A DNA stretch of 64,000 nt, from NCBI RefSeq assembly GCF_014638745.1, contig NZ_BMFO01000002.1, positions 124,001 to 188,000 of the forward strand. Direction: 5' to 3'. The stretch's first letter is position 1, and every line of letters starts with the position of its first letter. Shown here piece after piece: positions 1-64,000 of this stretch. Both the position numbers and the translations under genes were made by a program. The DNA comes from Arenimonas maotaiensis. Its GTDB lineage: Bacteria > Pseudomonadota > Gammaproteobacteria > Xanthomonadales > Xanthomonadaceae. Below the pieces are notes generated by a model. It was given only the letters and a program-made list of their open reading frames with translations, was not told the DNA's origin and did not search any database.

Positions 1-2931
1 GCCGCCTTCAAAGCGGGCTTTCTCCACGGTTGAATCGCCTTCGCCTTTCAGGGCGTACGGCGTGGTGCCGATGGCCGAAGCGTCCATCAGGTGCAATTTG
101 CGCAGCTGGCCGCCTTTATCAGACACGTCCCAGAACTCATCCGGGCTGGAAGGCCAGGGAATGCGCGGGAAATCCGTTTTCAGGAATTCAGCATAGGTTT
201 CGCGGTAGGCGGGGCAATGCAGTGCGCCATAGATATAGTCGAAAACTGCCATTTCATCAGGCTGCCCATGTTTTGGGTGGGCGGCCAATTTTTTTAGCTG
301 GGAATAAATATTTGCATTGAAATTAACGCGGTGATTACCTTCAATAATTTCATTATTTGCGGAAATATATAGTGGTGCAACGTAGCCGCGTTCTTTAGAC
401 TTGTTTGAAATATAGCTATCATCAGTGATGGAATTACAAATAAAAACGTGTGACCAATTTGGGCTTGTGCTTTGTCTGCAAATATCTATGGCTATATTGT
501 CATTTGGCAATAAGTGTTGCATGACTTCATTTCGCGGATTGCAGTGAAATCCTTTAGATATTCCTGTGTAATGCGTCCAGCGATAGTCAAATGGCCTATA
601 AGCAATCGGTTTCAAATTGCTTGGAGAAATATTCTTCAGAATGTCTTGTTGAGCGCCAATGATGCTCCAATCTCTAGCGTCAGGACCAAGATCATATCTT
701 TCTCGCGCTTCATCCGGCGATAAAGTAATAAATTCTTTAATTCGGTTTGCAAGTCTATCTTTATCAATGTCTATCGTTAAAGAGTCTCGTGCGGTCACAA
801 TGCCGACGGAGTTAACTGGCATAAAATTCTGAAATTCAAAACCATTTTGGTACAAAGATTCAAGGCCAAAGTCGCGACTCACAAATGCAAATTGAGGCGA
901 TTTACAGGTCAAATTATTCCATTTGATATTTTTAACACTGCCATCTAGTAAAGAGCTATATTTTTTTGTTCTATCGCCCCAAAAATCGGAATGAAAAACT
1001 TGAGATAAATCTTCAATGCCTTTCTTTTCCTTATTTTTCAGCGCGATGATAATTGAAACGCCCTGCTGGATATCAAATACATTTTTATCTTGACTGCCGT
1101 CTGGCGAAACCTCTCTCTTCTTATAGTTTCCATGCAAATCAATAACATAAATTTTGTGGAATGTTTTCAGTAGATGCCAGCGCATGCCGCGGAAAGTCGG
1201 ATTGTCCAAATAGCCGTGATTGGTAATAAAGCCCAGAACGCCTTCTCCGTTCTTTTCAATCAGATATTCTGAAAAGCGAATGAACTTCACATAATCATCG
1301 TTAATCCACTTCGGGTTGCGCTCTTTCAGCTTTTCTTTGCCGCCGGGCTCCTTCTTATACGCATCCATCAAGCCCATTATCCAGTTGCCTTTGTTGGCGC
1401 TTTCCCCGGAGTAGGGCGGGTTGCCAATGATGCACATAATCGGCATGTCACGCTTCACCGTATTGGCTTCCCTCACTTCATTGGAAAGCCACTGCGCAAA
1501 CGGCAGAGTCTGGTTGGCGGGTTCCGCCTCTTCCAACGAGTTGGTGAGATACACGCCCAAACGCGGTGATTTATCTCCTGTCGGCTTGTAGCCCAGCTCG
1601 GTCAGGATCATGTCCAGCTTCATGTGGCACATGGCATAAGACGCCATCAGCAGCTCGAAACCGTGCAGGCGCGGTATCAGGTCCTTTTCGATGTATTGCG
1701 ACCACATGCCTTCGGCCACGTTTTTGACTTTCGGCGCGATCTGCTTGATGGCCTCGGCCAGGAACGTGCCGGTTCCGGTGGCCGGGTCCAAAATCTGTAC
1801 CCGATGCACGTCTTTCTTGGTGGTGACGCGTTTGCCTTTCTTGTCAGTCTGGCCGATATCCCAGTCGATCGTGACTTTAGAGGTGTCGGCCAAGCCGTCC
1901 GGCAGACCGAATTCGGTCTGCAGCACCTCATCCACCGCACGCACGATGAAATTCACCACCGGCTCCGGGGTGTACCAGACGCCGCGCGCCTTGCGCTTGG
2001 CCGGGTTGTAGGCGGCCAGGAAGGTTTCGTAGAAGTGCAGGAACGGATCCTGCTGGCCGGTCAGCTTGCCGAACCCGGCCATGATTTTCTTCACATCGGT
2101 GGCCTGGAACACGTCGGCTAGGTCGTCGATGATCCAGGCGATGCGGTCGTCCAGGTCGTGGCCGGCGATATAGGCGAACAGGCTGCGCAGGAACGGATTG
2201 GATTTTGGCAGCAGCTCCAACGCCTCGGAGCGGGTGAAGGTTTCCAGCGTGGTGTCGTGCAGGCGGGCGGCGAACATGCCGTAGGCGATGGTTTCGGCGT
2301 AGATGTCGGCGAAATCGTCCGGCTTAATATCGTGGATCAGGTGTTCCTTGAACGCCCGGTATTGGTTGGTCAGTTCGGTTGTCAGCTCGCTGTCGGCCTT
2401 CAGGGCATTGGCCAGTACGTCTTTGATCAGGATGGCCTTGCCGGCCATCTTCTCGGCCAACACCCGTGGCGAGGTGATGGTCTGCGGCCGTTGGCCGATG
2501 AAGTCGCGCAGCAGGTTTTCCAGTTTTTCGTACTGATCCGGGCGCGGCTGGATGCCGAGCAGGTAATCGGCCACGGTAACCGAAGCGATCAGTTCGCCGT
2601 TGCGGTAGAAATCCCAGTCCAGACAGTTGGTGTAGATCAGGTTCGACAGCGCGTTCTTGTAGCGCTCCTGCTGGTTCTTGTTGGCGTCCTTCATGCCGCG
2701 CAGACCAATGCCAATGTCCTTGGCTTCGGCATGGCCGATGATGAGTTCGCCGCGCTGAATGATGAAATCCGGTGCGCCGCAGGCCACACGCTTGGGTTCG
2801 TTCAGGGCGGTTACGCCATCGGCTAGGCCGCTGAACAGGGTTTGCAATGCCGGTCGGTAGGAGTGTTCAGTGGCGGCGCCGGTTTTATGGACGGCTTGCA
2901 CTTGACTGATAAAATCCGCAATAAGGCTCAT
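1..2931 (-). CDS. Type IIG-like restriction-modification enzyme (nuclease + N6-adenine methylase), partial
   Basis: Single open frame of 977 codons from an ATG at 2931 running off the left edge, so the C-terminus is missing. The N-terminus has a PD-(D/E)XK-type nuclease signature (P54-D55, then E69-A-K71), followed by a helical linker and an adenine-methylase core with motif I DPATGTGTF (D382 onward) and catalytic NPPY (N504-Y507). The order nuclease-methylase-recognition region is that of single-chain type IIG and helicase-less type ISP enzymes, which both cut and methylate. It would modify host DNA and cleave unmodified foreign DNA. DNA coding for about residues 547-880 is visibly AT-rich, while both flanks are GC-rich, suggesting that the recognition part was replaced. 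No other R-M gene adjoins it. The family call is firm; cutting activity is inferred. Confidence 0.85.
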   Translation of the reverse strand, partial: MSLIADFISQVQAVHKTGAATEHSYRPALQTLFSGLADGVTALNEPKRVACGAPDFIIQRGELIIGHAEAKDIGIGLRGMKDANKNQQERYKNALSNLIYTNCLDWDFYRNGELIASVTVADYLLGIQPRPDQYEKLENLLRDFIGQRPQTITSPRVLAEKMAGKAILIKDVLANALKADSELTTELTNQYRAFKEHLIHDIKPDDFADIYAETIAYGMFAARLHDTTLETFTRSEALELLPKSNPFLRSLFAYIAGHDLDDRIAWIIDDLADVFQATDVKKIMAGFGKLTGQQDPFLHFYETFLAAYNPAKRKARGVWYTPEPVVNFIVRAVDEVLQTEFGLPDGLADTSKVTIDWDIGQTDKKGKRVTTKKDVHRVQILDPATGTGTFLAEAIKQIAPKVKNVAEGMWSQYIEKDLIPRLHGFELLMASYAMCHMKLDMILTELGYKPTGDKSPRLGVYLTNSLEEAEPANQTLPFAQWLSNEVREANTVKRDMPIMCIIGNPPYSGESANKGNWIMGLMDAYKKEPGGKEKLKERNPKWINDDYVKFIRFSEYLIEKNGEGVLGFITNHGYLDNPTFRGMRWHLLKTFHKIYVIDLHGNYKKREVSPDGSQDKNVFDIQQGVSIIIALKNKEKKGIEDLSQVFHSDFWGDRTKKYSSLLDGSVKNIKWNNLTCKSPQFAFVSRDFGLESLYQNGFEFQNFMPVNSVGIVTARDSLTIDIDKDRLANRIKEFITLSPDEARERYDLGPDARDWSIIGAQQDILKNISPSNLKPIAYRPFDYRWTHYTGISKGFHCNPRNEVMQHLLPNDNIAIDICRQSTSPNWSHVFICNSITDDSYISNKSKERGYVAPLYISANNEIIEGNHRVNFNANIYSQLKKLAAHPKHGQPDEMAVFDYIYGALHCPAYRETYAEFLKTDFPRIPWPSSPDEFWDVSDKGGQLRKLHLMDASAIGTTPYALKGEGDSTVEKARFEGG

Positions 2932-2959
2932 AGGCTCGGAGTCAAAAAGACATTGAGCC

Positions 2960-2988
2960 ATTAAATCGGGCTATCCGAGATGCGTCAA
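2960..2988 (-). promoter_or_regulatory. Sigma-70-like promoter of the R-M enzyme
   Basis: On the minus strand a -35 TTGACG (2988-2983) and a -10 TTTAAT (2965-2960) are separated by 17 bases, about 30 bases upstream of the start codon at 2931. Confidence 0.5.
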
Positions 2989-3075
2989 TGCCGGAGCCGG
3001 CCGTTTTTGCCGTCAGTCCTGGAAAATAACCCCAGAATTTTTCTTATGCCGGTCTGATGGCGTAAGCCCTGCTTA

Positions 3076-3870
3076 CTACAGCAAGCCCAATTCCGCATCC
3101 GTGGCGCGATGGCCGTATTTGTCCTTCGGCGGCCACGGGCGCGTGCGCCAGTCGGGTTCGAACGCGAACGAGGAACGCTGGCGTCCGGGCGGCAGGCCGC
3201 CGTTGCCGGTGCCGATGGCGTAGTCGTAATAGGCTTTGACGATTTCTTCCCGGCAGGTCTGTTGCGCGGCCGGATGCGCCAGGCAGGCGTCGCGCCAGCG
3301 CCGGACGCGGGCGAAGCGCGACTCCTCGGGCAGCTCGAAGCCCTCGTAGTAATCCAGGAACCAGAAACGCTGGAACAGCGGCGTGAACGCGGTTTCGGCC
3401 AGACCGAAGCGTTCGAACAGGAAATCGCCGTCCGGTGCGTGTTTGCCGAGGAACGCGTCCAGCTGCGCGTACTGCGCCAGCAGGGCGTCGCGGAATTCAC
3501 CGCGGCGGGCCGGATCCTGATTCAGCACATAGGCGTAGCCGGCGGCGCCGAACGCGCCCTCCATGCGGATCAGCATATTCTCCACGGCATGTTCATACGG
3601 ATCGCGCCGGCCGACGCGCGGCTCCGGATAGCGGTCTTCCAGATACTGCAGGATGACCAGGCTTTCCTTGACGATACGGCCGTCTTCGGTTTCCAGCACC
3701 GGCAGGGCGGTGCTGCCGCCGGTCTTGGCCAGGAAGTCCGCCGGCCGCGGCCGGCTCATGTCGATGGCCTCGAACCGGACCTGGTCGCGCAGGCCTTTCA
3801 GTTCCAGCATGATTTCCACGCGCTGGCAGAACGGACAGACCGGGATGTGGTAGACGGTGAGCGCGGACAT
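3076..3870 (-). CDS. Glutathione S-transferase family protein
   Basis: 264 residues. The N-terminal thioredoxin-fold half starts MSALTVYHIPVCPFCQ with a CPFC pair (C12, C15), the redox form seen in omega/glutaredoxin-like GSTs, and contains the glutathione-contact segment around TALPVLET-EDG and ESLVILQYLE (the usual 'ES' signature). The helical C-terminal half follows. It probably binds glutathione and carries out thiol transfer or dehalogenase-like chemistry in the cytoplasm; the substrate cannot be read from sequence. The last ~50 residues (charged, Trp/Pro-rich) go beyond the core fold. It starts 2 bases after the yajQ stop, so the two are probably cotranscribed. Confidence 0.8.
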   Translation of the reverse strand: MSALTVYHIPVCPFCQRVEIMLELKGLRDQVRFEAIDMSRPRPADFLAKTGGSTALPVLETEDGRIVKESLVILQYLEDRYPEPRVGRRDPYEHAVENMLIRMEGAFGAAGYAYVLNQDPARRGEFRDALLAQYAQLDAFLGKHAPDGDFLFERFGLAETAFTPLFQRFWFLDYYEGFELPEESRFARVRRWRDACLAHPAAQQTCREEIVKAYYDYAIGTGNGGLPPGRQRSSFAFEPDWRTRPWPPKDKYGHRATDAELGLL

Positions 3871-3872
3871 GG

Positions 3873-4355
3873 TCAGTCGCGGAAATTCTCGAACTGCAGC
3901 GGCAGCTCGAATTCCTTCGATTTCAGCAGGGCGATGGCCTCCTGCAGGTCGTCGCGCTTCTTGCCCATCACCTTCAGCTTGTCGCCGTTGATCTGCGAGT
4001 CGACCTTCAGCTTGGCTTCCTTGAGCGCGGCCGCGATCTTCTTGGCGGTCTTCTGCTCGATGCCGGATTTCATCGTCACCTTCTGCCGGGCTTCGGCCAG
4101 GTTCACCTCGGGGTCGGCCACGTCCATGCTGCGGATGTCGATGCCGCGTGCGATCAGGCGCGCCTTCAGGATGTCGAGCATCTGCTGCAGCTGGAAGTCG
4201 CTCGGCGCCTTCAGGCTGACCACGGTCTTTTCCAGGGTGAAGGAGGCCTCGACGTTGCGGAAGTCGAAACGGTTCTTGAGTTCGCGGTTGGCGGTGTCGA
4301 CGGCATTGACCAGCTCGTGGCTGTCGACCTCGGACACGATGTCGAATGAGGGCAT
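3873..4355 (-). CDS. yajQ: YajQ family nucleotide-binding protein
   Basis: 160 residues starting MPSFDIVSEVDSHELVNAVD, the conserved YajQ N-terminus, and ending with the family's ELPLQFENFRD. The start at 4355 is supported by GGAGG just upstream; a longer frame exists but lacks homology. YajQ proteins have two ferredoxin-like folds that bind nucleotides. In Xanthomonas a YajQ protein has been described as a cyclic di-GMP effector, relevant because the window also holds a clp gene and a GGDEF/EAL gene. First gene of a two-gene unit with the GST. Confidence 0.93.
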   Translation of the reverse strand: MPSFDIVSEVDSHELVNAVDTANRELKNRFDFRNVEASFTLEKTVVSLKAPSDFQLQQMLDILKARLIARGIDIRSMDVADPEVNLAEARQKVTMKSGIEQKTAKKIAAALKEAKLKVDSQINGDKLKVMGKKRDDLQEAIALLKSKEFELPLQFENFRD

Positions 4356-4418
4356 GTTTCCTCCGGAAATTGTCGCCATAGTGTGCCCTGCGTGCCGTGC
4401 GTGTGCAATCATGACGGG

Positions 4419-5309
4419 ATGGCCCATGATCCGAAACACGACAACCGCCGCCGCGGCATCGCCATGATGCTGCTGGCCTGCCTGTTCTTCAGCCTGATGG
4501 ACGCGGTGATGAAGCGGCTGACCGCCGATTTCCCCGCCATCCAGGTCACCGCACTGCGTTCCATCAGTTCGCTGCCGCTGATCCTGGCCTACGTGCATTG
4601 GCGCGGTGCCTGGGGCTCTTTGTGGCGGGTGCGTTGGCCATTGCATCTGTTCCGCATGGCGCTCGGCGTGGCGATGCTGACCCTGTTCGCGTTCGCGCTC
4701 AAAAGCCTGCCGCTGACCGAGGCCTACGCGCTGTTCTACATCTCGCCGCTGGCGATCGCCGCGCTGTCCATCCCGTTCCTGGGCGAGCGCGTCCCGCGCG
4801 CCAGCTGGATCGCCATCGCGGTCGGCCTGCTGGGCGTGCTGGTGGTGCTCAACCCGCGCGGCGCAGGACTGGTCAGCCTGGCCGGTTTGGCGGTGCTGGC
4901 GTCGGCGCTATGCTATGCCTGCTCGGCGATCACCGTGCGCCTGCTCAGCCGCACCGACAGCTCCGAGAGCATGGTGTTCTGGATGCTGCTCGGCGTCTCG
5001 CTGGTGGCCGGTCTGATGGCGCTGCCCGGCTGGGTCGCGCTCGAGCTCCGGCATCTTTGGCCGCTGGCGGCGTTGGCGGTGACCGGCTTCCTCGGCCAAC
5101 TGACCATCACCGAGGCGTTCAAGCTGGCGCCGGCGGCGACGGTGACGCCGTTCGAGTATTCGGCCTTGGCCTGGGGTCTCGGCCTCGACCTGCTGGTCTG
5201 GCAGACGGTGCCCGGCCTGCGCGTGTTCATCGGCGCCGGCATCATCGTGGCCAGCGGCATCTATCTGGCCCGGCACGAGGCCGGCTTGCCGGAGGCTGAA
5301 CGGCCCTGA
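4419..5309 (+). CDS. EamA/DMT-family transporter
   Basis: 296 residues with about ten hydrophobic segments in two EamA repeats (first ending near LLGVLVVLNPRGAG, second near GAGIIVASGIYLAR). Typical family features include SLPLTEAYALFYISPL with a following GERV. Members export or import metabolites or drugs across the inner membrane; the substrate is unknown. The ATG at 4419 is preferred over an upstream GTG at 4383, which would add twelve cysteine-rich residues with no family match. Divergent from yajQ with about 60 bases between the starts. Confidence 0.85.
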   Translation: MAHDPKHDNRRRGIAMMLLACLFFSLMDAVMKRLTADFPAIQVTALRSISSLPLILAYVHWRGAWGSLWRVRWPLHLFRMALGVAMLTLFAFALKSLPLTEAYALFYISPLAIAALSIPFLGERVPRASWIAIAVGLLGVLVVLNPRGAGLVSLAGLAVLASALCYACSAITVRLLSRTDSSESMVFWMLLGVSLVAGLMALPGWVALELRHLWPLAALAVTGFLGQLTITEAFKLAPAATVTPFEYSALAWGLGLDLLVWQTVPGLRVFIGAGIIVASGIYLARHEAGLPEAERP

Positions 5310-5310
5310 G

Positions 5311-5337
5311 CCCGGCCGCGCCCTTCACGCGGCCGGG
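5311..5337 (+). terminator. GC-rich hairpin after the EamA gene
   Basis: Perfect 10-bp inverted repeat CCCGGCCGCG / CGCGGCCGGG with a 7-base loop, one base after the stop codon. No T-run follows; the 3' arm instead runs into the TATAAT of the next gene. It could be a weak or Rho-assisted terminator, or a regulatory structure. Confidence 0.45.
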
Positions 5338-5339
5338 AC

Positions 5340-5345
5340 TATAAT
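5340..5345 (+). promoter_or_regulatory. -10 element of the DUF4136 lipoprotein gene
   Basis: Exact TATAAT 26 bases upstream of the start codon at 5371. No good -35 is visible because the spacer is occupied by the preceding hairpin. Confidence 0.5.
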
Positions 5346-5370
5346 CGAAACACGCATGAGGAGGTGTTGC

Positions 5371-5937
5371 ATGAAACGCATCGCGATGAAAACCCTGTTG
5401 CTGGCGGCGGTCCTCGGCCTGACCGCCTGCGCCACCCGCCCGCTGATCGACAGCCAGACGCGCGCCGGCACCGATTTCACGGCTTACCGCAGCTATGCCT
5501 ATGTGGAGCAGCCCGGTACCGACAAGGCCGGCTACTCGACCATCCTGACCAGCCATTTCAAGGCCGCGGTCGACCGCGAGATGGCCGCGCGCGGCTATGT
5601 GTTCGACGCCGCCGATCCGGATCTCCTGGTGAACTTCTTCTCCAACGTCGAGACCCGCAGCGAGTCCTACAGCACGCCGACGGTGCGCATGGGCTACTAC
5701 GGCTACCGCGGCGGCGTCATCGCCGTGCCGCTGTACGGCGATGACGTCTCGACCCGCAACTACCGGGTCGGCACCGTCAACATCGACGTGGTCGACGCCA
5801 AGCGCAAGGAGCTGGTCTGGGAGGGCGTGCTGGAGGGCGCGCTCAGCCGCAAGGCCATGCGCGATCCGGCCGGCGCCGTACAGTCCGCGGTCAGCCAGAT
5901 CTTCCAGCGCTATCCGGTAGTCGCGCCCGTGCAATAA
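5371..5937 (+). CDS. DUF4136-family outer-envelope lipoprotein
   Basis: 188 residues. The lipoprotein signal peptide MKRIAMKTLLLAAVLGLTAC ends in a lipobox with cysteine 20, so the mature protein is probably lipid-anchored in the periplasm or outer membrane. The body matches DUF4136: YRSYAYVEQPG near the start, DPDLLVNFF in the middle, and a final segment on self-made derivatives (VNIDVVDAKRKELVWEGVLEG). Function unknown. The start at 5371 is chosen because AGGAGGT sits six bases upstream; an ATG at 5356 lies before that site. Confidence 0.85.
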   Translation: MKRIAMKTLLLAAVLGLTACATRPLIDSQTRAGTDFTAYRSYAYVEQPGTDKAGYSTILTSHFKAAVDREMAARGYVFDAADPDLLVNFFSNVETRSESYSTPTVRMGYYGYRGGVIAVPLYGDDVSTRNYRVGTVNIDVVDAKRKELVWEGVLEGALSRKAMRDPAGAVQSAVSQIFQRYPVVAPVQ

Positions 5938-5957
5938 GCCGGCATTCCCGCCATATG

Positions 5958-5984
5958 AAAAACCGGCCACAAGGGCCGGCTTTT
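5958..5984. terminator. Bidirectional intrinsic terminator
   Basis: AAAAA-CCGGCC-loop-GGCCGG-CTTTT between two convergent genes; the stem 5963-5968 pairs with 5974-5979. It serves the DUF4136 gene and the glycosyltransferase gene. Confidence 0.8.
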
Positions 5985-7474
5985 CATTGCGCGCCGTCGA
6001 ATTCGCCGGGCAGGGTGTAGATCATCCGGTCGCGCGGGCCGGGCTTGCGCCCTTCGATCCATTCCCCGAGCTTGCGCGGTGCGATGCCGGCCGCCGCGCT
6101 CTCGTGCAGGAAGCGCTGTTCGATCTCGCGCTTGAGAATGAACACCCGAGCGTCGGCCGGTTGCGCCAGTTCCTGCGCCAGGCTGGAATCGTAGGCCGAA
6201 TCCGAAATCGGCTTGGGCCGCGGCGTGAACGAGACCTTCTTGATATCGGCGCCGAAGTACAGGTTCAGGCCGTTGCGCGACATGTCCTCGACGAACACGA
6301 TCTGCGCCGGATCGCCGGGCAGCATCGGCCGGATGTCGGCGGCGAAGGCGCGCGAGTCCTTTTTGTGGTCGAGCGCCACCGGCAGCAGGCCTTTGATCGA
6401 CAGCAACGCCGCCAGCCAGAGCGCGGCGGCCATGGCCGCCATGCGTCCGAACGGCGCCGTTTCCAAGCGCCGGGCCAACAGCAGCACGGCCGGCAAGATC
6501 AGGCCGAGCACATACAGCGGCAGGCGCGACTGCGCCAGGCAGAACACCGTCAGCGGCAGGGCGAACCACAGCCACAGAAAACGCGTTTCTTCCGCCGGGC
6601 GCGGCAGCGCCGGCGCGCGCCGGCGGTACACCGCCAACGCCGCCAACGCCGGCAGTATGCCGAGCAGCAGGGTCGGCAGGTATTGCGTGAACGGGCCGTA
6701 CCATTCGCCATTGCGGTTGTGGGTATCGGTGGCGATGCGCGCCACCACTTCATGGCCGAGGAAATAATCGAGCAGGCCGGGGTGGCGTTGGATCACCAGC
6801 GCATACCAGGTGAAGCCGATCAGCGCGAAGCCGAGCAGGCCGAGCGGGCGCAGCAGACGGCGCGCCTCGCCATGCCAGACGGCGAAGGCCAGCACGGCCA
6901 GCAACGGTAGCAGTCCGGGCGGACCCTTGGTCAGGAACGCCAGTCCGAACGCGCACCACATGGCATCCAGCCAGCCCGGTCCGCCGCCGCCGAAGCGCGC
7001 TTGCGCGTAGCAGGCCATCGCCAGCGCGGTCATGGCCGCCAGCACGGTGTCGGTATTCACCCAGTTCGCGGCCAAGAACGCCACCGGCGAGCCGGCCAGC
7101 AACAGCGCCGGAAGCCAAGGCCGCGCGGGCGTGAACAGGCGGCCAAGCCGCAACGCCAGATAGACCCAGAGCACGAACGCGGCCGCCATCGGCAGACGCA
7201 CGGCCCACTCGTTATGGCCCAGCACCGAAACCGAGGCGGCGACGCCCCAATAAGTCAGCGGCGGCTTGGTGAAGTGCAGGCTGTCGCGGTTGCGGTACAG
7301 CGAGATCCAGTCATCGTGCTGCAGCATCTGCAGCGCCACGTTGGTGTAGCGGCCCTCGTCGGGCTCGATGATGCCGCGGCTGCCTTGGAAGCCGAAGGCC
7401 AGCAATACCGCCAATACCAACACGGCGGCGGTGGTGTGTCTGCGCAGGAAGCCGGAAATGTCCATGCCGGCCAT
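5984..7474 (-). CDS. ArnT/PMT-like glycosyltransferase family 39 membrane protein
   Basis: 496 residues with roughly 11-12 membrane segments and a soluble C-terminal periplasmic domain from about residue 370. The first periplasmic loop carries the EPDEGRYTNVA motif, whose acidic pair is the catalytic/metal site in ArnT-like GT-C enzymes, followed by HFTKPPLTYWG. Such enzymes transfer a sugar from a polyprenyl-phosphate donor to lipid A, protein or glycan at the periplasmic face. The acceptor here is unknown and no arn genes are adjacent. Possible starts are 7474 (ATG, used), 7465 (ATG) and 7498 (TTG); none has a strong ribosome-binding site. Confidence 0.8.
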   Translation of the reverse strand: MAGMDISGFLRRHTTAAVLVLAVLLAFGFQGSRGIIEPDEGRYTNVALQMLQHDDWISLYRNRDSLHFTKPPLTYWGVAASVSVLGHNEWAVRLPMAAAFVLWVYLALRLGRLFTPARPWLPALLLAGSPVAFLAANWVNTDTVLAAMTALAMACYAQARFGGGGPGWLDAMWCAFGLAFLTKGPPGLLPLLAVLAFAVWHGEARRLLRPLGLLGFALIGFTWYALVIQRHPGLLDYFLGHEVVARIATDTHNRNGEWYGPFTQYLPTLLLGILPALAALAVYRRRAPALPRPAEETRFLWLWFALPLTVFCLAQSRLPLYVLGLILPAVLLLARRLETAPFGRMAAMAAALWLAALLSIKGLLPVALDHKKDSRAFAADIRPMLPGDPAQIVFVEDMSRNGLNLYFGADIKKVSFTPRPKPISDSAYDSSLAQELAQPADARVFILKREIEQRFLHESAAAGIAPRKLGEWIEGRKPGPRDRMIYTLPGEFDGAQ

Positions 7475-7558
7475 TGTATGCCGGAAGCCGGCTGCCAAGG
7501 TGTCCGGTCATGCCATTCGGCACATGCCCCGGCGCCGGCGCCGGCCTACACTGGGAAC

Positions 7559-7629
7559 GATCCGCGCTCGGCCGAAATCCGGCCTGGTCCGCCACTTTCC
7601 TCAGCTCCCGCCCCGGCGGGAGTTTTTTT
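7559..7629 (+). ncRNA. Candidate small RNA upstream of aceF
   Basis: A textbook terminator lies here with no plus-strand gene upstream, while aceF has its own promoter downstream. Taking TACACT (7547-7552) as a possible -10 gives a ~70-base RNA with a small hairpin (GGCC 7570-7573 with GGCC 7581-7584), an apparently unpaired C/U-rich stretch containing CTTTCCTC that could pair with ribosome-binding sites, and the terminator. The -35 is poor, so the 5' end is uncertain. Confidence 0.35.
7605..7629 (+). terminator. Intrinsic terminator in the aceF upstream region
   Basis: Stem CTCCCGCC (7605-7612) with GGCGGGAG (7615-7622), followed by seven T. Strong plus-strand terminator about 75 bases before aceF, with no plus-strand protein gene to terminate. 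Confidence 0.8.
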
Positions 7630-7647
7630 GCCTGAATGCCGCCGCCA

Positions 7648-7676
7648 TTGGCAAGCCGGCCGTCTCGGGCGACAAT
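7648..7676 (+). promoter_or_regulatory. aceF-lpdA promoter
   Basis: -35 TTGGCA (7648-7653), 17-base spacer, -10 GACAAT (7671-7676), 26 bases before the aceF start and downstream of the terminator at 7605-7629. Confidence 0.6.
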
Positions 7677-7702
7677 AGAGCCCTTACTCCAGAGGATGCG
7701 TT

Positions 7703-9016
7703 ATGTCCGAATTGATTGAAGCCCGCGTGCCCGACCTCGGCAGCGATTCCGGCGTACCGGTCATCGAAATCCTGGTGAAGGTCGGCGAGTCGGTGAAAAA
7801 GGACCAGGGCCTGCTCACGCTCGAATCCGACAAGGCCACCATGGAAGTGCCGTCGCCGGTCGACGGCGTGATCACCGATATCCTCGCCAAGCTGGGCGAC
7901 GAGCTGTCCGCCGGCGATCTGGTGGCGCGCATCCAAACCGCCGCCACGGCTCCCGCGTCTGCCGCGCCCGCGCCGGCCGTTGCGAAAGCACCCGAAGCGC
8001 CGGCCGCGCCGGTCAAGCCGGTTGCCGCGCCGGCGCCCGTAGCCGCCGCCATGCCGCCCGCGCCGGCGAAGTCGCCCACGCACCAGCTCGATAACGGCGA
8101 ATTGGTGCCGGGCAAGGTGCCCTATGCCAGCCCGGCGGTGCGCGTGTTCGCCCGCGAGCTGGGTGTCGACCTGCTGCAGGTGAACGGCAGCGAGCGCGGT
8201 GGCCGCATCAGCAAGGAAGACGTGCAGCGCTTCGTGAAGGCCGCCTTGGCCGGCGGTGCGGCGCCCGCGGTCGCCGGTAACGGCGGTGGCCTGAACCTGA
8301 TTCCTTGGCCGCAGGTCGATTTCGCCAAGTTCGGCCCGGTCGAGTCCGAGCCGCTGTCGCGCATCAAGAAGCTGTCCGGCGCCAACCTGGCGCGCAACTG
8401 GGCGATGATCCCGCACGTCACCCAGTTCGACGAAGCCGACATCACCGAGATGGAGCTGTTCCGCAAGAAGCTCGGCGAAGAACATAAAGACGTGAAAGTC
8501 ACGCCGCTGGTGTTCCTGATCAAGGCCGTGGTGGCGGCGCTGAAGAAGTATCCGGCCTTCAACGCCTCGCTCGACGGCGACAACCTGGTACTGAAACGCT
8601 ATTTCCACATCGGCATCGCGGTCGATACGCCCGACGGCCTGGTGGTGCCGGTCATCCGCGACTGCGACAGCAAGGGCCTGCTGGCGCTCTCGCGCGAACT
8701 GGCCGAGATCAGCGCCAAGGCGCGCGAGAAGAAGCTGACCGCCGCCGACATGCAGGGCGGCTGCTTCACCATCTCCTCGCTCGGCGGCATCGGCGGCACC
8801 GCGTTCACGCCGATCATCAACGCGCCGGAAGTCGCCATACTCGGCGTGTCCAAAGCGCAGACCAAGCCGGTCTGGAACGGCGCCGAGTTCGCGCCGAAGC
8901 TGATGCTGCCGCTGTCGCTGTCGTACGACCACCGCGTGATCGACGGCGCCGCCGCCGCACGCTTCACCGCCTACCTGGCCCAGGTCCTCGCCGACCTGCG
9001 CCGTCTGCTGGTCTGA
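7703..9016 (+). CDS. aceF: Dihydrolipoamide acetyltransferase (pyruvate dehydrogenase E2)
   Basis: 437 residues. One N-terminal lipoyl domain (about 1-78) with lipoyl lysine K44 in ESDKATMEV, an Ala/Pro-rich swinging arm (about 80-125), a peripheral-subunit-binding domain near 137-172 (ASPAVRVFARELGVDL), and the catalytic acyltransferase domain with YDHRVIDGA (H410, D414). It transfers acetyl from lipoate to CoA in the pyruvate dehydrogenase complex. Only one lipoyl domain is present, where E. coli has three. It is followed after 4 bases by lpdA, but the E1 gene aceE is not beside it. Confidence 0.96.
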   Translation: MSELIEARVPDLGSDSGVPVIEILVKVGESVKKDQGLLTLESDKATMEVPSPVDGVITDILAKLGDELSAGDLVARIQTAATAPASAAPAPAVAKAPEAPAAPVKPVAAPAPVAAAMPPAPAKSPTHQLDNGELVPGKVPYASPAVRVFARELGVDLLQVNGSERGGRISKEDVQRFVKAALAGGAAPAVAGNGGGLNLIPWPQVDFAKFGPVESEPLSRIKKLSGANLARNWAMIPHVTQFDEADITEMELFRKKLGEEHKDVKVTPLVFLIKAVVAALKKYPAFNASLDGDNLVLKRYFHIGIAVDTPDGLVVPVIRDCDSKGLLALSRELAEISAKAREKKLTAADMQGGCFTISSLGGIGGTAFTPIINAPEVAILGVSKAQTKPVWNGAEFAPKLMLPLSLSYDHRVIDGAAAARFTAYLAQVLADLRRLLV

Positions 9017-9020
9017 CGCC

Positions 9021-10784
9021 ATGGCCGCGATTGAACTGAAAGTGCCCGATATCGGCGGCAGCGCCGCAGTCATCGAATTCCTGGTGAAGGAGGGCGATAC
9101 CGTCGCCGCCAACCAGGGTCTACTGACGCTCGAATCCGACAAGGCCACGATGGAAGTGCCGGCCAGCGCCGGCGGCGTGCTGACGCAATGGAAAGTCAAA
9201 CTCGGCGACACCCTGAGTGAGGGCGATGTCATCGCGCTACTGGAATCCGCACCCATCCAAACCGTGGGGGCGCCGCTGGCTGCGCCCAGTGCCGCCGCGC
9301 CCGTCAACGTTGCGGCCGTCCAAACCGTAGCAGCGGCGCCCCTACAGCCTGCGCCGGTATCGGCCGGCGACGCCGACCACCGATGCCAGCTGGTAGTCAT
9401 CGGTTCCGGCCCGGGCGGCTACACCGCCGCCTTCCGCGCCGCGGATCTGGGCATGGACGTGATTTTGGTCGAGCGCTACGCCGAGCTCGGCGGTGTCTGC
9501 CTGAATGTGGGTTGCATTCCGTCCAAGGCCCTGCTGCACGCGGCCAACGTCATCGAAGAGGCGCGCCACGCGGCCGATTACGGCATCGCCTTCGGCGAGG
9601 CCAAGATCGACCTCGACAAGTTGCGTGCGCACAAGGAAAAGACCGTCGGTACCCTGAACAAAGGCATCGCCGGCATGGCCAAGCAGCGCAAGGTGCGTAC
9701 GCTTACCGGCACGGCCGAGTTCGCATCGGCTAACCGCCTGTCGGTGAATACCGCGCAAGGCGTCGAAACCGTCGATTTCGCCCAGTGCATCATCGCCGCC
9801 GGCTCGCAGCCGGTGAAGCTGCCGGCATTCCCGTGGGACGACCCGCGGGTGATGGACTCGACCGGCGCGCTGATGCTCAAGGACGTGCCGAAGCGCCTGT
9901 TGGTGGTCGGCGGCGGCATCATCGGCCTGGAGATGGCCTGCTTGTATTCCGCGCTCGGCAGCGCGGTGACCGTGGTCGAATTCATGGATCAGCTGATGCC
10001 CGGCGCCGATCCGGATCTGGTCAAGCCGCTGCAGGCGCTGCTGAAGAAGCGCGGCGTGGCCATCCACACGTCCTGCAAGGTCGCGAAAGTCACCGCCGGC
10101 AAGAAGGCGCTCAGCGCCGAATTCGAAGGCGCGTCCGTGCCCTCGGGCACGGACTACGACCGCGTGCTGGTATCGGTCGGCCGCAGCCCGAACGGCGGCA
10201 AGCTGAAGGCCGAGAACGCCGGCGTGCAGGTGAGCGAGCGCGGCTTCATCGCGGTCGACAAACAGATGCGCACCAACGTGCCGCACATCTTCGCCATCGG
10301 CGACCTGGTCGGCCAGCCGATGCTGGCGCACAAGGCCACGCACGAGGCCAAGGTGGCGGCGGAAGTGGCCGCCGGCCACAAGCGCGAGTGGGTCGCGCGC
10401 GTGATCCCCTCGGTGGCCTACACCGATCCGGAAATCGCCTGGGTCGGCCTGACCGAAACCGAAGCCAAGGCCAAAGGCATCGCCTATGAGCTCGGCAAGT
10501 TCCCCTGGGCGGCTTCGGGCCGCGCCATCGGCATCGGCCGCACCGAAGGCTTCACCAAGCTGCTGTTCGATCCGGCCACGCACCGCGTCATCGGCGGCGG
10601 CATCGTCGGCGCGCATGCCGGCGATCTGATCGCCGAGATCGCGCTGGCCATCGAGATGGGCTGCGAGGCCGGCGACATCGGCCACACCATCCACCCGCAT
10701 CCCACGCTGAGCGAGACGGTGGCGATGGCGGCGGAAGTGTTCGACGGCAGCATCACCGACCTGTACGTTCCCAAGAAAAAGTGA
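9021..10784 (+). CDS. lpdA: Dihydrolipoyl dehydrogenase (E3) with N-terminal lipoyl domain
   Basis: 587 residues. An extra lipoyl domain (about 1-77, lipoyl lysine K41) and an Ala/Pro linker precede a full flavoprotein disulfide reductase: FAD-binding GSGPGGYTAAFRAADLG, the redox pair C160/C165 in GGVCLNVGCIPSK, an NAD-binding GGGIIGLEMA, and the C-terminal HPHPTLSE active-site motif. It reoxidises dihydrolipoamide with NAD. E3 with its own lipoyl domain is known from Neisseria-type complexes. Second gene of the aceF unit. The linker DNA contains a long inverted repeat, listed separately. Confidence 0.96.
   Translation: MAAIELKVPDIGGSAAVIEFLVKEGDTVAANQGLLTLESDKATMEVPASAGGVLTQWKVKLGDTLSEGDVIALLESAPIQTVGAPLAAPSAAAPVNVAAVQTVAAAPLQPAPVSAGDADHRCQLVVIGSGPGGYTAAFRAADLGMDVILVERYAELGGVCLNVGCIPSKALLHAANVIEEARHAADYGIAFGEAKIDLDKLRAHKEKTVGTLNKGIAGMAKQRKVRTLTGTAEFASANRLSVNTAQGVETVDFAQCIIAAGSQPVKLPAFPWDDPRVMDSTGALMLKDVPKRLLVVGGGIIGLEMACLYSALGSAVTVVEFMDQLMPGADPDLVKPLQALLKKRGVAIHTSCKVAKVTAGKKALSAEFEGASVPSGTDYDRVLVSVGRSPNGGKLKAENAGVQVSERGFIAVDKQMRTNVPHIFAIGDLVGQPMLAHKATHEAKVAAEVAAGHKREWVARVIPSVAYTDPEIAWVGLTETEAKAKGIAYELGKFPWAASGRAIGIGRTEGFTKLLFDPATHRVIGGGIVGAHAGDLIAEIALAIEMGCEAGDIGHTIHPHPTLSETVAMAAEVFDGSITDLYVPKKK
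9264..9345. repeat. Inverted repeat in the lpdA linker
   Basis: GTGGGGGCGCCGCTG (9264-9278) is matched at 14 of 15 positions by the reverse complement of 9331-9345. The direct repeat TCCAAACCGT also occurs twice (about 9256 and 9319). The element lies wholly in the low-complexity Ala/Pro linker and keeps the reading frame. Confidence 0.55.
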
Positions 10785-10789
10785 GACCG

Positions 10790-10816
10790 GTAGGGGCGGA
10801 CCAACGCGTCCGCCCC
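10790..10816. repeat. REP-like GTAG hairpin between convergent genes
   Basis: GTAG followed by GGGCGGA, an 8-base loop and TCCGCCCC, a perfect 8-bp stem (10793-10800 with 10809-10816). The GTAG foot and hairpin resemble the GTAG-type REP elements of Stenotrophomonas and relatives. No T-run, but its position between two stop codons also allows a transcription-end role. Confidence 0.45.
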
Positions 10817-10823
10817 TCGCTCC

Positions 10824-12203
10824 TCAGATCAGCACCGCCCAGCACACCGCGCACACCACCAAGGCGCTGACGATGTCGAGCCAGAAGCCTTCGCGCAGCA
10901 TGTCGCGGTTGGAGATCAGGCCGGAACCGTAGGCCACCGCGTTCGGCGCGGTCGCCACCGGCAGCATGAAACCGATGCTCGCCGCCATCGCGGCCGGCAG
11001 CATCAGCAGCGCCGGCTCGATGCCCAGGCCCTTCGCGGCCGCGGCCAGGATCGGCATCAGCAGCACCGCGGTGGCGGTGTTGCTGGCGATTTCCGACAGC
11101 AGCACCACACTGCCGATGATGATCACCATCATCGCGAACACCGGCAGGTGCCGGGCCGAAACCAAGGCATTGCTGATGGCGTCGCTGATGCCGCTTTCCT
11201 GGAACGCGGTGGCCAGCGCGATGCCGCCGCCGAACAGCAGCAGCACGCCCCAGGGGATGTTCGAAGCCGCGCGCCACTCCAGCAGCGGCCTGCCGTCGCG
11301 TTCGCCCGAGGGCAGCAGCGCCATCACCGACACCGCCGCCAGCGCGATGCCGGCGTCGTTGGCGTTGGGCAGTCCGAACCACGCGCTCCAGCCGCCGAAC
11401 GGCGCCGCGCGGGTGGTCCAGGCCAGGGCGGTCAGGCCGAACACGGCCAGCACGCGTTTTTCCGCCGGGCGCCAGGGACCGATCGCCGGCAGCTGCGCCG
11501 GCGGGCTGCCGGCGAGCCCGCGCGACAGGCCGAAGGCCAGGATCGGCAGCAGCACGGCGATCAGCGGCACGCCCACCTTCATCCAGTCGCTGAAGGCGTA
11601 GGCGGTGCCGGTGGCCTGTTCGTACTGCTGCATGAACACCAGATTCGGCGGCGTGCCGATCGGTGTGCCCAGGCCGCCGATGCTGGCGGCGTAAGCGATG
11701 GCCAACACCAGCGGCACCGCCAGGCGCGCGTCCCGATATTCCTCGATCACCGCGTAGGCCACCGGCAGCATGATCAGCACGGTGGCGGTGTTGGAGATCC
11801 ACATGCTGATCAGACCGGTGGCGAAAGTGAAGCCGAACACCAGGCTGCGTCCGGAGCCGCCGCCGACCGCGCGGACCATGGCGTAGGCCAGGCGGCGGTG
11901 CGCGCCGGTGCCTTCCAGCGCGCGCGACAGCATGAAGCCGCCCATCAGCAGCAGAATCAGTTCGTTGCCGACGCTCTGCGCCACCTGCTTGGCGTCGAGG
12001 ATGCCGAGCGTCGGCAGCACCGACAGCGGCAGCAGCGCGGTGAATGCCGGATCGACCGCCTCGCTCATCCACCACAACGCGCACAGCACGGTCAGCGCCA
12101 GCGTGGCCGAGAACGCGAACGGCATGCCGCCCGCCGTGGCCACGGCATAGGCGGAGAGCGCGGCAACGGGGCCGGTCCAGCGGAAAAAGCGCGATACGGT
12201 CAT
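10824..12203 (-). CDS. DASS (SLC13)-family sodium:dicarboxylate symporter
   Basis: 459 residues, strongly hydrophobic with about 11-12 membrane segments. The two SNT motifs that bind sodium and the carboxylate are present (SNTATVLIMLPV in the first half and ASNTATAVLLMPI in the second), with GTPIGTPPNLVFM after the first. Members import succinate, malate, citrate or related acids with sodium. The exact substrate is not readable. Divergent from nhaA, with 61 bases between the starts. Confidence 0.88.
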   Translation of the reverse strand: MTVSRFFRWTGPVAALSAYAVATAGGMPFAFSATLALTVLCALWWMSEAVDPAFTALLPLSVLPTLGILDAKQVAQSVGNELILLLMGGFMLSRALEGTGAHRRLAYAMVRAVGGGSGRSLVFGFTFATGLISMWISNTATVLIMLPVAYAVIEEYRDARLAVPLVLAIAYAASIGGLGTPIGTPPNLVFMQQYEQATGTAYAFSDWMKVGVPLIAVLLPILAFGLSRGLAGSPPAQLPAIGPWRPAEKRVLAVFGLTALAWTTRAAPFGGWSAWFGLPNANDAGIALAAVSVMALLPSGERDGRPLLEWRAASNIPWGVLLLFGGGIALATAFQESGISDAISNALVSARHLPVFAMMVIIIGSVVLLSEIASNTATAVLLMPILAAAAKGLGIEPALLMLPAAMAASIGFMLPVATAPNAVAYGSGLISNRDMLREGFWLDIVSALVVCAVCWAVLI

Positions 12204-12231
12204 GACGGCGTTCGAAGAGTGATGCTGCGAT

Positions 12232-12237
12232 TATAAT
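12232..12237 (+). promoter_or_regulatory. nhaA -10 element
   Basis: Exact TATAAT 27 bases upstream of the nhaA start; a TTCGAA at 12211-12216 could be the -35, though the spacing is only 15. Confidence 0.5.
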
Positions 12238-12264
12238 CAGGCTCAAACCCATTGGAGACAATCG

Positions 12265-13476
12265 ATGACCGAGACCCGTGCCGACCGCGCCATGCACCGC
12301 CGCGCCCTGGCCGCGCTGAACGCGTTCATGAAGATGGAGGCCGCCGGCGGCATCGTGCTGGTGCTGGCCACGGTGGTGGCGATGGTGGTGGCCAATTCGG
12401 CCTTGTCCGCCGATTACCAGGCGTGGCTGCACGCCAGGCTGACCCTCGGTTTCGGCCCGCTGTCGCTGGACAAGAGCGTCTCGCATTGGATCAACGACGG
12501 CCTGATGGTGGTGTTCTTCCTGGTGGTCGGCCTGGAGCTCAAGCGCGAGCTGGTCGAAGGCCAGTTCGCCGACCGCGCCAACATCACCCTGCCGGTGGTC
12601 GGCGCGTTGGGCGGCATGGCGGTGCCGATGCTGATCTACGCCGCGCTGAACTGGGGCGACGCCGCCGCGATGCGCGGTACCGCCATCCCGGCCGCCACCG
12701 ACATCGCGTTCGCGCTCGGCATCCTGTCGCTGCTCGGCCCGCGCGTGCCGTTGGCGCTGAAGATGCTGCTGCTGGCCATCGCCGTGGCCGACGACCTCGG
12801 GGCGATCCTGATCATCGCGGTGTTCTACACCGGCGAGCTGTCGTTGGTCGGGCTGGTCACCGCACTGGCCCTGGTCGGCGTGCTGTACACGCTCAACCGC
12901 GCCAAGGTCACCCAGCTCGGCCTGTACCTGTTCGTCGGTTTCCTGCTGTGGCTGGCGGTGCTCAATTCCGGGGTGCACGCGACCTTGGCCGGAGTGGTGC
13001 TGGGGCTGATGATTCCGCTCGGCAAGGGCGCGCGCGACGGTTCCTCGGAGGCCCTGTTGCACGCCCTGCACCCGTGGGTCGCGTTCGTGATCCTGCCGGT
13101 GTTCGCCTTCGCCAACGCCGGCGTGCCGCTGGCCGGGCTGGGCTTGGATGATTTGCTGGCGCCGGTGCCGCTGGGCATCGCGCTCGGCCTGTTGCTCGGC
13201 AAGCTGCTCGGCGTGTATGGCTTCATCTGGCTGTGCCTGCGCCTGGGGTGGGCCAAATTCGACCGCACGATCCGGCCTGCGGCCCTGTTCGGTATGGCCG
13301 CCCTATGCGGCATCGGCTTCACCATGAGCCTGTTCGTGGGCTCCCTGTCCTTCGGCGCCGACCACCCGGACTACCAGCTGACCCATCGCTTGGGCATCCT
13401 GAGCGGCTCCCTGTTCTCGGCCCTGCTCGGTTTCGTGGTCCTGAAAATTGCTCTGCCGAGCCCCAAAAAATCGTGA
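12265..13476 (+). CDS. nhaA: Na+/H+ antiporter NhaA
   Basis: 403 residues with about twelve membrane segments. The NhaA core is intact: MEAAGGIVLV at the start, DGLMVVFFLVVGLELKRE, PAATDIAFALGIL, the ion-binding Asp pair in AIAVADDLGAILII (equivalent of E. coli D163/D164) and GIGFTMSLFVGSLSF near the end. It expels sodium in exchange for protons at alkaline pH. Its sodium extrusion may support the divergent sodium-coupled DASS transporter; that link is inferred. Confidence 0.96.
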   Translation: MTETRADRAMHRRALAALNAFMKMEAAGGIVLVLATVVAMVVANSALSADYQAWLHARLTLGFGPLSLDKSVSHWINDGLMVVFFLVVGLELKRELVEGQFADRANITLPVVGALGGMAVPMLIYAALNWGDAAAMRGTAIPAATDIAFALGILSLLGPRVPLALKMLLLAIAVADDLGAILIIAVFYTGELSLVGLVTALALVGVLYTLNRAKVTQLGLYLFVGFLLWLAVLNSGVHATLAGVVLGLMIPLGKGARDGSSEALLHALHPWVAFVILPVFAFANAGVPLAGLGLDDLLAPVPLGIALGLLLGKLLGVYGFIWLCLRLGWAKFDRTIRPAALFGMAALCGIGFTMSLFVGSLSFGADHPDYQLTHRLGILSGSLFSALLGFVVLKIALPSPKKS

Positions 13477-13508
13477 AATTCATCACAAAAAGTCCATACG
13501 AGAAGGTA

Positions 13509-13572
13509 TTGCGCTTTTCTAACGAATATTTAATACTGCGTTAGACGAAACACTCTAATTTCCTTGGAGTGT
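13509..13572 (+). promoter_or_regulatory. Promoter and operator-like repeats of the DUF1302 cassette
   Basis: -35 TTGCGC (13509-13514), 16-base spacer, -10 TAATAC (13531-13536). A perfect inverted repeat TCTAACG (13518-13524) / CGTTAGA (13539-13545) encloses the -10, and a second, ACACTC (13550-13555) / GAGTGT (13567-13572), lies in the leader. The short stretch is AT-rich compared with its neighbours. The layout suggests a dimeric repressor site; no regulator gene is adjacent. Confidence 0.5.
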
Positions 13573-13612
13573 CGTGGTTCGGAAACTCAACATAAAACCG
13601 GGAAATGCACCC

Positions 13613-15718
13613 ATGAAGAAAATCCAACGTTTGGTCTACCGTTCGCCGCTCGCCGCCGCGGTCGCCCTTGGTCTGTTCGCCGCCCCGATGGCGCAGGCGT
13701 TCGAATTCGAGAAAGGCGAGCTCAAGGGCAGTCTGGACACCACCGTGTCCTACGGCATTTCCGTCCGCACCGAGGATCCGGCCGACGGCCTGGTCGCGAA
13801 GGCCACCATCAACCCCGCCATCGCCTTGGCCGGCACCACGCCCTCCGCGCCGTTCAACAGCTTGGGCGCCTTCCCCGGTTCCGCCGCGCAGGCCGCCGCG
13901 CCGGGCCGCTGGTCGGTCAACCGCGACGACGGCAACGTCAAATACGAGAAAGGCGACGCCTTCTCCAACGCCTTCAAGGTCACCTCCGAGCTGGAAATGA
14001 GCTGGCGCGATTGGGGCTTCTTCAGCCGGGCCAGCTACTTCTACGATTTCGAGAACAGCGACCGCAACGATTTCGCCAAGGAAGCCGAGCAGAAGGTCGC
14101 CAGCGACTTCCGCCTGTACGACGCCTTCGTTTACAAGAACTACGCGCTCGGCGCCAACGACGAAGTGTCCGGCAGCATCCGCTTCGGCAAGCAGGTGGTC
14201 AGCTGGGGCGAAAGCACCTTCATCCAGAACGGCATCAACGTGGTCAATCCGGTCGACGTCTCGCGCCTGCGCGTGGCCGGTGCCGAGCTGAAGGAAGCGT
14301 TCCTGCCGACCAACATGCTCTTCGCTTCGACCAAGTTCACCGACAACCTGTCGATGGAGGCCTATTACCAGTTCGACTGGAAGCCGACCGAAATCGATCC
14401 CTCGGGCACCTATTTCAGCACCAACGACTTCGCCTCGCCGGGCGGCACCTACATCATGCTCGGCTTCGGCACCGTCACCCAGCCGGTGAACAACCCGGAA
14501 AACTACGCCAGCACCTGCATCGTCGGCCAGCCGGCCGCCGGTCAGGCCAACGTGGCCAACTCCGACCGCTTCGCCGAGCTGTCGGCCATCTACGGCCCGA
14601 CCACCGCCGCCCAGCTGCTGGCCGCCGCCTGCGGCGTCGCCGGCCCGCGTCTGGCCGACCGTAAAGCCCGCGATTCCGGCCAGTTCGGTCTGGCCCTGCG
14701 CTGGTACGCCGAAGCCCTGAACCAGACCGAGTTCGGCTTCTACGCCATGAACTACCACAGCCGCCTGCCGTTGCTGTCCGGCCGCGCGGTGACCACCGTG
14801 CTGCCGGCTCCGGCCGCCAACTCGGCCGGCCTGATCGTCGAATATCCGGAAGACATCCACCTGTTCGGCGTCAGCTGGAACACCACCCTGCCGGCCGGCA
14901 TCGCCTGGCAAGGCGAGGTCAGCTACCGTCCGAACATGCCGCTGCAGGTCGACGACGTCGAACTGCTGTTCGCGGCCCTGAGCCCGATCAACCTGGCCCT
15001 CCAGGCCAGCGGCGCGCCGCGCGCGTCTTGGTTCTGCAGCCAGCTGCTGCCGAACTGCACCAACGTCAATCCGGGCCAGTTCATCCAAGGCTGGCGCGAG
15101 CATGAAGTGACCCAGTTCCAGTCCACCTTCACCAAGGCCTTCGGCCAGATGCTGGGCGCGGACCAGATCGCCCTGGTCGGTGAAATCGGCGGCACCTGGG
15201 TCAACCTGCCGGATCCGTCCGTGCTGCGCTATGAAGGCGAAGGCACCGACACCGGCGGCGGCGTGTCGCTGATCAACGATCTGCTGCCGCTGATCTCGGC
15301 CTGGAACGCCAACCCGAACCCGGCCACCAACGGGGCCGCGCTGGCCGCCCTGAACGCGGCCCTGAACAACCCGCTGTACGCCGGCGCGCTGCGCAACCCG
15401 GTCACCACGGTCGACGGCTTCCCGACCGATTTCTCGTGGGGCTACCGCATCGCGGCCCGCGCCGACTACAACAGCGTGTTCGGCACCCCGATCACCCTGT
15501 CGCCGCGCATCGCGTTCAACCACGACGTCAAGGGCATCACCCCGGGCCCGGGCGGCAACTTCCTGGAGGGCCGCAAGTCGATCACGGTCGGCGTCGAAGC
15601 CAACTACCTCAATAGCTGGGTGTTCGACCTGAGCTACACCGGCTTCTCCGGCGCCGGCCAGCTCAACCAGATCTATGACCGTGACTTCTACTCGTTCTCC
15701 GTGAAATACTCGTTCTAA
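13613..15718 (+). CDS. DUF1302 outer-membrane beta-barrel protein
   Basis: 701 residues. Signal peptide MKKIQRLVYRSPLAAAVALGLF...AQA, then FEFEKGELKGSLDTTVSYGISVR, the DUF1302 opening, many alternating beta strands, SIRFGKQVVSWGESTFIQNGIN, and an aromatic C-terminus (FYSFSVKYSF) as required for BAM-assisted insertion. DUF1302 proteins are predicted large porin-like barrels of unproven function, often next to DUF1329 and RND genes; transport of hydrophobic compounds across the outer membrane is the common inference. First gene of the cassette. The ATG at 13613 gives a proper signal peptide; a GTG at 13574 would add residues before it. Confidence 0.9.
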   Translation: MKKIQRLVYRSPLAAAVALGLFAAPMAQAFEFEKGELKGSLDTTVSYGISVRTEDPADGLVAKATINPAIALAGTTPSAPFNSLGAFPGSAAQAAAPGRWSVNRDDGNVKYEKGDAFSNAFKVTSELEMSWRDWGFFSRASYFYDFENSDRNDFAKEAEQKVASDFRLYDAFVYKNYALGANDEVSGSIRFGKQVVSWGESTFIQNGINVVNPVDVSRLRVAGAELKEAFLPTNMLFASTKFTDNLSMEAYYQFDWKPTEIDPSGTYFSTNDFASPGGTYIMLGFGTVTQPVNNPENYASTCIVGQPAAGQANVANSDRFAELSAIYGPTTAAQLLAAACGVAGPRLADRKARDSGQFGLALRWYAEALNQTEFGFYAMNYHSRLPLLSGRAVTTVLPAPAANSAGLIVEYPEDIHLFGVSWNTTLPAGIAWQGEVSYRPNMPLQVDDVELLFAALSPINLALQASGAPRASWFCSQLLPNCTNVNPGQFIQGWREHEVTQFQSTFTKAFGQMLGADQIALVGEIGGTWVNLPDPSVLRYEGEGTDTGGGVSLINDLLPLISAWNANPNPATNGAALAALNAALNNPLYAGALRNPVTTVDGFPTDFSWGYRIAARADYNSVFGTPITLSPRIAFNHDVKGITPGPGGNFLEGRKSITVGVEANYLNSWVFDLSYTGFSGAGQLNQIYDRDFYSFSVKYSF

Positions 15719-15740
15719 GCATCCTGGGAGGGAATTACGA

Positions 15741-17108
15741 ATGAAAGCAGCAATCCGCAACAAGACCGCGTTGGCCGTATTGGCCGGCGCGGGCCTCCTG
15801 CTCGCGCAGGGTGCCCCGGCCGCCGTCAGCGCCGACAAGGCCGCCCAGCTCGGCGGCAGCCTGACCCCGCTCGGCGCCGAAAAGGCCGGCAACGGCGGCG
15901 CCATCCCGGCCTGGACCGGCGGCATCACCCGTCCGCCGGCGGGCTACAAGGCCGGCATGTTCCACCCGGATCCGTTCGCCGACGACAAGGTCCAGTTCGC
16001 CATCACCCCGGCCAACTACAAGCAGTATTCGGACCAGCTGTCGCCCGGCCAGGAGGCGATGTTCGCGAAGTACCGCACCTTCAAAATGAACGTCTATCCG
16101 ACCCGCCGTTCGGCTTCCAGCCCGCAGCGCACCTATGAGTTCACCAAGCGCAACGCCACCCAGTGTCAGCTGGTCGCCAACGGCGAAGGCGTCAAGAACT
16201 GCGCCGAGGGCATCCCGTTCCCGATTCCGCAGAACGGCTACGAAGTGATCTGGAACCACAAGCTGAAGTACAAGGGCGTGTCGTTCTCGCGCTTCGCCAA
16301 CCAGGCCGCGCCCACCGCGTCCGGCGCCTTCACCCTGATCCGTCTGCGTGAAGACGGCTTGGGTCTGTACTACAAGCCGGGCAACACCACCGAAAACATC
16401 AACAGCATCCTGCTGTACTTCAAGCAGGAAGTGCTGGGTCCGGCGCGTCTGGCCGGCCAGGTGCTGTTGGTGCACGAAAGCCTCAACTCGGTGGCTTCGC
16501 CGCGCAAGGCCTGGGTCTACAATCCCGGCCAACGCCGCGTGCGCCTGGCGCCGAACGTCGCCTACGACAACCCCGGCACCGCCACCGACGGCCTGCGCAC
16601 CAACGACATGACCGATATGTTCAACGGCGCCATGGACCGCTTCGACTGGAAGCTGGTCGGCAAGCGCGAGATGTACGTGCCGTACAACGCGTACAAGGCG
16701 CACAGCGGCAGCACCAAGGTCAAGGACCTGATCCGCCCGAACCACCTCAACCCGGATTACCTGCGTTACGAACTGCACCGCGTGTGGGTGGTCGACGCCA
16801 CGCTCAAGCCCGGCAAGCGCCACATCAACTCGCGCCGCACCTTCTATGTGGACGAGGACAGCTGGCAGATCCTGATGATCGACCACTACGACGGCCAGGG
16901 CAAGCTGTGGCGTTACTCGGAAGCCCCGTCGGTGAACTACTACGAAGTGCCGGTGTTCTGGGCCACCATCGAGACCCACCACGACCTGAAGTCGGGCCGC
17001 TACATCGCCGGTCTGCTCGACAACGAAGACAAGCCGTTCAACTTCGGATTCCAAAGCGCGCCGAGCGACTACACGCCGGCCAACCTCCGGAACGAAGGCG
17101 TCCGTTGA
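15741..17108 (+). CDS. DUF1329 periplasmic protein
   Basis: 455 residues. N-terminal signal sequence (MKAAIRNKTALAVLAGAGLLLAQGAPAA), then the DUF1329 body with GGSLTPLGAEKAGNGGAIPAWTGG near the start, VWVVDATLKPGKRHINSRRTFYVDEDSW and FNFGFQSAPSDYTPANLRNEGVR at the end. The family is related to the LolA/LolB lipid-carrier fold, and a periplasmic lipid or hydrophobic-cargo shuttle is the usual inference; there is no direct proof. It lies 22 bases after the DUF1302 gene with a GGGAGG site upstream and is followed by an intrinsic terminator. Confidence 0.9.
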   Translation: MKAAIRNKTALAVLAGAGLLLAQGAPAAVSADKAAQLGGSLTPLGAEKAGNGGAIPAWTGGITRPPAGYKAGMFHPDPFADDKVQFAITPANYKQYSDQLSPGQEAMFAKYRTFKMNVYPTRRSASSPQRTYEFTKRNATQCQLVANGEGVKNCAEGIPFPIPQNGYEVIWNHKLKYKGVSFSRFANQAAPTASGAFTLIRLREDGLGLYYKPGNTTENINSILLYFKQEVLGPARLAGQVLLVHESLNSVASPRKAWVYNPGQRRVRLAPNVAYDNPGTATDGLRTNDMTDMFNGAMDRFDWKLVGKREMYVPYNAYKAHSGSTKVKDLIRPNHLNPDYLRYELHRVWVVDATLKPGKRHINSRRTFYVDEDSWQILMIDHYDGQGKLWRYSEAPSVNYYEVPVFWATIETHHDLKSGRYIAGLLDNEDKPFNFGFQSAPSDYTPANLRNEGVR

Positions 17109-17113
17109 TCCCC

Positions 17114-17142
17114 AAAGCCGCGCCTTCGGGCGCGGCTTTTTC
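17114..17142 (+). terminator. Intrinsic terminator inside the transport cassette
   Basis: AAGCCGCGCC (17115-17124), loop TTC, complementary arm and a TTTTT tail. It lies between the DUF1329 and YCF48-like genes, so part of the transcription should stop there and the downstream pair should be expressed at a lower level. Confidence 0.8.
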
Positions 17143-17171
17143 CGCAGCTCATTTCCCCGGGGGAGATTCCA

Positions 17172-18248
17172 ATGGCTGACAAGCCGCAACACCCATGGCG
17201 CATCGTTGGCGCCGTTTCCTTTTTGGCGCTACCGCTGCTGGCGGCCGGCCTCGACGCCGCTCAAGGCGATCCGTCCATCAGCGATTCCGAGATTCTGCCG
17301 AAAGCGGCGCACAGCCTGCTGCTGGACATCGCCGGCACCGGCGACGGTTTCGTCGCGGTCGGTGAACGCGGCCACGTGCTGGTCTCCGCCGACGGCAAGA
17401 CATGGACCCAGGCCAAGGTTCCGACCCGTTCGACCCTGACCAGCGTCAGCGCGCAGGGGGCGTCGATCTGGGCCGCCGGGCATGACGGCGTCATCATCCA
17501 CTCCGCCGACGGCGGCAAGACCTGGCAACGCCAACGCGTGCAGCCGTGGTCGGCCGACAGCCGGGAGCCGACCAACGGTTCGCCGATCCTTGACACCCTG
17601 TTCCTCAGCGCCAACGAGGGCTACGCCGTGGGCGCCTACAGCCTGCTGCTGAAGACCGTCGACGGCGGCGCCAGTTGGACGGCGCTCAGCGTCGCCGGCG
17701 AAGCGGCCGTGGCGCCGGTGGCGACCGCCAGCGACTCCGGCGTGTTCGACGACAGCATGCTGGAATTGGCCGCGGAGTCCGATCCGCACCTGAACGCCAT
17801 CGCGCGCACCGATGCCGGCATGCTGCTGGTGATGGGCGAGCGCGGCGCCGGCTTCCGTTCCGCCGACGGCGGCGCCAGCTGGAGCAAGATCCGACTGCCG
17901 TACGAGGGCTCCATGTTCGGCCTGCTCGCGCTCGGCGGCGAGAAGGTCCTGGCTTACGGCCTGCGCGGCAACGTGTATGAATCAGACGACGCCGGCGGCA
18001 GCTGGCGCAAGGTCGACAGCGGCACCGGAACCAGCCTGATCGGCGGCACCGTCGGCCCCGACGGCACCGTGGTGCTGGTCGGCAGCAACGGCACGCTGCT
18101 CGCGCGCCGCGCCGGCGCGCAGGCGTTCAGCGCCTCGAACATCCAGCTGGGCTCCGGCCAGGTGCCGGCGCTGTCGGCGGCGGTCGCCGCCGACGGCGGC
18201 TATCTGCTGACGTCCGACCTCGGCGCCGTCAGCGCCAAAGTACAGTGA
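17172..18248 (+). CDS. YCF48/Hcf136-like beta-propeller protein, periplasmic
   Basis: 358 residues. A hydrophobic N-terminus (about 12-28) suggests export. The rest contains repeated BNR/YCF48-type motifs of the form 'S-DGG-SW-': SADGKTWTQ, SADGGKTWQR, TVDGGASWTA, SADGGASWSK, SDDAGGSWRK, which build a beta-propeller. YCF48-like proteins are frequent neighbours of RND/MMPL transporters with DUF1302/DUF1329 genes and are thought to be accessory or assembly factors. A strong GGGGGAGA ribosome-binding site precedes the start. It lies 10 bases upstream of the transporter gene, so the two are almost certainly translated from one message. Confidence 0.85.
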   Translation: MADKPQHPWRIVGAVSFLALPLLAAGLDAAQGDPSISDSEILPKAAHSLLLDIAGTGDGFVAVGERGHVLVSADGKTWTQAKVPTRSTLTSVSAQGASIWAAGHDGVIIHSADGGKTWQRQRVQPWSADSREPTNGSPILDTLFLSANEGYAVGAYSLLLKTVDGGASWTALSVAGEAAVAPVATASDSGVFDDSMLELAAESDPHLNAIARTDAGMLLVMGERGAGFRSADGGASWSKIRLPYEGSMFGLLALGGEKVLAYGLRGNVYESDDAGGSWRKVDSGTGTSLIGGTVGPDGTVVLVGSNGTLLARRAGAQAFSASNIQLGSGQVPALSAAVAADGGYLLTSDLGAVSAKVQ

Positions 18249-18258
18249 AGGAACAGCC

Positions 18259-20943
18259 ATGAATCGATTCGAACGCCTCGCGGAACGTCTGGTCTTCGGA
18301 AACCGCGCCCTGGTGCTGGCGGTTTTCGTGCTGGTCACCGCGGCCATGGCGTATTTCGCCAGCCAGCTGAAGGTGGACGCCGGCTTCAACAAACAGGTGC
18401 CGCTGCAGCACGAGTACATGCGCACCTTCACCGACTACCAGGCCGATTTCGGCGGCGCCAACCGCGTACTGATCGCGGTGATGGCCAAGGACGGCAACAT
18501 GTTCTCCAAGGAGTACATGGCCACCCTGGAGAACGTCACCAATGACGTGATCAACCTGGACGCCACCGATGACGCCAAGGCGCGCTCGCTGTTCACCCCG
18601 AACGTGCGCTACATCGAAGTGGTCGAGGACGGCCTGTCCGGCGAGAACGTGATTCCCCAGGATTTCACCCCGAACCTCGAGGGCTTCGAAGCCACGCCGG
18701 AGCAGTTCGCGAAGATCAAGGACAACATCGTCAAGGCCGGCATCACCGGCCGGCTGGTGGCCAAGGACTATTCCGGCTCGATGGTCTGGGCCGACCTGAT
18801 CCCGGAAAGCGAGGTCAACAAGCTCGACTACCAGGCCGTGGCCAAGCAGCTGGAGGCCATCCGCACCAAGTACGAGAACGAGAACACCACGGTTCACATC
18901 ATCGGCTTCGCCAAGATGGTGGGCGACATCTCCGACGGCGCGATGAGCGTGATCAAGTTCTTCCTGATCACCATCGCCTTCACCTGGCTGCTGCTGTACC
19001 TGTACTCGAGTTCGATGAAGCTGGCTTCGCTGACCGTGCTGTCGGCGCTGGTCTCGGTGGTCTGGATGCTGGGCGCGCTGAAGCTGATGGGTTTCGGCAT
19101 CGATCCGATGAACATGCTCACGCCGTTCCTGATCTTCGCCATCGCGGTCAGCCACGGCGAACAGATGATCAACCGCTTCCGCGGCGAGATCTTCTTCGGC
19201 GGCCTGGAGGACGGCACCGTCGAGCAGCTGCGGCTGAAGGCGCGGCACGCGGTCGATCCGAAAACCGCCGCCATCCGCAGCTTCCACGCGCTGCTGATCC
19301 CGGGCACGGTTGCGCTGCTGGCCGGCTGCATCGGCTTCGGCGCGATCATGGTGATCCCGATCCAGATGATCCGCGAGCTGGCGATCACCGCCACCGTCGG
19401 CGTGGCGCTGACCATCATCACCGACCTGGTGCTGCTGCCGATCCTGCTCAGCTACACCAAGCTGCGCAAGCTCGACAAGAAGCGCGAGTTCCGCTTGCGC
19501 CAGCTGACCCAGTTCGACAAGATCTGGGCCGCGCTGTCCAAGCTGTCGCGTCCGAACGCCGCCGCCACGGTGTTGGCCATCGGCGCGGTGGTCTGGGCGA
19601 TCGCCTGGTGGCACGGCAACAAGGTGATGATCGGCGACGCCCAGCAGGGCGTGGCCGAACTGCGCCCGGAAGCGCGCTACAACCAAGACGCCGAGCTGAT
19701 CAGCAGCAAGTTCGCGCTCGGCGTCGACACCATGAACGTCATCGTCGAGGCCGGTCCCTCGGCCTGCACCACCAGCTACAAGGCGATGGAGACCATCGAC
19801 CGCTACGCCTGGCACATGGCCAATGTCGACGGCGTGGAGCAGGTGATCACGCTGCCGATGGCGGCCAAGCAGGTCAACGCCGGCTGGAACGACGGCTCGC
19901 CGCGCTGGAAGGTGCTGCCGCGCGATCCGGACACCCTGCGCCAGTCGACGCAGAGCTTCGAGACCGATTCTGGCCTGCTCAACGCCGACTGCTCGGCGAT
20001 GCCGGTGACCATCTTCACCAAGGACCACAAGTCGACCACCATCGACCGCATCGTGGCCGAGACCAAGAAGTTCCGCGACGACAACAACGCCTATGAGCCG
20101 GGCTTCGCCGCCAAGCGCGACGCCGCCGTGGCCAAGGCCCAGGAGAACGGCGAGAACTACGTCACCGACCAGGTCAACTTCCGCATGGCCACCGGTCCGC
20201 TCGGCGTGCAGGCGGCGACCAACGACACCGTCCGCGAGAAGGAGCATTTGATCCTGTGGCTGCTGTACGGCGCGGTGTTCGCCATGTGCTGGATCAGCTT
20301 CAAGAGCTGGCGCGCGGCGCTGTGCGTGGCGCTGCCGCTGATGATGGTGACCGAGCTCGGCCACAGCCTGATGGTGCAGCTGGACATCGGCATGAAGGTC
20401 AACACGCTGACGGTGGTGGCGCTCGGCGTCGGCATCGGCGTCGACTACGGCATCTACATCTTCGCCCGCATGCGCGAGGCGATGAGCCACCGCATCGAGT
20501 TCGTGGCCGCCGACAAGGACCGCGACTTCTCGGTGACCCCGGAAGAGCTGCATGCGCTCAAGCACGGCCATCTCGAGGACGGCGGCGCGCATCCGGACGC
20601 GCAGACCGCGACCGCCGCGCACTTCGACGGCCTGGACCGCGACGCCGACGGCCGCCTGACCCGCGAGGAGTTCAACGAGGGCCAGGAGCACCTGCGCACG
20701 CTGTCGGAAAGCTACTTCATCGCGCTCAAGACCACCGGCATCGCCATCTTCTACACCGCGCTGACGCTGGCGGTGGGCGTGGCCATGTGGATCTTCTCCG
20801 ACCTGAAGTTCCAGGCCGACATGGGCATCATGCTGACCTTCATGTTCGTGGTGAACATGCTGGCCGCCATCGTGTTCCTGCCGGCGCTGTGCCGCTGGCT
20901 GCTGCGTCCGAAGGAAAAGGACGACTGGGTCGCCCAGCTGTAA
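18259..20943 (+). CDS. RND/MMPL-superfamily transporter with inserted EF-hand pair
   Basis: 894 residues with the RND duplication: TM1 near 14-33, a large periplasmic domain, TM2-6 (about 234-400), TM7 near 434-453, a second periplasmic domain, and TM8-12 (from about 663). TM10 ends in the MMPL motif GVGIGVDYGIYIFARMRE. Between TM10 and TM11, a loop that faces the cytoplasm in RND topology, lie about 75 extra residues with two calcium-binding loops: D752-K-D-R-D-F-S-V-T-P-E-E763 and D793-R-D-A-D-G-R-L-T-R-E-E804. The second is canonical; the first has Phe for Gly at position 6. MMPL pumps move lipids or hydrophobic molecules using the proton gradient. The EF-hands suggest calcium control. The cargo is unknown. 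Confidence 0.92.
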   Translation: MNRFERLAERLVFGNRALVLAVFVLVTAAMAYFASQLKVDAGFNKQVPLQHEYMRTFTDYQADFGGANRVLIAVMAKDGNMFSKEYMATLENVTNDVINLDATDDAKARSLFTPNVRYIEVVEDGLSGENVIPQDFTPNLEGFEATPEQFAKIKDNIVKAGITGRLVAKDYSGSMVWADLIPESEVNKLDYQAVAKQLEAIRTKYENENTTVHIIGFAKMVGDISDGAMSVIKFFLITIAFTWLLLYLYSSSMKLASLTVLSALVSVVWMLGALKLMGFGIDPMNMLTPFLIFAIAVSHGEQMINRFRGEIFFGGLEDGTVEQLRLKARHAVDPKTAAIRSFHALLIPGTVALLAGCIGFGAIMVIPIQMIRELAITATVGVALTIITDLVLLPILLSYTKLRKLDKKREFRLRQLTQFDKIWAALSKLSRPNAAATVLAIGAVVWAIAWWHGNKVMIGDAQQGVAELRPEARYNQDAELISSKFALGVDTMNVIVEAGPSACTTSYKAMETIDRYAWHMANVDGVEQVITLPMAAKQVNAGWNDGSPRWKVLPRDPDTLRQSTQSFETDSGLLNADCSAMPVTIFTKDHKSTTIDRIVAETKKFRDDNNAYEPGFAAKRDAAVAKAQENGENYVTDQVNFRMATGPLGVQAATNDTVREKEHLILWLLYGAVFAMCWISFKSWRAALCVALPLMMVTELGHSLMVQLDIGMKVNTLTVVALGVGIGVDYGIYIFARMREAMSHRIEFVAADKDRDFSVTPEELHALKHGHLEDGGAHPDAQTATAAHFDGLDRDADGRLTREEFNEGQEHLRTLSESYFIALKTTGIAIFYTALTLAVGVAMWIFSDLKFQADMGIMLTFMFVVNMLAAIVFLPALCRWLLRPKEKDDWVAQL

Positions 20944-20946
20944 TCG

Positions 20947-20970
20947 AAAAGGGCCCGCAAGGGCCCTTTT
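20947..20970. terminator. Bidirectional intrinsic terminator
   Basis: AAAAGGGCCC-GCAA-GGGCCCTTTT, a perfect symmetrical hairpin between the RND gene and the convergent EamA gene. Confidence 0.9.
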
Positions 20971-20985
20971 CGTTGCGCGCTTTGA

Positions 20986-21897
20986 TCAGACCAGATCCGC
21001 CGCCACCGGCGGTTCCGGTTTGGCTTTCTTCAGATTGCGCAGGGCCACGCCCAGCACGCCGGACAACACCATCGCGCCGCCGATCCAGACCCGGATGCCG
21101 ACCTGGTCGCCGAGCAGCCAGACGCCGAGCAGCGCCGCCAGCAGCGGTGCAGTCAGCAGGTACGGCGTGATCATCGCCACCGGGTGGCGTTTGATCAGCA
21201 CGAAGAACAGGCCATGCCCGACCAGCGAGGCGATCAGCGCCGCGTACAGCACGCCGGCCCAGGCCTGCAGGCTGGCGCCTTGGATGTGCGCCACCGGATC
21301 GCCTTCCAGCCAGAGGCTGAGCAGCCAGATCGGCGCCAGGCCGATGGCTGCGGTCCAACCCTGCTGCTGGATCAGGTCCATCTGCAGGCCGCGCATGGCA
21401 ATGGTGCCGAGCGCTATGAACAGCGCCGAAAGCAGCATCAGCCCGAGCGGCAGCGGATCGGACAGGATCGACGGATCCAGGCCGAGCACCAGCACGCCCA
21501 GGAAGCTGACCGCGATGGCGGTGCCGGTGCGCCAGTGGAAGCGTTCGCCGAGCAGCCACCAGCCGAGCAGGGCCACCATCGGCACATAGCTCTGCATCAC
21601 GATGGCCGGCGAGGCGATGTTGCGCGACAGCTTCAGCGACCAGAAGCTCAGGCCGAAGTGCAGCACGCCGTTGAACAGGGCCACGGCCGTCAGCCGTGGC
21701 CAGACCGCGCGCGGCGGCAATTTCAAAAACGCGCCCAGCAGCGCGGTGAGCAGCAGCAGGCGCAGAGCGGTGAACAGGAACGGCGGGAATTCGGCCAGCG
21801 CCAGCTTCGAGGTGATGAAGTTGCCGGCCCAAGCCAGGCAGATCAGCGTGACCAGCCCGAGTTCGGCGCCGCTCAGCCGCGTCGCCTTAGACGGCAA
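20986..21897 (-). CDS. EamA/DMT-family transporter
   Basis: 303 residues with about ten membrane helices in two EamA halves; hallmarks are WAGNFITSKLALAEFPPFLFTALRLL at the start, VPMVALLGWWLLGERFHW, and LLTAPLLAALLGVWLLGDQ in the second half. The arrangement is like YedA/RhaT-type exporters of amino acids or other metabolites; the substrate is unknown. The start is read as TTG at 21897, inside the end of the Mpo1-like gene (11-base overlap), implying translational coupling. Confidence 0.85.
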   Translation of the reverse strand: MPSKATRLSGAELGLVTLICLAWAGNFITSKLALAEFPPFLFTALRLLLLTALLGAFLKLPPRAVWPRLTAVALFNGVLHFGLSFWSLKLSRNIASPAIVMQSYVPMVALLGWWLLGERFHWRTGTAIAVSFLGVLVLGLDPSILSDPLPLGLMLLSALFIALGTIAMRGLQMDLIQQQGWTAAIGLAPIWLLSLWLEGDPVAHIQGASLQAWAGVLYAALIASLVGHGLFFVLIKRHPVAMITPYLLTAPLLAALLGVWLLGDQVGIRVWIGGAMVLSGVLGVALRNLKKAKPEPPVAADLV

Positions 21898-22351
21898 TGC
21901 CGGCCTTCTTGTAGAGCTTGTTCAGGGTCCACAGCGGACCGATCAGCAGGTACACCATGTCGGTCAGGAAGCTCGGACGCTTGCCTTCCCACTTGTGGCC
22001 GATGAACTGGCCGATCCAGGCCAGCACGAACACCGTGACGGCGGTCTGCAGCAGCGCCGGCATGCCGAAACGGGTGGCGATGGCGTGGTTGATGAAGCCG
22101 AAGGCGACGAAGCCGAGCAGGGCGCCCACGGCCAGCGGCCGCGACAGCTTCCAGTAATAGCTCCAGGCCAGCAGGGCGATCACCGCGAACCAGACGCCGG
22201 GCTTGAACCAGCTGCCCGGCACCGGAATGCACCAGGCCAGCGCGGTCACTGTCCAGACGATCAGCGGCACGCAGACCAGATGCATGCGCTGGTTGGCGGG
22301 GTTCCGGTGGTCGTTGGAATAGTTGCTGAGCAGTTCGTCGATGCGGCGCAT
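21887..22351 (-). CDS. Mpo1-like (DUF962/YGL010w) membrane protein
   Basis: 154 residues. The conserved family motifs are present: HRNPANQRMHLVCVPLIVW near the start, NHAIATRFG in the middle and GQFIGHKWEGKRPSFL toward the end, among about four hydrophobic segments. The His residues of these motifs bind iron in yeast Mpo1, a dioxygenase that shortens 2-hydroxy fatty acids by alpha-oxidation. Bacterial homologues probably act on hydroxy fatty acids too, and Xanthomonadales lipid A is rich in those. It starts 3 bases after purC. Confidence 0.85.
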   Translation of the reverse strand: MRRIDELLSNYSNDHRNPANQRMHLVCVPLIVWTVTALAWCIPVPGSWFKPGVWFAVIALLAWSYYWKLSRPLAVGALLGFVAFGFINHAIATRFGMPALLQTAVTVFVLAWIGQFIGHKWEGKRPSFLTDMVYLLIGPLWTLNKLYKKAGIAV

Positions 22352-22354
22352 GGC

Positions 22355-23248
22355 TTACTCCACGGTGAGGTCGGCGAGCCGGAGCAGGGCCTCGGCGTAT
22401 TTGGCGCGGGTGGCGGCGATGATCCCGGCCGGTACGCGTGGGCCGGGCGCGGTCTTGTTCCAGTCCAGGGTTTCCAGGTAGTCGCGCACGTATTGCTTGT
22501 CGTAGCTGGGCGGGCTGATGCCGACCTGGTAGGTATCGGCCGGCCAGAAACGCGAGGAATCCGGGGTCAGCATCTCGTCCATCACGTGCAGGGTGCCGTG
22601 TTCGTCCAAGCCGAATTCCAGCTTGGTGTCGGCGATGATGATGCCGCGCGTCAGCGCATAGTCGGCGGCGAAGGCGTAGATCTCCAGCGTCTTGGCGCGC
22701 ACCTGTTCGGCCAGTTCGGCGCCGATCTTGTCGACCACCACCTCGAAGCCGACGTTCTCGTCGTGGTCGCCGACCGCGGCCTTGGTGCTCGGGGTGAAGA
22801 TCGGTTCCGGCAGGCGCTCGGCCTGGCGCAGACCGGCCGGCAGGCGGATGCCGCATACGGCACCGGTGGCCTGGTAGTCCTTCCAGCCCGAACCGATCAG
22901 ATAGCCGCGGGCGATGGCCTCGACCGGCAGCGGCTTCAGCTTTTTGGTCACCACCGAGCGCTTGGCGTACAGCGCGGCGTCGGTGCCGGCCGGCAGTTCC
23001 GGCGCCACCGGCTGGTGGGTCAGGTGGTTGGGGCAGAGGTGTGCGGTCTTGTCGAACCAGAAGTTGGAAATCTGGCACAGCATCTCGCCTTTGCCGGGAA
23101 TCGGGTCGGGCAGCACCACGTCGAACGCCGACAGCCGGTCGGAGGCCACCATCAGCAGGCGGTTGCCGGGCAGGCCGTAGACGTCGCGGACCTTGCCGCG
23201 GTGCAACAGGGGCAAGGCCAGGTCGGAGGTGTGCAGGGTGGTCGCCAC
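22355..23248 (-). CDS. purC: Phosphoribosylaminoimidazole-succinocarboxamide synthase
   Basis: 297 residues, the longer eukaryote-like form of SAICAR synthetase rather than the ~240-residue form. Landmarks: [11 protein letters not shown] (ATP-binding start), [65 protein letters not shown]. It joins CAIR and aspartate with ATP in purine synthesis. First gene of a purC - Mpo1-like - EamA run. purL, glyA and apt, also in this window, feed the same purine metabolism. Confidence 0.96.
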
Positions 23249-23279
23249 AGGAAGCCTTCGGAGTTCGCGGACTTCGCGT

Positions 23280-23285
23280 ATTGTA
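23280..23285 (-). promoter_or_regulatory. purC -10 element
   Basis: TACAAT on the minus strand, 31 bases upstream of the purC start. No convincing -35 and no PurR-like palindrome was recognised. Confidence 0.4.
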
Positions 23286-23309
23286 CCGCTAAGCGCCGCG
23301 GCTGACTGC

Positions 23310-23315
23310 TAGAAT
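23310..23315 (+). promoter_or_regulatory. -10 element of the cytochrome c gene
   Basis: TAGAAT only six bases upstream of the ATG at 23322, so transcription would begin at or next to the start codon, giving a leaderless message. No ribosome-binding site is visible. Confidence 0.4.
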
Positions 23316-23321
23316 ACCGGT

Positions 23322-23639
23322 ATGACACGCCTCCCCCCCCTGTTCCTGCTGCCGGTGCTGTTGGGCCTGGCCAGCGCCGCCATCGCCCAAAATCCGGGCA
23401 AGGCGCCGGCCAAATCCGGGCAGTGCACCGCCTGCCACGGCGCCGACGGCCAGAGCCGCATTCCGGCCAACCCGATTCTGCGCTGCCAGCACCAGGCCTA
23501 TCTGGCCTCGGCCCTGCAAGCCTACCGCAGCGGCAGCCGCAAGCATCCGGTGATGAACTCCATCGCCAACACCCTGCAGCCCAAGGACATCCAGGCGCTG
23601 TCGGCCTGGTACGCAAACCAACCCGGATGCCGCCGATGA
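23322..23639 (+). CDS. Small periplasmic class I cytochrome c
   Basis: 105 residues. Signal peptide [22 protein letters not shown], then one haem-binding site CTACH (C35, C38, H39) and a likely axial methionine (M78 in HPVMNSIAN), ending with [12 protein letters not shown] as in cytochrome c4/c5-like c553 proteins. It presumably shuttles electrons in the periplasm to a terminal oxidase. A cysteine (C55) replaces the usual glycine before QHQAYL. Its last four bases overlap the J-protein start (ATGA). Confidence 0.9.
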
Positions 23640-23989
23640 ACGCGTGGAAAGGCAAACTCATCGGCGCTCTGCTCGGCCTGCTGACCCGCCGTTTCCAGCT
23701 GGTGCTGCTGGGCTTGGCCATCGGCCATCTGTACGACATGGGCCTGTTCAGCGCCCGCCGCGGCGAGCCCAAGCCGGACGCGGCGGAGCCCGATCCCTAC
23801 GCCGTGCTGGGCGTGGCCGAGGACGCGTCAATGGACGAGATCGATGCCGCCTACCGGCGCAAGATGTCGGATTACCATCCGGACAAGGTGGCCAACGCCG
23901 CCGCCGAAATCAAAGCCCTGGCCGAGACCCGCGCCCGCGAGATCAACGCCGCCTACGAAGCCATCCGCAAGCGCCGCCAAGGCGCGTGA
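23636..23989 (+). CDS. Membrane-anchored J-domain (DnaJ-like) protein
   Basis: 117 residues. The N-terminal hydrophobic helix (about 8-36) contains glycine-rich spacing like the DjlA anchor, and a C-terminal J-domain (53-113) carries the essential HPD (H81-P82-D83). The TerB-like middle domain of DjlA is absent, so it is a minimal DjlA-type cochaperone that would stimulate DnaK at the inner membrane. It overlaps the cytochrome c stop by 4 bases and lies 8 bases before rpe. Confidence 0.88.
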
Positions 23990-23997
23990 GAGCCGCC

Positions 23998-24666
23998 ATG
24001 AAACCGATCATCGCCCCGTCCATCCTGTCCGCCAACTTCGCCAAACTCGGCGAGGAAGTCGATGCCGTGCTCGCCGCCGGCGCCGACTGGGTGCACTTCG
24101 ACGTGATGGACAACCACTACGTGCCGAACCTCACCATCGGGCCGCTGGTGTGCGACGCCCTGCGCGGGCACGGCGTCACCGCGCCGATCGACGTGCACCT
24201 GATGGTCAAGCCGGTCGACCGCATCATCCCCGATTTCGCCAAGGCCGGCGCCAGCCTGATCAGCTTCCATCCCGAGGCCTCCGAGCACGTCGACCGCACC
24301 ATCGGCCTGATCAAGGAGCAGGGCTGCCAGGCCGGTCTGGTGTTGAATCCGGCCACGCCGCTGAACGTGCTCGACCACGTGCTCGACAAGCTCGACCTGG
24401 TGCTGATCATGTCGGTCAATCCCGGCTTCGGCGGCCAGGCTTTCATCCCGCAGGCGCTGGACAAGATCCGCGGCGTGCGCGAACGCATCCGCGAAAGCGG
24501 CCGATTGATCCGGCTCGAGGTCGACGGCGGCGTCAAGGTCGACAACATCGGCGCGGTGGCCGCGGCCGGTGCCGACGCCTTCGTGGCCGGTTCGGCGATC
24601 TTCGGCGCCGGCGATTACGCCGACGTCATCCGCCGCATGCGCGCCGAAATCGACGCCGCCGCATGA
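23998..24666 (+). CDS. rpe: Ribulose-phosphate 3-epimerase
   Basis: 222 residues. TIM barrel with the family signatures [55 protein letters not shown] and [12 protein letters not shown]. It interconverts ribulose 5-phosphate and xylulose 5-phosphate in the pentose phosphate pathway. Overlaps the trpE start by 4 bases (ATGA), so trpE is translated in step with it; the rpe-trpE linkage is common in proteobacteria. Confidence 0.97.
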
Positions 24667-26138
24667 GCACGCCGACGCAGTTCGCGGCCTTCGCCGCCGA
24701 AGGCTACAACCGCATTCCGGTGGTGCGCGAGGTGCTGTCCGACCTCGATACGCCGCTGTCGGTGTACCTCAAGCTGGCCGATGGCCCGAACACCTATCTG
24801 TTCGAATCGGTCGAGGGCGGCGAGACCTGGGGCCGCTATTCCATCATCGGCCTGCCGGCCAAGCGCAGCTTCCATTTCCGCGGCAACGCGTTCGAAGAAC
24901 GCGAACTGGACGTGACCGTGGCCGCCGAGACGCTGACCGATCCGCTGGCCAAGGTCGACGACCTGCGCGCGCGCTACCGCGTGCCGAAACTGGCGGAATT
25001 GCCGGATTTCAGCGGCGGTCTGGTCGGCTATTTCGGGTTCGAGACCATCGCCTGGATCGAGCCGAAGCTGAAGGACGCCGGCAAGCCGAACGTGCTCGGC
25101 GTGCCCGACGCCTTGCTGCTGCTGAGCGAGGAAGTGGCGGTGTTCGACAACCTCAAAGGCCGCCTGTACTTGATCGTGCACGCCGACCCGGCCGAGCCGC
25201 AGGCCTACGCCCGCGCCCAGCGCCGGCTGGATGAATTGGTGTATCGCCTGCGCCATTCCGGCCGCAGCTATCCGGACGTGCTGCATCCGTCCCTGGTGGA
25301 CGAAGCCGATTTCGTGTCCGGTTTCTCCGAGCCCGAGTTCACCGCCGCGGTGCGCAAGGCGCAGGAGTACATCAAGGCCGGCGACGCCTTCCAGGTGGTG
25401 CTCAGCCAGCGCATGAGCGTGCCGTTCAAGGCCCGTCCGGTCGATGTGTACCGCGCGCTGCGCGCGCTGAATCCGTCGCCGTACATGTATTTCCTGGATT
25501 TCGGCGGCACCCAGGTGGTCGGTTCCTCGCCGGAGATCCTGGTGCGCGCCAAGCAGGGCCGCGTCACCGTGCGCCCGATCGCCGGCACCCGGCCGCGCGG
25601 CGCCGACGCCGCGCTGGACGCCGCGCTGGAAACCGAGCTGCTGGGCGACGCCAAGGAGTGCGCCGAGCATCTGATGCTGATCGACCTCGGCCGCAACGAC
25701 GTCGGCCGCGTGGCCGAGCCGAATTCGGTCACGGTGCCGCAGCGCTTCGTCATCGAGCGCTACTCGCATGTGATGCACATCGTCTCGGAAGTGCAGGGCC
25801 GGCTCAAGGACGGCCTCGGCTTCGCCGACATCTTCCGCGCCGTGTTCCCGGCCGGCACGGTCAGCGGCGCGCCGAAGATCCGCGCGCTGGAGATCATCCA
25901 GGAGCTGGAGCCGCACAAGCGCCACATCTATTCCGGCGCGGTCGGCTACATCAACTGGTGGGGCGACACCGACACCGCCATCGCCATCCGCACCGCCGTC
26001 ATCGAGAATGGCCGTCTGCACGTGCAGGCCGGTGCCGGCATCGTGTACGACTCGCAGCCGGCGATGGAGTGGCAGGAGACCCTGAACAAGGGCCGCGCCC
26101 TGCTGCGCGCCGTGCAGCAGGCGGCGTTGGGCCTGTAA
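24663..26138 (+). CDS. trpE: Anthranilate synthase component I
   Basis: 491 residues. N-terminal regulatory half ([22 protein letters not shown], with a tryptophan-site-like [18 protein letters not shown]) and C-terminal chorismate-binding half ([53 protein letters not shown]). It makes anthranilate from chorismate with ammonia supplied by TrpG. No leader peptide or attenuator is visible, because the gene overlaps rpe. apt separates it from trpG. Confidence 0.97.
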
Positions 26139-26148
26139 TCGGAGCGTG

Positions 26149-26682
26149 ATGGTGGATCTTCAAGCCCGCATCAAGGCCGGCATCCGCGACGTGCCGGATT
26201 TCCCCAAGGACGGCATCCTGTTCAAGGACATCTCGACGTTGCTGCTGCAGCCGGCGTTGGCCAACGCCATCCTCGACGGTTTGGCCGCGCAGTACAGGGA
26301 TGTCGGCATCGACGCCATCGCCGGCATCGAGAGCCGCGGCTTCCTGTTCGGCAACGCGCTGGCGCTGCGCCTGGAAAAGCCGTTCGTGCTGATCCGCAAG
26401 GCCGGCAAGCTGCCGGCCGAGAAGATCACCCGAAGTTACGAGCTCGAATACGGCGTGGCCGCCATCGAGATGCACCGCGACGCCGTGCAACCGGGCCAAC
26501 GCGTGCTGGTGCACGACGACCTGCTCGCCACCGGCGGCTCGGCCGAGGCCGCGGCCCTGCTGCTGCAGGATGCCGGCGCGCACGTGGCCGGCTTCAGCTT
26601 CCTGGTCGAGCTCGGGTTTCTGGCCGGCCGTCAGCGCCTGGCGCCGATCCAGACCGACATCCGCAGCTTGGCGGCGTATTGA
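26149..26682 (+). CDS. apt: Adenine phosphoribosyltransferase
   Basis: 177 residues. Starts VDLQARIKAGIRDVPDFPKDGILFKDI as in other APRTs, with IAGIESRGFLFG, the PRPP-binding loop VLVHDDLLATGGSAEAA, and the adenine-site FVLIRKAGKLP. It salvages adenine with PRPP to AMP. It sits between trpE and trpG, 10 bases after trpE. ATG 26149 is used; an adjacent GTG at 26146 or GTG at 26152 are alternatives, preceded by GGAG. Confidence 0.95.
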   Translation: MVDLQARIKAGIRDVPDFPKDGILFKDISTLLLQPALANAILDGLAAQYRDVGIDAIAGIESRGFLFGNALALRLEKPFVLIRKAGKLPAEKITRSYELEYGVAAIEMHRDAVQPGQRVLVHDDLLATGGSAEAAALLLQDAGAHVAGFSFLVELGFLAGRQRLAPIQTDIRSLAAY

Positions 26683-26707
26683 GCACGGCGCCCTCACGCC
26701 GCCATGC

Positions 26708-26713
26708 GATAAT
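26708..26713 (+). promoter_or_regulatory. Possible internal promoter before trpG
   Basis: GATAAT 26 bases before the trpG start in the only sizeable gap of the trp cluster (57 bases). No well-spaced -35, so tentative. Confidence 0.3.
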
Positions 26714-26739
26714 GAATGCCTGAAACACGGGTTCCCGCC

Positions 26740-27339
26740 ATGCTTTTGATGATCGACAACTACGACAGCTTCACCTACAACCTGGTGCATTACCTGGCCG
26801 AGTTGGGGCAGGAGGTGCAGGTGGTGCGCAACGACGCCCTCGGCGTCGACGACGTGGCGGCGCTGGCGCCGGACTACATCGTGCTGTCGCCCGGCCCGTG
26901 CACCCCGAACGAAGCCGGCATCTGCGTGCCGGTGCTCGAGCGGCTGGCCGGCCGTTTCCCGGTGTTCGGCGTCTGCCTCGGCCACCAGAGCATCGGCCAG
27001 GCCTTCGGCGGCAAGGTGGTGCGCGCCAAGACCATCATGCACGGCAAGACCTCGATGATCCACCATAACGGTACCGGCGCCTTCGCCGGCCTGCCGTCTC
27101 CGTTCGAGGCCACCCGCTACCATTCGCTGGTGGTGGAGCGCGACAGCCTGCCGGATTGCCTGGAGATCACCGCCTGGACCGAAGACGCCGACGGCGGCAT
27201 CGACGAGATCATGGGGCTCCGTCACAAAACGCTGCCGGTCGAGGGCGTACAATTCCATCCCGAATCCATCCTGACGCAGCACGGCCACGACCTGCTGCGC
27301 AATTTCCTGGCCCAGCACGCCGAACGAGGAACCGCATGA
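26740..27339 (+). CDS. trpG: Anthranilate synthase component II (glutamine amidotransferase)
   Basis: 199 residues. Class I amidotransferase with oxyanion motif [11 protein letters not shown], nucleophile C79 in [10 protein letters not shown], and the His/Glu pair in [10 protein letters not shown]. It releases ammonia from glutamine for TrpE and may also serve as PabA, as is common when trpG stands alone. It overlaps trpD by 4 bases (ATGA). Confidence 0.97.
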
Positions 27340-28364
27340 AACCGCAGGAAGCGCTGCAGCGCATCATCGAACACCGCGAGATCTTCCACGACGAGATGGT
27401 CGCGTTGATGCGGCAGATCATGCGCGGCGAGGTCTCCGACGTGATGACCGCGGCCATCCTGTCCGGCCTGCGGGTGAAGAAGGAGACCATCGGCGAGATC
27501 ACCGGCGCGGCCCAGGTGATGCGCGAGTTCGCGGTCAAGGTGCCGACGCCGCCCGGCGTCGGCCTGGTCGACATCGTCGGCACCGGCGGCGACGGCGCGC
27601 ACACCTTCAACATCTCCACCGCCTCGATGTTCGTGGCGGCCGCGGCCGGCGCCCAGATCGCCAAGCACGGCAACCGCAGCGTGTCGTCCAAGTCCGGCAG
27701 CGCCGACGTGCTCGAGGCGCTCGGCGCCGACATCGAGCTGTCGCCCGAGCAGGTCGGCCAGTGCCTGAACCGCACCGGCATCGGCTTCATGTACGCGCCC
27801 AACCACCATCCGGCCATGAAGCACGTGGCCGCCGTGCGCCGCGAGATGGCGGTGCGCACCATCTTCAACATCCTCGGGCCGCTGACCAACCCGGCCGGCG
27901 CGCCGAACGTGCTGATGGGCGTGTTCCATCCCGACCTGGTCGGCATCCAGGTGCGCGTGCTGCAGCGCCTGGGCACCGAGCGCGCCATGGTGGTGTACGG
28001 CCGCGACGGACTGGACGAGATCTCGCTGGGCGCCGCCACCTTGGTCGGCGAACTGCGCGGCGGCCAGATCCGCGAATACGAGATCCATCCCGAGGACTTC
28101 GGGTTGGCCATGGCCTCGACCCGCAACCTGCGCGTCGAGAACGCCGAGGAGTCCAAGGCCATGCTGATGGCGGCGCTCGATGCCGGTTCCGGCGTCGCGC
28201 ACGATATCGTGGCGCTGAACGCCGGCGCCGCGTTGTACGTGTCGGGTCAGGCGCGCAGCATCGCCGAGGGCCTGGAAAAAGCCGTCGCCGCGATGCATTC
28301 CGGCGCGGCCGCCGCCCGCATGGCGCAGTTCGTGGAAACCACCCGCCTGCTGGGCGCCCGCTGA
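27336..28364 (+). CDS. trpD: Anthranilate phosphoribosyltransferase
   Basis: 342 residues. PRPP loop [38 protein letters not shown], the anthranilate-contact [15 protein letters not shown], and [14 protein letters not shown]. It attaches the phosphoribosyl group to anthranilate. It overlaps both neighbours (ATGA with trpG, TGATG with trpC). Confidence 0.97.
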
Positions 28365-29152
28365 TGGCCGACATCCTGCAGCGCATCCTGGCGCGCAAGC
28401 ACGAGGAAGTGGCGATGCGCCGCGGCTACGTGCCGCAGGCCGAGTTGATCGCGCGCTGCAACGCCATGCCGGAGCCGCGCGGCTTCGCCGCCGCGCTGCA
28501 GGCCAGGATCGCCGCCGGCGAACCGGCGGTGATCGCCGAAATCAAGAAGGCCAGCCCGAGCAAGGGCGTCATCCGCGAACGTTTCGCGCCGGCCGACATC
28601 GCCCGCAGCTACGAGGCCGGCGGCGCGGCCTGCCTGTCGGTGCTGACCGACGTCGATTTCTTCCAGGGCAGCGACGTCTACCTGAAGCAGGCGCGCGAGG
28701 CCTGCGGCCTGCCGGTGCTGCGCAAGGACTTCATCGTCGACGAGTACCAGATCTACGAGGCGCGCGCGCTCGGCGCCGACTGCGTGCTGCTGATCGTGGC
28801 CGCGTTGAGCGACGCCCAGCTGCAGAGCTATGCGCTGCTGGCGAAGATGCTGCAGATGGACGCGCTGCTGGAGGTGCACGACGCCGACGAGCTGCGCCGC
28901 GCCCTGCGCGCCGACTCGCCGCTGGTCGGCATCAACAACCGCGATCTGCGCACCTTCGGACTCGACTTGCAGACCACGCTCGCGCTCAAGCCGGAGGTGC
29001 CTGAAGGCCGGCTGCTGGTCACCGAAAGCGGCATCCTGGCGCGCGCGGACGTCGAGCTGATGCGCGGCCACGGCGTGCATGCGTTCCTGGTCGGCGAGGC
29101 GATGATGCGCGCCGACGATCCCGGCGCGGCCCTGCGCGCGCTGTTCTACTGA
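28364..29152 (+). CDS. trpC: Indole-3-glycerol-phosphate synthase
   Basis: 262 residues, a single-function TrpC without the TrpF domain. TIM-barrel motifs: [80 protein letters not shown]. It closes the indole ring during tryptophan synthesis. Its end overlaps the convergent clp gene by 7 bases. trpF, trpB and trpA are not in the window. Confidence 0.97.
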
Positions 29153-29841
29153 CGCTTCGCGAAAACCACCACGGTCTTGCCGCGGGCGTGGATCAGGCCC
29201 TGCTCCTGCAGCTGCTTGAACACGCGTCCGGCCATCTCGCGCGAACAGCCGGTGATGCGCGCCAGCTCCTGGCGCGATACCTTGATCTGCCAGCCGTCGG
29301 CGTGCTGCAGGGCGTCCGGTTCCCGGGTCAGGTCGTGCAGGGCGCGCAGGATGCGGTTGGCGACGTCCAAGTGCGCCAGGCGGCTGGCCTTGCGCGTGGT
29401 TTCCATCAGCCGGCGCGAGATCTGCGCGCCGATGGCGAACATCAGCTTCGGGCATTCCGGCGCCAACGTCGACTCGCACAGCTGGTGCAGCTGTTCGTAG
29501 CCGATTTCCGCCAGTTCGCAGGCGCTCCGGCTGCGCAGGATCACACTGCGCGTACGGGTCTTGTAGAACACGCCGGTGGCGCCGATGAAGTCGCCCGGAT
29601 GCACGTAGGCCAGCAGCAGTTCGCGGCCGTCGGACTCTTCCGCCAGAATCGCCAGCGAGCCGCTGACCACGTAGAACATGCTTTTGGCCGGCTCGCCCGG
29701 ACGGAACACGTCGGTGCGCGCGCGGTACTTGCGTTTGTGGGTATGGCTCAGGAAGGCCGCCAGCGCGGCCCGGTCGAGCGCCATCGGGCTGCTGATCGGC
29801 TCCAGCGGGGCCACGGATTCGGGAATACTCAGCTCGTTCAT
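29146..29841 (-). CDS. clp: CRP-like global regulator Clp
   Basis: 231 residues. Cyclic-nucleotide-binding beta-roll (about 25-130), long dimer helix (about 137-165, [22 protein letters not shown]) and a C-terminal winged helix with recognition segment [30 protein letters not shown]. The position between trpC and speD is that of clp in Xanthomonas, where Clp binds DNA without ligand and is inhibited by cyclic di-GMP. Compared with what I recall of E. coli CRP and Xanthomonas Clp, residue 88 in FIGATGVF is Ala rather than Glu, and residue 99, after the conserved R98, is Ser as in CRP rather than Glu. Ligand response may therefore differ. Confidence 0.92.
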
Positions 29842-29928
29842 CGCCGCTCCGGAAAGGGAAGCCAGGCCATTAGCTTACCCTTTTCGTGACCGAAGGCTCA
29901 ACAATGGCCCGTCCGGCCGAGAAAGGGC

Positions 29929-29956
29929 TTGCATTTGGGGGCAAATGCCCGATAAT
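29929..29956 (+). promoter_or_regulatory. speD promoter with palindrome in the spacer
   Basis: -35 TTGCAT (29929-29934), 16-base spacer, -10 GATAAT (29951-29956). The spacer holds a perfect inverted repeat GCATTTG (29931-29937) / CAAATGC (29942-29948) separated by four G, well placed for an operator. Confidence 0.6.
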
Positions 29957-29992
29957 TGCGCCTCATATTCCACCCCTTTCGAGGATACCGCA

Positions 29993-30787
29993 TTGGTCAA
30001 GCCGCTGCCCCGGTTGCGCCTTCAGGGATTCAACAATCTCACCAAGTCCCTGAGCTTCAACATCTACGACATCTGTTACGCCGCGTCGGAAGACCAGCGC
30101 CAGCGCTACATCGAGTACATCGATGAGGTCTACAACGCCGAGCGCCTGACCCAGATCCTGACCGAAGTGGCCAATATCATCGGCGCCAACATCCTCAACG
30201 TCGCGCGCCAGGATTACGATCCGCAGGGCGCCTCGGTGACCATCCTGATCTCGGAAGAGCCGGTGATCGACAAGAAGGCGGCCGGCAAGGAGCTGATCTC
30301 CGACGCGGTGGTCGCGCACCTGGACAAGTCGCACATCACCGTGCACACCTATCCCGAGACCCATCCGCACAACGGCATCGCCACCTTCCGCGCCGACATC
30401 GACGTCGCCACCTGCGGCGTGATCTCGCCGTTGAAAGCCCTCAATTACCTGATCGAGAGCTTCGACTCCGACATCGTGGTCACCGATTACCGCGTGCGCG
30501 GCTTCACCCGCGACATCAAAGGCAAGAAGCACTACATCGACCACAAGATCAACTCGATCCAGGATTTCCTGACCCGCGACATCAAGGCCCATTACGAGAT
30601 GATGGACGTCAACGTGTACCAGGAGAACCTGTTCCACACCAAGATGCACGTCAAGGAGTTCGACCTCGACACCTATCTGTTCGAAGGCAAGGCCAAGAGC
30701 CTGAGCTTCAAGGAGCGCCAGCGCATCGAGCTGCAGGTCCGCCGCGAGATCGAAGAGCTGTACCACGGCCGCAACCTGGCCGATTGA
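29993..30787 (+). CDS. speD: S-adenosylmethionine decarboxylase proenzyme
   Basis: 264 residues, the long E. coli type. [21 protein letters not shown] opens the protein, and the self-cleavage site is K112/S113 in [14 protein letters not shown]; Ser113 becomes the pyruvoyl group. [16 protein letters not shown] and [16 protein letters not shown] follow as in the family. It supplies decarboxylated AdoMet for spermidine synthesis. The start is read as TTG at 29993, eight bases after GAGG, because it gives the conserved N-terminus; no ATG fits. Confidence 0.96.
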
Positions 30788-30809
30788 GCGCCGCGTCCCC
30801 GTGTTTGCG

Positions 30810-30834
30810 AAAACCCCGCCTTGGCGGGGTTTTT
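30810..30834. terminator. Bidirectional intrinsic terminator
   Basis: AAACCCCGCC-TT-GGCGGGGTTTTT between speD and the convergent coq7 gene. Confidence 0.9.
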
Positions 30835-30839
30835 CATGT

Positions 30840-31502
30840 TCAGAGGCGGTAGGCCACGGCCTTCATCAGGCGCGAACTCAGCGCCATCAGCTGCGGAATT
30901 GGCGGCGGCAGCCGGCGCGCGCCGTGTTGTTCGGCGTGCTCTGCGTGCCGGATCTCATCGTCCTTCATCACCGCCAGGATGGCCCGGCTGCGGCGGTCTT
31001 CGGCCGGCAAGGTATCCAGATGCTCGACCAGATGCGCTTCCACCTGGCGCTCGGTCTCCGAGACGAAGCCCAGGTTCCAGCCGTCGCCCTTCAGGCCGGC
31101 CGCCAAGCCGATACCGTAGCTGCCCAGATACCAGAGCGGATTGAGCAGGCTGGGGCGGGCGTCCAGCTCGCGCAGGCGCGCTTCGCACCAGCTCAGGTGG
31201 TCGGCTTCCTCGTCGGCGGCGTGCAGCAGTTGCTCGCGGGTCTCGGCGCTGTCCGCTACCCGCGCCTGGCCCAGGTATAGCGCCTGGGCGCAGACCTCGC
31301 CGGTGTGGTTGATGCGCATCAGCCCCGCGCTGTGGCGGATCTGCGCCGGCGACATCTCCAGATCGCGTTCCGCGCCGGCCGGATTGGCGCGCGGCGCCGG
31401 GCCGTGGGCGGAGCGGCTGACCGCGCCGCTGGTGGTGTTCAGCGCGTGCTGCAGTTCGCCGAGCAGGTGGTCGATTCGGGACGGGCGGCGTTCAAGCGTC
31501 AT
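30840..31502 (-). CDS. coq7: 2-octaprenyl-3-methyl-6-methoxy-1,4-benzoquinol hydroxylase
   Basis: 220 residues. Ferritin-like di-iron protein with ligands in RINHTGEVCAQALYLGQ, AADEEADHLSWCEARLREL, and KDDEIRHAEHAEQHGA. Coq7 inserts the last ring hydroxyl in ubiquinone synthesis and replaces the flavoprotein UbiF used by E. coli. An N-terminal extension of about 50 residues precedes the conserved core. The start at 31502 lies inside the end of the glcF-like gene (11-base overlap). Confidence 0.94.
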   Translation of the reverse strand: MTLERRPSRIDHLLGELQHALNTTSGAVSRSAHGPAPRANPAGAERDLEMSPAQIRHSAGLMRINHTGEVCAQALYLGQARVADSAETREQLLHAADEEADHLSWCEARLRELDARPSLLNPLWYLGSYGIGLAAGLKGDGWNLGFVSETERQVEAHLVEHLDTLPAEDRRSRAILAVMKDDEIRHAEHAEQHGARRLPPPIPQLMALSSRLMKAVAYRL

Positions 31503-32598
31503 CCAGATATTCTGCCATGAATTCGAGCGGATGCCGGATCGCCGCGCCGGTGCCGTCGGCCAGATGCAGGCGGCAGCCGATGTTCGACGACAACAGCGTA
31601 TCCGCCCCGGCCGCCGCCACGGCGTCCGCGACCGGTGCGCGCAGGGCGGCCGCCCGCGCGGGGGCGGCGAGTTGATGCAGGCCGGCCGCGCCGCAACAGC
31701 CGCTATCCGGCAATGGCACCAGATCCAAGTCCGGAATGCGCGCCAACAGTGCGCGCACCGCCTGTTGCGAACCGTGGAATGCGGCGCTGCAGGGCGTGTG
31801 CACGGCCACGCGCCGGCCCTGCGCGGAACGGAAACGCAACGCATCGGCGCGTTCCGCCAGAAACACGGCGGCGTCCATCACCGGCACCGGCAGACTATCC
31901 GCCAATGCGCCATGGCAGCCGCTGGCCAGCACCAGCACGCGCTCGTGGCCGGCGAATGCGGCGCGGTTGGCGGCCGTCAGCCGGTCGGCTTCGGCGCCCC
32001 GTCCGGCATGGCGCGCCGCCTGGCCGCAGCAGTTCTGCGTTTCGGGAACCACGCCCGGCTCGCCGGCGGCCTGTAGCAGGCGCAACAGCGACTGCCGTGC
32101 ACCGGCCTCGAAGCGGTCGGCGATGCAACCGGAAAACACCGCCGTGCCGGCGTTCCGGGCTTTAGCCGCCGCCGGGCGGGCTTGCGTCGGCCGCGGCAAA
32201 GGCCGCCAAGCGCGGGGCAGCAGCGGGAAAAACCGACGGTAGAGCTGCAGGGCCGCGTTCAGCCAGGATTTATGGCCCATCAGCCATAGCGCGGCGGCTG
32301 CGCGCCAGGGTAGCCGCGGCGGCGCCGTGCGCCGGGTCTGCAGTAGCAGGTTCTCGTATTCGACCCCGGCCGGACAGGCGCTTTCGCAACGCCGGCAGCC
32401 CAGGCAGGCGTCCAGCGTCGGGTGTGGGCCGGACAGCCCGGAATCGGCCGCCATCGCCGCCATCAGCGCGATGCGGCCGCGCGGCGACTCGGCCTCGGTA
32501 CGGGTCAAGCGGTAGGTCGGGCAGTGCGGCAGGCACAGCCCGCATCTGACGCACTGCTGGGCCAGTGCGGCACGGTCGGCGGTTCGGGCGGGTTCCAT
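31492..32598 (-). CDS. GlcF-like iron-sulfur oxidoreductase subunit
   Basis: 368 residues. Two 4Fe-4S motifs at the N-terminus (CVRCGLCLPHCP near 17-28 and CLGCRRCESACP near 65-76) and two CCG domains (around QNCCGQAARHAG and DSGCCGAAGLHQL). This is the GlcF/GlpC/heterodisulfide-reductase-D architecture that passes electrons from a flavin oxidase subunit to the quinone pool. The flavoprotein partners (GlcD/GlcE) are not adjacent, so the substrate (glycolate, lactate or other) stays open. Coupling to coq7 puts it with quinone biology. Confidence 0.85.
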   Translation of the reverse strand: MEPARTADRAALAQQCVRCGLCLPHCPTYRLTRTEAESPRGRIALMAAMAADSGLSGPHPTLDACLGCRRCESACPAGVEYENLLLQTRRTAPPRLPWRAAAALWLMGHKSWLNAALQLYRRFFPLLPRAWRPLPRPTQARPAAAKARNAGTAVFSGCIADRFEAGARQSLLRLLQAAGEPGVVPETQNCCGQAARHAGRGAEADRLTAANRAAFAGHERVLVLASGCHGALADSLPVPVMDAAVFLAERADALRFRSAQGRRVAVHTPCSAAFHGSQQAVRALLARIPDLDLVPLPDSGCCGAAGLHQLAAPARAAALRAPVADAVAAAGADTLLSSNIGCRLHLADGTGAAIRHPLEFMAEYLDDA

Positions 32599-32629
32599 GA
32601 CCGAATCCTAACATGGCCGGCATGGGGGC

Positions 32630-32658
32630 TTGCGCGTGGCCGGAAAGCGGGTTATCAT
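32630..32658 (+). promoter_or_regulatory. rplM-rpsI promoter
   Basis: -35 TTGCGC (32630-32635), 17-base spacer, -10 TATCAT (32653-32658). The expected leader is only about 30 bases. Confidence 0.6.
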
Positions 32659-32695
32659 TCCGCTTCTTATTCACTTGATTTTGTTGGAGCCCGTC

Positions 32696-33130
32696 ATGAA
32701 AGCCATGACCGTCAGCGCCAAACCCGAAACCGTCCAGCAGGACTGGTATCTGATCGATGCCAGCGGCAAGACCCTCGGTCGTTTGTCCTCGGAACTCGCC
32801 CGCCGCCTGCGCGGCAAGCACAAGCCCGTGTACACCCCGCACGTGGACACCGGCGATTACCTGGTCGTCATCAACGCCGACAAGATCGCCGTGACCGGCA
32901 AGAAGCTGCAGGACAAGATGTACTACCGCTTCACCGGCTACGTCGGCAACATGAAGTCGGAAAACCTGTCGCAGGCCCTGGCCGCGCATCCGGAACGCGT
33001 GATCGAAACCGCGGTCAAGGGCATGCTGCCGAAGAACCCGCTGGGCCGCGCCATGTTCAAGAAGCTCAAGGTCTATAAAGGCTCCGAGCACCCCCACACC
33101 GCCCAGCAGCCGCAAGTGCTGGATATCTAA
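32696..33130 (+). CDS. rplM: 50S ribosomal protein L13
   Basis: 144 residues, full length. Contains [40 protein letters not shown] and ends AAQ-like QQPQVLDI, as L13 does. An early assembly protein of the large subunit. GGAG lies seven bases before ATG 32696; a second in-frame ATG at 32705 is less well placed. Cotranscribed with rpsI. Confidence 0.98.
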
Positions 33131-33148
33131 GGCAGATAGGACACCACC

Positions 33149-33541
33149 ATGGCTGCACAGCAAAACTACGGCACCGGTCGCCGCAAATCCTCCACCGCCC
33201 GCGTGTTCCTGCGCAAGGGCTCGGGCAACATCGTGATCAACGGCCGCGGCATCGACGAATTCTTCGGCCGTGAGACCTCGCGCATGATCGTGCGCCAGCC
33301 GCTGGAGCTGACCCAGACCTCCGAACAGTTCGACGTCTCCGTGACCGTCGAAGGCGGCGGCATCACCGGCCAAGCCGGCGCCATCCGTCTGGGCATCGCC
33401 CGCGCCCTGGTGGAATACAACGAAACCCTGAAGCCCGAACTGCGCAAAGCCGGTCTGATGACCCGCGACGCCCGTGAAGTGGAACGCAAGAAGGTCGGCC
33501 TGCGCAAAGCCCGCCGCGCCACCCAGTTCTCGAAGCGCTGA
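33149..33541 (+). CDS. rpsI: 30S ribosomal protein S9
   Basis: 130 residues. Begins [27 protein letters not shown] and ends with the basic tail [16 protein letters not shown] whose C-terminal Lys-Arg reaches the P-site tRNA. Lies 18 bases after rplM, the standard L13-S9 pair. Confidence 0.98.
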
Positions 33542-33560
33542 TCGGTTTCACCGTCTTGCG

Positions 33561-33587
33561 AAAAACCCGCCTTTCGGCGGGTTTTTT
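33561..33587 (+). terminator. rplM-rpsI terminator
   Basis: AAACCCGCC-TTTC-GGCGGGTTTTTT just after rpsI; the A-run on the left lets it also stop the opposite strand. Confidence 0.9.
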
Positions 33588-33610
33588 GTTGCCCGTAAGC
33601 GGGGCCGGTT

Positions 33611-33952
33611 TCAACGGCCGCGCACGCATTTCACGAAACGGTCGCCGGTGCGTTTCTGCATTTCCGCCATGAATGTGCCGATGGCCTGGCCTTGATAGAA
33701 CCCGGCATCGAAGGCCGACAGCGTTTTGCCGCCGGTGGCCTTGTCGATTTCAGCATTGGCGGCCGCGGCGGATTCGTTCGCGGCGGTTTCGCATGCGGTT
33801 TTGTCCATCTTCAGGCATTTGACCAGCGCCTCGGAGGCGCAACGCCGGTTCATTTCGCCCGGATCGACGATCTGGAACTTCGCCACGGCCGGCGGCGCGG
33901 CCGGTTCGGCCTCCTGCTGGAGCGCCGCCAGCATCAGCAACGCGGCGATCAT
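33611..33952 (-). CDS. Small secreted protein of unknown function
   Basis: 113 residues; no family recognised. A short hydrophobic N-terminus ([13 protein letters not shown]) may be a signal peptide. The rest is helical and Ala/Lys/Glu-rich with four cysteines (C38, C46, C54, C109), which would fit two disulfides in a periplasmic protein. The start ATG at 33952 overlaps the rpiA stop by 4 bases, so it is translationally coupled and likely real. Confidence 0.65.
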
Positions 33953-34589
33953 GCGCGGATCTCCCCGCCGGTGATGACCAGGTCGGCCGGGCGCGCGGCG
34001 AACAGGCCGTTGGTGACCACGCCGACGATGGCGTTGAGCCGGCTTTCCAACGCCACTGGATCGGTGATCGACCAGTTGTGCACGTCCAGGATCCAGTTGC
34101 CGTTGTCGGTCACCGTGCCTTCGCGCCAGACCGGGTCGCCGCCCAGCTTCACGATCTGGCGGGCCACGTGCGAACGCGCCATCGGGATCACTTCCACCGG
34201 TACCGGGAAGCGGCCGAGTACCGGCACCAGCTTGCTCGGGTCGACGATGCAGACGAACTGCCGGCTGGCGGCCGCGATGATCTTCTCGCGCGTCAGCGCC
34301 GCGCCGCCGCCCTTGATCAAGCGGTTGTGCGGATCGCACTCGTCGGCGCCGTCCACGTACAGCTCCAGCGGGCCGGTGGCGTTCAGGTCGAACACCGGGA
34401 TGCCGAGCTCCTTCAGCAGCTTGGTGCTCTGTTCGGAGCTGGACACCGCGCCCTGGATGCGGTCCTTCATGCGGCCCAGGCCCTGGATGAAGTAGGCCAC
34501 CGTGGAGCCGGTGCCCACGCCGACGACGCTGTCGTCCTGCACGAATTCGAGTGCGCGTTCGGCCGAAGCCTGTTTGCCTTGTTCGGGGG

Positions 34590-34593
<4 letters not shown>
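33949..34593 (-). CDS. rpiA: Ribose-5-phosphate isomerase A
   Basis: 214 residues. Signatures: [57 protein letters not shown], and IVDPSKLV. It interconverts ribose 5-phosphate and ribulose 5-phosphate. It overlaps both neighbours by 4 bases in a tight minus-strand group fau - EVE - rpiA - small protein. Confidence 0.96.
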
Positions 34594-35050
<457 letters not shown>

Positions 35051-35051
<1 letters not shown>

Positions 35052-35629
35052 CAGGCGCGGTTCTCCGTGCAGTCGATCCATTCGTGTTCGGTGGCCACCG
35101 CGTCCAGGCGCACGTCCCAGTCGGCGGCCTCCAGGCTATCCAACTGCTGTGCGGCGTATCCGGCGCCGATCAACAGCGGCGGCGGATTCGCACCTTGCCG
35201 GAACGCGAAGCTGGCGTCGTAGTAGCCGCCGCCCATGCCCAGGCGCAGGCCGTCGCGGGTGAAGCCGAGCAGGGGCAGCACCACCGCATGCATCTGCGCC
35301 GGCGCCAGGCAGGATTCGGGCGCCAGCATCGGTTCGGGGATGCCGTAGCGGTTGGTGCCGAGTTCGTCGCCGCCGCGCCACGGCGCGAAGCGCAGTTGCC
35401 GCTCCGTGCCGACCACCGGCAGGCACCAGATCCAGGCCGGCGGCAGACGCATCTGCAACACGTGCAGCGGCAGCTCGCCGCCGCTGGCCCAGTAACCGGC
35501 CAGGTAGCCGCCGTCGGCGGGCAGGCGGGCCAGGATGCGCCCGGCGACGGCCTCGGCGGCCGCCATGCGCGCCGCGGGCGTGTGCCGCAGGCGTCTGGCC
35601 TTGAGTTCCGCTCGCAGTGCTTGGCGCAT
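35051..35629 (-). CDS. fau: 5-formyltetrahydrofolate cyclo-ligase
   Basis: 192 residues. [17 protein letters not shown] opens the protein; later come [14 protein letters not shown]/folate-binding [19 protein letters not shown] and the C-terminal EHEWIDC. It converts 5-formyl-THF to methenyl-THF. It follows the 6S RNA gene directly, the ssrS-fau (ygfA) linkage of gammaproteobacteria. Confidence 0.93.
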
Positions 35630-35644
35630 GCCCCGTCCCGAAGA

Positions 35645-35838
35645 AATGTAAGGTCCTCCACCGTGCCGATGCCTGCCTAACGACCTTGATCCCTGGGATC
35701 AAGTGGGTGTCGGCTTGCCGTCTTCAGGCTTTCCGCGACACAGGCGGACATGCACACCGACGGCTCGAACGACTCCCGGGTCGTGGTTATGGGTCAAGGG
35801 CTAATGTTGGGCACGCTGTCGTACACAGCAGAGGACAC
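35645..35838 (-). ncRNA. ssrS: 6S RNA
   Basis: About 194 bases between zapA and fau, the usual position. The ends pair (GTCCTC at 35835-35830 with GAGGAC at 35658-35653), and the 3' half has the hallmark hairpin CTTGATCCC / GGGATCAAG (35685-35703), matching the CCUUGAACC...GGUUCAAGG element of E. coli 6S RNA. The opposite strand of the bulge carries CCCTTGACCC. 6S RNA traps sigma-70 RNA polymerase in stationary phase. Ends are estimated to within a few bases. Confidence 0.85.
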
Positions 35839-35844
35839 ACCGGC

Positions 35845-35850
35845 ATTATA
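35845..35850 (-). promoter_or_regulatory. 6S RNA -10 element
   Basis: Exact TATAAT on the minus strand, seven bases before the expected 5' end of 6S RNA and just after zapA. Confidence 0.7.
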
Positions 35851-35872
35851 CCGCTTCGCCGTGACGGCGGAC

Positions 35873-36169
35873 TCAACGCGGCAGGTTGTCGAACAGGTCG
35901 TCGAGCTTGCGGTTCATCTCGCCGAGGCTGCGGCCGATGACGGCGTCGGACTGCACGCGGCCGTCCTTCAGCATCTGCAGTTCGTGCGCGATGTTGAGCG
36001 CGGCCAGCACCGCCACCCGGTCCAGGCCGACGGTCTTGTTGCCGCCCTGGATCTCGCGCATCTGGGCGTCGAGCAGCTTGGCCGCGGCCTGCAGGCTGTC
36101 CACGCGTTCCGGCGGACAGCCGACGGTGTATTCGCGTTCGAGCACCTTGATGGTCACCACGTTAGTCAT
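35873..36169 (-). CDS. zapA: Cell division protein ZapA
   Basis: 98 residues. VTIKVLEREYTVGCPPERVDSLQAAAKLLDAQM is the ZapA globular N-terminus and LDRVAVLAALNIAHELQML starts the coiled coil. It bundles FtsZ filaments at the division ring. It overlaps the upstream ZapB-like gene by 8 bases and is followed by 6S RNA. Confidence 0.95.
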   Translation of the reverse strand: MTNVVTIKVLEREYTVGCPPERVDSLQAAAKLLDAQMREIQGGNKTVGLDRVAVLAALNIAHELQMLKDGRVQSDAVIGRSLGEMNRKLDDLFDNLPR

Positions 36170-36386
36170 CGTTGCGCTCCAATAGATCCAGACGGCCCAG
36201 CATGGCCTCGACGCGTCCGCGCGCCAGCTCGTTCTTGCCTTGTAGCCGGTCGCGTTCGGCGCCGAGCTCCAGCAGCTGGCGTTTCAGCTCGCGGTTCTCG
36301 GCCGCCAGCCGGCCGGTGGCCTCCAGCAGGCGGTCGAGCCGCTGCGCGAGCGCCTGGATCTGTTGGGCGTGGTCGGGTCCGGTCAT
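36162..36386 (-). CDS. ZapB-like coiled-coil protein (TIGR02449 type)
   Basis: 74 residues, almost entirely one coiled coil with Leu heptads (IQALAQRLDRLLEATGRLAAENRELKR and onward). This small protein regularly precedes zapA in gammaproteobacteria and is annotated as the TIGR02449 family. It resembles ZapB in size and shape; a role in the division ring beside ZapA is inferred from linkage. Confidence 0.85.
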   Translation of the reverse strand: MTGPDHAQQIQALAQRLDRLLEATGRLAAENRELKRQLLELGAERDRLQGKNELARGRVEAMLGRLDLLERNDD

Positions 36387-36417
36387 CGGATTACCGTAGT
36401 CGGCATCGCCGGCGGCG

Positions 36418-38601
36418 TCAAGCCGCCGGGGTGGAGGACGCGGCCGGGCGTACGCTCTGTTCGTGCGCCTGGATGAACTCCAGGCATTCCTTGGCCGGCA
36501 GCGGACGGCTCAGCCAGTAGCCCTGGATCTCGTCGCAGTCGAACTGGCGCAGGGTCTGCAGATGCTCCTCGCTTTCCACGCCTTCGGCGATCATGGTCAT
36601 GCCCAGCGAATGGCCGAGGGCGATGATGGTCTGCACCAGGGTGTTGTCGTTGGCGTTCGGCCCCAGCTCGCGCACGAAGCTCTTGTCGATCTTCAGGGCG
36701 TCGATCGGCAGCTGCTTGAGGTAGGACAGCGAGGAGTAGCCGGTGCCGAAGTCGTCCAGCGACAGCGCGACGCCGAGGTCCTTCAGCGCCCACAGGTTCG
36801 ACAGCGGCTGGCTGTTCTGGCTGAGCACCATCGATTCGGTGATCTCCAGTTCGACGCAGTATTCCGGGATGCCGAACTCGTCGACCAGGGCGCGGATCTG
36901 GCCGGCCAGCTTCGAGCGCAGCAGCTGCAGCGCCGACACGTTGATCGACATGCTCAGGTGGTTCAGCCCCAGCCCGTGCCAGCGGCCGAGGGTGGCGATG
37001 GCCTCGCGCAGCACCCACTCGCCGATCTCGATGATCTGGCCGGATTCCTCGGCCAGCGGAATGAACACGTCCGGCGCGACCTTGCCCATCTCGCGGCTGT
37101 CCCAGCGCAGGAGGGCCTCGACGCTGACGATCTGGCCGGTGTCCAGGTTCATGCGCGGCTGGAAGTGCAGCACGAACTCGTCGCGCGCCAAGGCCATCTT
37201 CAGCGCGCCGAGCAGCTGCGCGCGGTGGCGCGAGCGGGCGTCCATCTCCTCGCTGAAGTACTGCACGGTGTTGCGGCCCTCGGTCTTGGCCTGGTACATC
37301 GCGATGTCGGCGTACTTGAGCAGGTCGGACGGCGTCTGCGCGTGGTCGGGGAAGATGCTGACGCCGACCGATCCGGTCAAGTTGGCGGCATGGCTTTCGC
37401 TGAGCAGAATCGGATTGTTGAACTGCGCCAGCACGCGCGTGGCGCAGTCGCGGATCTGCTGGTCGTCGCCGGCCGATTCGACCAGCACCACGAATTCGTC
37501 GCCGGACAGGCGCGCCACCATACCCTGGTCGCGGGCCGCGGCCAGCAGGCGTTGGGCGACCACCACCAGCAGCCGGTCGCCGGCGGTGTGTCCGAGCGAG
37601 TCGTTGATGTTCTTGAAGTTGTCGAGGTCGAGGAACAGCAGGGCGACCCGGCGCTGGTTGCGGCGCGCGTTGATGATGGCCTTGCCCAGGCGTTCGATCA
37701 GCATGGCCCGGCTCGGCAGGCCGGTCAGCGCGTCGTAGTTGGCCAGATGCACCAATTCCTGCTCGATGCGCTTGCGGTCGGTGATGTCGCTCAGCACGGC
37801 CACGAAATGGCTGCGCTGGCCCTTGCCGTCGAGCACTTCCGAGACCTCGACCGCCGACAGGAACTCGCCCTGGTCCTTGCGCTTCTGCCAGAGCTCGCCC
37901 GACCAGCGGCCGTCGCTTTCCAGCTCCCGGCGCACGCGTTCGAGGAACGCCGCGCTGTGCTGGTCCGAGTTCAGCAGGCTGCGGCCCTTGCCGACGATCT
38001 CCTCGCGGGTGTAGCCGGTGATCTTCGAGAACGCCGGATTCACCGACACGAACTGGAAGTCGAGGTCGAGCACCGCCACGGCCTCGGCCATGCTGCGCAC
38101 CACTTCGCGTGCGATGCGGCTGTCGTCGTCGGCCTCGCGGCTCTCGCCCACGTCGCGGCAGACGCCGGCCAGGCGCAGCGGGTTGCCGACGCCGTCGTGC
38201 TCGACGATGCGGCCGCGCGCGTGCACCCGGATCCAGCCCGCGCGGTAGTGGCGCAGCCGGTAATCGACGTCGATGTCCGCCGTCTCGCCGCGCAGGTGGT
38301 TCTCCACCGCGGCCTGGAACTCCGGCGCGTCTTCGGGATGGATGTAGACCTGGATGAATTCGATGGCGTTGAGCCGGGACGGAAAGCTGCCCTCGACCAG
38401 CGGTTCGAAACCGATTTGGCTCATCTCCTGGGTATCCAGATGCCAGATCCAGGCCGCTTCGCCGGTGCCGCGCAGGGCCAGGCGCAGTTCGGCGCGCTGG
38501 CCGTCGACGCGTTCCAGGATGGCCGCGGCGCGGCGTTTGATCAGCCAGGTGAAGGTCAGCAGGACCAGGGTGAAGCCGAGGCAGACGATCAGCAGGGCCA
38601 T
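36418..38601 (-). CDS. PAS-PAS-GGDEF-EAL cyclic di-GMP signalling protein
   Basis: 727 residues. One N-terminal membrane helix (2-21), two PAS domains (about 38-155 and 165-285, the second ending SDITDRKRIEQEL), GGDEF (about 290-450) with SGDEF near 363-367, and EAL (about 465-715) with EALLRW, ITESMVL, DDFGTGYSSLSYLK, KIDKSFV and IAEGVESEEH. The EAL catalytic set looks intact, so phosphodiesterase activity is likely. The GGDEF has Ser at its first position and no clear RxxD inhibition site, so synthase activity is uncertain. No large periplasmic sensor is present. Confidence 0.93.
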   Translation of the reverse strand: MALLIVCLGFTLVLLTFTWLIKRRAAAILERVDGQRAELRLALRGTGEAAWIWHLDTQEMSQIGFEPLVEGSFPSRLNAIEFIQVYIHPEDAPEFQAAVENHLRGETADIDVDYRLRHYRAGWIRVHARGRIVEHDGVGNPLRLAGVCRDVGESREADDDSRIAREVVRSMAEAVAVLDLDFQFVSVNPAFSKITGYTREEIVGKGRSLLNSDQHSAAFLERVRRELESDGRWSGELWQKRKDQGEFLSAVEVSEVLDGKGQRSHFVAVLSDITDRKRIEQELVHLANYDALTGLPSRAMLIERLGKAIINARRNQRRVALLFLDLDNFKNINDSLGHTAGDRLLVVVAQRLLAAARDQGMVARLSGDEFVVLVESAGDDQQIRDCATRVLAQFNNPILLSESHAANLTGSVGVSIFPDHAQTPSDLLKYADIAMYQAKTEGRNTVQYFSEEMDARSRHRAQLLGALKMALARDEFVLHFQPRMNLDTGQIVSVEALLRWDSREMGKVAPDVFIPLAEESGQIIEIGEWVLREAIATLGRWHGLGLNHLSMSINVSALQLLRSKLAGQIRALVDEFGIPEYCVELEITESMVLSQNSQPLSNLWALKDLGVALSLDDFGTGYSSLSYLKQLPIDALKIDKSFVRELGPNANDNTLVQTIIALGHSLGMTMIAEGVESEEHLQTLRQFDCDEIQGYWLSRPLPAKECLEFIQAHEQSVRPAASSTPAA

Positions 38602-38770
38602 GGCGCGGCTCCGGTCGCATCGAGGACGCGCGGGATTCCGGTGGCCGTCAAGCGGCCGGCCGAGCTGGCGTACGCGTTATCCATATCCCCTGATTCATTC
38701 ACTGCTTCGGTTTCCAGTTTAGGAGCCTTTTCCCGATTCGACAAGCGGAATCCGGCGCCGTCGCGTTTGC

Positions 38771-38776
38771 TACAAT
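38771..38776 (+). promoter_or_regulatory. ygfB-pepP -10 element
   Basis: TACAAT 23 bases before the ygfB start in the gap from the GGDEF/EAL gene. No good -35 seen. Confidence 0.4.
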
Positions 38777-38799
38777 ACCGGCAAACACGGAGCGTGCCG

Positions 38800-39357
38800 A
38801 TGTCCCGACCGATGCCCGATTACGACGCCATCCAAGGCAGCCTTGACGCGCTGCGCCTGCCGTTGTCCGCGGCGGAGCTGCACGGCGCGCTGTCCGGCAG
38901 CCTGTGCGCCGGCGCCGAGCTCACGCCGCGCGGCTGGCTGGCGTTCGTGCTGAGCGACGCCGACCTGGACGGCGCCGCCGAAGACGGTTCCGCTTTGGCC
39001 GATCTGTACCTCGCGGTCGATGCGCAACTGGCCGGCGACGTGATGGATTTTGAATTCGATCTGTTGCTGCCGGATGACGGCAAGCCGGTTTCCGAGCGCG
39101 GTCCGGCCATGGTCGACTGGTGCCAGGGGTTCCTCGGCGGCTTCGGCCTGGTGCCGGCGTCCGGCCAGCCGCTGTCGGAAGAGGCCGACGAGGCCCTGCA
39201 GGACCTGGCCAAGATCGCCGCGTCCGACCTCAACTACGACGACACCGAGTCCGACGAAGATGCGCTGGTCGAGGTCTGCGAATACATCCGGGTCGCCGCC
39301 GTGCTGCTGTACAACGAACGCGTGGTCAATCCGCGCAAGCGCCAGCGGCTGAACTGA
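38800..39357 (+). CDS. ygfB: UPF0149/YgfB family protein
   Basis: 185 residues. Typical UPF0149 features: AAELHGALSGSLCAG, an acidic middle, MVDWCQGFLGGFGL, LAKIAASDLNYDDTESDEDALVEVCEYIRVAAVLLYNE. All-helical protein; in Pseudomonas YgfB has been linked to control of beta-lactamase expression, otherwise the function is open. Stop overlaps the pepP start (TGATG), the conserved ygfB-pepP pair. Confidence 0.93.
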   Translation: MSRPMPDYDAIQGSLDALRLPLSAAELHGALSGSLCAGAELTPRGWLAFVLSDADLDGAAEDGSALADLYLAVDAQLAGDVMDFEFDLLLPDDGKPVSERGPAMVDWCQGFLGGFGLVPASGQPLSEEADEALQDLAKIAASDLNYDDTESDEDALVEVCEYIRVAAVLLYNERVVNPRKRQRLN

Positions 39358-40667
39358 TGGTGCCGCGCGCCGAATTCGCCAAGCGCCGCCGCCGGCTGAT
39401 GGCGATGGCCGACGAGGGCGCCATCCTGATCGTGCCGGCCGCGCCCGAGCGCCTGCGCAGCAAGGACACCACCTATCCGTTCCGGCAGGATTCCGATTTC
39501 TGGTACCTGACCGGCTTCGACGAGCCCGAGGCCGTACTGGTGCTGGTGCCCGGCCGCCGCCAGGGCGAATGCCTGCTGTTCTGCCGCGAGCGCGACGCCG
39601 AGAAAGAAGCCTGGGACGGCCCGCGCCTGGGGCCGGAAGGCGCGGTCGAGACGCTGAAGATGGACGACGCCTATCCGATCGCCGACCTGGACGACATCCT
39701 GCCCGGCCTGCTGGAAGGCCGTTCGCGCGTGTACTACCACTACGGCCGCGACGCCGGCTTCGACCTGACGCTGATGGGCTGGCTGAACCGCGTGCGCGCG
39801 CGCAAGCGCCTGGGCGCCGAGCCGCCGCACGAATTCCTCGAACTCGGCCATCTGCTCGACGAGCTGCGCCTGTTCAAGAGCGCCGGCGAGATCGCGCTGA
39901 TGCGCCGCAGCGCCGATATCGCGGTCGAGGCGCAGATCGCGGCGATGAAGGCCAGCCGCCACGCCCGCCATGAATACGAAGTGGAGGCCGCGCTGCAGCA
40001 TGTGTACCGGCGCCACAACGCCGTGCCCTCGTACGAGCCGATCGTCGGCAGCGGCGCGAACGCCTGCGTGCTGCATTACCGCGCCAACAACGCGCCGGTG
40101 AAGAAGGGCGACCTGCTGCTGTGCGACGCCGGCGCCGAATACGCCTTGTATGCCTCCGACATCACCCGCACCTGGCCGGTGTCCGGCGAATTCAGCAAAC
40201 CGCAGCGCGCGCTGTACGAAGCCGTGCTGGCGGCGCAGACCGAATGCATCAAGGCCGCGCGCGTCGGCGTGCCGTATGAAACCATCCACGACACCGCGGT
40301 GCGGGTGCTGACCGACGGCCTGCTGTCGCTCGGCCTGCTGAAAGGCACGCTGAAGAAGAATATCGAAAGCGAAGCCTATAAGAAATTCTACATGCACAAG
40401 ACCGGGCACTGGCTCGGGTTGGACGTGCACGACGTGGGCGAATACAAACTCGGCGGCAAATCGCGCCTGCTGGAGCCGGGCATGGTGTTCACCGTCGAGC
40501 CGGGGCTGTACATCGCGCCGGGCACGCCGGGCGTGCCGGCCAAATACCAGAGCATCGGCATCCGCATCGAAGACGACATCCTGATGACCAAGGCCGGACC
40601 GGAGAACCTGACCGCGGGCGTGCCGAATGATATCGACGGCATCGAAGCGGTGTTGGCCGACGCATAA
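39357..40667 (+). CDS. pepP: Xaa-Pro aminopeptidase
   Basis: 436 residues. N-terminal aminopeptidase-P domain (YPFRQDSDFWYLTGFDEPEAVLVL) and a C-terminal pita-bread fold with the dinuclear metal ligands in LLCDAGAEYALYASDITRTWP, HKTGHWLGLDVHD, TVEPGLYI and GIRIEDDIL. It removes an N-terminal residue before proline. In E. coli ubiH and ubiI follow pepP; here the convergent holC gene follows instead. Confidence 0.96.
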   Translation: MVPRAEFAKRRRRLMAMADEGAILIVPAAPERLRSKDTTYPFRQDSDFWYLTGFDEPEAVLVLVPGRRQGECLLFCRERDAEKEAWDGPRLGPEGAVETLKMDDAYPIADLDDILPGLLEGRSRVYYHYGRDAGFDLTLMGWLNRVRARKRLGAEPPHEFLELGHLLDELRLFKSAGEIALMRRSADIAVEAQIAAMKASRHARHEYEVEAALQHVYRRHNAVPSYEPIVGSGANACVLHYRANNAPVKKGDLLLCDAGAEYALYASDITRTWPVSGEFSKPQRALYEAVLAAQTECIKAARVGVPYETIHDTAVRVLTDGLLSLGLLKGTLKKNIESEAYKKFYMHKTGHWLGLDVHDVGEYKLGGKSRLLEPGMVFTVEPGLYIAPGTPGVPAKYQSIGIRIEDDILMTKAGPENLTAGVPNDIDGIEAVLADA

Positions 40668-40691
40668 GTGCAGCGGACTTGTCGGCCCATG

Positions 40692-40720
40692 AAAAATCCC
40701 CGCCTCGGCGGGGATTTTTT
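40692..40720. terminator. Bidirectional intrinsic terminator
   Basis: AAAATCCCCGCC-TC-GGCGGGGATTTTTT between pepP and holC; the last bases overlap the holC stop. Confidence 0.9.
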
Positions 40721-41156
40721 ACATCTCGTTGCGCTTGAGTTCGTAACCGAGCTGCTTGTATTCCAGCCAGCGCTTGCGCGCCGGTTCGCGCGCCGATTCC
40801 TCGGCCGGCACGATCTCCAGCACGCGTTGGTAGCCCGGCGGCGGCAGGGCGTCGCGCAGGTTGATCACCAGCGGTCGCATGCCGGCGTCCACGCCCGGCG
40901 GCACGATCAGCACCGGCGTGTCGTCGGTGTCCTCGTCCTCTTCCATGCCCACGATCTGATGCGGCACGAAGGCGTCGTCCTCGAATTCCCAGAGCAGGTC
41001 GTCGAGGAAATCGGCCTGTTCGGCCGAGGCGCACAGCACCAGGCAGGGTTGGCCGGCCTGCACGGCTTTTTCGGCCAGTTTGCAGACCAGCAGCAGGGGC
41101 TGCGCCACGAACGCGGGCCGGCCCGCGATCATGTAGAAATCAGCCCGCACGGACAT
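40719..41156 (-). CDS. holC: DNA polymerase III chi subunit
   Basis: 145 residues. RADFYMIAGRPAFVAQPLLLVCKLAEKAVQAGQPCLVLCASAEQADFLDDLLWEFEDDAFVPHQ is the chi fold, and VLIVPPGVDAGMRPLVINLRDALPPP matches the family; the C-terminus is WLEYKQLGYELKRNEM. Chi links the clamp loader to SSB at the fork. It starts 2 bases after pepA, the usual pepA-holC order. Confidence 0.93.
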   Translation of the reverse strand: MSVRADFYMIAGRPAFVAQPLLLVCKLAEKAVQAGQPCLVLCASAEQADFLDDLLWEFEDDAFVPHQIVGMEEDEDTDDTPVLIVPPGVDAGMRPLVINLRDALPPPGYQRVLEIVPAEESAREPARKRWLEYKQLGYELKRNEM

Positions 41157-41158
41157 GT

Positions 41159-42634
41159 TCAGGCCTTGGCCTGATCCAGCAGCCACTGCGTCAGCAGGCC
41201 GACCGGGCGGCCGGTGGCCAGACCCTTGCGGCCGTCGTCGTTGGACACGCCGGCGATGTCGAGGTGCGCCCAGCGCTGGCCTTCGGCGAAGCGCGACAGG
41301 AAGCAGCCGGCGGTGATGGCGCCCGCGCCCTTGCCGCCGATGTTGTAGATGTCGGCGAAGGTCGATTCGAGCATGGTCTGGTATTCGTCCCACAGCGGCA
41401 GGCGCCAGGCGCGGTCGAACACCTGTTCGCCGGCGCCCAGCAGTTCGGCGGCCAGGTCGTCGTGCTTGCTCATCAGGCCGGCGGCGTACTTGCCGAGCGC
41501 GATGATGCAGGCGCCGGTCAGGGTCGCCACGTCGACGGTGGCCTTCGGCTCGAAGCGCTGCACGTAGGTCAGCGCGTCGCACAGGATCAGGCGGCCTTCG
41601 GCGTCGGTGTTGCCGACTTCGATGGTCTTGCCGTTCATCGCGGTCAGGATGTCGCTCGGGCGGTAGGCGTCGGCGTCCGGCATGTTCTCCACCGCCGGCA
41701 CCACGGTCACCAGGTTGATCGGCAGCTGCAGCTTGGCGCAGGCCAGGAAGGTGCCCAGCACCGAGGCGGCGCCGCACATGTCGAACTTCATCTCCTCGAT
41801 GCCGCCCTGCACCTTCAGGTTGATGCCGCCGGTGTCGAAGGTGATGCCTTTGCCGACCAAGGCCAGCGGTTTGGCGTCGCCGGCGCCGGTGTAGCGCAGC
41901 ACGATCAGCTTCGGCGGATTGGCCGAGCCGCGCGCCACGGCCAGCAGCGAGCCCATGCCCAGCGCCTGCATCTCCTCGCGCTCGAGCACATCGCAGCTGA
42001 CGTTGTCGTGTTCGGCGGCGATCTTCAGCGACTGCTCGGCCAGATACGACGGGTTGCAGATGTTCGGCGGCAGGTTGCCCAGCTCGCGGGTGAACTGCAC
42101 GCCGGCGGCGATGCCTTCGCCTTGGCGGAAGGCCTCGGCCTGCGCGGCCGGGGCCCAGACCGACAGCTCGGCCAGGGTCACGCTCGGCTTCTTGCTGCGG
42201 GTGGCGGTGTATTCGTAGGCGGCGTGGTCGGCGGCGATCACCGCCTGGCGCACGGTCCAATCGGCGTCGCGGCCGTTCACCGTCAGGTCGCTCAGGGTCA
42301 GGTAGGCCGATTTGCCCGGGCCGGTGCGCAGGGCGCGCACGGCGTCGGCCACCGCCTTCAGATACTGCGGCACGCCGAACTTGGCCGGTTCGCCCAAGCC
42401 GACCACCAGCACGCGCGCCGCGGCCACGCCCGGCAGATCCGGCAGCAGCAGGGTGGCGCCGGTCTTGCCGGTGATGTCGCCGCGCTCGGCCAGCGCGCGC
42501 AGGCGGCCGCCGCTGGCGGCGTCGACGGCGTTGCCGGCGGCGTTGAAGGTCTTGTCGCTGAACGCGCCGACGACGACGCAGTCGCCGTCGTGGCGTTCGG
42601 CGGAGGTTTGGGTGGCGAGGAATCGCAGGGCCAT
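41159..42634 (-). CDS. pepA: Cytosol (leucyl) aminopeptidase
   Basis: 491 residues. C-terminal M17 catalytic domain with [30 protein letters not shown], the family signature [14 protein letters not shown] and [12 protein letters not shown], all with the metal ligands. The N-terminal half is the variable domain. It cleaves N-terminal leucine and others; PepA also binds DNA as a XerCD accessory factor in E. coli, and xerD lies nearby. Start 42634 is chosen as the first ATG with homology; a longer upstream frame is not supported. Divergent from lptF. Confidence 0.95.
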
Positions 42635-42680
42635 GGGGTTCTTCCTGGGTGGTGCCCGCGGCACGGCGCGGGACGTGGGA

Positions 42681-42689
42681 TGGTAAACT
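42681..42689 (+). promoter_or_regulatory. lptFG extended -10
   Basis: TGGTAAACT, an extended -10 (TG-N-TAAACT), in the 98-base gap between divergent pepA and lptF. Confidence 0.35.
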
Positions 42690-42732
42690 GCCATTGTAAT
42701 CCAACCCGCCCCGAGTTGAGCCGCCGCGCCCG

Positions 42733-43812
42733 ATGAGCCTGATCGACCGTTATCTGTTCAGACAGTTCAGCCAGCTGGTGGCCGCGGTGCTGTTGGTGCT
42801 GTTCCTGATCAGCGTCGGCGGCTTCCTGACCGACCTGATCGCCGAGATCTCGCGCGGCAAGGTGCCGGCCACCCTGATGCTGCAGCTGCTGGTGCTGCGC
42901 ATGCCGCGCTTCCTCAGCTTCGTGATGCCGTTGGCGCTGTTCATCGGCCTGATGATGGCGATCGCCCGCCTGTACGCCGACAGCGAGATGGCGGTGCTGG
43001 CGTCGGTCGGCGTCGGCAGCCGCAGCCTGTGGCGGCCGGTGGCGTTGGTGGCGGCGCCGCTGGTGCTGATGATCGCCTTCGCCTCGCTCTGGCTGGTGCC
43101 GTGGACGGCGCAGAAGGCCAAGAACATGGTCGAGGAGGCCAACCGCAGCTTCCTGGTGTCCGGGCTGGAGCCCGGCCGCTTCGTCGATCTGCCGGGCAAC
43201 TCCGGCATCCTGTTCGTGACCGAACTCAGCCGCGACGGCCGCGAGTTCGGCAACCTGTTCGTGCAGCGCGAGAACGGCGGCCGGCTCGACATCATCACCG
43301 CCGGCAAGGGCGAGTTGCGCCTGGCCGGCGGCGCGCGCGTGCTGCGGCTGGAGAACGGCACCCGCATCGAGGGCGAACTCGGCCGCCGCGATTTCCGCAA
43401 GGTGCAGTTCGCGGTCAACGAGATCCGCGTGCCGGAGCCGGGCGTCAGCAAGCCGTCCAACAAGCTCGACGCCGCCGGCACGCTGTCGCTGATCCGCCGC
43501 GGCGACGCCGCCGCGATGGCCGAACTGCACTGGCGCATCGCGCTGCCCTTGTTCGCCGGCATCCTGGCGCTGCTGGCCATTCCGTTGGCGCGCAGCGAAC
43601 CGCGCCAGCCGCAGTACGGCCTGGTGCTGTTCGCGGTGATGGCCTATCTGCTCGGCATGTTGTCGCTATTGGCCGGCACCTATCTCATCGGCGAGGGCCG
43701 CATCCCGGCCTTCTTCGGCCTGTGGTGGGTGATCCTGCCGTTCGCGGCGCTGGCGGCCTGGCTGTTCCGGCGTGACGGCCGGCTCAAGCCGGTGCCGGAG
43801 ACGGCGGCATGA
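42733..43812 (+). CDS. lptF: LPS export permease LptF
   Basis: 359 residues. Six membrane helices, three on each side of a periplasmic beta-jellyroll (about 130-265). Opening [32 protein letters not shown] is typical, as is [18 protein letters not shown], the coupling-helix region for LptB. With LptG and LptB it lifts lipopolysaccharide from the inner membrane to the Lpt bridge. Overlaps lptG by 4 bases. pepA/lptF divergence is conserved in gammaproteobacteria. Confidence 0.96.
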
Positions 43813-44903
43813 ACCGCATCGGCCGGCGGATGAGCGCCTACTTGGCGCTGAGCGTGCTGAAGGCCACCGCGCTGGTGTGGCTGGTGCTGCTCGGTTTCGA
43901 TCTGATCAGCGCGTTCTACAACAGCTTCTCCGACATCGGGCGCAACGGCTTCACGCTCAACTACGCCCTGCTCGGCACCCTGTTCACCGCGCCGCGGCGC
44001 GCCTACGAACTGCTGCCGGTGGTGACGGTGATCGGCCTGCTGCTCGGCCTCGGCCAGCTGGCCGGCAAGTCGGAGCTGATCGCCATGGCCTCGGTCGGCG
44101 TCTCGCGCCTGCAGATCGCGGTCGGCGCCTTGCTGCCGGCGCTGCTGCTGTCGTGCCTGATGATTATCGCTAACGAAACGATCGGCATCGCCAGCGAGAA
44201 GCAGGCCTTGGCCTACAGCAGCTATAAAGCCGGCAAGTTCACGCTGGCGCGCTATTCCGGCGTGTGGGCCAAGGACGGCGAGGTCTACTTCAACGCCCGC
44301 TCCGGTTCGGCCAAGGTCAGCGGCACCGAAAGCTGGCTGGAGCTGGCCGACGTGCGCCTGTACCGCTTCGGCGCCGACGGCGCGCTGCAGTCGATCACCC
44401 AGGCCAAATCGGCCGGCAACCGCGCCGGCCATTGGCAGCTGCGCGACGTGCAGCGCACCACCTTCAAGCCCGAGCGCGTGCTGCTGGAGCGCATGGGCAG
44501 CCTGCCGTGGAACACGCGCATCACCGACGCCTCGCTGGAGGCCACGTTGTCCAATCCGCGCAATTTGAGCATGGCCGAGCTGCGCGCCAACATCGAATAC
44601 CTGGGCCGCAACAAGCTGGACGCGCGCGTGTTCAGCTCGGCCTATTGGGGCCGGGTGTTCTATCCGCTTAAGATCGCGGTGCTGTGCCTGGCGGTGCTGC
44701 CGTTCGCGTTCGGTTCGCTGCGTTCCGGAGGCTTCGGCAAGAGCCTGTTCCTGGGCATCGTGGTCGGCATCAGCGCCATCCTGCTCGAGCGCCTGTTCGT
44801 GAACCTCTCCGACGTCTACCGCTTCGACGTGCGCATCGCCTACCTGCTGGCGCCGGCCTGCGTGTTCGCGCTGTGCTGGGGCTATCTGGCTAAGCGGGTC
44901 TAG
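43809..44903 (+). CDS. lptG: LPS export permease LptG
   Basis: 364 residues. Same six-helix plus jellyroll layout as LptF: RMSAYLALSVLKATALVWLVLLGFDLI, LGQLAGKSELIAMASVGVSRLQI for LptB contact, a periplasmic domain about 130-270, and a final three-helix set with FLGIVVGISAILLERLFVNLSDVY. Partner of LptF. Its 3' end overlaps the convergent RDD gene by 14 bases. Confidence 0.96.
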   Translation: MNRIGRRMSAYLALSVLKATALVWLVLLGFDLISAFYNSFSDIGRNGFTLNYALLGTLFTAPRRAYELLPVVTVIGLLLGLGQLAGKSELIAMASVGVSRLQIAVGALLPALLLSCLMIIANETIGIASEKQALAYSSYKAGKFTLARYSGVWAKDGEVYFNARSGSAKVSGTESWLELADVRLYRFGADGALQSITQAKSAGNRAGHWQLRDVQRTTFKPERVLLERMGSLPWNTRITDASLEATLSNPRNLSMAELRANIEYLGRNKLDARVFSSAYWGRVFYPLKIAVLCLAVLPFAFGSLRSGGFGKSLFLGIVVGISAILLERLFVNLSDVYRFDVRIAYLLAPACVFALCWGYLAKRV

Positions 44904-45345
44904 CGTCCAGGCGCACGAACGCGGTGCCGGAGGCCAGGTCGTGCAGGCCGCGGCGTTCGCGGTCGATCAGGCTCCACAACAACGCCGCGCCCAAGCTCAG
45001 GCTGGCCACCGCGTAGCGGATCAGCAGCGCCCGCCAATCGGGCCGTCCGCCGTCGGCGGCCACCACTTTCAGCCGCCAGGGCTTCATGCCGATGGTCTGC
45101 CCGCCGCGCCGCCAGGAGGCGGTGGCGTACAGGCCGATACCGGCCCAGATGGCCGCGAACACCCCATACGAGGCCAACGAGCCGGGCTGCACCGGCTGGT
45201 GGTCGGGCTTCAGCGCCAGCGACAGCGCGCTGATGGTGAACAGGATGGCGATCGACACCACGGTGTCGTACAGCAGGGCCAGTAGGCGCCAGCCCAGATG
45301 GGCGGGACGGGCGCTGGCTTTCGCGGTCGGGGCGGAGGTTTGCAT
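44890..45345 (-). CDS. RDD-family membrane protein
   Basis: 151 residues. RDD layout: the first helix starts after HLGWRLLALLYDTVVS (the family's R..D motif), helices near 30-50, 65-85 and 110-130, GQTIGMKPWRLKVV between them and a final LIDRERRGLHDLASGT. Three or four membrane segments; function mostly unknown, a few members act as transporters. ATG 45345 is used; ATG 45357 would add four residues. Confidence 0.85.
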   Translation of the reverse strand: MQTSAPTAKASARPAHLGWRLLALLYDTVVSIAILFTISALSLALKPDHQPVQPGSLASYGVFAAIWAGIGLYATASWRRGGQTIGMKPWRLKVVAADGGRPDWRALLIRYAVASLSLGAALLWSLIDRERRGLHDLASGTAFVRLDARPA

Positions 45346-45391
45346 GCGCCATAGCATAGCCGCGAACGGCCGGCCGCGTTAAGCTTGGCCG

Positions 45392-46342
45392 ATGGGAACC
45401 CGAACCACCGCCATTCGCCTGCAGGCCCGCGCCGCCACGCCGGCCGATGCCGACGCCACGGCGTTGATCGACACCGTGCTGGAACGCCTGTGGGCCGAAC
45501 ACGGCCTGTCGAAGGCGACCTTGGCCGCCTACCGGCGCGATCTGCGCGCCTTGGCCGCGTTCCTGGCGCCGCGGCCGCTGACCGCCGCCGCGCGCGCCGA
45601 CCTGTTCGGCTTTCTGGAAGCGCGGGTGCGCGCCGGCTATGCCGCCAAGAGCAATGCCCGCCTGCTGTCCAGCCTGCGCGCGTTCTACGCCGTGCTGCAG
45701 CGCGACGGCGGCATCGCCGAGGATCCGGCCCGGTTGCTGGACATGCCGCGGCTGCCGCGTTCGGTGCCCAAGGCGCTGTCGGAATCGCAGGTGGAAGCGC
45801 TGCTGCGTGGGCCGGAGGACGCGGCGGATTCGCCCGACGGCCTGCGCCTGCGCGCCATGCTGGAGCTGATGTACGCCTGCGGCCTGCGCGTCAGCGAATT
45901 GGTCGAGCTGCCGGCGGCGGCGGTCAACCGGCGCCAGGGCCTGCTGCGCGTGCTCGGCAAGGGCGGCAAGGAGCGCCTGGTGCCGATGGGGCAGGAGGCC
46001 CAGCATTGGCTGGAACGCTATCTGGCCGAGGTGCGGCCGGCGCAGGCCGGCAAGCGCAATCCGCCGGCGCTGTTCCTCGACGCCAAGGGCGAGGCCCTGA
46101 GCCGCCAGCGTTTCTGGGCCGAGCTCAAGGCGCGCGCCACGGCCGCCGGCATCGATCCGGCCAAGGTCAGCCCGCACGTGCTGCGGCACAGTTTCGCCAC
46201 CCATCTGCTCAACCACGGCGCCGATTTGCGCGCGTTGCAGATGCTGCTCGGGCACAGTTCGCTGTCGACCACGCAGATCTACACCCTGGTCGCCAAGGAA
46301 GGCCTGAAGCGCATGCACCGCGCCCATCACCCGCGCGGCTGA
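45392..46342 (+). CDS. xerD: Site-specific tyrosine recombinase XerD
   Basis: 316 residues. N-terminal SAM-like core-binding domain (about 25-110) and catalytic domain with R166 in YACGLRVSEL, the catalytic Lys in GKGGKERLV, and HVLRHSFATHLLNHGADLRALQMLLGHSSLSTTQIYT carrying His-Arg, His and the Tyr nucleophile. With XerC it resolves chromosome dimers at dif. The next gene is dsbC, the same linkage as E. coli. An N-terminal extension of about 20 residues is somewhat longer than usual. Confidence 0.95.
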   Translation: MGTRTTAIRLQARAATPADADATALIDTVLERLWAEHGLSKATLAAYRRDLRALAAFLAPRPLTAAARADLFGFLEARVRAGYAAKSNARLLSSLRAFYAVLQRDGGIAEDPARLLDMPRLPRSVPKALSESQVEALLRGPEDAADSPDGLRLRAMLELMYACGLRVSELVELPAAAVNRRQGLLRVLGKGGKERLVPMGQEAQHWLERYLAEVRPAQAGKRNPPALFLDAKGEALSRQRFWAELKARATAAGIDPAKVSPHVLRHSFATHLLNHGADLRALQMLLGHSSLSTTQIYTLVAKEGLKRMHRAHHPRG

Positions 46343-46441
46343 ACCGCACATCACCGCCGGCGTGCCGCCCGTCCGCCGGGAACGCCCGCGCCCGCCGGCC
46401 TATGCCACAATGAGGGCCTGTCATACCGCACGGATCGCCCG

Positions 46442-47218
46442 ATGAAATCCTCCCGTCCGCTCCTGATTCTCCTGATGGCCTTCAGCATGCAGGCCTGCGC
46501 CCAAGGCAACGCCCCGGTGCCGGCCGCCAAGCCGGCCGCGGCCAAGCCCGCCAAGACCGCCTTCACCGGCGCCGACGCCGTGGTCGCCGAGGCCCTGCGC
46601 AAGATCGCGCCCGGCGTCGAGATCACCCGCATCCAGCCCTCGCCGATGCCCGGCCTGCGCGAGGTCATCGTCGACGGCCGCGTGCTGTACGTCAGCACCG
46701 ACGGCAAATACCTGTTGCAGGGCCAGATGATCGATCTGGCCACGCGCAGCAACCTCTCGGAAGCCAGCGAGGCGGTGGAACGCAAGACCCTGCTGGCCGG
46801 CATCCCGGCCGCGCAGAAGATCAGCTTCGCGCCGGCCAACCCGAAGTACCGGGTCACCGTGTTCACCGACATCGACTGCGGCTTCTGCCGCCAGATGCAC
46901 AGCCAGATCGCCGAGTACAACAAGCTCGGCATTGCGGTCGACTACCTGTTCTTCCCGCGCGCCGGCATCGGCTCGGAGTCGTTCCAGAAGGCGGTCAACG
47001 TCTGGTGCGCGCCGGACCGCAAGGTGGCGATGACCATGGCCAAGGCCGGCAAGACCCTGCCGAAGAAGAACTGCAGCAATTTCGTGACCATGGACTACCA
47101 CCTCGGCCAGAAGGCCGGCGTGGACGGCACGCCGGCGGTGTTCGACGGCAACGGCCGCCAGCTGGGCGGCTATCTGCCCCCGGACAAGCTGCTGGCCGCC
47201 CTGCAGGGCAAAAAATAA
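46442..47218 (+). CDS. dsbC: Thiol:disulfide interchange protein DsbC
   Basis: 258 residues. Signal sequence with a lipobox-like end (LLMAFSMQAC, C19), so it may be lipid-anchored, unlike the soluble E. coli protein. Next an Ala/Pro/Lys linker, the dimerisation domain (about 42-100) and a thioredoxin domain with active site CGFC (C146, C149; E. coli has CGYC) in VFTDIDCGFCRQMHSQ; the cis-Pro is in DGTPAVFDGNGRQLGGYLP. It isomerises wrong disulfides in the periplasm. Confidence 0.95.
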   Translation: MKSSRPLLILLMAFSMQACAQGNAPVPAAKPAAAKPAKTAFTGADAVVAEALRKIAPGVEITRIQPSPMPGLREVIVDGRVLYVSTDGKYLLQGQMIDLATRSNLSEASEAVERKTLLAGIPAAQKISFAPANPKYRVTVFTDIDCGFCRQMHSQIAEYNKLGIAVDYLFFPRAGIGSESFQKAVNVWCAPDRKVAMTMAKAGKTLPKKNCSNFVTMDYHLGQKAGVDGTPAVFDGNGRQLGGYLPPDKLLAALQGKK

Positions 47219-47273
47219 GCGCCTGCGCCCGGTGCCGCCCGCCGCCTGCGGGGCGGCCCGGCGCCCGATAAGG

Positions 47274-47279
47274 TAAAAT
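47274..47279 (+). promoter_or_regulatory. purL -10 element
   Basis: TAAAAT 27 bases upstream of the purL start. The context GGTAAAATGG also occurs before nusB (59431-59436). No obvious -35. Confidence 0.4.
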
Positions 47280-47306
47280 GGCGGCCCGTCCCCAGCGCGT
47301 GCCGCC

Positions 47307-50300
47307 ATGATCGTTCTCGAAGGCCTGCCGGCCTTATCCGCTTTCCGCCGCGACCGTCTCCAGACCCGCCTGCAACAGATCGCCCCGGATGCCGTCATCG
47401 CCGGTGCCTGGCATGTGTATTTCGTGCAGGCGGCGCCCGGTGCCGCGCCCGATGCCGCCGTGCTCGGCCGCATCCTGGAAGGCTGCAGCGCGCACACCGA
47501 ATCCCTGGCCGGCGCGCGCCGGCGCATCGTCACGCCGCGCTTGGGCACCCGCTCGCCGTGGTCGAGCAAGGCCACCGACATCCTGCAGGGCGCCGGCCAG
47601 CCGGTGACGCGCGTCGAGCGCGGCCTGCGCTTCGACCTGTTGGGCGCACCCGACGCCGGCTCGCCGCTGTGGGCCGCCATCGACGGGCTGCTGTCCGATC
47701 CGATGACGCAATCGGTGTGGGACGACCTCGACCAGGCCGGCGCACTGTTCGCTGCCCCGCCGCGCGGCGCGTTGGTGCGGGTTCCGGTCGACACCCTGCC
47801 GCAGGCCAACGGCGAACTCGGCCTGGCGCTGAGCGAGGACGAGATCGCCTATCTGCAGGAACGCTACCGCGCGCTCGGCCGCGATCCGTCCGACGCCGAG
47901 CTGATGATGTTCGCGCAGGCCAACTCCGAGCACTGCCGGCACAAGATCTTCAACGCCAGCTTCCGCATCGACGGCGCCGATATGCCGCATTCGCTGTTCG
48001 GCATGATCAAGAACACGCACAAGGCCGCGCCGCAGTACACGCTGAGCGCGTACAAGGATAACGCCGCGGTGATCGAAGGCTACCGCTCCAGCCATCTGCG
48101 CCCGGACGCCGGCCAGGTCTACCGCTTCGGGCCGTCGATGCCGGACGCGTTCTGCATCAAGGTCGAGACCCACAACCACCCGACCGCCATCTCGCCGTTC
48201 CCGGGCGCCTCGACCGGCGCCGGCGGCGAGATCCGCGACGAGGGCGCCACCGGCCGCGGCGGCAAGCCCAAGGCCGGCCTGACCGGCTTTTCGGTCTCGC
48301 ATCTGCGCATCCCGACCCTGCCGCAGCCGTGGGAGAAACCGCGCGCGCTGAATCCGCGCATGGCCTCGGCGTTCGAGATCATGACCGACGGCCCGCTCGG
48401 CGGCGCCGCGTTCAACAACGAATTCGGCCGGCCGAACCTGACCGGCTATTTCCGCAGCTTCGAGCTGGCCGGCGGCGATGCCGCGCACATGCGCGCCTAC
48501 GACAAGCCGATCATGCTGGCCGGCGGCCTGGGCACGGTCGATCCGGACCAGGTGCAGAAACTGCCGCTGCGCCACGGCGACGCCGTGGTGGTGCTGGGCG
48601 GTCCGTCGATGCTGATCGGCCTGGGCGGCGGCGCGGCCTCCTCGGTGTCGTCCGGGCAGAGCTTGGAGGCGCTGGATTTCGCCTCGGTGCAGCGCGACAA
48701 CCCGGAAATGGAACGCCGCTGCCAGGAAGTGATCAACCGCTGCTTCGCCCGTGGCGAGGCCAACCCGATCCGCTTCATGCACGACGTCGGCGCCGGCGGC
48801 CTGTCGAACGCCATCCCCGAGCTGCTGCACGATTCCGGCATGGGCGGCGTGATCGACCTGGCCAAGGTGCCGTGCGACGATCCGTCGCTGTCGCCGATGC
48901 AGCTGTGGTGCAACGAATCGCAGGAACGCTATGTGCTCGGCCTGGCCGCCGCCGACGTGCCGGCGTTCGAGGCGCTGTGCGCGCGCGAGCGCTGCCCGTT
49001 CGCGGTGGTCGGTTTCGCCACCGACGACCAACGCCTGGTGGTGGCCTACGGCGCCACGCCGGACGGCTTCGAGGCCATCCCGGCCGCTGAGCGCGCCATC
49101 GACATGCCGATGGACCTGCTGTTCGGCAAGCCGCCGAAGATGCACCGCGACGCCGTGGCGCCGCGTATCGCGCCGTACGCCACCTTGGCCGGCGACACCA
49201 TTTCGGTGTACGAAGCCGGCCTGAAGGTGCTGGCGCACCCGAGCGTGGCCGCCAAGCAGTTCCTGATCACCATCGGCGACCGCAGCGTGGGCGGCCTGAC
49301 CGCGCGCGACCAGATGGTCGGGCCGTGGCAGGTGCCGGTGGCCGATTGCGCCATCAGCAGCGCCGATTTTTCCGGCGTGCACGGCGAGGCCATGGCCATG
49401 GGCGAACGCACGCCGGTGGCCTTGCTGGACGCCGCCGCCTCGGCGCGCCTGGCGGTGGGCGAGGCCATCACCAACCTGCTGGCCGCGCCGATCGCGGGTC
49501 TGGATGAAGTGAAGCTGTCGGCCAACTGGATGGCCGCCGCCGGCCAAGCCGGCGAAGACGCCGCGCTGTACCAGGCGGTGCAGGCGGTGGGCATGGAACT
49601 GTGCCCGGCGCTGGACATCAGCATCCCGGTCGGCAAGGATTCGCTCTCGATGCAATCGCGCTGGCAGGCCGACGGTGCCACGCACACGTCCAGCTCGCCG
49701 GTATCGCTGGTGATCTCGGCCTTCGCGCGCGTGGCCGACGTGCGCCAACAATCCACGCCGGTGCTGGAATCCGGCATCGAATCCGACATCTGGCTGATCG
49801 GCCTGGGCGCCGGCAAGAAGCGCATGGGCGGCAGCATTTTGGCGCAGGTGCAGGACCGCTTCGGCGGCGAATGCCCGGACCTGGATTCGCCCGAGCTGCT
49901 GGCGCGCTTGGCGCAGTTGGTGATCAAGGCCCGCGAACAAGGCCTGATCCGCGCCTACCACGACCGCTCCGACGGCGGCGCGTTCGCGTCGCTGTGCGAG
50001 ATGGCGTTCGCCGGCCGCTGCGGCCTCGACATCCACCTCGACCAGTGGGGCGAAGACGACTTGGCCTGCCTGTTCAACGAGGAGCTGGGCGCGCTGCTGC
50101 AGGTGGCCAAGGAAGACCGCGCCGAATTCGCCGACCTGATCAACGCCTGCGAGCTGACCCAGTGCGCGCAGCGCATCGCCAAGCCGACCGCGACCGACGC
50201 CATCCGCGTGCTGCGCGCCGGCGAGTCGGTCGCCGCTTGGTCCTGGCAGACCCTGTTCGAGGCCTGGTGGTCGGTGACGCACGCCATGCAGAAATCGCGC

Positions 50301-51176
50301 GACAACCCCGAGTGCGCCGATGCCGAATTCGCCGCCGCCCGGCGCTTCGATGCGCCCGGCCTGCACGCGCAGCTGACGTTCACGCCGGCCGCGCCGATGC
50401 TGAATACCGGCGCCGCGCCGCGCGTGGCCATCCTGCGCGAGCAGGGCGTGAACAGCCAAGTGGAAATGGCCGCGGCCTTCACCCGCGCCGGCTTCGAGGC
50501 GGTGGACGTGCACATGTCCGACCTGATCGCCGGCCGCATCGATCTGTCCGGCTTCAAGGGCCTGGCCGCCTGCGGCGGCTTCAGCTACGGCGACGTGCTC
50601 GGTGCCGGCCGCGGTTGGGCCACGTCCATTCTGGAGCGCGAAATGCTGCGCGCGATGTTCGCCGAGTTCTTCGCGCGCGAAGACAGCTTCAGCCTGGGCG
50701 TGTGCAACGGCTGCCAGATGCTGAGCCAGCTGAAGGCGCTGATTCCCGGCGCTGAAGCCTGGCCGCGCTTCCTGCGCAACCGCAGCGAACAGTTCGAGGC
50801 CCGCCTGAGCCTGGTGGAAGTGGTCGAGTCGCCGTCCATCCTGCTGGCCGGCATGGCCGGTTCGCGCCTGCCGATCGTGGTGTCGCACGGCGAAGGCCGC
50901 GCCGAGTTCGCGTCCGAGGCCGGCCTGGCCGCCGCGCGCGTGGCGATGCGCTTCGTGGACAACGCCGGCGACCTGGCCACAAGCTATCCGGCCAACCCGA
51001 ACGGCTCGCCGATGGGCATCACCGGCCTGAGCTCGGCGGACGGCCGCGCCACGCTGATGATGCCGCACCCGGAGCGCGTGCACCTGAGCAAGCAGATGAG
51101 CTGGCATCCGAAAGAATGGGGCGAGTTCTCGCCGTGGATGCAGTTGTTCGTGAACGCGCGGAAGTGGGTGGGCTGA
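47307..51176 (+). CDS. purL: Phosphoribosylformylglycinamidine synthase (single-chain)
   Basis: 1289 residues, the large form with fused glutaminase. N-terminal PurS-like domain (about 1-150), a linker with [19 protein letters not shown], two AIRS-type synthase halves ([31 protein letters not shown], then [24 protein letters not shown]) and a C-terminal amidotransferase from about 1040 with [16 protein letters not shown], nucleophile Cys in [13 protein letters not shown] and the His/Glu of [10 protein letters not shown]. It makes FGAM in purine synthesis using glutamine ammonia and ATP. Confidence 0.97.
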
Positions 51177-51180
51177 CATC

Positions 51181-51290
51181 CCTCCCAGCCTCCCTTCTGA
51201 AGAAGGGAGGAGCATTCCCCCTGCGCTTCGCGTGTCGGCATTGAATCCCCCTGCGCTTCGCGCATCCCCCTTTGGGAAAGGGGGAGGGCA
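51181..51290. repeat. Composite intergenic repeat cluster
   Basis: Three units: a perfect 10-bp inverted repeat CCTCCCTTCT / AGAAGGGAGG (51189-51210); two direct copies of CCCCCTGCGCTTCGCG (51217-51232 and 51247-51262); and a hairpin CCCCCTTT / AAAGGGGG (51266-51284). Such runs of 'CCCCC' hairpins occur between genes in Xanthomonadaceae. Confidence 0.6.
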
Positions 51291-51299
51291 ACCGAGAAA

Positions 51300-51330
51300 A
51301 GAAAAAGCCCGGCGATGCCGGGCTTTTTCT
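51300..51330. terminator. Bidirectional intrinsic terminator
   Basis: AAAAAGCCCGGC-GAT-GCCGGGCTTTTT between purL and the convergent DUF1993 gene. Confidence 0.9.
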
Positions 51331-51346
51331 ATGCAAGCAATTCGGG

Positions 51347-51853
51347 TTACACGCTGCCGATGAAATCCTTCTTGCCGATGGCCACGCCGTTGTGGCGCAG
51401 GATGTTGTAGGCGGTGGTGACGTGGAAATAGAAGTTCGGCAGGCCGGCGTGGTGCGCGTAGTTCAGACCGGTGTATTCGCGCTTGGTGTCGCCGCGCAGG
51501 ATGACGATCTCGCGGGCTTCCGCGCCGGCGAATTTTTCGGCCGGAATGCTGGCGAGAAAGTCGATGGTCTTGGCGATGCGGGCCTTGTATTCGGCCAGCG
51601 TGGTTTCGGTGTCCTCGAAGCTCGGCATGTCCACGTCGGCCAGGCGGGCGCTTACGCCTTTGGCGAAGTCGCAGGCGATCTGGATCTGCCGGCCGAGCGG
51701 GAACATGTCGGGCGCCAGGCGGGCGCCGAGGATGTTGCTAACGTCGCATTTGAGCGCATCGGCATGGGCTTGGGCTTTGTCCAGGCAGGCGTCGAGGGCT
51801 TTCAGGCCGCGAATGAAAACGGGTACGGTGGCGTCGAACAGGGCGGGGTTCAT
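51347..51853 (-). CDS. DUF1993 family protein
   Basis: 168 residues, one DUF1993 domain: LFDATVPVFIRGLKALDACLDKAQAHAD, a central LAPDMFPLGRQIQIACDFAKG, and NYAHHAGLPNFYFHVTTAYNILRHNGVAIGKKDFIG. The fold is DinB-like with a possible metal-binding His set (LNYAHHAGLPNFYFH). Function unknown; often stress-associated in annotation. It lies between two near-identical terminators, at the left edge of the AT-rich island. Confidence 0.85.
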   Translation of the reverse strand: MNPALFDATVPVFIRGLKALDACLDKAQAHADALKCDVSNILGARLAPDMFPLGRQIQIACDFAKGVSARLADVDMPSFEDTETTLAEYKARIAKTIDFLASIPAEKFAGAEAREIVILRGDTKREYTGLNYAHHAGLPNFYFHVTTAYNILRHNGVAIGKKDFIGSV

Positions 51854-51953
51854 GGCAATCTCCAGTCAGGGGTTGCAATCATCGCATATTTTTAGTGCAG
51901 GTCGAGTTGAGTTTGGTTGCGTATTAATGCTCGAAATTAGTTGGGGTAGGAAA

Positions 51954-51984
51954 AGAAAAAGCTCGGCGATGCCGAGCTTTTTTG
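51954..51984. terminator. Bidirectional intrinsic terminator at the island edge
   Basis: AAAAAGCTCGGC-GAT-GCCGAGCTTTTTT, almost identical to the terminator at 51300-51330 (one compensating base-pair change). It ends the DUF262-HNH transcript arriving from the right. Confidence 0.9.
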
Positions 51985-52025
51985 CTTATAACTAAATTTT
52001 AATATGATATTTTCTGTGGAAAATC

Positions 52026-53201
52026 TCATCGATTTCCTTTTGCCCGATTATGTGTAACGCATAACATCTGGCAATTCTTTGCAGTGCTTTCGCCACCTTT
52101 GCTCCAGGCAGAAACATGGTCGGCTTCCATTTCAGCGAATTTCCATATTTTACTTTTATTGGCAGCATGGCCTGCCGCACATAGTGGACAGTTTGATATG
52201 TTTTTGGCTTCGGCTTCTTTTGTCTGTTTGGCGTAAACAGATTTCTTAATGGCTTCGTCAAATACACGAACATCAAGTAGTCTAAGATCAACGGATCCGC
52301 CAAGTATAAATTCAAATATTCCCTTGCGATTTTTTATATACGCATCACCGTAAAGCTTTTTAACTTCTAACGATACTTTATTAGGGTCATATGCTTTCTT
52401 GTGGTAAGTTTCGTACAGCCTTCCCCATTCAAGTCCGCACATTTCATTCTCTACGTCAGTAAATACAGAAGAGGCCCAGTCTATAACGCTTGTGAAATAA
52501 TTTTTTAGTTCGTTTATATTTTTATCGAATCGATGACTGCTCATGTAGTCAGTTATATTTCCCTTGCTTACCCAGTCTAGTGCTTTCTCCAGAAATGCCT
52601 GGCGATTAGCGCTACCTTTGATATAGGCGCTCCATTTTTGTATGTTGGAATTCTGGCTGTTGCTAAATTCTGCTTTCGCAAGTGTTACAAAGGGGCCTGA
52701 AAATATGGCATTGTTCAGTTCTTGATTATTTAGTGGAATGCCGGCGATGTTAATGGTTTGAAACCATTTCTTTATCTCGCTTTCTTCGCCCTCACATTCA
52801 TAGATTGTAATCTTTGTTTCTAATATCTTTTTCTTTCTGTCTGCCGCAATTCCATCAAAATATTGCTCCATGCCATTTTCGTCTTTGAAAGCAAATTTGT
52901 TGGTTACGTATCGCCCAAAGCTGGTTATTCGTTGCTGTCCATCTAAAATTTCAAATTCATCATCACTTATTTTTACAAAATAAATTAATCCTAGTGGATA
53001 GCCCTTCAGTAGAGAGTCAATTACGGCTACGTCCCTTTTGCCGTCTGCGTAAATGTAACTGCGCTGATATTCCGGCTGAATTGTAAGTTTTCCCGAGAGG
53101 CCAAATAATCCCTTTGCTTCAACTTCGTTATAAACGAATCCTTCGCATATATCTTTTACTGTGATATCAGTTCTCAACACTGTTTTCAATTTAGCCCCCA
53201 T
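52026..53201 (-). CDS. DUF262 (GmrS/ParB-like) and HNH endonuclease fusion
   Basis: 391 residues. The N-terminal DUF262 domain (about 10-260) has [10 protein letters not shown] and the nucleotide-binding DGQQR (87-91). The C-terminal HNH domain has a zinc pair CPLC near 338 and the core D361-H362, N376, C381 and H384-N385. DUF262 is the GmrS half of type IV enzymes and uses NTP hydrolysis to control a nuclease. Here the nuclease half is HNH and the partner is a methylase, so it is probably the restriction subunit of a modification-dependent pair. It starts inside the methylase gene (11-base overlap). AT-rich codons mark it as acquired. Confidence 0.88.
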
Positions 53202-54321
53202 TTCTTTTGTGTTTAATTAAAATTCTCTTATAGATATTTTCGCCATTTATTGAAACTGACATATTGATGTTTTTATTCCAGCCATCTGGTCTTCCATAGT
53301 CATATGAGCAGCCAAGTATTTCAAATTGGTCAGGATTGTATTTATCTAAAAAAGTAATTGGCACCCCCATTACGCCATCATAATCGCTTGGAATGGCGTC
53401 GGTATAAGGAACTTCAATAGCATCAAAATTGTCATATTTTCTATATCCTTTACCCTTAATGTTCTTGTGAGAGCTAAATTTGATGTTGTCGCTCATGGAC
53501 ATTAGCGGTAATGGCTGGTGCCTTTTCCCGTGGTCAATATTGGTAAGCCAGAGGCAGTTATTGGTGGCAACTATTCTGTTTCCTTCCTCATCAATTCGCG
53601 CCTCTGTTCCATACAAATCATAGTTTTCAGGCACTATGAATCCGGAAATCCAACGCCCCATTCCTGTGCCAAGCCAGACCTTATTGCTTTTAATTAGCGG
53701 AAAAACTTCTTTATATGTAATTGCATTAATATTGCCTATGATCAAAAATTTTTTATCATGATCGATAAGCTGCTTAATGAATTCAGGAAAAAGACTAAAG
53801 GGCGGATTCGTCACTACAATATCGGATTGTTTTAGCAGATTAATGGACTCATCACTACGAAAATCTCCATCATTAATTAATGGGGACCATTCGTTATTTT
53901 TATTCCTCTTCAGCTGCAGTGCTACATCTTTCAAACTAAATTCGCCATCTCCATCTATATCACCGACTTCATTGATAATAAATTTATTGGCAGTTACTTT
54001 CGGTCGGCCTTTTGAGGTTTTGGGTGGAGCATAATCACTAAACAATTCAAGTTTAGTGTTCGCAACGGGTGAAGGTTTATAGCTTGTTGTAATGAGCTTC
54101 TTCAACCCGATTCTTTTAAAGTTCAGCACGAAATAACGAAAGAAATTACTTTCAAATGGATCATCGCAATTGCAGTAGACTACTTTGTCTCGGAAGACGT
54201 CAGCGTTATATGCTAGATATGATTCAATTTCTTTCTGAATATCAATATATTGAGTATAAAATTCATCGCTTTTAGATTTCTTCGCCTTGTGCAGTAGCTT
54301 ATTTGTTGCATTTCTTGGCAT
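53191..54321 (-). CDS. EcoRI-type adenine-specific DNA methyltransferase
   Basis: 376 residues. Matches the EcoRI-methylase family: [21 protein letters not shown] near the start, [18 protein letters not shown], then [27 protein letters not shown] with catalytic N172-P-P-F175, and [19 protein letters not shown]. It methylates adenine N6, protecting host sites from the adjacent nuclease; the recognised sequence is unknown. An EF-hand-like [12 protein letters not shown] (121-132) sits in a variable loop. First gene of the two-gene operon, behind a palindromic promoter. Confidence 0.9.
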
Positions 54322-54461
54322 AATTGATTCCTTCTTCTTAGATGCTTCAATGAGCCTTGGCCATTACCAGTTTCTGGTTATGTTAATTTAGCTGAATTGC
54401 CATATAAAGCATGGGCAGCGATTTCTGCCTAATATAAATTTAATCTTGACCTTGCATGTCA

Positions 54462-54490
54462 ATTAGACTGACATCAAATTTTGATGTCAA
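54462..54490 (-). promoter_or_regulatory. Island promoter with palindromic operator
   Basis: On the minus strand -35 TTGACA (54490-54485), a 17-base spacer and -10 TCTAAT (54467-54462). A perfect palindrome with 10-bp arms TGACATCAAA / TTTGATGTCA and one central base (54469-54489) covers the -35 and spacer, so a bound dimer would block the promoter. A second TTGACA lies just downstream. The leader to the methylase start is about 135 bases of AT-rich DNA with no gene seen. Confidence 0.7.
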
Positions 54491-54544
54491 TAAGAAAAAG
54501 CCTGGGAATTCAGAGTGCTGTGCCGGCGCTGGTGGTGCCGCGGA

Positions 54545-55357
54545 TTACCGGTAGCGGTTGATTTCGTCGCGCTGCGTGATGGCGGCGCTGCGGGCCGCGT
54601 CGGCGAAGTCTTCGCCCGAGCCGGCGTACAGAATGGCCCGCGAGGAGCTGATGATCAGCGCATCGGTGGCTTTGCCGCGGCCGTTCTGGATGATCTGCTG
54701 CACATTGCCGCCCTGCGCGCCCACGCCGGGCACCAGAAACGGCATATCGCCCACAATGGCGCGGACCTCGGCCAGCTGCTGCGGCCAGGTTGCGCCCACC
54801 ACCAGCAGGCAGTTGCGGTTGCCGTTCCAGTCGCGGGCGATGGTTTCGGCCACGCGCTGGTACAGCGGCTTGCCGCCGCAGTCCAGGTCCTGCAGGTCTT
54901 TCGCGCCGGGGTTAGAGGTGCGGCAGAGCAGGATCACGCCCTTGTCGGCGTGCTTCAAAAACGGCGCGATGGAATCATGGCCCAGGTACGGGTTCAGCGT
55001 CACCGCATCGGCGCCATAGCGGCCGAAGGCTTCGGTGGCGTATTTCTCGGCGGTGGAGCCGATGTCGCCGCGCTTGGCGTCGAGGATGACCGGAATGGCC
55101 GGGTAGGCGGCTTGCGTGTAGCGGATCAGCCGCAGCAGCGCGTCTTCCGCGCCCAGCGCCGCGAAGTGCGCGATCTGCGGCTTGTAGCAGCACACCAGAT
55201 CGGCGGTGGCGTCGACGATGGCCTTGAAGAACGCGAACAGGGCATCGGGGGTGTCGCGCAGGTGGGCCGGGAATTTCTCCAGCTCCGGATCCCAGCCGAC
55301 GCACAGCAGGCTGTTATTGGCCCGCTGTGCCGCGTCCACCCGCGCGATGAAGCCCAT
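54545..55357 (-). CDS. pyrF: Orotidine 5'-phosphate decarboxylase (type 2)
   Basis: 270 residues, the longer 'type 2' form with [22 protein letters not shown] as the catalytic Asp/Lys signature (D-x-K-R-x-D). Other motifs: [44 protein letters not shown] and [11 protein letters not shown]. It makes UMP. One base separates it from the upstream ettA stop, so the two are cotranscribed. Its own terminator is not obvious at the island border. Confidence 0.95.
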
Positions 55358-55358
55358 G

Positions 55359-57020
55359 TTACTTGAGCGCCTTGTAACGCAGGCGGTGCGGCTTGGCGCC
55401 TTCCTCGCCCAGACGGCGCTTCTTGTCCTCTTCGTACTCGCGGTAGTTGCCCATGAAGAACTCCACGTGCGAATCGCCTTCGAAGGCCAGGATGTGGGTC
55501 GCGATGCGGTCCAGGAACCAGCGGTCGTGCGAGATCACGAAGGCGTTGCCGGGGAATTCCAGCAGGGCGTCTTCCAGCGCGCGCAGGGTTTCGATGTCCA
55601 GGTCGTTCGAGGGTTCGTCGAGCAGCAGCACGTTGCCGCCCTGCAGCAGGGTCTTGGCCAGGTGCAGGCGGCCGCGTTCGCCGCCGGACAGCGAGCCGAC
55701 CAGCTTCTGCTGGTCCTGGCCCTTGAAGTTGAAGCGGCCGATGTAGGCGCGCGACTGGATCTCGATGCCGTTGATGTTCAGGATGTCGGCGCCGCCGGAC
55801 ACTTCCTGGAACACGTTGTGGTTACCTTCCAGCTTGTCGCGGCTCTGGTCCACGTAGGCCACCTTCACGGTCGAGCCGATCTCGATCTCGCCGGAATCCG
55901 GTTTTTCCTGGCCGGTGATCATCTTGAACAGGGTCGACTTGCCGGCGCCGTTCGGGCCGATGATGCCGACGATGGCGCCCGGCGGCACCTGGAAGCTCAG
56001 GTCGTCGATCAGCAGGCGGTCGCCGAACTTCTTCGACACGTTCTTGAACTCGATGACCTTGCTGCCCAGGCGCTCGCCCGGCGGGATGAAGATCTCGTTG
56101 GTCTCGTTGCGCTTCTGGTAATCGACGGCCTGCAGTTCCTCGATGCGCGCCAAGCGGGCCTTGCCCTTGGAGCGGCCGCCCTTGGCGTTCTGCCGGGCCC
56201 ATTCCAGTTCCTTGGCGATGGCCTTCTGGCGCGCCTTCTCGCCGGCTTCCTCGCGCTTCAGGCGGTCTTCCTTCTGCATCAGCCATTCGGTGTAGTTGCC
56301 CTTCCAGGGGATGCCGCGGCCGCGGTCGAGTTCCAGGATCCACTCGGCGGCGTTATCCAGGAAGTAGCGGTCGTGGGTCACCGCCACCACGGTGCCCGGG
56401 TAGCGTGCCAGGAACTGCTCCAGCCATTCCACCGACTCGGCGTCCAGGTGGTTGGTCGGTTCGTCGAGCAGCAGCATGTCGGGCTTGGTCAACAGCAGGC
56501 GGCACAGCGCCACGCGGCGCTTCTCGCCGCCGGACAGCTTGCCGCACACGGCGTCCCAGGGCGGCAGGCGCAGGGCGTCGGCGGCCACTTCCAGCTGCTG
56601 TTCCAGGGTGTGGGCGTCGCCGGAGGCCAGGATGGCTTCCAGGCGTTCCTGTTCCTTGGCCAGCGCGTCGAAGTCGGCGCCTTCCTCGGCGTAGGCGGCG
56701 TACACCTCGTCCAGGCGCTGCTGCGCCTGCAGGATCTCGCCCACGCCTTCTTCCACGGCCTGGCGCACGGTGTGTTCCGGGTTCAGGCGCGGTTCCTGCT
56801 CCAGGTAGCCGACCTTGATGCCCGGCTGCGGCCGGGCTTCGCCGGTGAAATCGGTGTCCACGCCGGCCATGATGCGCAGCACGGTCGACTTGCCGGCGCC
56901 GTTCAGGCCGAGCAGGCCGATCTTGGCGCCCGGGAAGAAGCTGAGCGAGATGTCCTTGATGATTTCCCGTTTCGGCGGCACGGTCTTGGACACGCCGATC
57001 ATGGTGTAGATGTATTGCAT
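55359..57020 (-). CDS. ettA: Energy-dependent translational throttle protein EttA
   Basis: 553 residues, an ABC-F protein with two ATPase domains: Walker [10 protein letters not shown] and GPNGAGKST, signatures [16 protein letters not shown] and [16 protein letters not shown], and the ABC-F linker with the arm motif ([19 protein letters not shown]). Opening [33 protein letters not shown] is characteristic of EttA. It binds the ribosomal E site and gates the first peptide bond according to the ATP/ADP ratio. Divergent from glyA. Confidence 0.96.
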
Positions 57021-57117
57021 GCGGATTCCTCGGGCGGAAAGCCCGGTCTGGAGCGTGGAAAGGATGCCGCGATTATCGCCGATTCGCCGGTTTTTGGCCA
57101 GTTCCGGCTAGCCCAAA

Positions 57118-57137
57118 AGCCCCGCGGGGGCTACAAT
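57118..57137 (+). promoter_or_regulatory. glyA -10 with adjacent palindrome
   Basis: TACAAT (57132-57137) 33 bases before the glyA start, directly abutting a 15-base palindrome AGCCCCGCGGGGGCT (57118-57132). On the minus strand the palindrome reads into TTTT, so it may double as a weak terminator or an operator. Confidence 0.4.
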
Positions 57138-57170
57138 TTAGGGCTCATCCCCCACCGTCCGAGGCCCCCC

Positions 57171-58421
<1,251 letters not shown>

Positions 58422-58427
58422 GGCCCG

Positions 58428-58934
58428 ATGCACTGCCCGTTCTGCCAGCATGACGACACCCGCGTGATCGACACCCGGGTGGTGGAAGAGGGCATGGCCA
58501 TCCGCCGCCGGCGCGAGTGCGGCCAGTGCGGCGAGCGCTTCAACACCTACGAGTCGGCCGACCTGAAGATGCCGACGCTGATCAAGAGCAACGGCCGGCG
58601 CGAGGCCTTCGAGGAACGCAAGCTGCGCACCAGCTTCGAGCGCGCGGTGCAGAAGCGGCCGGTCACCGGCGAGCAGATCGACGCCGCGGTGCACAGCATC
58701 ATGCACCGCCTGCTGCGCCATACCGACCGCGAAATCGCCTCGCGCCAGCTCGGCATCCTGGTGATGGACGAGCTGAAGAAGATCGACCAGGTCGCCTATG
58801 TGCGCTTCGCCTCGGTATACCGCAAGTTCCAGGACGTCGAGGAGTTCCGCGAGGAGATCGCGCGCCTGGAGCGCGACCTGCCGGGATTGGCCGAGGGCCA
58901 ACTGCCGCTGCTCGGCGACGCCGCCAAATCGTGA
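58428..58934 (+). CDS. nrdR: Transcriptional repressor NrdR
   Basis: 168 residues. Zinc ribbon at the N-terminus ([17 protein letters not shown]... and [14 protein letters not shown]) and an ATP-cone (about 49-139: [47 protein letters not shown]). It senses dATP/ATP and represses ribonucleotide reductase genes. Lies 6 bases after glyA; the stop overlaps the GNAT start (GTGA). Confidence 0.96.
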
Positions 58935-59404
58935 GCCTGTGCATCGAACGCTGGCGCGGCCAGCCGGACGTGGTCGAGCGCCTGGCCGATTGGCATGTGC
59001 GCCAGTGGAAGGCCATTTTTCCCGGCTGGGATGAGGCGGCGGCGGTCGACGAGTTCAACCTGCAGCTGCAGACCGACGGCTTGCCGGCGACCTGGCTGGC
59101 CTATCTGGACGACGAATTGGTCGGTTCGATCAGCGCTCTGCTGGAGGATTCGCCCGAACTGACCGACATCCCCGGCCCGTGGATGGCCAGCTTCTACATC
59201 CGGCCCGAAGCCCGCCGCCGGGGCGCGGCCCCGGCACTGATGGCCGCCGCCGCCGACGGCGTGGCGGCGCTGGGCTATGCCGAGTGGCATCTGTTCACCG
59301 AATTCCACGAAGACTACTACCGGCGCTTCGGTTGGTCGGTGCTGGAGCGCCGCGAGCTGCACGGCCAGACCGTGTCGATCATGCGCCAGCGCTTGCCGCG
59401 CTGA
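58931..59404 (+). CDS. GNAT-family N-acetyltransferase
   Basis: 157 residues. N-terminal [27 protein letters not shown], acetyl-CoA-binding [33 protein letters not shown] (the R/Q-x-x-G-x-A/G motif as RRRGAAP), and [25 protein letters not shown]. Substrate unknown; the motif 'FYRRLGW'-like end is common in GNATs for small amines or protein termini. The start is GTG at 58931, overlapping nrdR by 4 bases, with no ATG nearby that keeps the conserved N-terminus. Confidence 0.85.
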
Positions 59405-59430
59405 TCCGTGCCGCCGCCGCCGCTCTGCGG

Positions 59431-59436
59431 TAAAAT
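59431..59436 (+). promoter_or_regulatory. nusB -10 element
   Basis: TAAAAT 27 bases before the nusB start in the 59-base gap after the GNAT gene, with the same GGTAAAATGGC context as before purL. Confidence 0.4.
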
Positions 59437-59463
59437 GGCCGTCCACCCGCATTCCGGACCGCC

Positions 59464-59919
59464 ATGAAACCCACCCGCACCGACGGCATCGACCCGGCCG
59501 CCCGTTCGCGCTCCCGCCGCCGCGCCCTGCAGGCCGTGTACGCCTGGCAGATCTCGCACACACCGGTGGACCAGCTGATCGCGCAGTTCGCGCACGAGCA
59601 GGACATGGATGTGGCCGACCTGCCGTATTTCGAGGAACTGGTCCGCGGCGTGGTCAAGGGCCATGCCGAACTCGACGCCGCCTTGGCCGATTGCCTGGAC
59701 CGGCCGATGGAGCAGGTCGACGGCATCGAGCGCGCGGTGCTGCGCATCGCCGCCTTCGAGCTACGCGACCGGCTGGACGTGCCGTACCGCGTGATACTGA
59801 ACGAGGCCATCGAGACCGCCAAGCGCTTCGGCTCCGACCACGGCCACACCTACGTCAACGGCGTGCTCGACCAGGCCGCCGGCATCTGGCGCCAGCCCGA
59901 GCTCGCCGCCCGCCGCTGA
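59464..59919 (+). CDS. nusB: Transcription antitermination protein NusB
   Basis: 151 residues, all helical. RSRSRRRALQAVYAWQISHTPV opens with the conserved Arg-rich RNA-binding stretch; later VDGIERAVLRIAAFELRDRLDVPYRVILNEAIETAKRFGSDHGHTYVNGVLDQAA is the strongest family signature. It binds boxA RNA with S10 in rRNA antitermination. The stop overlaps the thiL start (TGATG). Confidence 0.96.
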   Translation: MKPTRTDGIDPAARSRSRRRALQAVYAWQISHTPVDQLIAQFAHEQDMDVADLPYFEELVRGVVKGHAELDAALADCLDRPMEQVDGIERAVLRIAAFELRDRLDVPYRVILNEAIETAKRFGSDHGHTYVNGVLDQAAGIWRQPELAARR

Positions 59920-60887
59920 TGGCCGAGTTCGACTGGATCGACTGGCTCCGGGAACGCGCGCGGGAATCCGCGGCCCGGCCCGACGTCGGTCTGGGCATCG
60001 GCGACGACTGCGCCCTGCTCGACGTGCCGGAAGGCATGCAGTTGGCGGTCAGCACCGACACCTTGGTGGCCGGCGTGCATTTTCCGCCGGAAACCGCCGC
60101 CGCCGACATCGGCTACAAAGCGCTGGCCGTCAATCTCAGCGATCTGGCCGCGATGGGCGCCGAACCGGCCTGGTTCAGCCTGGCGCTGACCGTGCCCGAG
60201 ATGGAGTGGGATTGGCTGCGCGGCTTCGCCGACGGCCTGCTGGAATTGGCCAAGGAACACGACATCGCGCTGATTGGCGGCGACACCACCCGCGGTCCGC
60301 TGTCGATCACCGTCACCGTGCATGGCCTGGTGCCGGCCGGACAAGCCCTGCGCCGTCGCGGCGCGCGCGTGGGCGACGACATCTGGATCACCGGCAGTCC
60401 CGGTGATGCCGCCGCCGCCCTGCGCCAGCTCGGCGGCCCGATGCAGTCGATGAAACTGCGTCACCGGCTGAACCGGCCGACGCCGCGCGTGCAGGCCGGT
60501 TTGGCGCTGCGCGGATTGGCGCATGCCGCCATCGACGTCAGCGATGGCCTGGCGCAGGATCTGGGTCATATCCTTGCCGCCAGCGGCGTCGGTGCCGAGC
60601 TCGATCTCGGCCGCTTGCCGGTGTCGTCCAGCCTGCTGGATTTCTTCCCCGACGACGACGCGCGCTGGCGCCTGCAACTGGCCGGCGGCGACGACTACGA
60701 GCTGTGCTTCACCGCGCCGGCCTCGGAGGCCTTCGCCATCGAACTGGCGATGGCGCAGCTCGGCGTCAGCGCCTCGGTCATCGGCCACATCACCGCCGAG
60801 CCCGGCCTGCGCTGCCTGCGGCCCGACGGCGGCGAACTGGTGCTGGAACATGCCGGCTACCGGCATTTCGAAGCCCATGTTCACTGA
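59919..60887 (+). CDS. thiL: Thiamine-monophosphate kinase
   Basis: 322 residues. GLGIGDDCALLDVP (metal and ATP site), STDTLVAGVHFPPETAAADIGYKALAVNLSDLAAMGA, LIGGDTTRGPLSITVTVHG and AIDVSDGLAQDLGHIL, as in the ThiL/PurM superfamily. It phosphorylates thiamine monophosphate to the cofactor TPP, which pyruvate dehydrogenase also needs. Ends overlap pgpA by 11 bases, giving the nusB-thiL-pgpA triplet. Confidence 0.96.
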   Translation: MAEFDWIDWLRERARESAARPDVGLGIGDDCALLDVPEGMQLAVSTDTLVAGVHFPPETAAADIGYKALAVNLSDLAAMGAEPAWFSLALTVPEMEWDWLRGFADGLLELAKEHDIALIGGDTTRGPLSITVTVHGLVPAGQALRRRGARVGDDIWITGSPGDAAAALRQLGGPMQSMKLRHRLNRPTPRVQAGLALRGLAHAAIDVSDGLAQDLGHILAASGVGAELDLGRLPVSSSLLDFFPDDDARWRLQLAGGDDYELCFTAPASEAFAIELAMAQLGVSASVIGHITAEPGLRCLRPDGGELVLEHAGYRHFEAHVH

Positions 60888-61359
60888 CTTCCGCCTGCTG
60901 AAGCACCCGTATGCCTGGCTCGCGCTCGGCTTCGGTTCCGGCCTGTCGCCGAACGCGCCGGGCACGGTCGGCTCGCTGGCGGCGGTGCTGCTGTGGTGGC
61001 TGTTGCTCGCGGACTTGTCCTTGCCGTTGCAGTTGGCGGTGATCGTGGCCGGTTTCGGCCTCGGCATACTGGCCAGCGAGTGGCTGATCGCGCGCACCGG
61101 CGTGAAAGACCCAGGCTACATCGTCTGGGATGAATTCATCGGGCAGTGGCTCGCCTTGCTGCTGTTGCCGAAAAGCCTGACGGCCGCAGCACTGGCGTTC
61201 GCCGCCTTCCGCCTGTTCGACATCGTCAAGCGCGGTCCGGTCGGTTGGGCCGACAGGCGCTTTTCCGGCGGCTTCGGCGTGATGTTCGATGATGTGGTGG
61301 CGGGCCTGATGGCCTTGGCGCTGGTGCAAGCCGTGTGGCGTTTCACCGGCCTGGCTTAA
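60877..61359 (+). CDS. pgpA: Phosphatidylglycerophosphatase A
   Basis: 160 residues, membrane protein with about four helices. GSGLSPNAPGTVGSLAAVLLWWLLL at the start, IVWDEFIGQWLALLLLP (catalytic Asp/Glu) and FDIVKRGPVGWADRRFSGGFGVMFDDVVAGL near the end match PgpA. It dephosphorylates PG-phosphate to phosphatidylglycerol. Its stop overlaps the convergent ATPase gene by a few bases. Confidence 0.95.
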   Translation: MFTDFRLLKHPYAWLALGFGSGLSPNAPGTVGSLAAVLLWWLLLADLSLPLQLAVIVAGFGLGILASEWLIARTGVKDPGYIVWDEFIGQWLALLLLPKSLTAAALAFAAFRLFDIVKRGPVGWADRRFSGGFGVMFDDVVAGLMALALVQAVWRFTGLA

Positions 61360-63944
61360 GCCGCCCGCAGCGCTTTCCCCAGCCAGCGCAACAGCACCAC
61401 CGCCGCCAGTACGGCCATGCCGGCCGCCACCGCCACCGCCTGTTGCGCTACGCTCAGCGGCGCGAAATCCATCGCCGCGCGCAGCCAAGGCCAATGCACG
61501 GTCAAGGCCGCCAGCGCCAACGCGAACAAGATGATGGCATAGGCCGCCCGATTCGGCACCCGCAGACTGCCCAGGAAGCCGCCGGCCGGCGCGCGGTTGG
61601 CCAGGATCAGCGCCGCGTTCGACACCACCAAGGCCACGAACACCAGCGCGCGCGTCTGCGCCTCGCTCAAGGGCGCTTGCCCGAAGCGCGCCCAGGCGTA
61701 CACGCCGGCCAGGCCGGCCAGCACGCACAGGCCCTGCAATGCGGCAGAGAGCATGTCGGCGGCGCCGAACAACGGCGCCCGGGTATCGCGCGGCGGCTGC
61801 GCCATCACCCCGGCTTCGGCCGGTTCGCGCTCGAACGCCACCGCGCAGGACGGATCGATGATCAGCTCCAGCAACGCGATGTGCAGCGGCAGCAGCAGCG
61901 GTGGCAGGCCCAGCAGCATCGGAAGCAACGCCACGCCGGCGATCGGGATGTGGATGGCGAAGATGTAGGCCATCGCCTTGCGCAGGTTGGCGAAGATGCG
62001 GCGGCCGGTGCGGATGCCGCGCACGATCGAACTGAAGTCGTCATCGGTCAGCACCAGCGCCGCGGCCTCGCGCGCCACATCGGTGCCGCGCGCGCCCATC
62101 GCCACGCCCACATGCGCGGCGCGCAGCGCCGGCGCGTCGTTGACGCCGTCGCCGGTCATCGCCACCACCTCGCCGGCGGCCTGCAACGCGCGCACGATGC
62201 GCAGCTTCTGCTCGGGCGCGATGCGGGCGCAGACGTTCACCGTGCGCAGGCGTTCGCGCAGGGCGTCGTCGTCGAGCGCGTCCAGTTCGGCGCCGGTCAG
62301 CACCCCGCCCTCGGGCAGGCCGGCTTGGGCCGCAATCACCCGCGCAGTCAGCGGATAGTCGCCGGTGATCAGGATCACCCGGATGCCGGCCGAACGGCAT
62401 TCGGCCACCGCCGCCGGTACGCCGGCGCGCAGCGGATCGCTCAGCCCGATCAGGCCGTCCCAGACGAACTCGAACGCGTGCGGCGATTGCGGAAAGCCGT
62501 CGCCGGCATGCCGGCCATGCGCCACGCCCAGCACGCGCAGGCCGCGCGCGGCCAAGGCCTCCACTTCGCGTAGCCAGACCGCCCGTTCGGGCTCGGGCAG
62601 GTGGCAGAGATCCATCACCGCTTCCGGCGCGCCCTTGCTGGAAATCACGTGCTGCGCGTCTTCGCCTTTCCAGGCTTGGGTCACGGCTTTCAGGTCGGGC
62701 GTCAGCGCGTAGCTGTGCGCCAGCCGCCAATCGCCGTGCAGGTGTTCGGTATCGCGCAGGTAGTCGTGACCGGTGCGGTGGAACGCCGCCTCCATCGGGT
62801 CGAACGGCTGCGGCGCGCTGGCCAGGATGGCGTGTTCGATCAGGCCGTGGAAGGCGTCCGGCAACGGCGCGCCGTCGGCCAAGGGCCAATGCAGGACTTG
62901 CGGCGCCTGCGCGGGACCGGTCACCAATGCGGTCACCTGCATGCGGTTTTCGGTCAGCGTGCCGGTCTTGTCGGTGCACAGCACGCCGGTGGCGCCCAGC
63001 GTCTCCAGCGCGTTGATCCGGCGCGTCAGCACGCCGTCGCGGGTCAGCCGGCGCGCGCCGAGCGCGGGGAACACGGTCAGCACCACCGGGTACTCCTCCG
63101 GCAGGATGGCCATGGCCAGCGCGATGCCGGACAGCACCGCCGGCAGCCACTGCCCGGAACGCACGCCGAGCACGGTGATCATCAACGCGCACAGGATCAG
63201 CGCCAAGCCGGCCAGCGCCTTCACCAGGCGCGCGGTCTGCGCCTGCAACGGCGTGCGCTGTTCGCCGAGCTGCGCCAGCGAGCGGCCGATGCGTCCGACC
63301 TGGCTGCGCGAGCCGGTGGCGGTGACGCGCAGCGTGCCGTGGCCGCGCACCACGAAGGTGCCGGCGTAGGCCCAGGGCCGGTAATCGCCGCCGGGTCCGT
63401 CGGCATCGTCGGTTTCCGGCGTCGAAGCATCGGCGCGCTTGTTGACCGGCAAGGACTCGCCGGTCAGCAGCGATTCGTCCACCTGCAAATCGTGCGCCGC
63501 CAGCACCCGGCCGTCGGCGGCGACGCGGTCGCCTTCGGCCAACAGCAGCAGATCGCCGGTCACCACCTCGCGCGCCGGGATGTCGCGGGCCGCGCCGTCG
63601 CGCAGCACGCGCGCATGGGTTTCGGTCAGTTCGCGCAGGGCCTCGATGGCGTTCTCGGTGCGGCCTTCCTGATAGAAGGTCAGGCCGATCACCGCCAGCA
63701 CGAACACCGCCAGGGTCAGGCCTTCGGTCAGATCGCCGAGCAGGGTGTACAACAGCGCCGCCGCCACCAGCAGCGCGAACATCGGCTGCTTGAGCAGATC
63801 CCAGAGCCGCTGCGCCAGCGTTCGCCGGCGGGCCTGTTCCAGCACGTTCGGGCCATCGGCGGCCAAGCGCCGCGCGGCTTCGGCTTGGCTGAGGCCGGCT
63901 ACTTCAGGCGTGGCATTGGCGTGGGTTTCGGGCATTTTGCTCAC
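61356..63944 (-). CDS. P-type cation-transporting ATPase (P2-like)
   Basis: 862 residues. Cation-ATPase N-terminus (AEAARRLAADGPNVLEQARRRTLAQRLWDLLKQPMFALLV), actuator TGES in LLTGESLPVNK, TM4 motif LPEEYPVVLTVFPALGARRL, phosphorylation site DKTGTLTENRM, MITGD-like LITGDYPLT, GDGVNDAPALRAAHVGVAMG, and a six-helix C-terminal region. About ten helices. PEEYP replaces the PEGLP of SERCA-type pumps and keeps the first acidic residue. The ion is uncertain (Ca2+ or another divalent or monovalent cation). Start ATG 63944. Confidence 0.9.
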   Translation of the reverse strand: MSKMPETHANATPEVAGLSQAEAARRLAADGPNVLEQARRRTLAQRLWDLLKQPMFALLVAAALLYTLLGDLTEGLTLAVFVLAVIGLTFYQEGRTENAIEALRELTETHARVLRDGAARDIPAREVVTGDLLLLAEGDRVAADGRVLAAHDLQVDESLLTGESLPVNKRADASTPETDDADGPGGDYRPWAYAGTFVVRGHGTLRVTATGSRSQVGRIGRSLAQLGEQRTPLQAQTARLVKALAGLALILCALMITVLGVRSGQWLPAVLSGIALAMAILPEEYPVVLTVFPALGARRLTRDGVLTRRINALETLGATGVLCTDKTGTLTENRMQVTALVTGPAQAPQVLHWPLADGAPLPDAFHGLIEHAILASAPQPFDPMEAAFHRTGHDYLRDTEHLHGDWRLAHSYALTPDLKAVTQAWKGEDAQHVISSKGAPEAVMDLCHLPEPERAVWLREVEALAARGLRVLGVAHGRHAGDGFPQSPHAFEFVWDGLIGLSDPLRAGVPAAVAECRSAGIRVILITGDYPLTARVIAAQAGLPEGGVLTGAELDALDDDALRERLRTVNVCARIAPEQKLRIVRALQAAGEVVAMTGDGVNDAPALRAAHVGVAMGARGTDVAREAAALVLTDDDFSSIVRGIRTGRRIFANLRKAMAYIFAIHIPIAGVALLPMLLGLPPLLLPLHIALLELIIDPSCAVAFEREPAEAGVMAQPPRDTRAPLFGAADMLSAALQGLCVLAGLAGVYAWARFGQAPLSEAQTRALVFVALVVSNAALILANRAPAGGFLGSLRVPNRAAYAIILFALALAALTVHWPWLRAAMDFAPLSVAQQAVAVAAGMAVLAAVVLLRWLGKALRAA

Positions 63945-63955
63945 GTCCGTGTAAT

Positions 63956-64000
63956 CAATCAGTCCGAAGGACTGCCTGATACACCAATCATGACTGATTG
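63956..64000. repeat. Nested inverted repeats upstream of the ATPase gene
   Basis: CAATCAGTC (63956-63964) is the exact reverse complement of GACTGATTG (63992-64000). Inside are CAGTCC-GAA-GGACTG (63960-63974) and CAATCA-TGAC-TGATTG (63985-64000). It lies just upstream of the ATPase start and is cut by the window edge; it may be an operator region or the end of a larger repeat. Confidence 0.45.

Follow-up and report, generated by a model that had tools for sequence, protein, structure and literature searches.

An EF-hand pair inserted in an AmeD-like RND transporter of Arenimonas and a coupled change in its TM4-TM5 loop suggest a putative calcium adjustment of the pump

The window analysed here, a stretch of 64,000 nucleotides of Arenimonas maotaiensis (contig NZ_BMFO01000002.1, positions 124,001 to 188,000), holds a cassette of four genes, all of which, like every feature discussed below, lie on the + strand. 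An AmeA-like DUF1302 protein (13574..15718; Pfam DUF1302, 1.4e-172) is followed by an AmeB-like, LolA-like DUF1329 protein (15741..17108; Pfam DUF1329, 1.4e-153), an AmeC-like Ycf48/BNR protein (17172..18248; Pfam PSII_BNR, 8.9e-23) and an AmeD-like (HAE3-like) RND/MMPL transporter of 894 residues with an ATG start (18259..20943), which is referred to as the window protein. The gaps between the four open reading frames measure 22, 63 and 10 bases, and a promoter scan found no promoter. By eye, the signal peptide of the AmeA-like protein begins at an internal methionine (MKKIQRL). The succession of DUF1302, DUF1329, Ycf48-like and RND genes, in this order and on one strand, is that of an AmeABCD-type cassette, and it is conserved in 51 of the 53 fetched loci whose upstream sequence extends to 7.9 kb or more (exceptions: L127 and L133).

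The passages available of the paper on ameABCD in Castellaniella defragrans (PMC6394551) describe an HAE3-family RND transporter together with one outer-membrane and two periplasmic proteins, and report that deletion of the cassette lowers monoterpene tolerance. The same four genes occur there in the same order (DUF1302 outer-membrane, DUF1329 LolA-like, Ycf48-like COG4447 and RND); AmeD counts 787 residues in those passages, whereas its counterpart here counts 894, and the likeness drawn here is one of gene order. The term "calcium" does not occur in that paper. By this analogy the window pump is probably the AmeD-like subunit of an AmeABCD-like cassette and, as the D subunit, probably a pump for hydrophobic cargo. 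A comparable functional link was described in Pseudomonas putida, where, in the passages of PMC10866462 on these proteins, the DUF1302/DUF1329 proteins PP_0765 and PP_0766 are required for growth on Tween 20, and fitness data correlate them with PP_2018 and PP_2019. The likeness lies in DUF1302 and DUF1329 proteins whose function is tied to that of an efflux transporter and a periplasmic protein; it is drawn from description, and the P. putida locus numbers, unlike the cassette here, place the genes at two sites. The same passages make no mention of an EF-hand.

The assignment of the window protein to the RND/MMPL transporters, proposed in the initial annotation, is borne out by the Pfam MMPL profile (2.6e-18) and by the modelled fold. 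The full-length model adopts the RND fold, with MmpL4, MmpL5 and MmpL3 as best PDB matches (Foldseek, E down to 7.7e-23) and Z-scores of 40 to 42 against RND pumps, and the MMPL profile together with a twofold RND architecture containing two large periplasmic loops places it in the MMPL branch of the RND superfamily. A phmmer search with the full-length protein matched no PDB sequence. Since the score for TIGR00921 (HAE3, NCBIfam; 9.3e-35, 119.8 bits) lies under the curated cut-off of 351.9, the protein is named HAE3-like only and filed under RND/MMPL. Its TM10 helix (residues 714-743 in the model; 20398..20487) carries an Asp-Tyr motif, D729-Y730, that is invariant in all 43 aligned sequences and that we take to correspond to the proton-relay pair of MmpL3. 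Between TM6 and TM7 lies a basic cytoplasmic linker (residues 398-432; 19450..19554) with 11 K/R and 3 D/E, a possible docking surface that occurs also in relatives free of the insert described below. This linker was considered as a calmodulin target and rejected, as its helical moment is modest (at most the 96th percentile among windows of the same protein); because of this moment and of its presence in insert-free relatives, it provides no evidence for docking.

Directly after TM10, in place of the short turn that otherwise connects it to TM11, the window protein contains an insert of 71 residues (743-813; 20485..20697) that comprises a pair of EF-hands, as indicated by the Pfam EF-hand models. 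The insert is shared with two other proteins (the "relatives" in what follows), which brings the carriers to three in total. The stretch from GVDY to KTTG spans 99 residues in the carriers versus 32 in insert-free relatives, a net gain of 67; the position given in the initial annotation thus stands, and the size is slightly smaller than the 75 residues given there. The two 12-residue loops are located as described there, at residues 752-763 (20512..20547; DKDRDFSVTPEE) and 793-804 (20635..20670; DRDADGRLTREE), with their first residues 41 apart. The translation of the reading frame also confirms that the second loop is canonical, with Gly at position 6, and that the first has Phe at this position.

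The EF-hand identity of the pair is supported by sequence profiles. When isolated, the insert of the window protein (72 residues) scores over the Pfam cut-offs of four models, EF-hand_7 (30.7 bits, cut-off 30), EF-hand_5, EF-hand_1 and EF-hand_6; for the isolated inserts of the relatives only EF-hand_1 exceeds its cut-off, and EF-hand_7 reaches 25.6 and 25.5 bits. Within the full-length window protein the pair is recognized at residues 748-807 by EF-hand_7 below its cut-off (24.6 bits, 3.3e-5), and no EF-hand Pfam model is over cut-off in the full-length carrier proteins. The pair of EF-loops nevertheless exceeds chance expectation: a strict signature plus a second, loose one appeared in 2 of 200,000 shuffles of the insert, and among the 78 remaining locus proteins, of which 3 end before the site, one has a loose signature and none a strict one.

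In all three carriers both loops have the acidic ligands D, D, D and E at positions 1, 3, 5 and 12, so that the expected conservation of the acidic residues in homologues holds for every sequence that bears the insert. Position 6 of the first loop reads F, R and R across the carriers (Phe in the window protein, Arg in both relatives) and is non-canonical in every copy. An EF loop without Gly at position 6 is expected to bind weakly, and because Phe or Arg replaces this Gly the first loop would be a weak binder. The insert as a whole is acidic (17 D/E versus 8 K/R). RND topology puts the TM10-TM11 loop on the cytoplasmic side, and the proposed cytoplasmic location of the insert is supported by this family topology as well as by the modelled RND fold.

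Structure prediction did not yield a reliable model of the insert. The full-length model (43 rows) has a pLDDT of 80.8, with residues 746-795 and 797-810, where only three rows are informative, under 50; its TM10 helix stops at 743, and separate helices are found at 802-810 and 815-846. Modelled alone with its flanks (3 rows, pLDDT 61.6), the insert displays in its second half a helix at 779-790, a loop and a helix at 802-818 that spans the junction between the second EF-hand and TM11, with pLDDT values of 77 and 78 for residues 792-811. The first half of this isolated model is poor, and part of TM10 is rendered as strands. Foldseek returned no significant fold match for the low-confidence insert model, with the EF-hand protein S100A16 at rank 11; VIA-align superposed the same model on S100A16 with a Z-score of 2.4 and an rmsd of 2.9 over 54 residues. 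All rows from both programs were weak or concerned unrelated proteins, and they speak neither for nor against an EF-hand fold.

The insert was found in a single clade. A search of 61 genomes (its own and 60 relatives) gave a match in 53, and rows that span the insert were obtained only from its own genome, G001 and G013, which corresponds to 3 of the 27 genomes of the genus (Arenimonas-like, Lysobacteraceae). Among the 80 named loci, retained from 105 found, two are carriers: L054, from a metagenome-assembled genome (MAG) of Arenimonas sp. GDDSR-1, and L055, from a gammaproteobacterial MAG. The stretch from GVDY to KTTG has 32 or 33 residues and is insert-free in 64 loci, 11 distant loci are also short-looped (10 identified through a second motif and L125 by eye), and three (L091, L109 and L117) end before the insertion site. 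The insertion that was sought in MMPL homologues is therefore found in the two relatives and is absent from all 75 other loci with a readable TM10-TM11 loop. In a tree of 75 proteins, calculated with the insert removed, with six of the 80 loci omitted for their short proteins and with SH-aLRT as the only support measure (no bootstrap), the three carriers form one clade (SH-aLRT 99), which the insert-free L057 adjoins (97). An assembly artefact is ruled out by the agreement of three genomes.

Wider searches were made in samples of the order, class and phylum. With the insert alone as query, none of the 397 genomes of the order sample matched besides its own genome at E 1e-4; G001 and G013 are not part of this sample, since both would have matched. 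At E 1e-3, again besides its own genome, the class sample (368 genomes) and the phylum sample (397 genomes) each yielded three genomes with a match, and the frames concerned measure 215 to 355 residues in all six cases. The EF-hand_7 profile, applied to the class at E 1e-5, a threshold that leaves out weaker EF-hands, gave 62 matches in 40 of 229 genomes; 61 of these lie in frames of at most 301 residues, and that of the window is the only one in a large frame (910 codons). The sequences closest to the insert belong to short multi-EF-hand proteins (L139, L142 and L143; 34 to 45 percent identity), and phmmer and profile searches with the insert recovered EF-hand proteins with E values no better than 0.011. 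Other EF-hand genes of its own genome give no match to the insert at E 1, which leaves no donor there. The GC content of the insert is 0.72 versus 0.64 for the rest of the gene in the window, and its GC3 equals that of the rest in the window, and in the relatives falls below it by 0.03 to 0.09; with GC higher but GC3 equal or lower, the insert has no clear foreign signature.

Purifying selection acts on the insert as it does on the other parts of the pump. At a dS of 0.42 to 0.50 between the window and the two relatives, dN/dS is 0.097 and 0.112 in the insert and 0.092 and 0.085 in the remainder of the pump; between the two relatives themselves the values are 0.029 and 0.045, respectively. Each pair has an excess of synonymous changes within the insert (p 4e-8, 3e-7 and 1e-9), and the balance of replacement and synonymous changes does not differ between the insert and the rest (p 1.0, 0.49 and 1.0). 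Neither stops nor frameshifts occur in the insert in the three genomes. Replacement changes are confined to residues 757, 758, 782, 783, 796, 802 and 803, and positions 1, 3, 5, 9 and 12 of both loops are unchanged in the three carriers; with seven changed sites, the constancy of these coordinating positions is not significant alone and is suggestive only.

A second segment of the pump is altered in the insert-bearing lineage. The TM4-TM5 cytoplasmic loop (residues 314-345; 19198..19293) corresponds, in the pseudo-twofold symmetry of RND proteins, to the TM10-TM11 loop and lies on the same face. Outside the insert, 17 fixed differences separate the carriers from both L057 and L056 (two further ones, at 807 and 813, lie inside the insert and were excluded), and 7 of these 17 are located at residues 318-339. 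This analysis used 22 of the 30 aligned rows, with the 8 rows outside the Arenimonas clade omitted; the Arenimonas-clade loci L068, L091 and L104 are absent from the alignment. Twelve control comparisons of other groups, which partly overlap and of which two are one pair read in both directions, place 31 of 696 differences in this loop (Fisher p 9e-6), and the non-overlapping controls 25 of 516 (p 2e-5). Single controls reach 8 of 125 (L061, L073) and 6 of 84 (L057, L056), so this loop also varies elsewhere; it accounts for 3.9 percent of the alignment columns and, among the 19 other rows of the clade, for 3.8 percent of the variability. The loop window was picked after the cluster was seen, and a simulation weighted by site variability in which any 32-residue window was allowed gives P 0.0018. 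Of the clade's six unique residues, four are located in this loop. A smaller second cluster of differences is seen at residues 675-709, around TM8-TM9.

Codon comparisons with L057 show the same pattern. Replacement divergence in the TM4-TM5 loop is 0.224 and 0.224 for the relatives and 0.225 for the window versus 0.015, 0.017 and 0.046 elsewhere, a 5- to 15-fold excess (p 3e-13, 1e-12 and 3e-7), and synonymous divergence is ordinary (0.24, 0.40 and 0.43 in the loop; 0.29, 0.32 and 0.40 elsewhere). Import of the loop by recombination is disfavoured by these ordinary synonymous values, which make transfer of a segment unlikely. Among the three carriers the loop is identical in amino acids (none of their 55 variable sites lies in it), and synonymous changes persist (8 to 10 of about 26 sites). 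The old loop type is present in L091, which shares 87 percent identity with the window protein; the L091 contig stops before the insertion site, and the site found on another contig of the same genome (G006) is insert-free. Taken together, the comparisons point to a burst of replacements in the TM4-TM5 loop of the insert-bearing lineage, followed by conservation.

The activity of RND pumps is generally attributed to cargo and the proton-motive force alone. Here, an EF-hand pair recognized by profile is found in a single clade, is kept by purifying selection and is accompanied by altered residues in the TM4-TM5 loop. Together, this selection and the coupled loop change make a role of the insert in the pump likely, and suggest a putative calcium adjustment of transport. 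We propose that an HAE3-like RND exporter gained a complete EF-hand pair in the cytoplasmic TM10-TM11 turn. The entering helix of the first EF-hand would prolong TM10, which bears the Asp-Tyr motif, and the exiting helix of the second would prolong TM11. The most likely packing surface for the pair is the TM4-TM5 loop, which changed in this lineage and was conserved thereafter. Calcium would bind mainly at the second loop and more weakly at the first, and would alter the packing of the pair on the TM4-TM5 loop and thereby the relative movement of the TM4 and TM10 halves, so that transport would be tuned upon a rise of cytosolic calcium, with a direction and size of effect that we can only infer. 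The whole explanation, packing on the TM4-TM5 loop and tuning of transport by calcium, appears to us to have an even chance of being correct. A more specific form, in which a recent domain insertion placed the EF-hand pair in line with TM10 and against the remodelled loop, where it would act as a calcium clutch, is put forward tentatively; calcium gating in this strict sense seems to us somewhat less likely than not.

Two alternatives deserve consideration, both of which seem rather unlikely. According to the first, the EF-hand pair is a structural clamp between the TM10-TM11 and TM4-TM5 loops that steadies the pump or its oligomer without sensing, with calcium or magnesium either permanently bound or absent. 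Selection on the insert and the coupled loop change would fit such a clamp equally well, the non-canonical first loop may mean that switching has been lost, and in the passages available of a review on calcium-dependent rhizobacterial proteins (PMC10574481) calcium appears as stabiliser or effector in such bacterial proteins. The conserved positions 1, 3, 5, 9 and 12, however, would be unneeded in a pure helix bundle, a weak argument with three sequences.

According to the second, which we likewise regard as doubtful, the TM4-TM5 loop changed independently of the insert, for example through an imported segment or an adaptation to another cargo in the same lineage. Insert and loop change occur in the same three sequences, from which order and cause are unreadable, and the small cluster at TM8-TM9 (675-709) would fit a change of this kind. 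Against it stand the ordinary synonymous divergence, which speaks against import, the location in this loop of four of the six residues unique to the clade, and the position of the loop as pseudo-symmetric neighbour of the insertion site.

Less probable still is that the acidic insert serves as a docking site for a cytosolic partner or itself takes the place of one, in the manner of the acyl carrier protein AcpM, which binds the cytoplasmic face of MmpL5. The opposite charges of the insert and the TM6-TM7 linker would agree with such an arrangement, as would, in the passages of PMC11633376, the contacts of AcpM residues D40, D61, E46, E52 and D53 with basic residues of MmpL5. The basic linker, however, is also present in insert-free relatives, and no partner is known here. 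We also know of no sequence relation between EF-hands and carrier proteins. Finally, a neutral passenger domain tolerated in a surface turn would be in line with the exposed and variable nature of the TM10-TM11 turn and with the limitation to one clade, but is very improbable given the insert dN/dS of 0.10 and 0.11 at a dS near 0.5 versus the window, the intact reading frame in three genomes and the concerted change of the facing TM4-TM5 loop.

If the calcium-tuned pump proposed above is true, a cytosolic calcium module built into a transporter would directly demonstrate that calcium has a regulatory role within bacterial cells, and would offer an entry point to the control of hydrophobe export. 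Neither the insert nor the altered loop is present in close relatives, so that two short segments suffice to separate cause from effect, with the insert-free sister species as natural controls. The pump is also a clear case of a domain gained within a membrane protein together with an apparently compensating change in a neighbouring loop.

The initial annotation knew of no characterised calcium-controlled RND transporter, and this agrees with our literature search, made mostly without subscription papers and by title and start of abstract, which found none, nor any paper that combines EF-hand, RND transporter and MMPL. The term "rnd" does not occur in the above review of calcium-dependent rhizobacterial proteins (PMC10574481), nor "transporter" in a paper on the context of DxDxDG motifs (PMC3123361). 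A comparable arrangement is that of MmpL5 and AcpM, an RND/MMPL transporter with a small acidic helical protein on its cytoplasmic face (PMC11633376, PMC12346298); AcpM, however, is described as a separate carrier protein and is not an EF-hand, and the passages of both papers that deal with it make no mention of calcium dependence. The proteobacterial proteins L139, L142 and L143 have EF-hand pairs related to the insert, but are short, have signal-like N-termini (by eye) and are not transporters. Calcium-responsive efflux has been reported in bacteria, where calcium is said to enhance the MFS efflux pump LmrS of Staphylococcus aureus (PMC7642317); this pump belongs to another superfamily, and the passages of that paper describe no built-in EF-hand insert. 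EfhP is among the bacterial EF-hand sensors already described. AmeABCD-type cassettes, bacterial EF-hand sensors and an effect of calcium on an efflux pump are thus already known, and what appears to be new here, as judged from the aligned sequences, is the clustering of clade-fixed differences in the TM4-TM5 loop of the pump that bears the insert.

In the quick tree of 75 transporter proteins, calculated with the insert removed and with SH-aLRT support only, the branch of the window transporter (18259-20943) measures 0.084, versus 0.003 and 0.016 for its insert-bearing relatives. Because of this longer branch, the window copy seems to evolve faster than those relatives. A second, smaller cluster of differences from the nearest insert-free relative (L057), common to the insert-bearing clade, lies in the TM8-TM9 region (residues 675-709, window 20281-20385), at positions 675, 679, 686, 691, 696 and 709.

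A gene for a small EF-hand protein with a signal-like N-terminus is found in the window's own genome as two near-identical copies, L135 and L136, which are located on separate contigs.

The AmeABCD-type cassette order (DUF1302, DUF1329, Ycf48-like, RND) was not found in two of the 53 loci with at least 7.9 kb upstream, L127 and L133; a Ycf48-like gene is still present immediately upstream in both.
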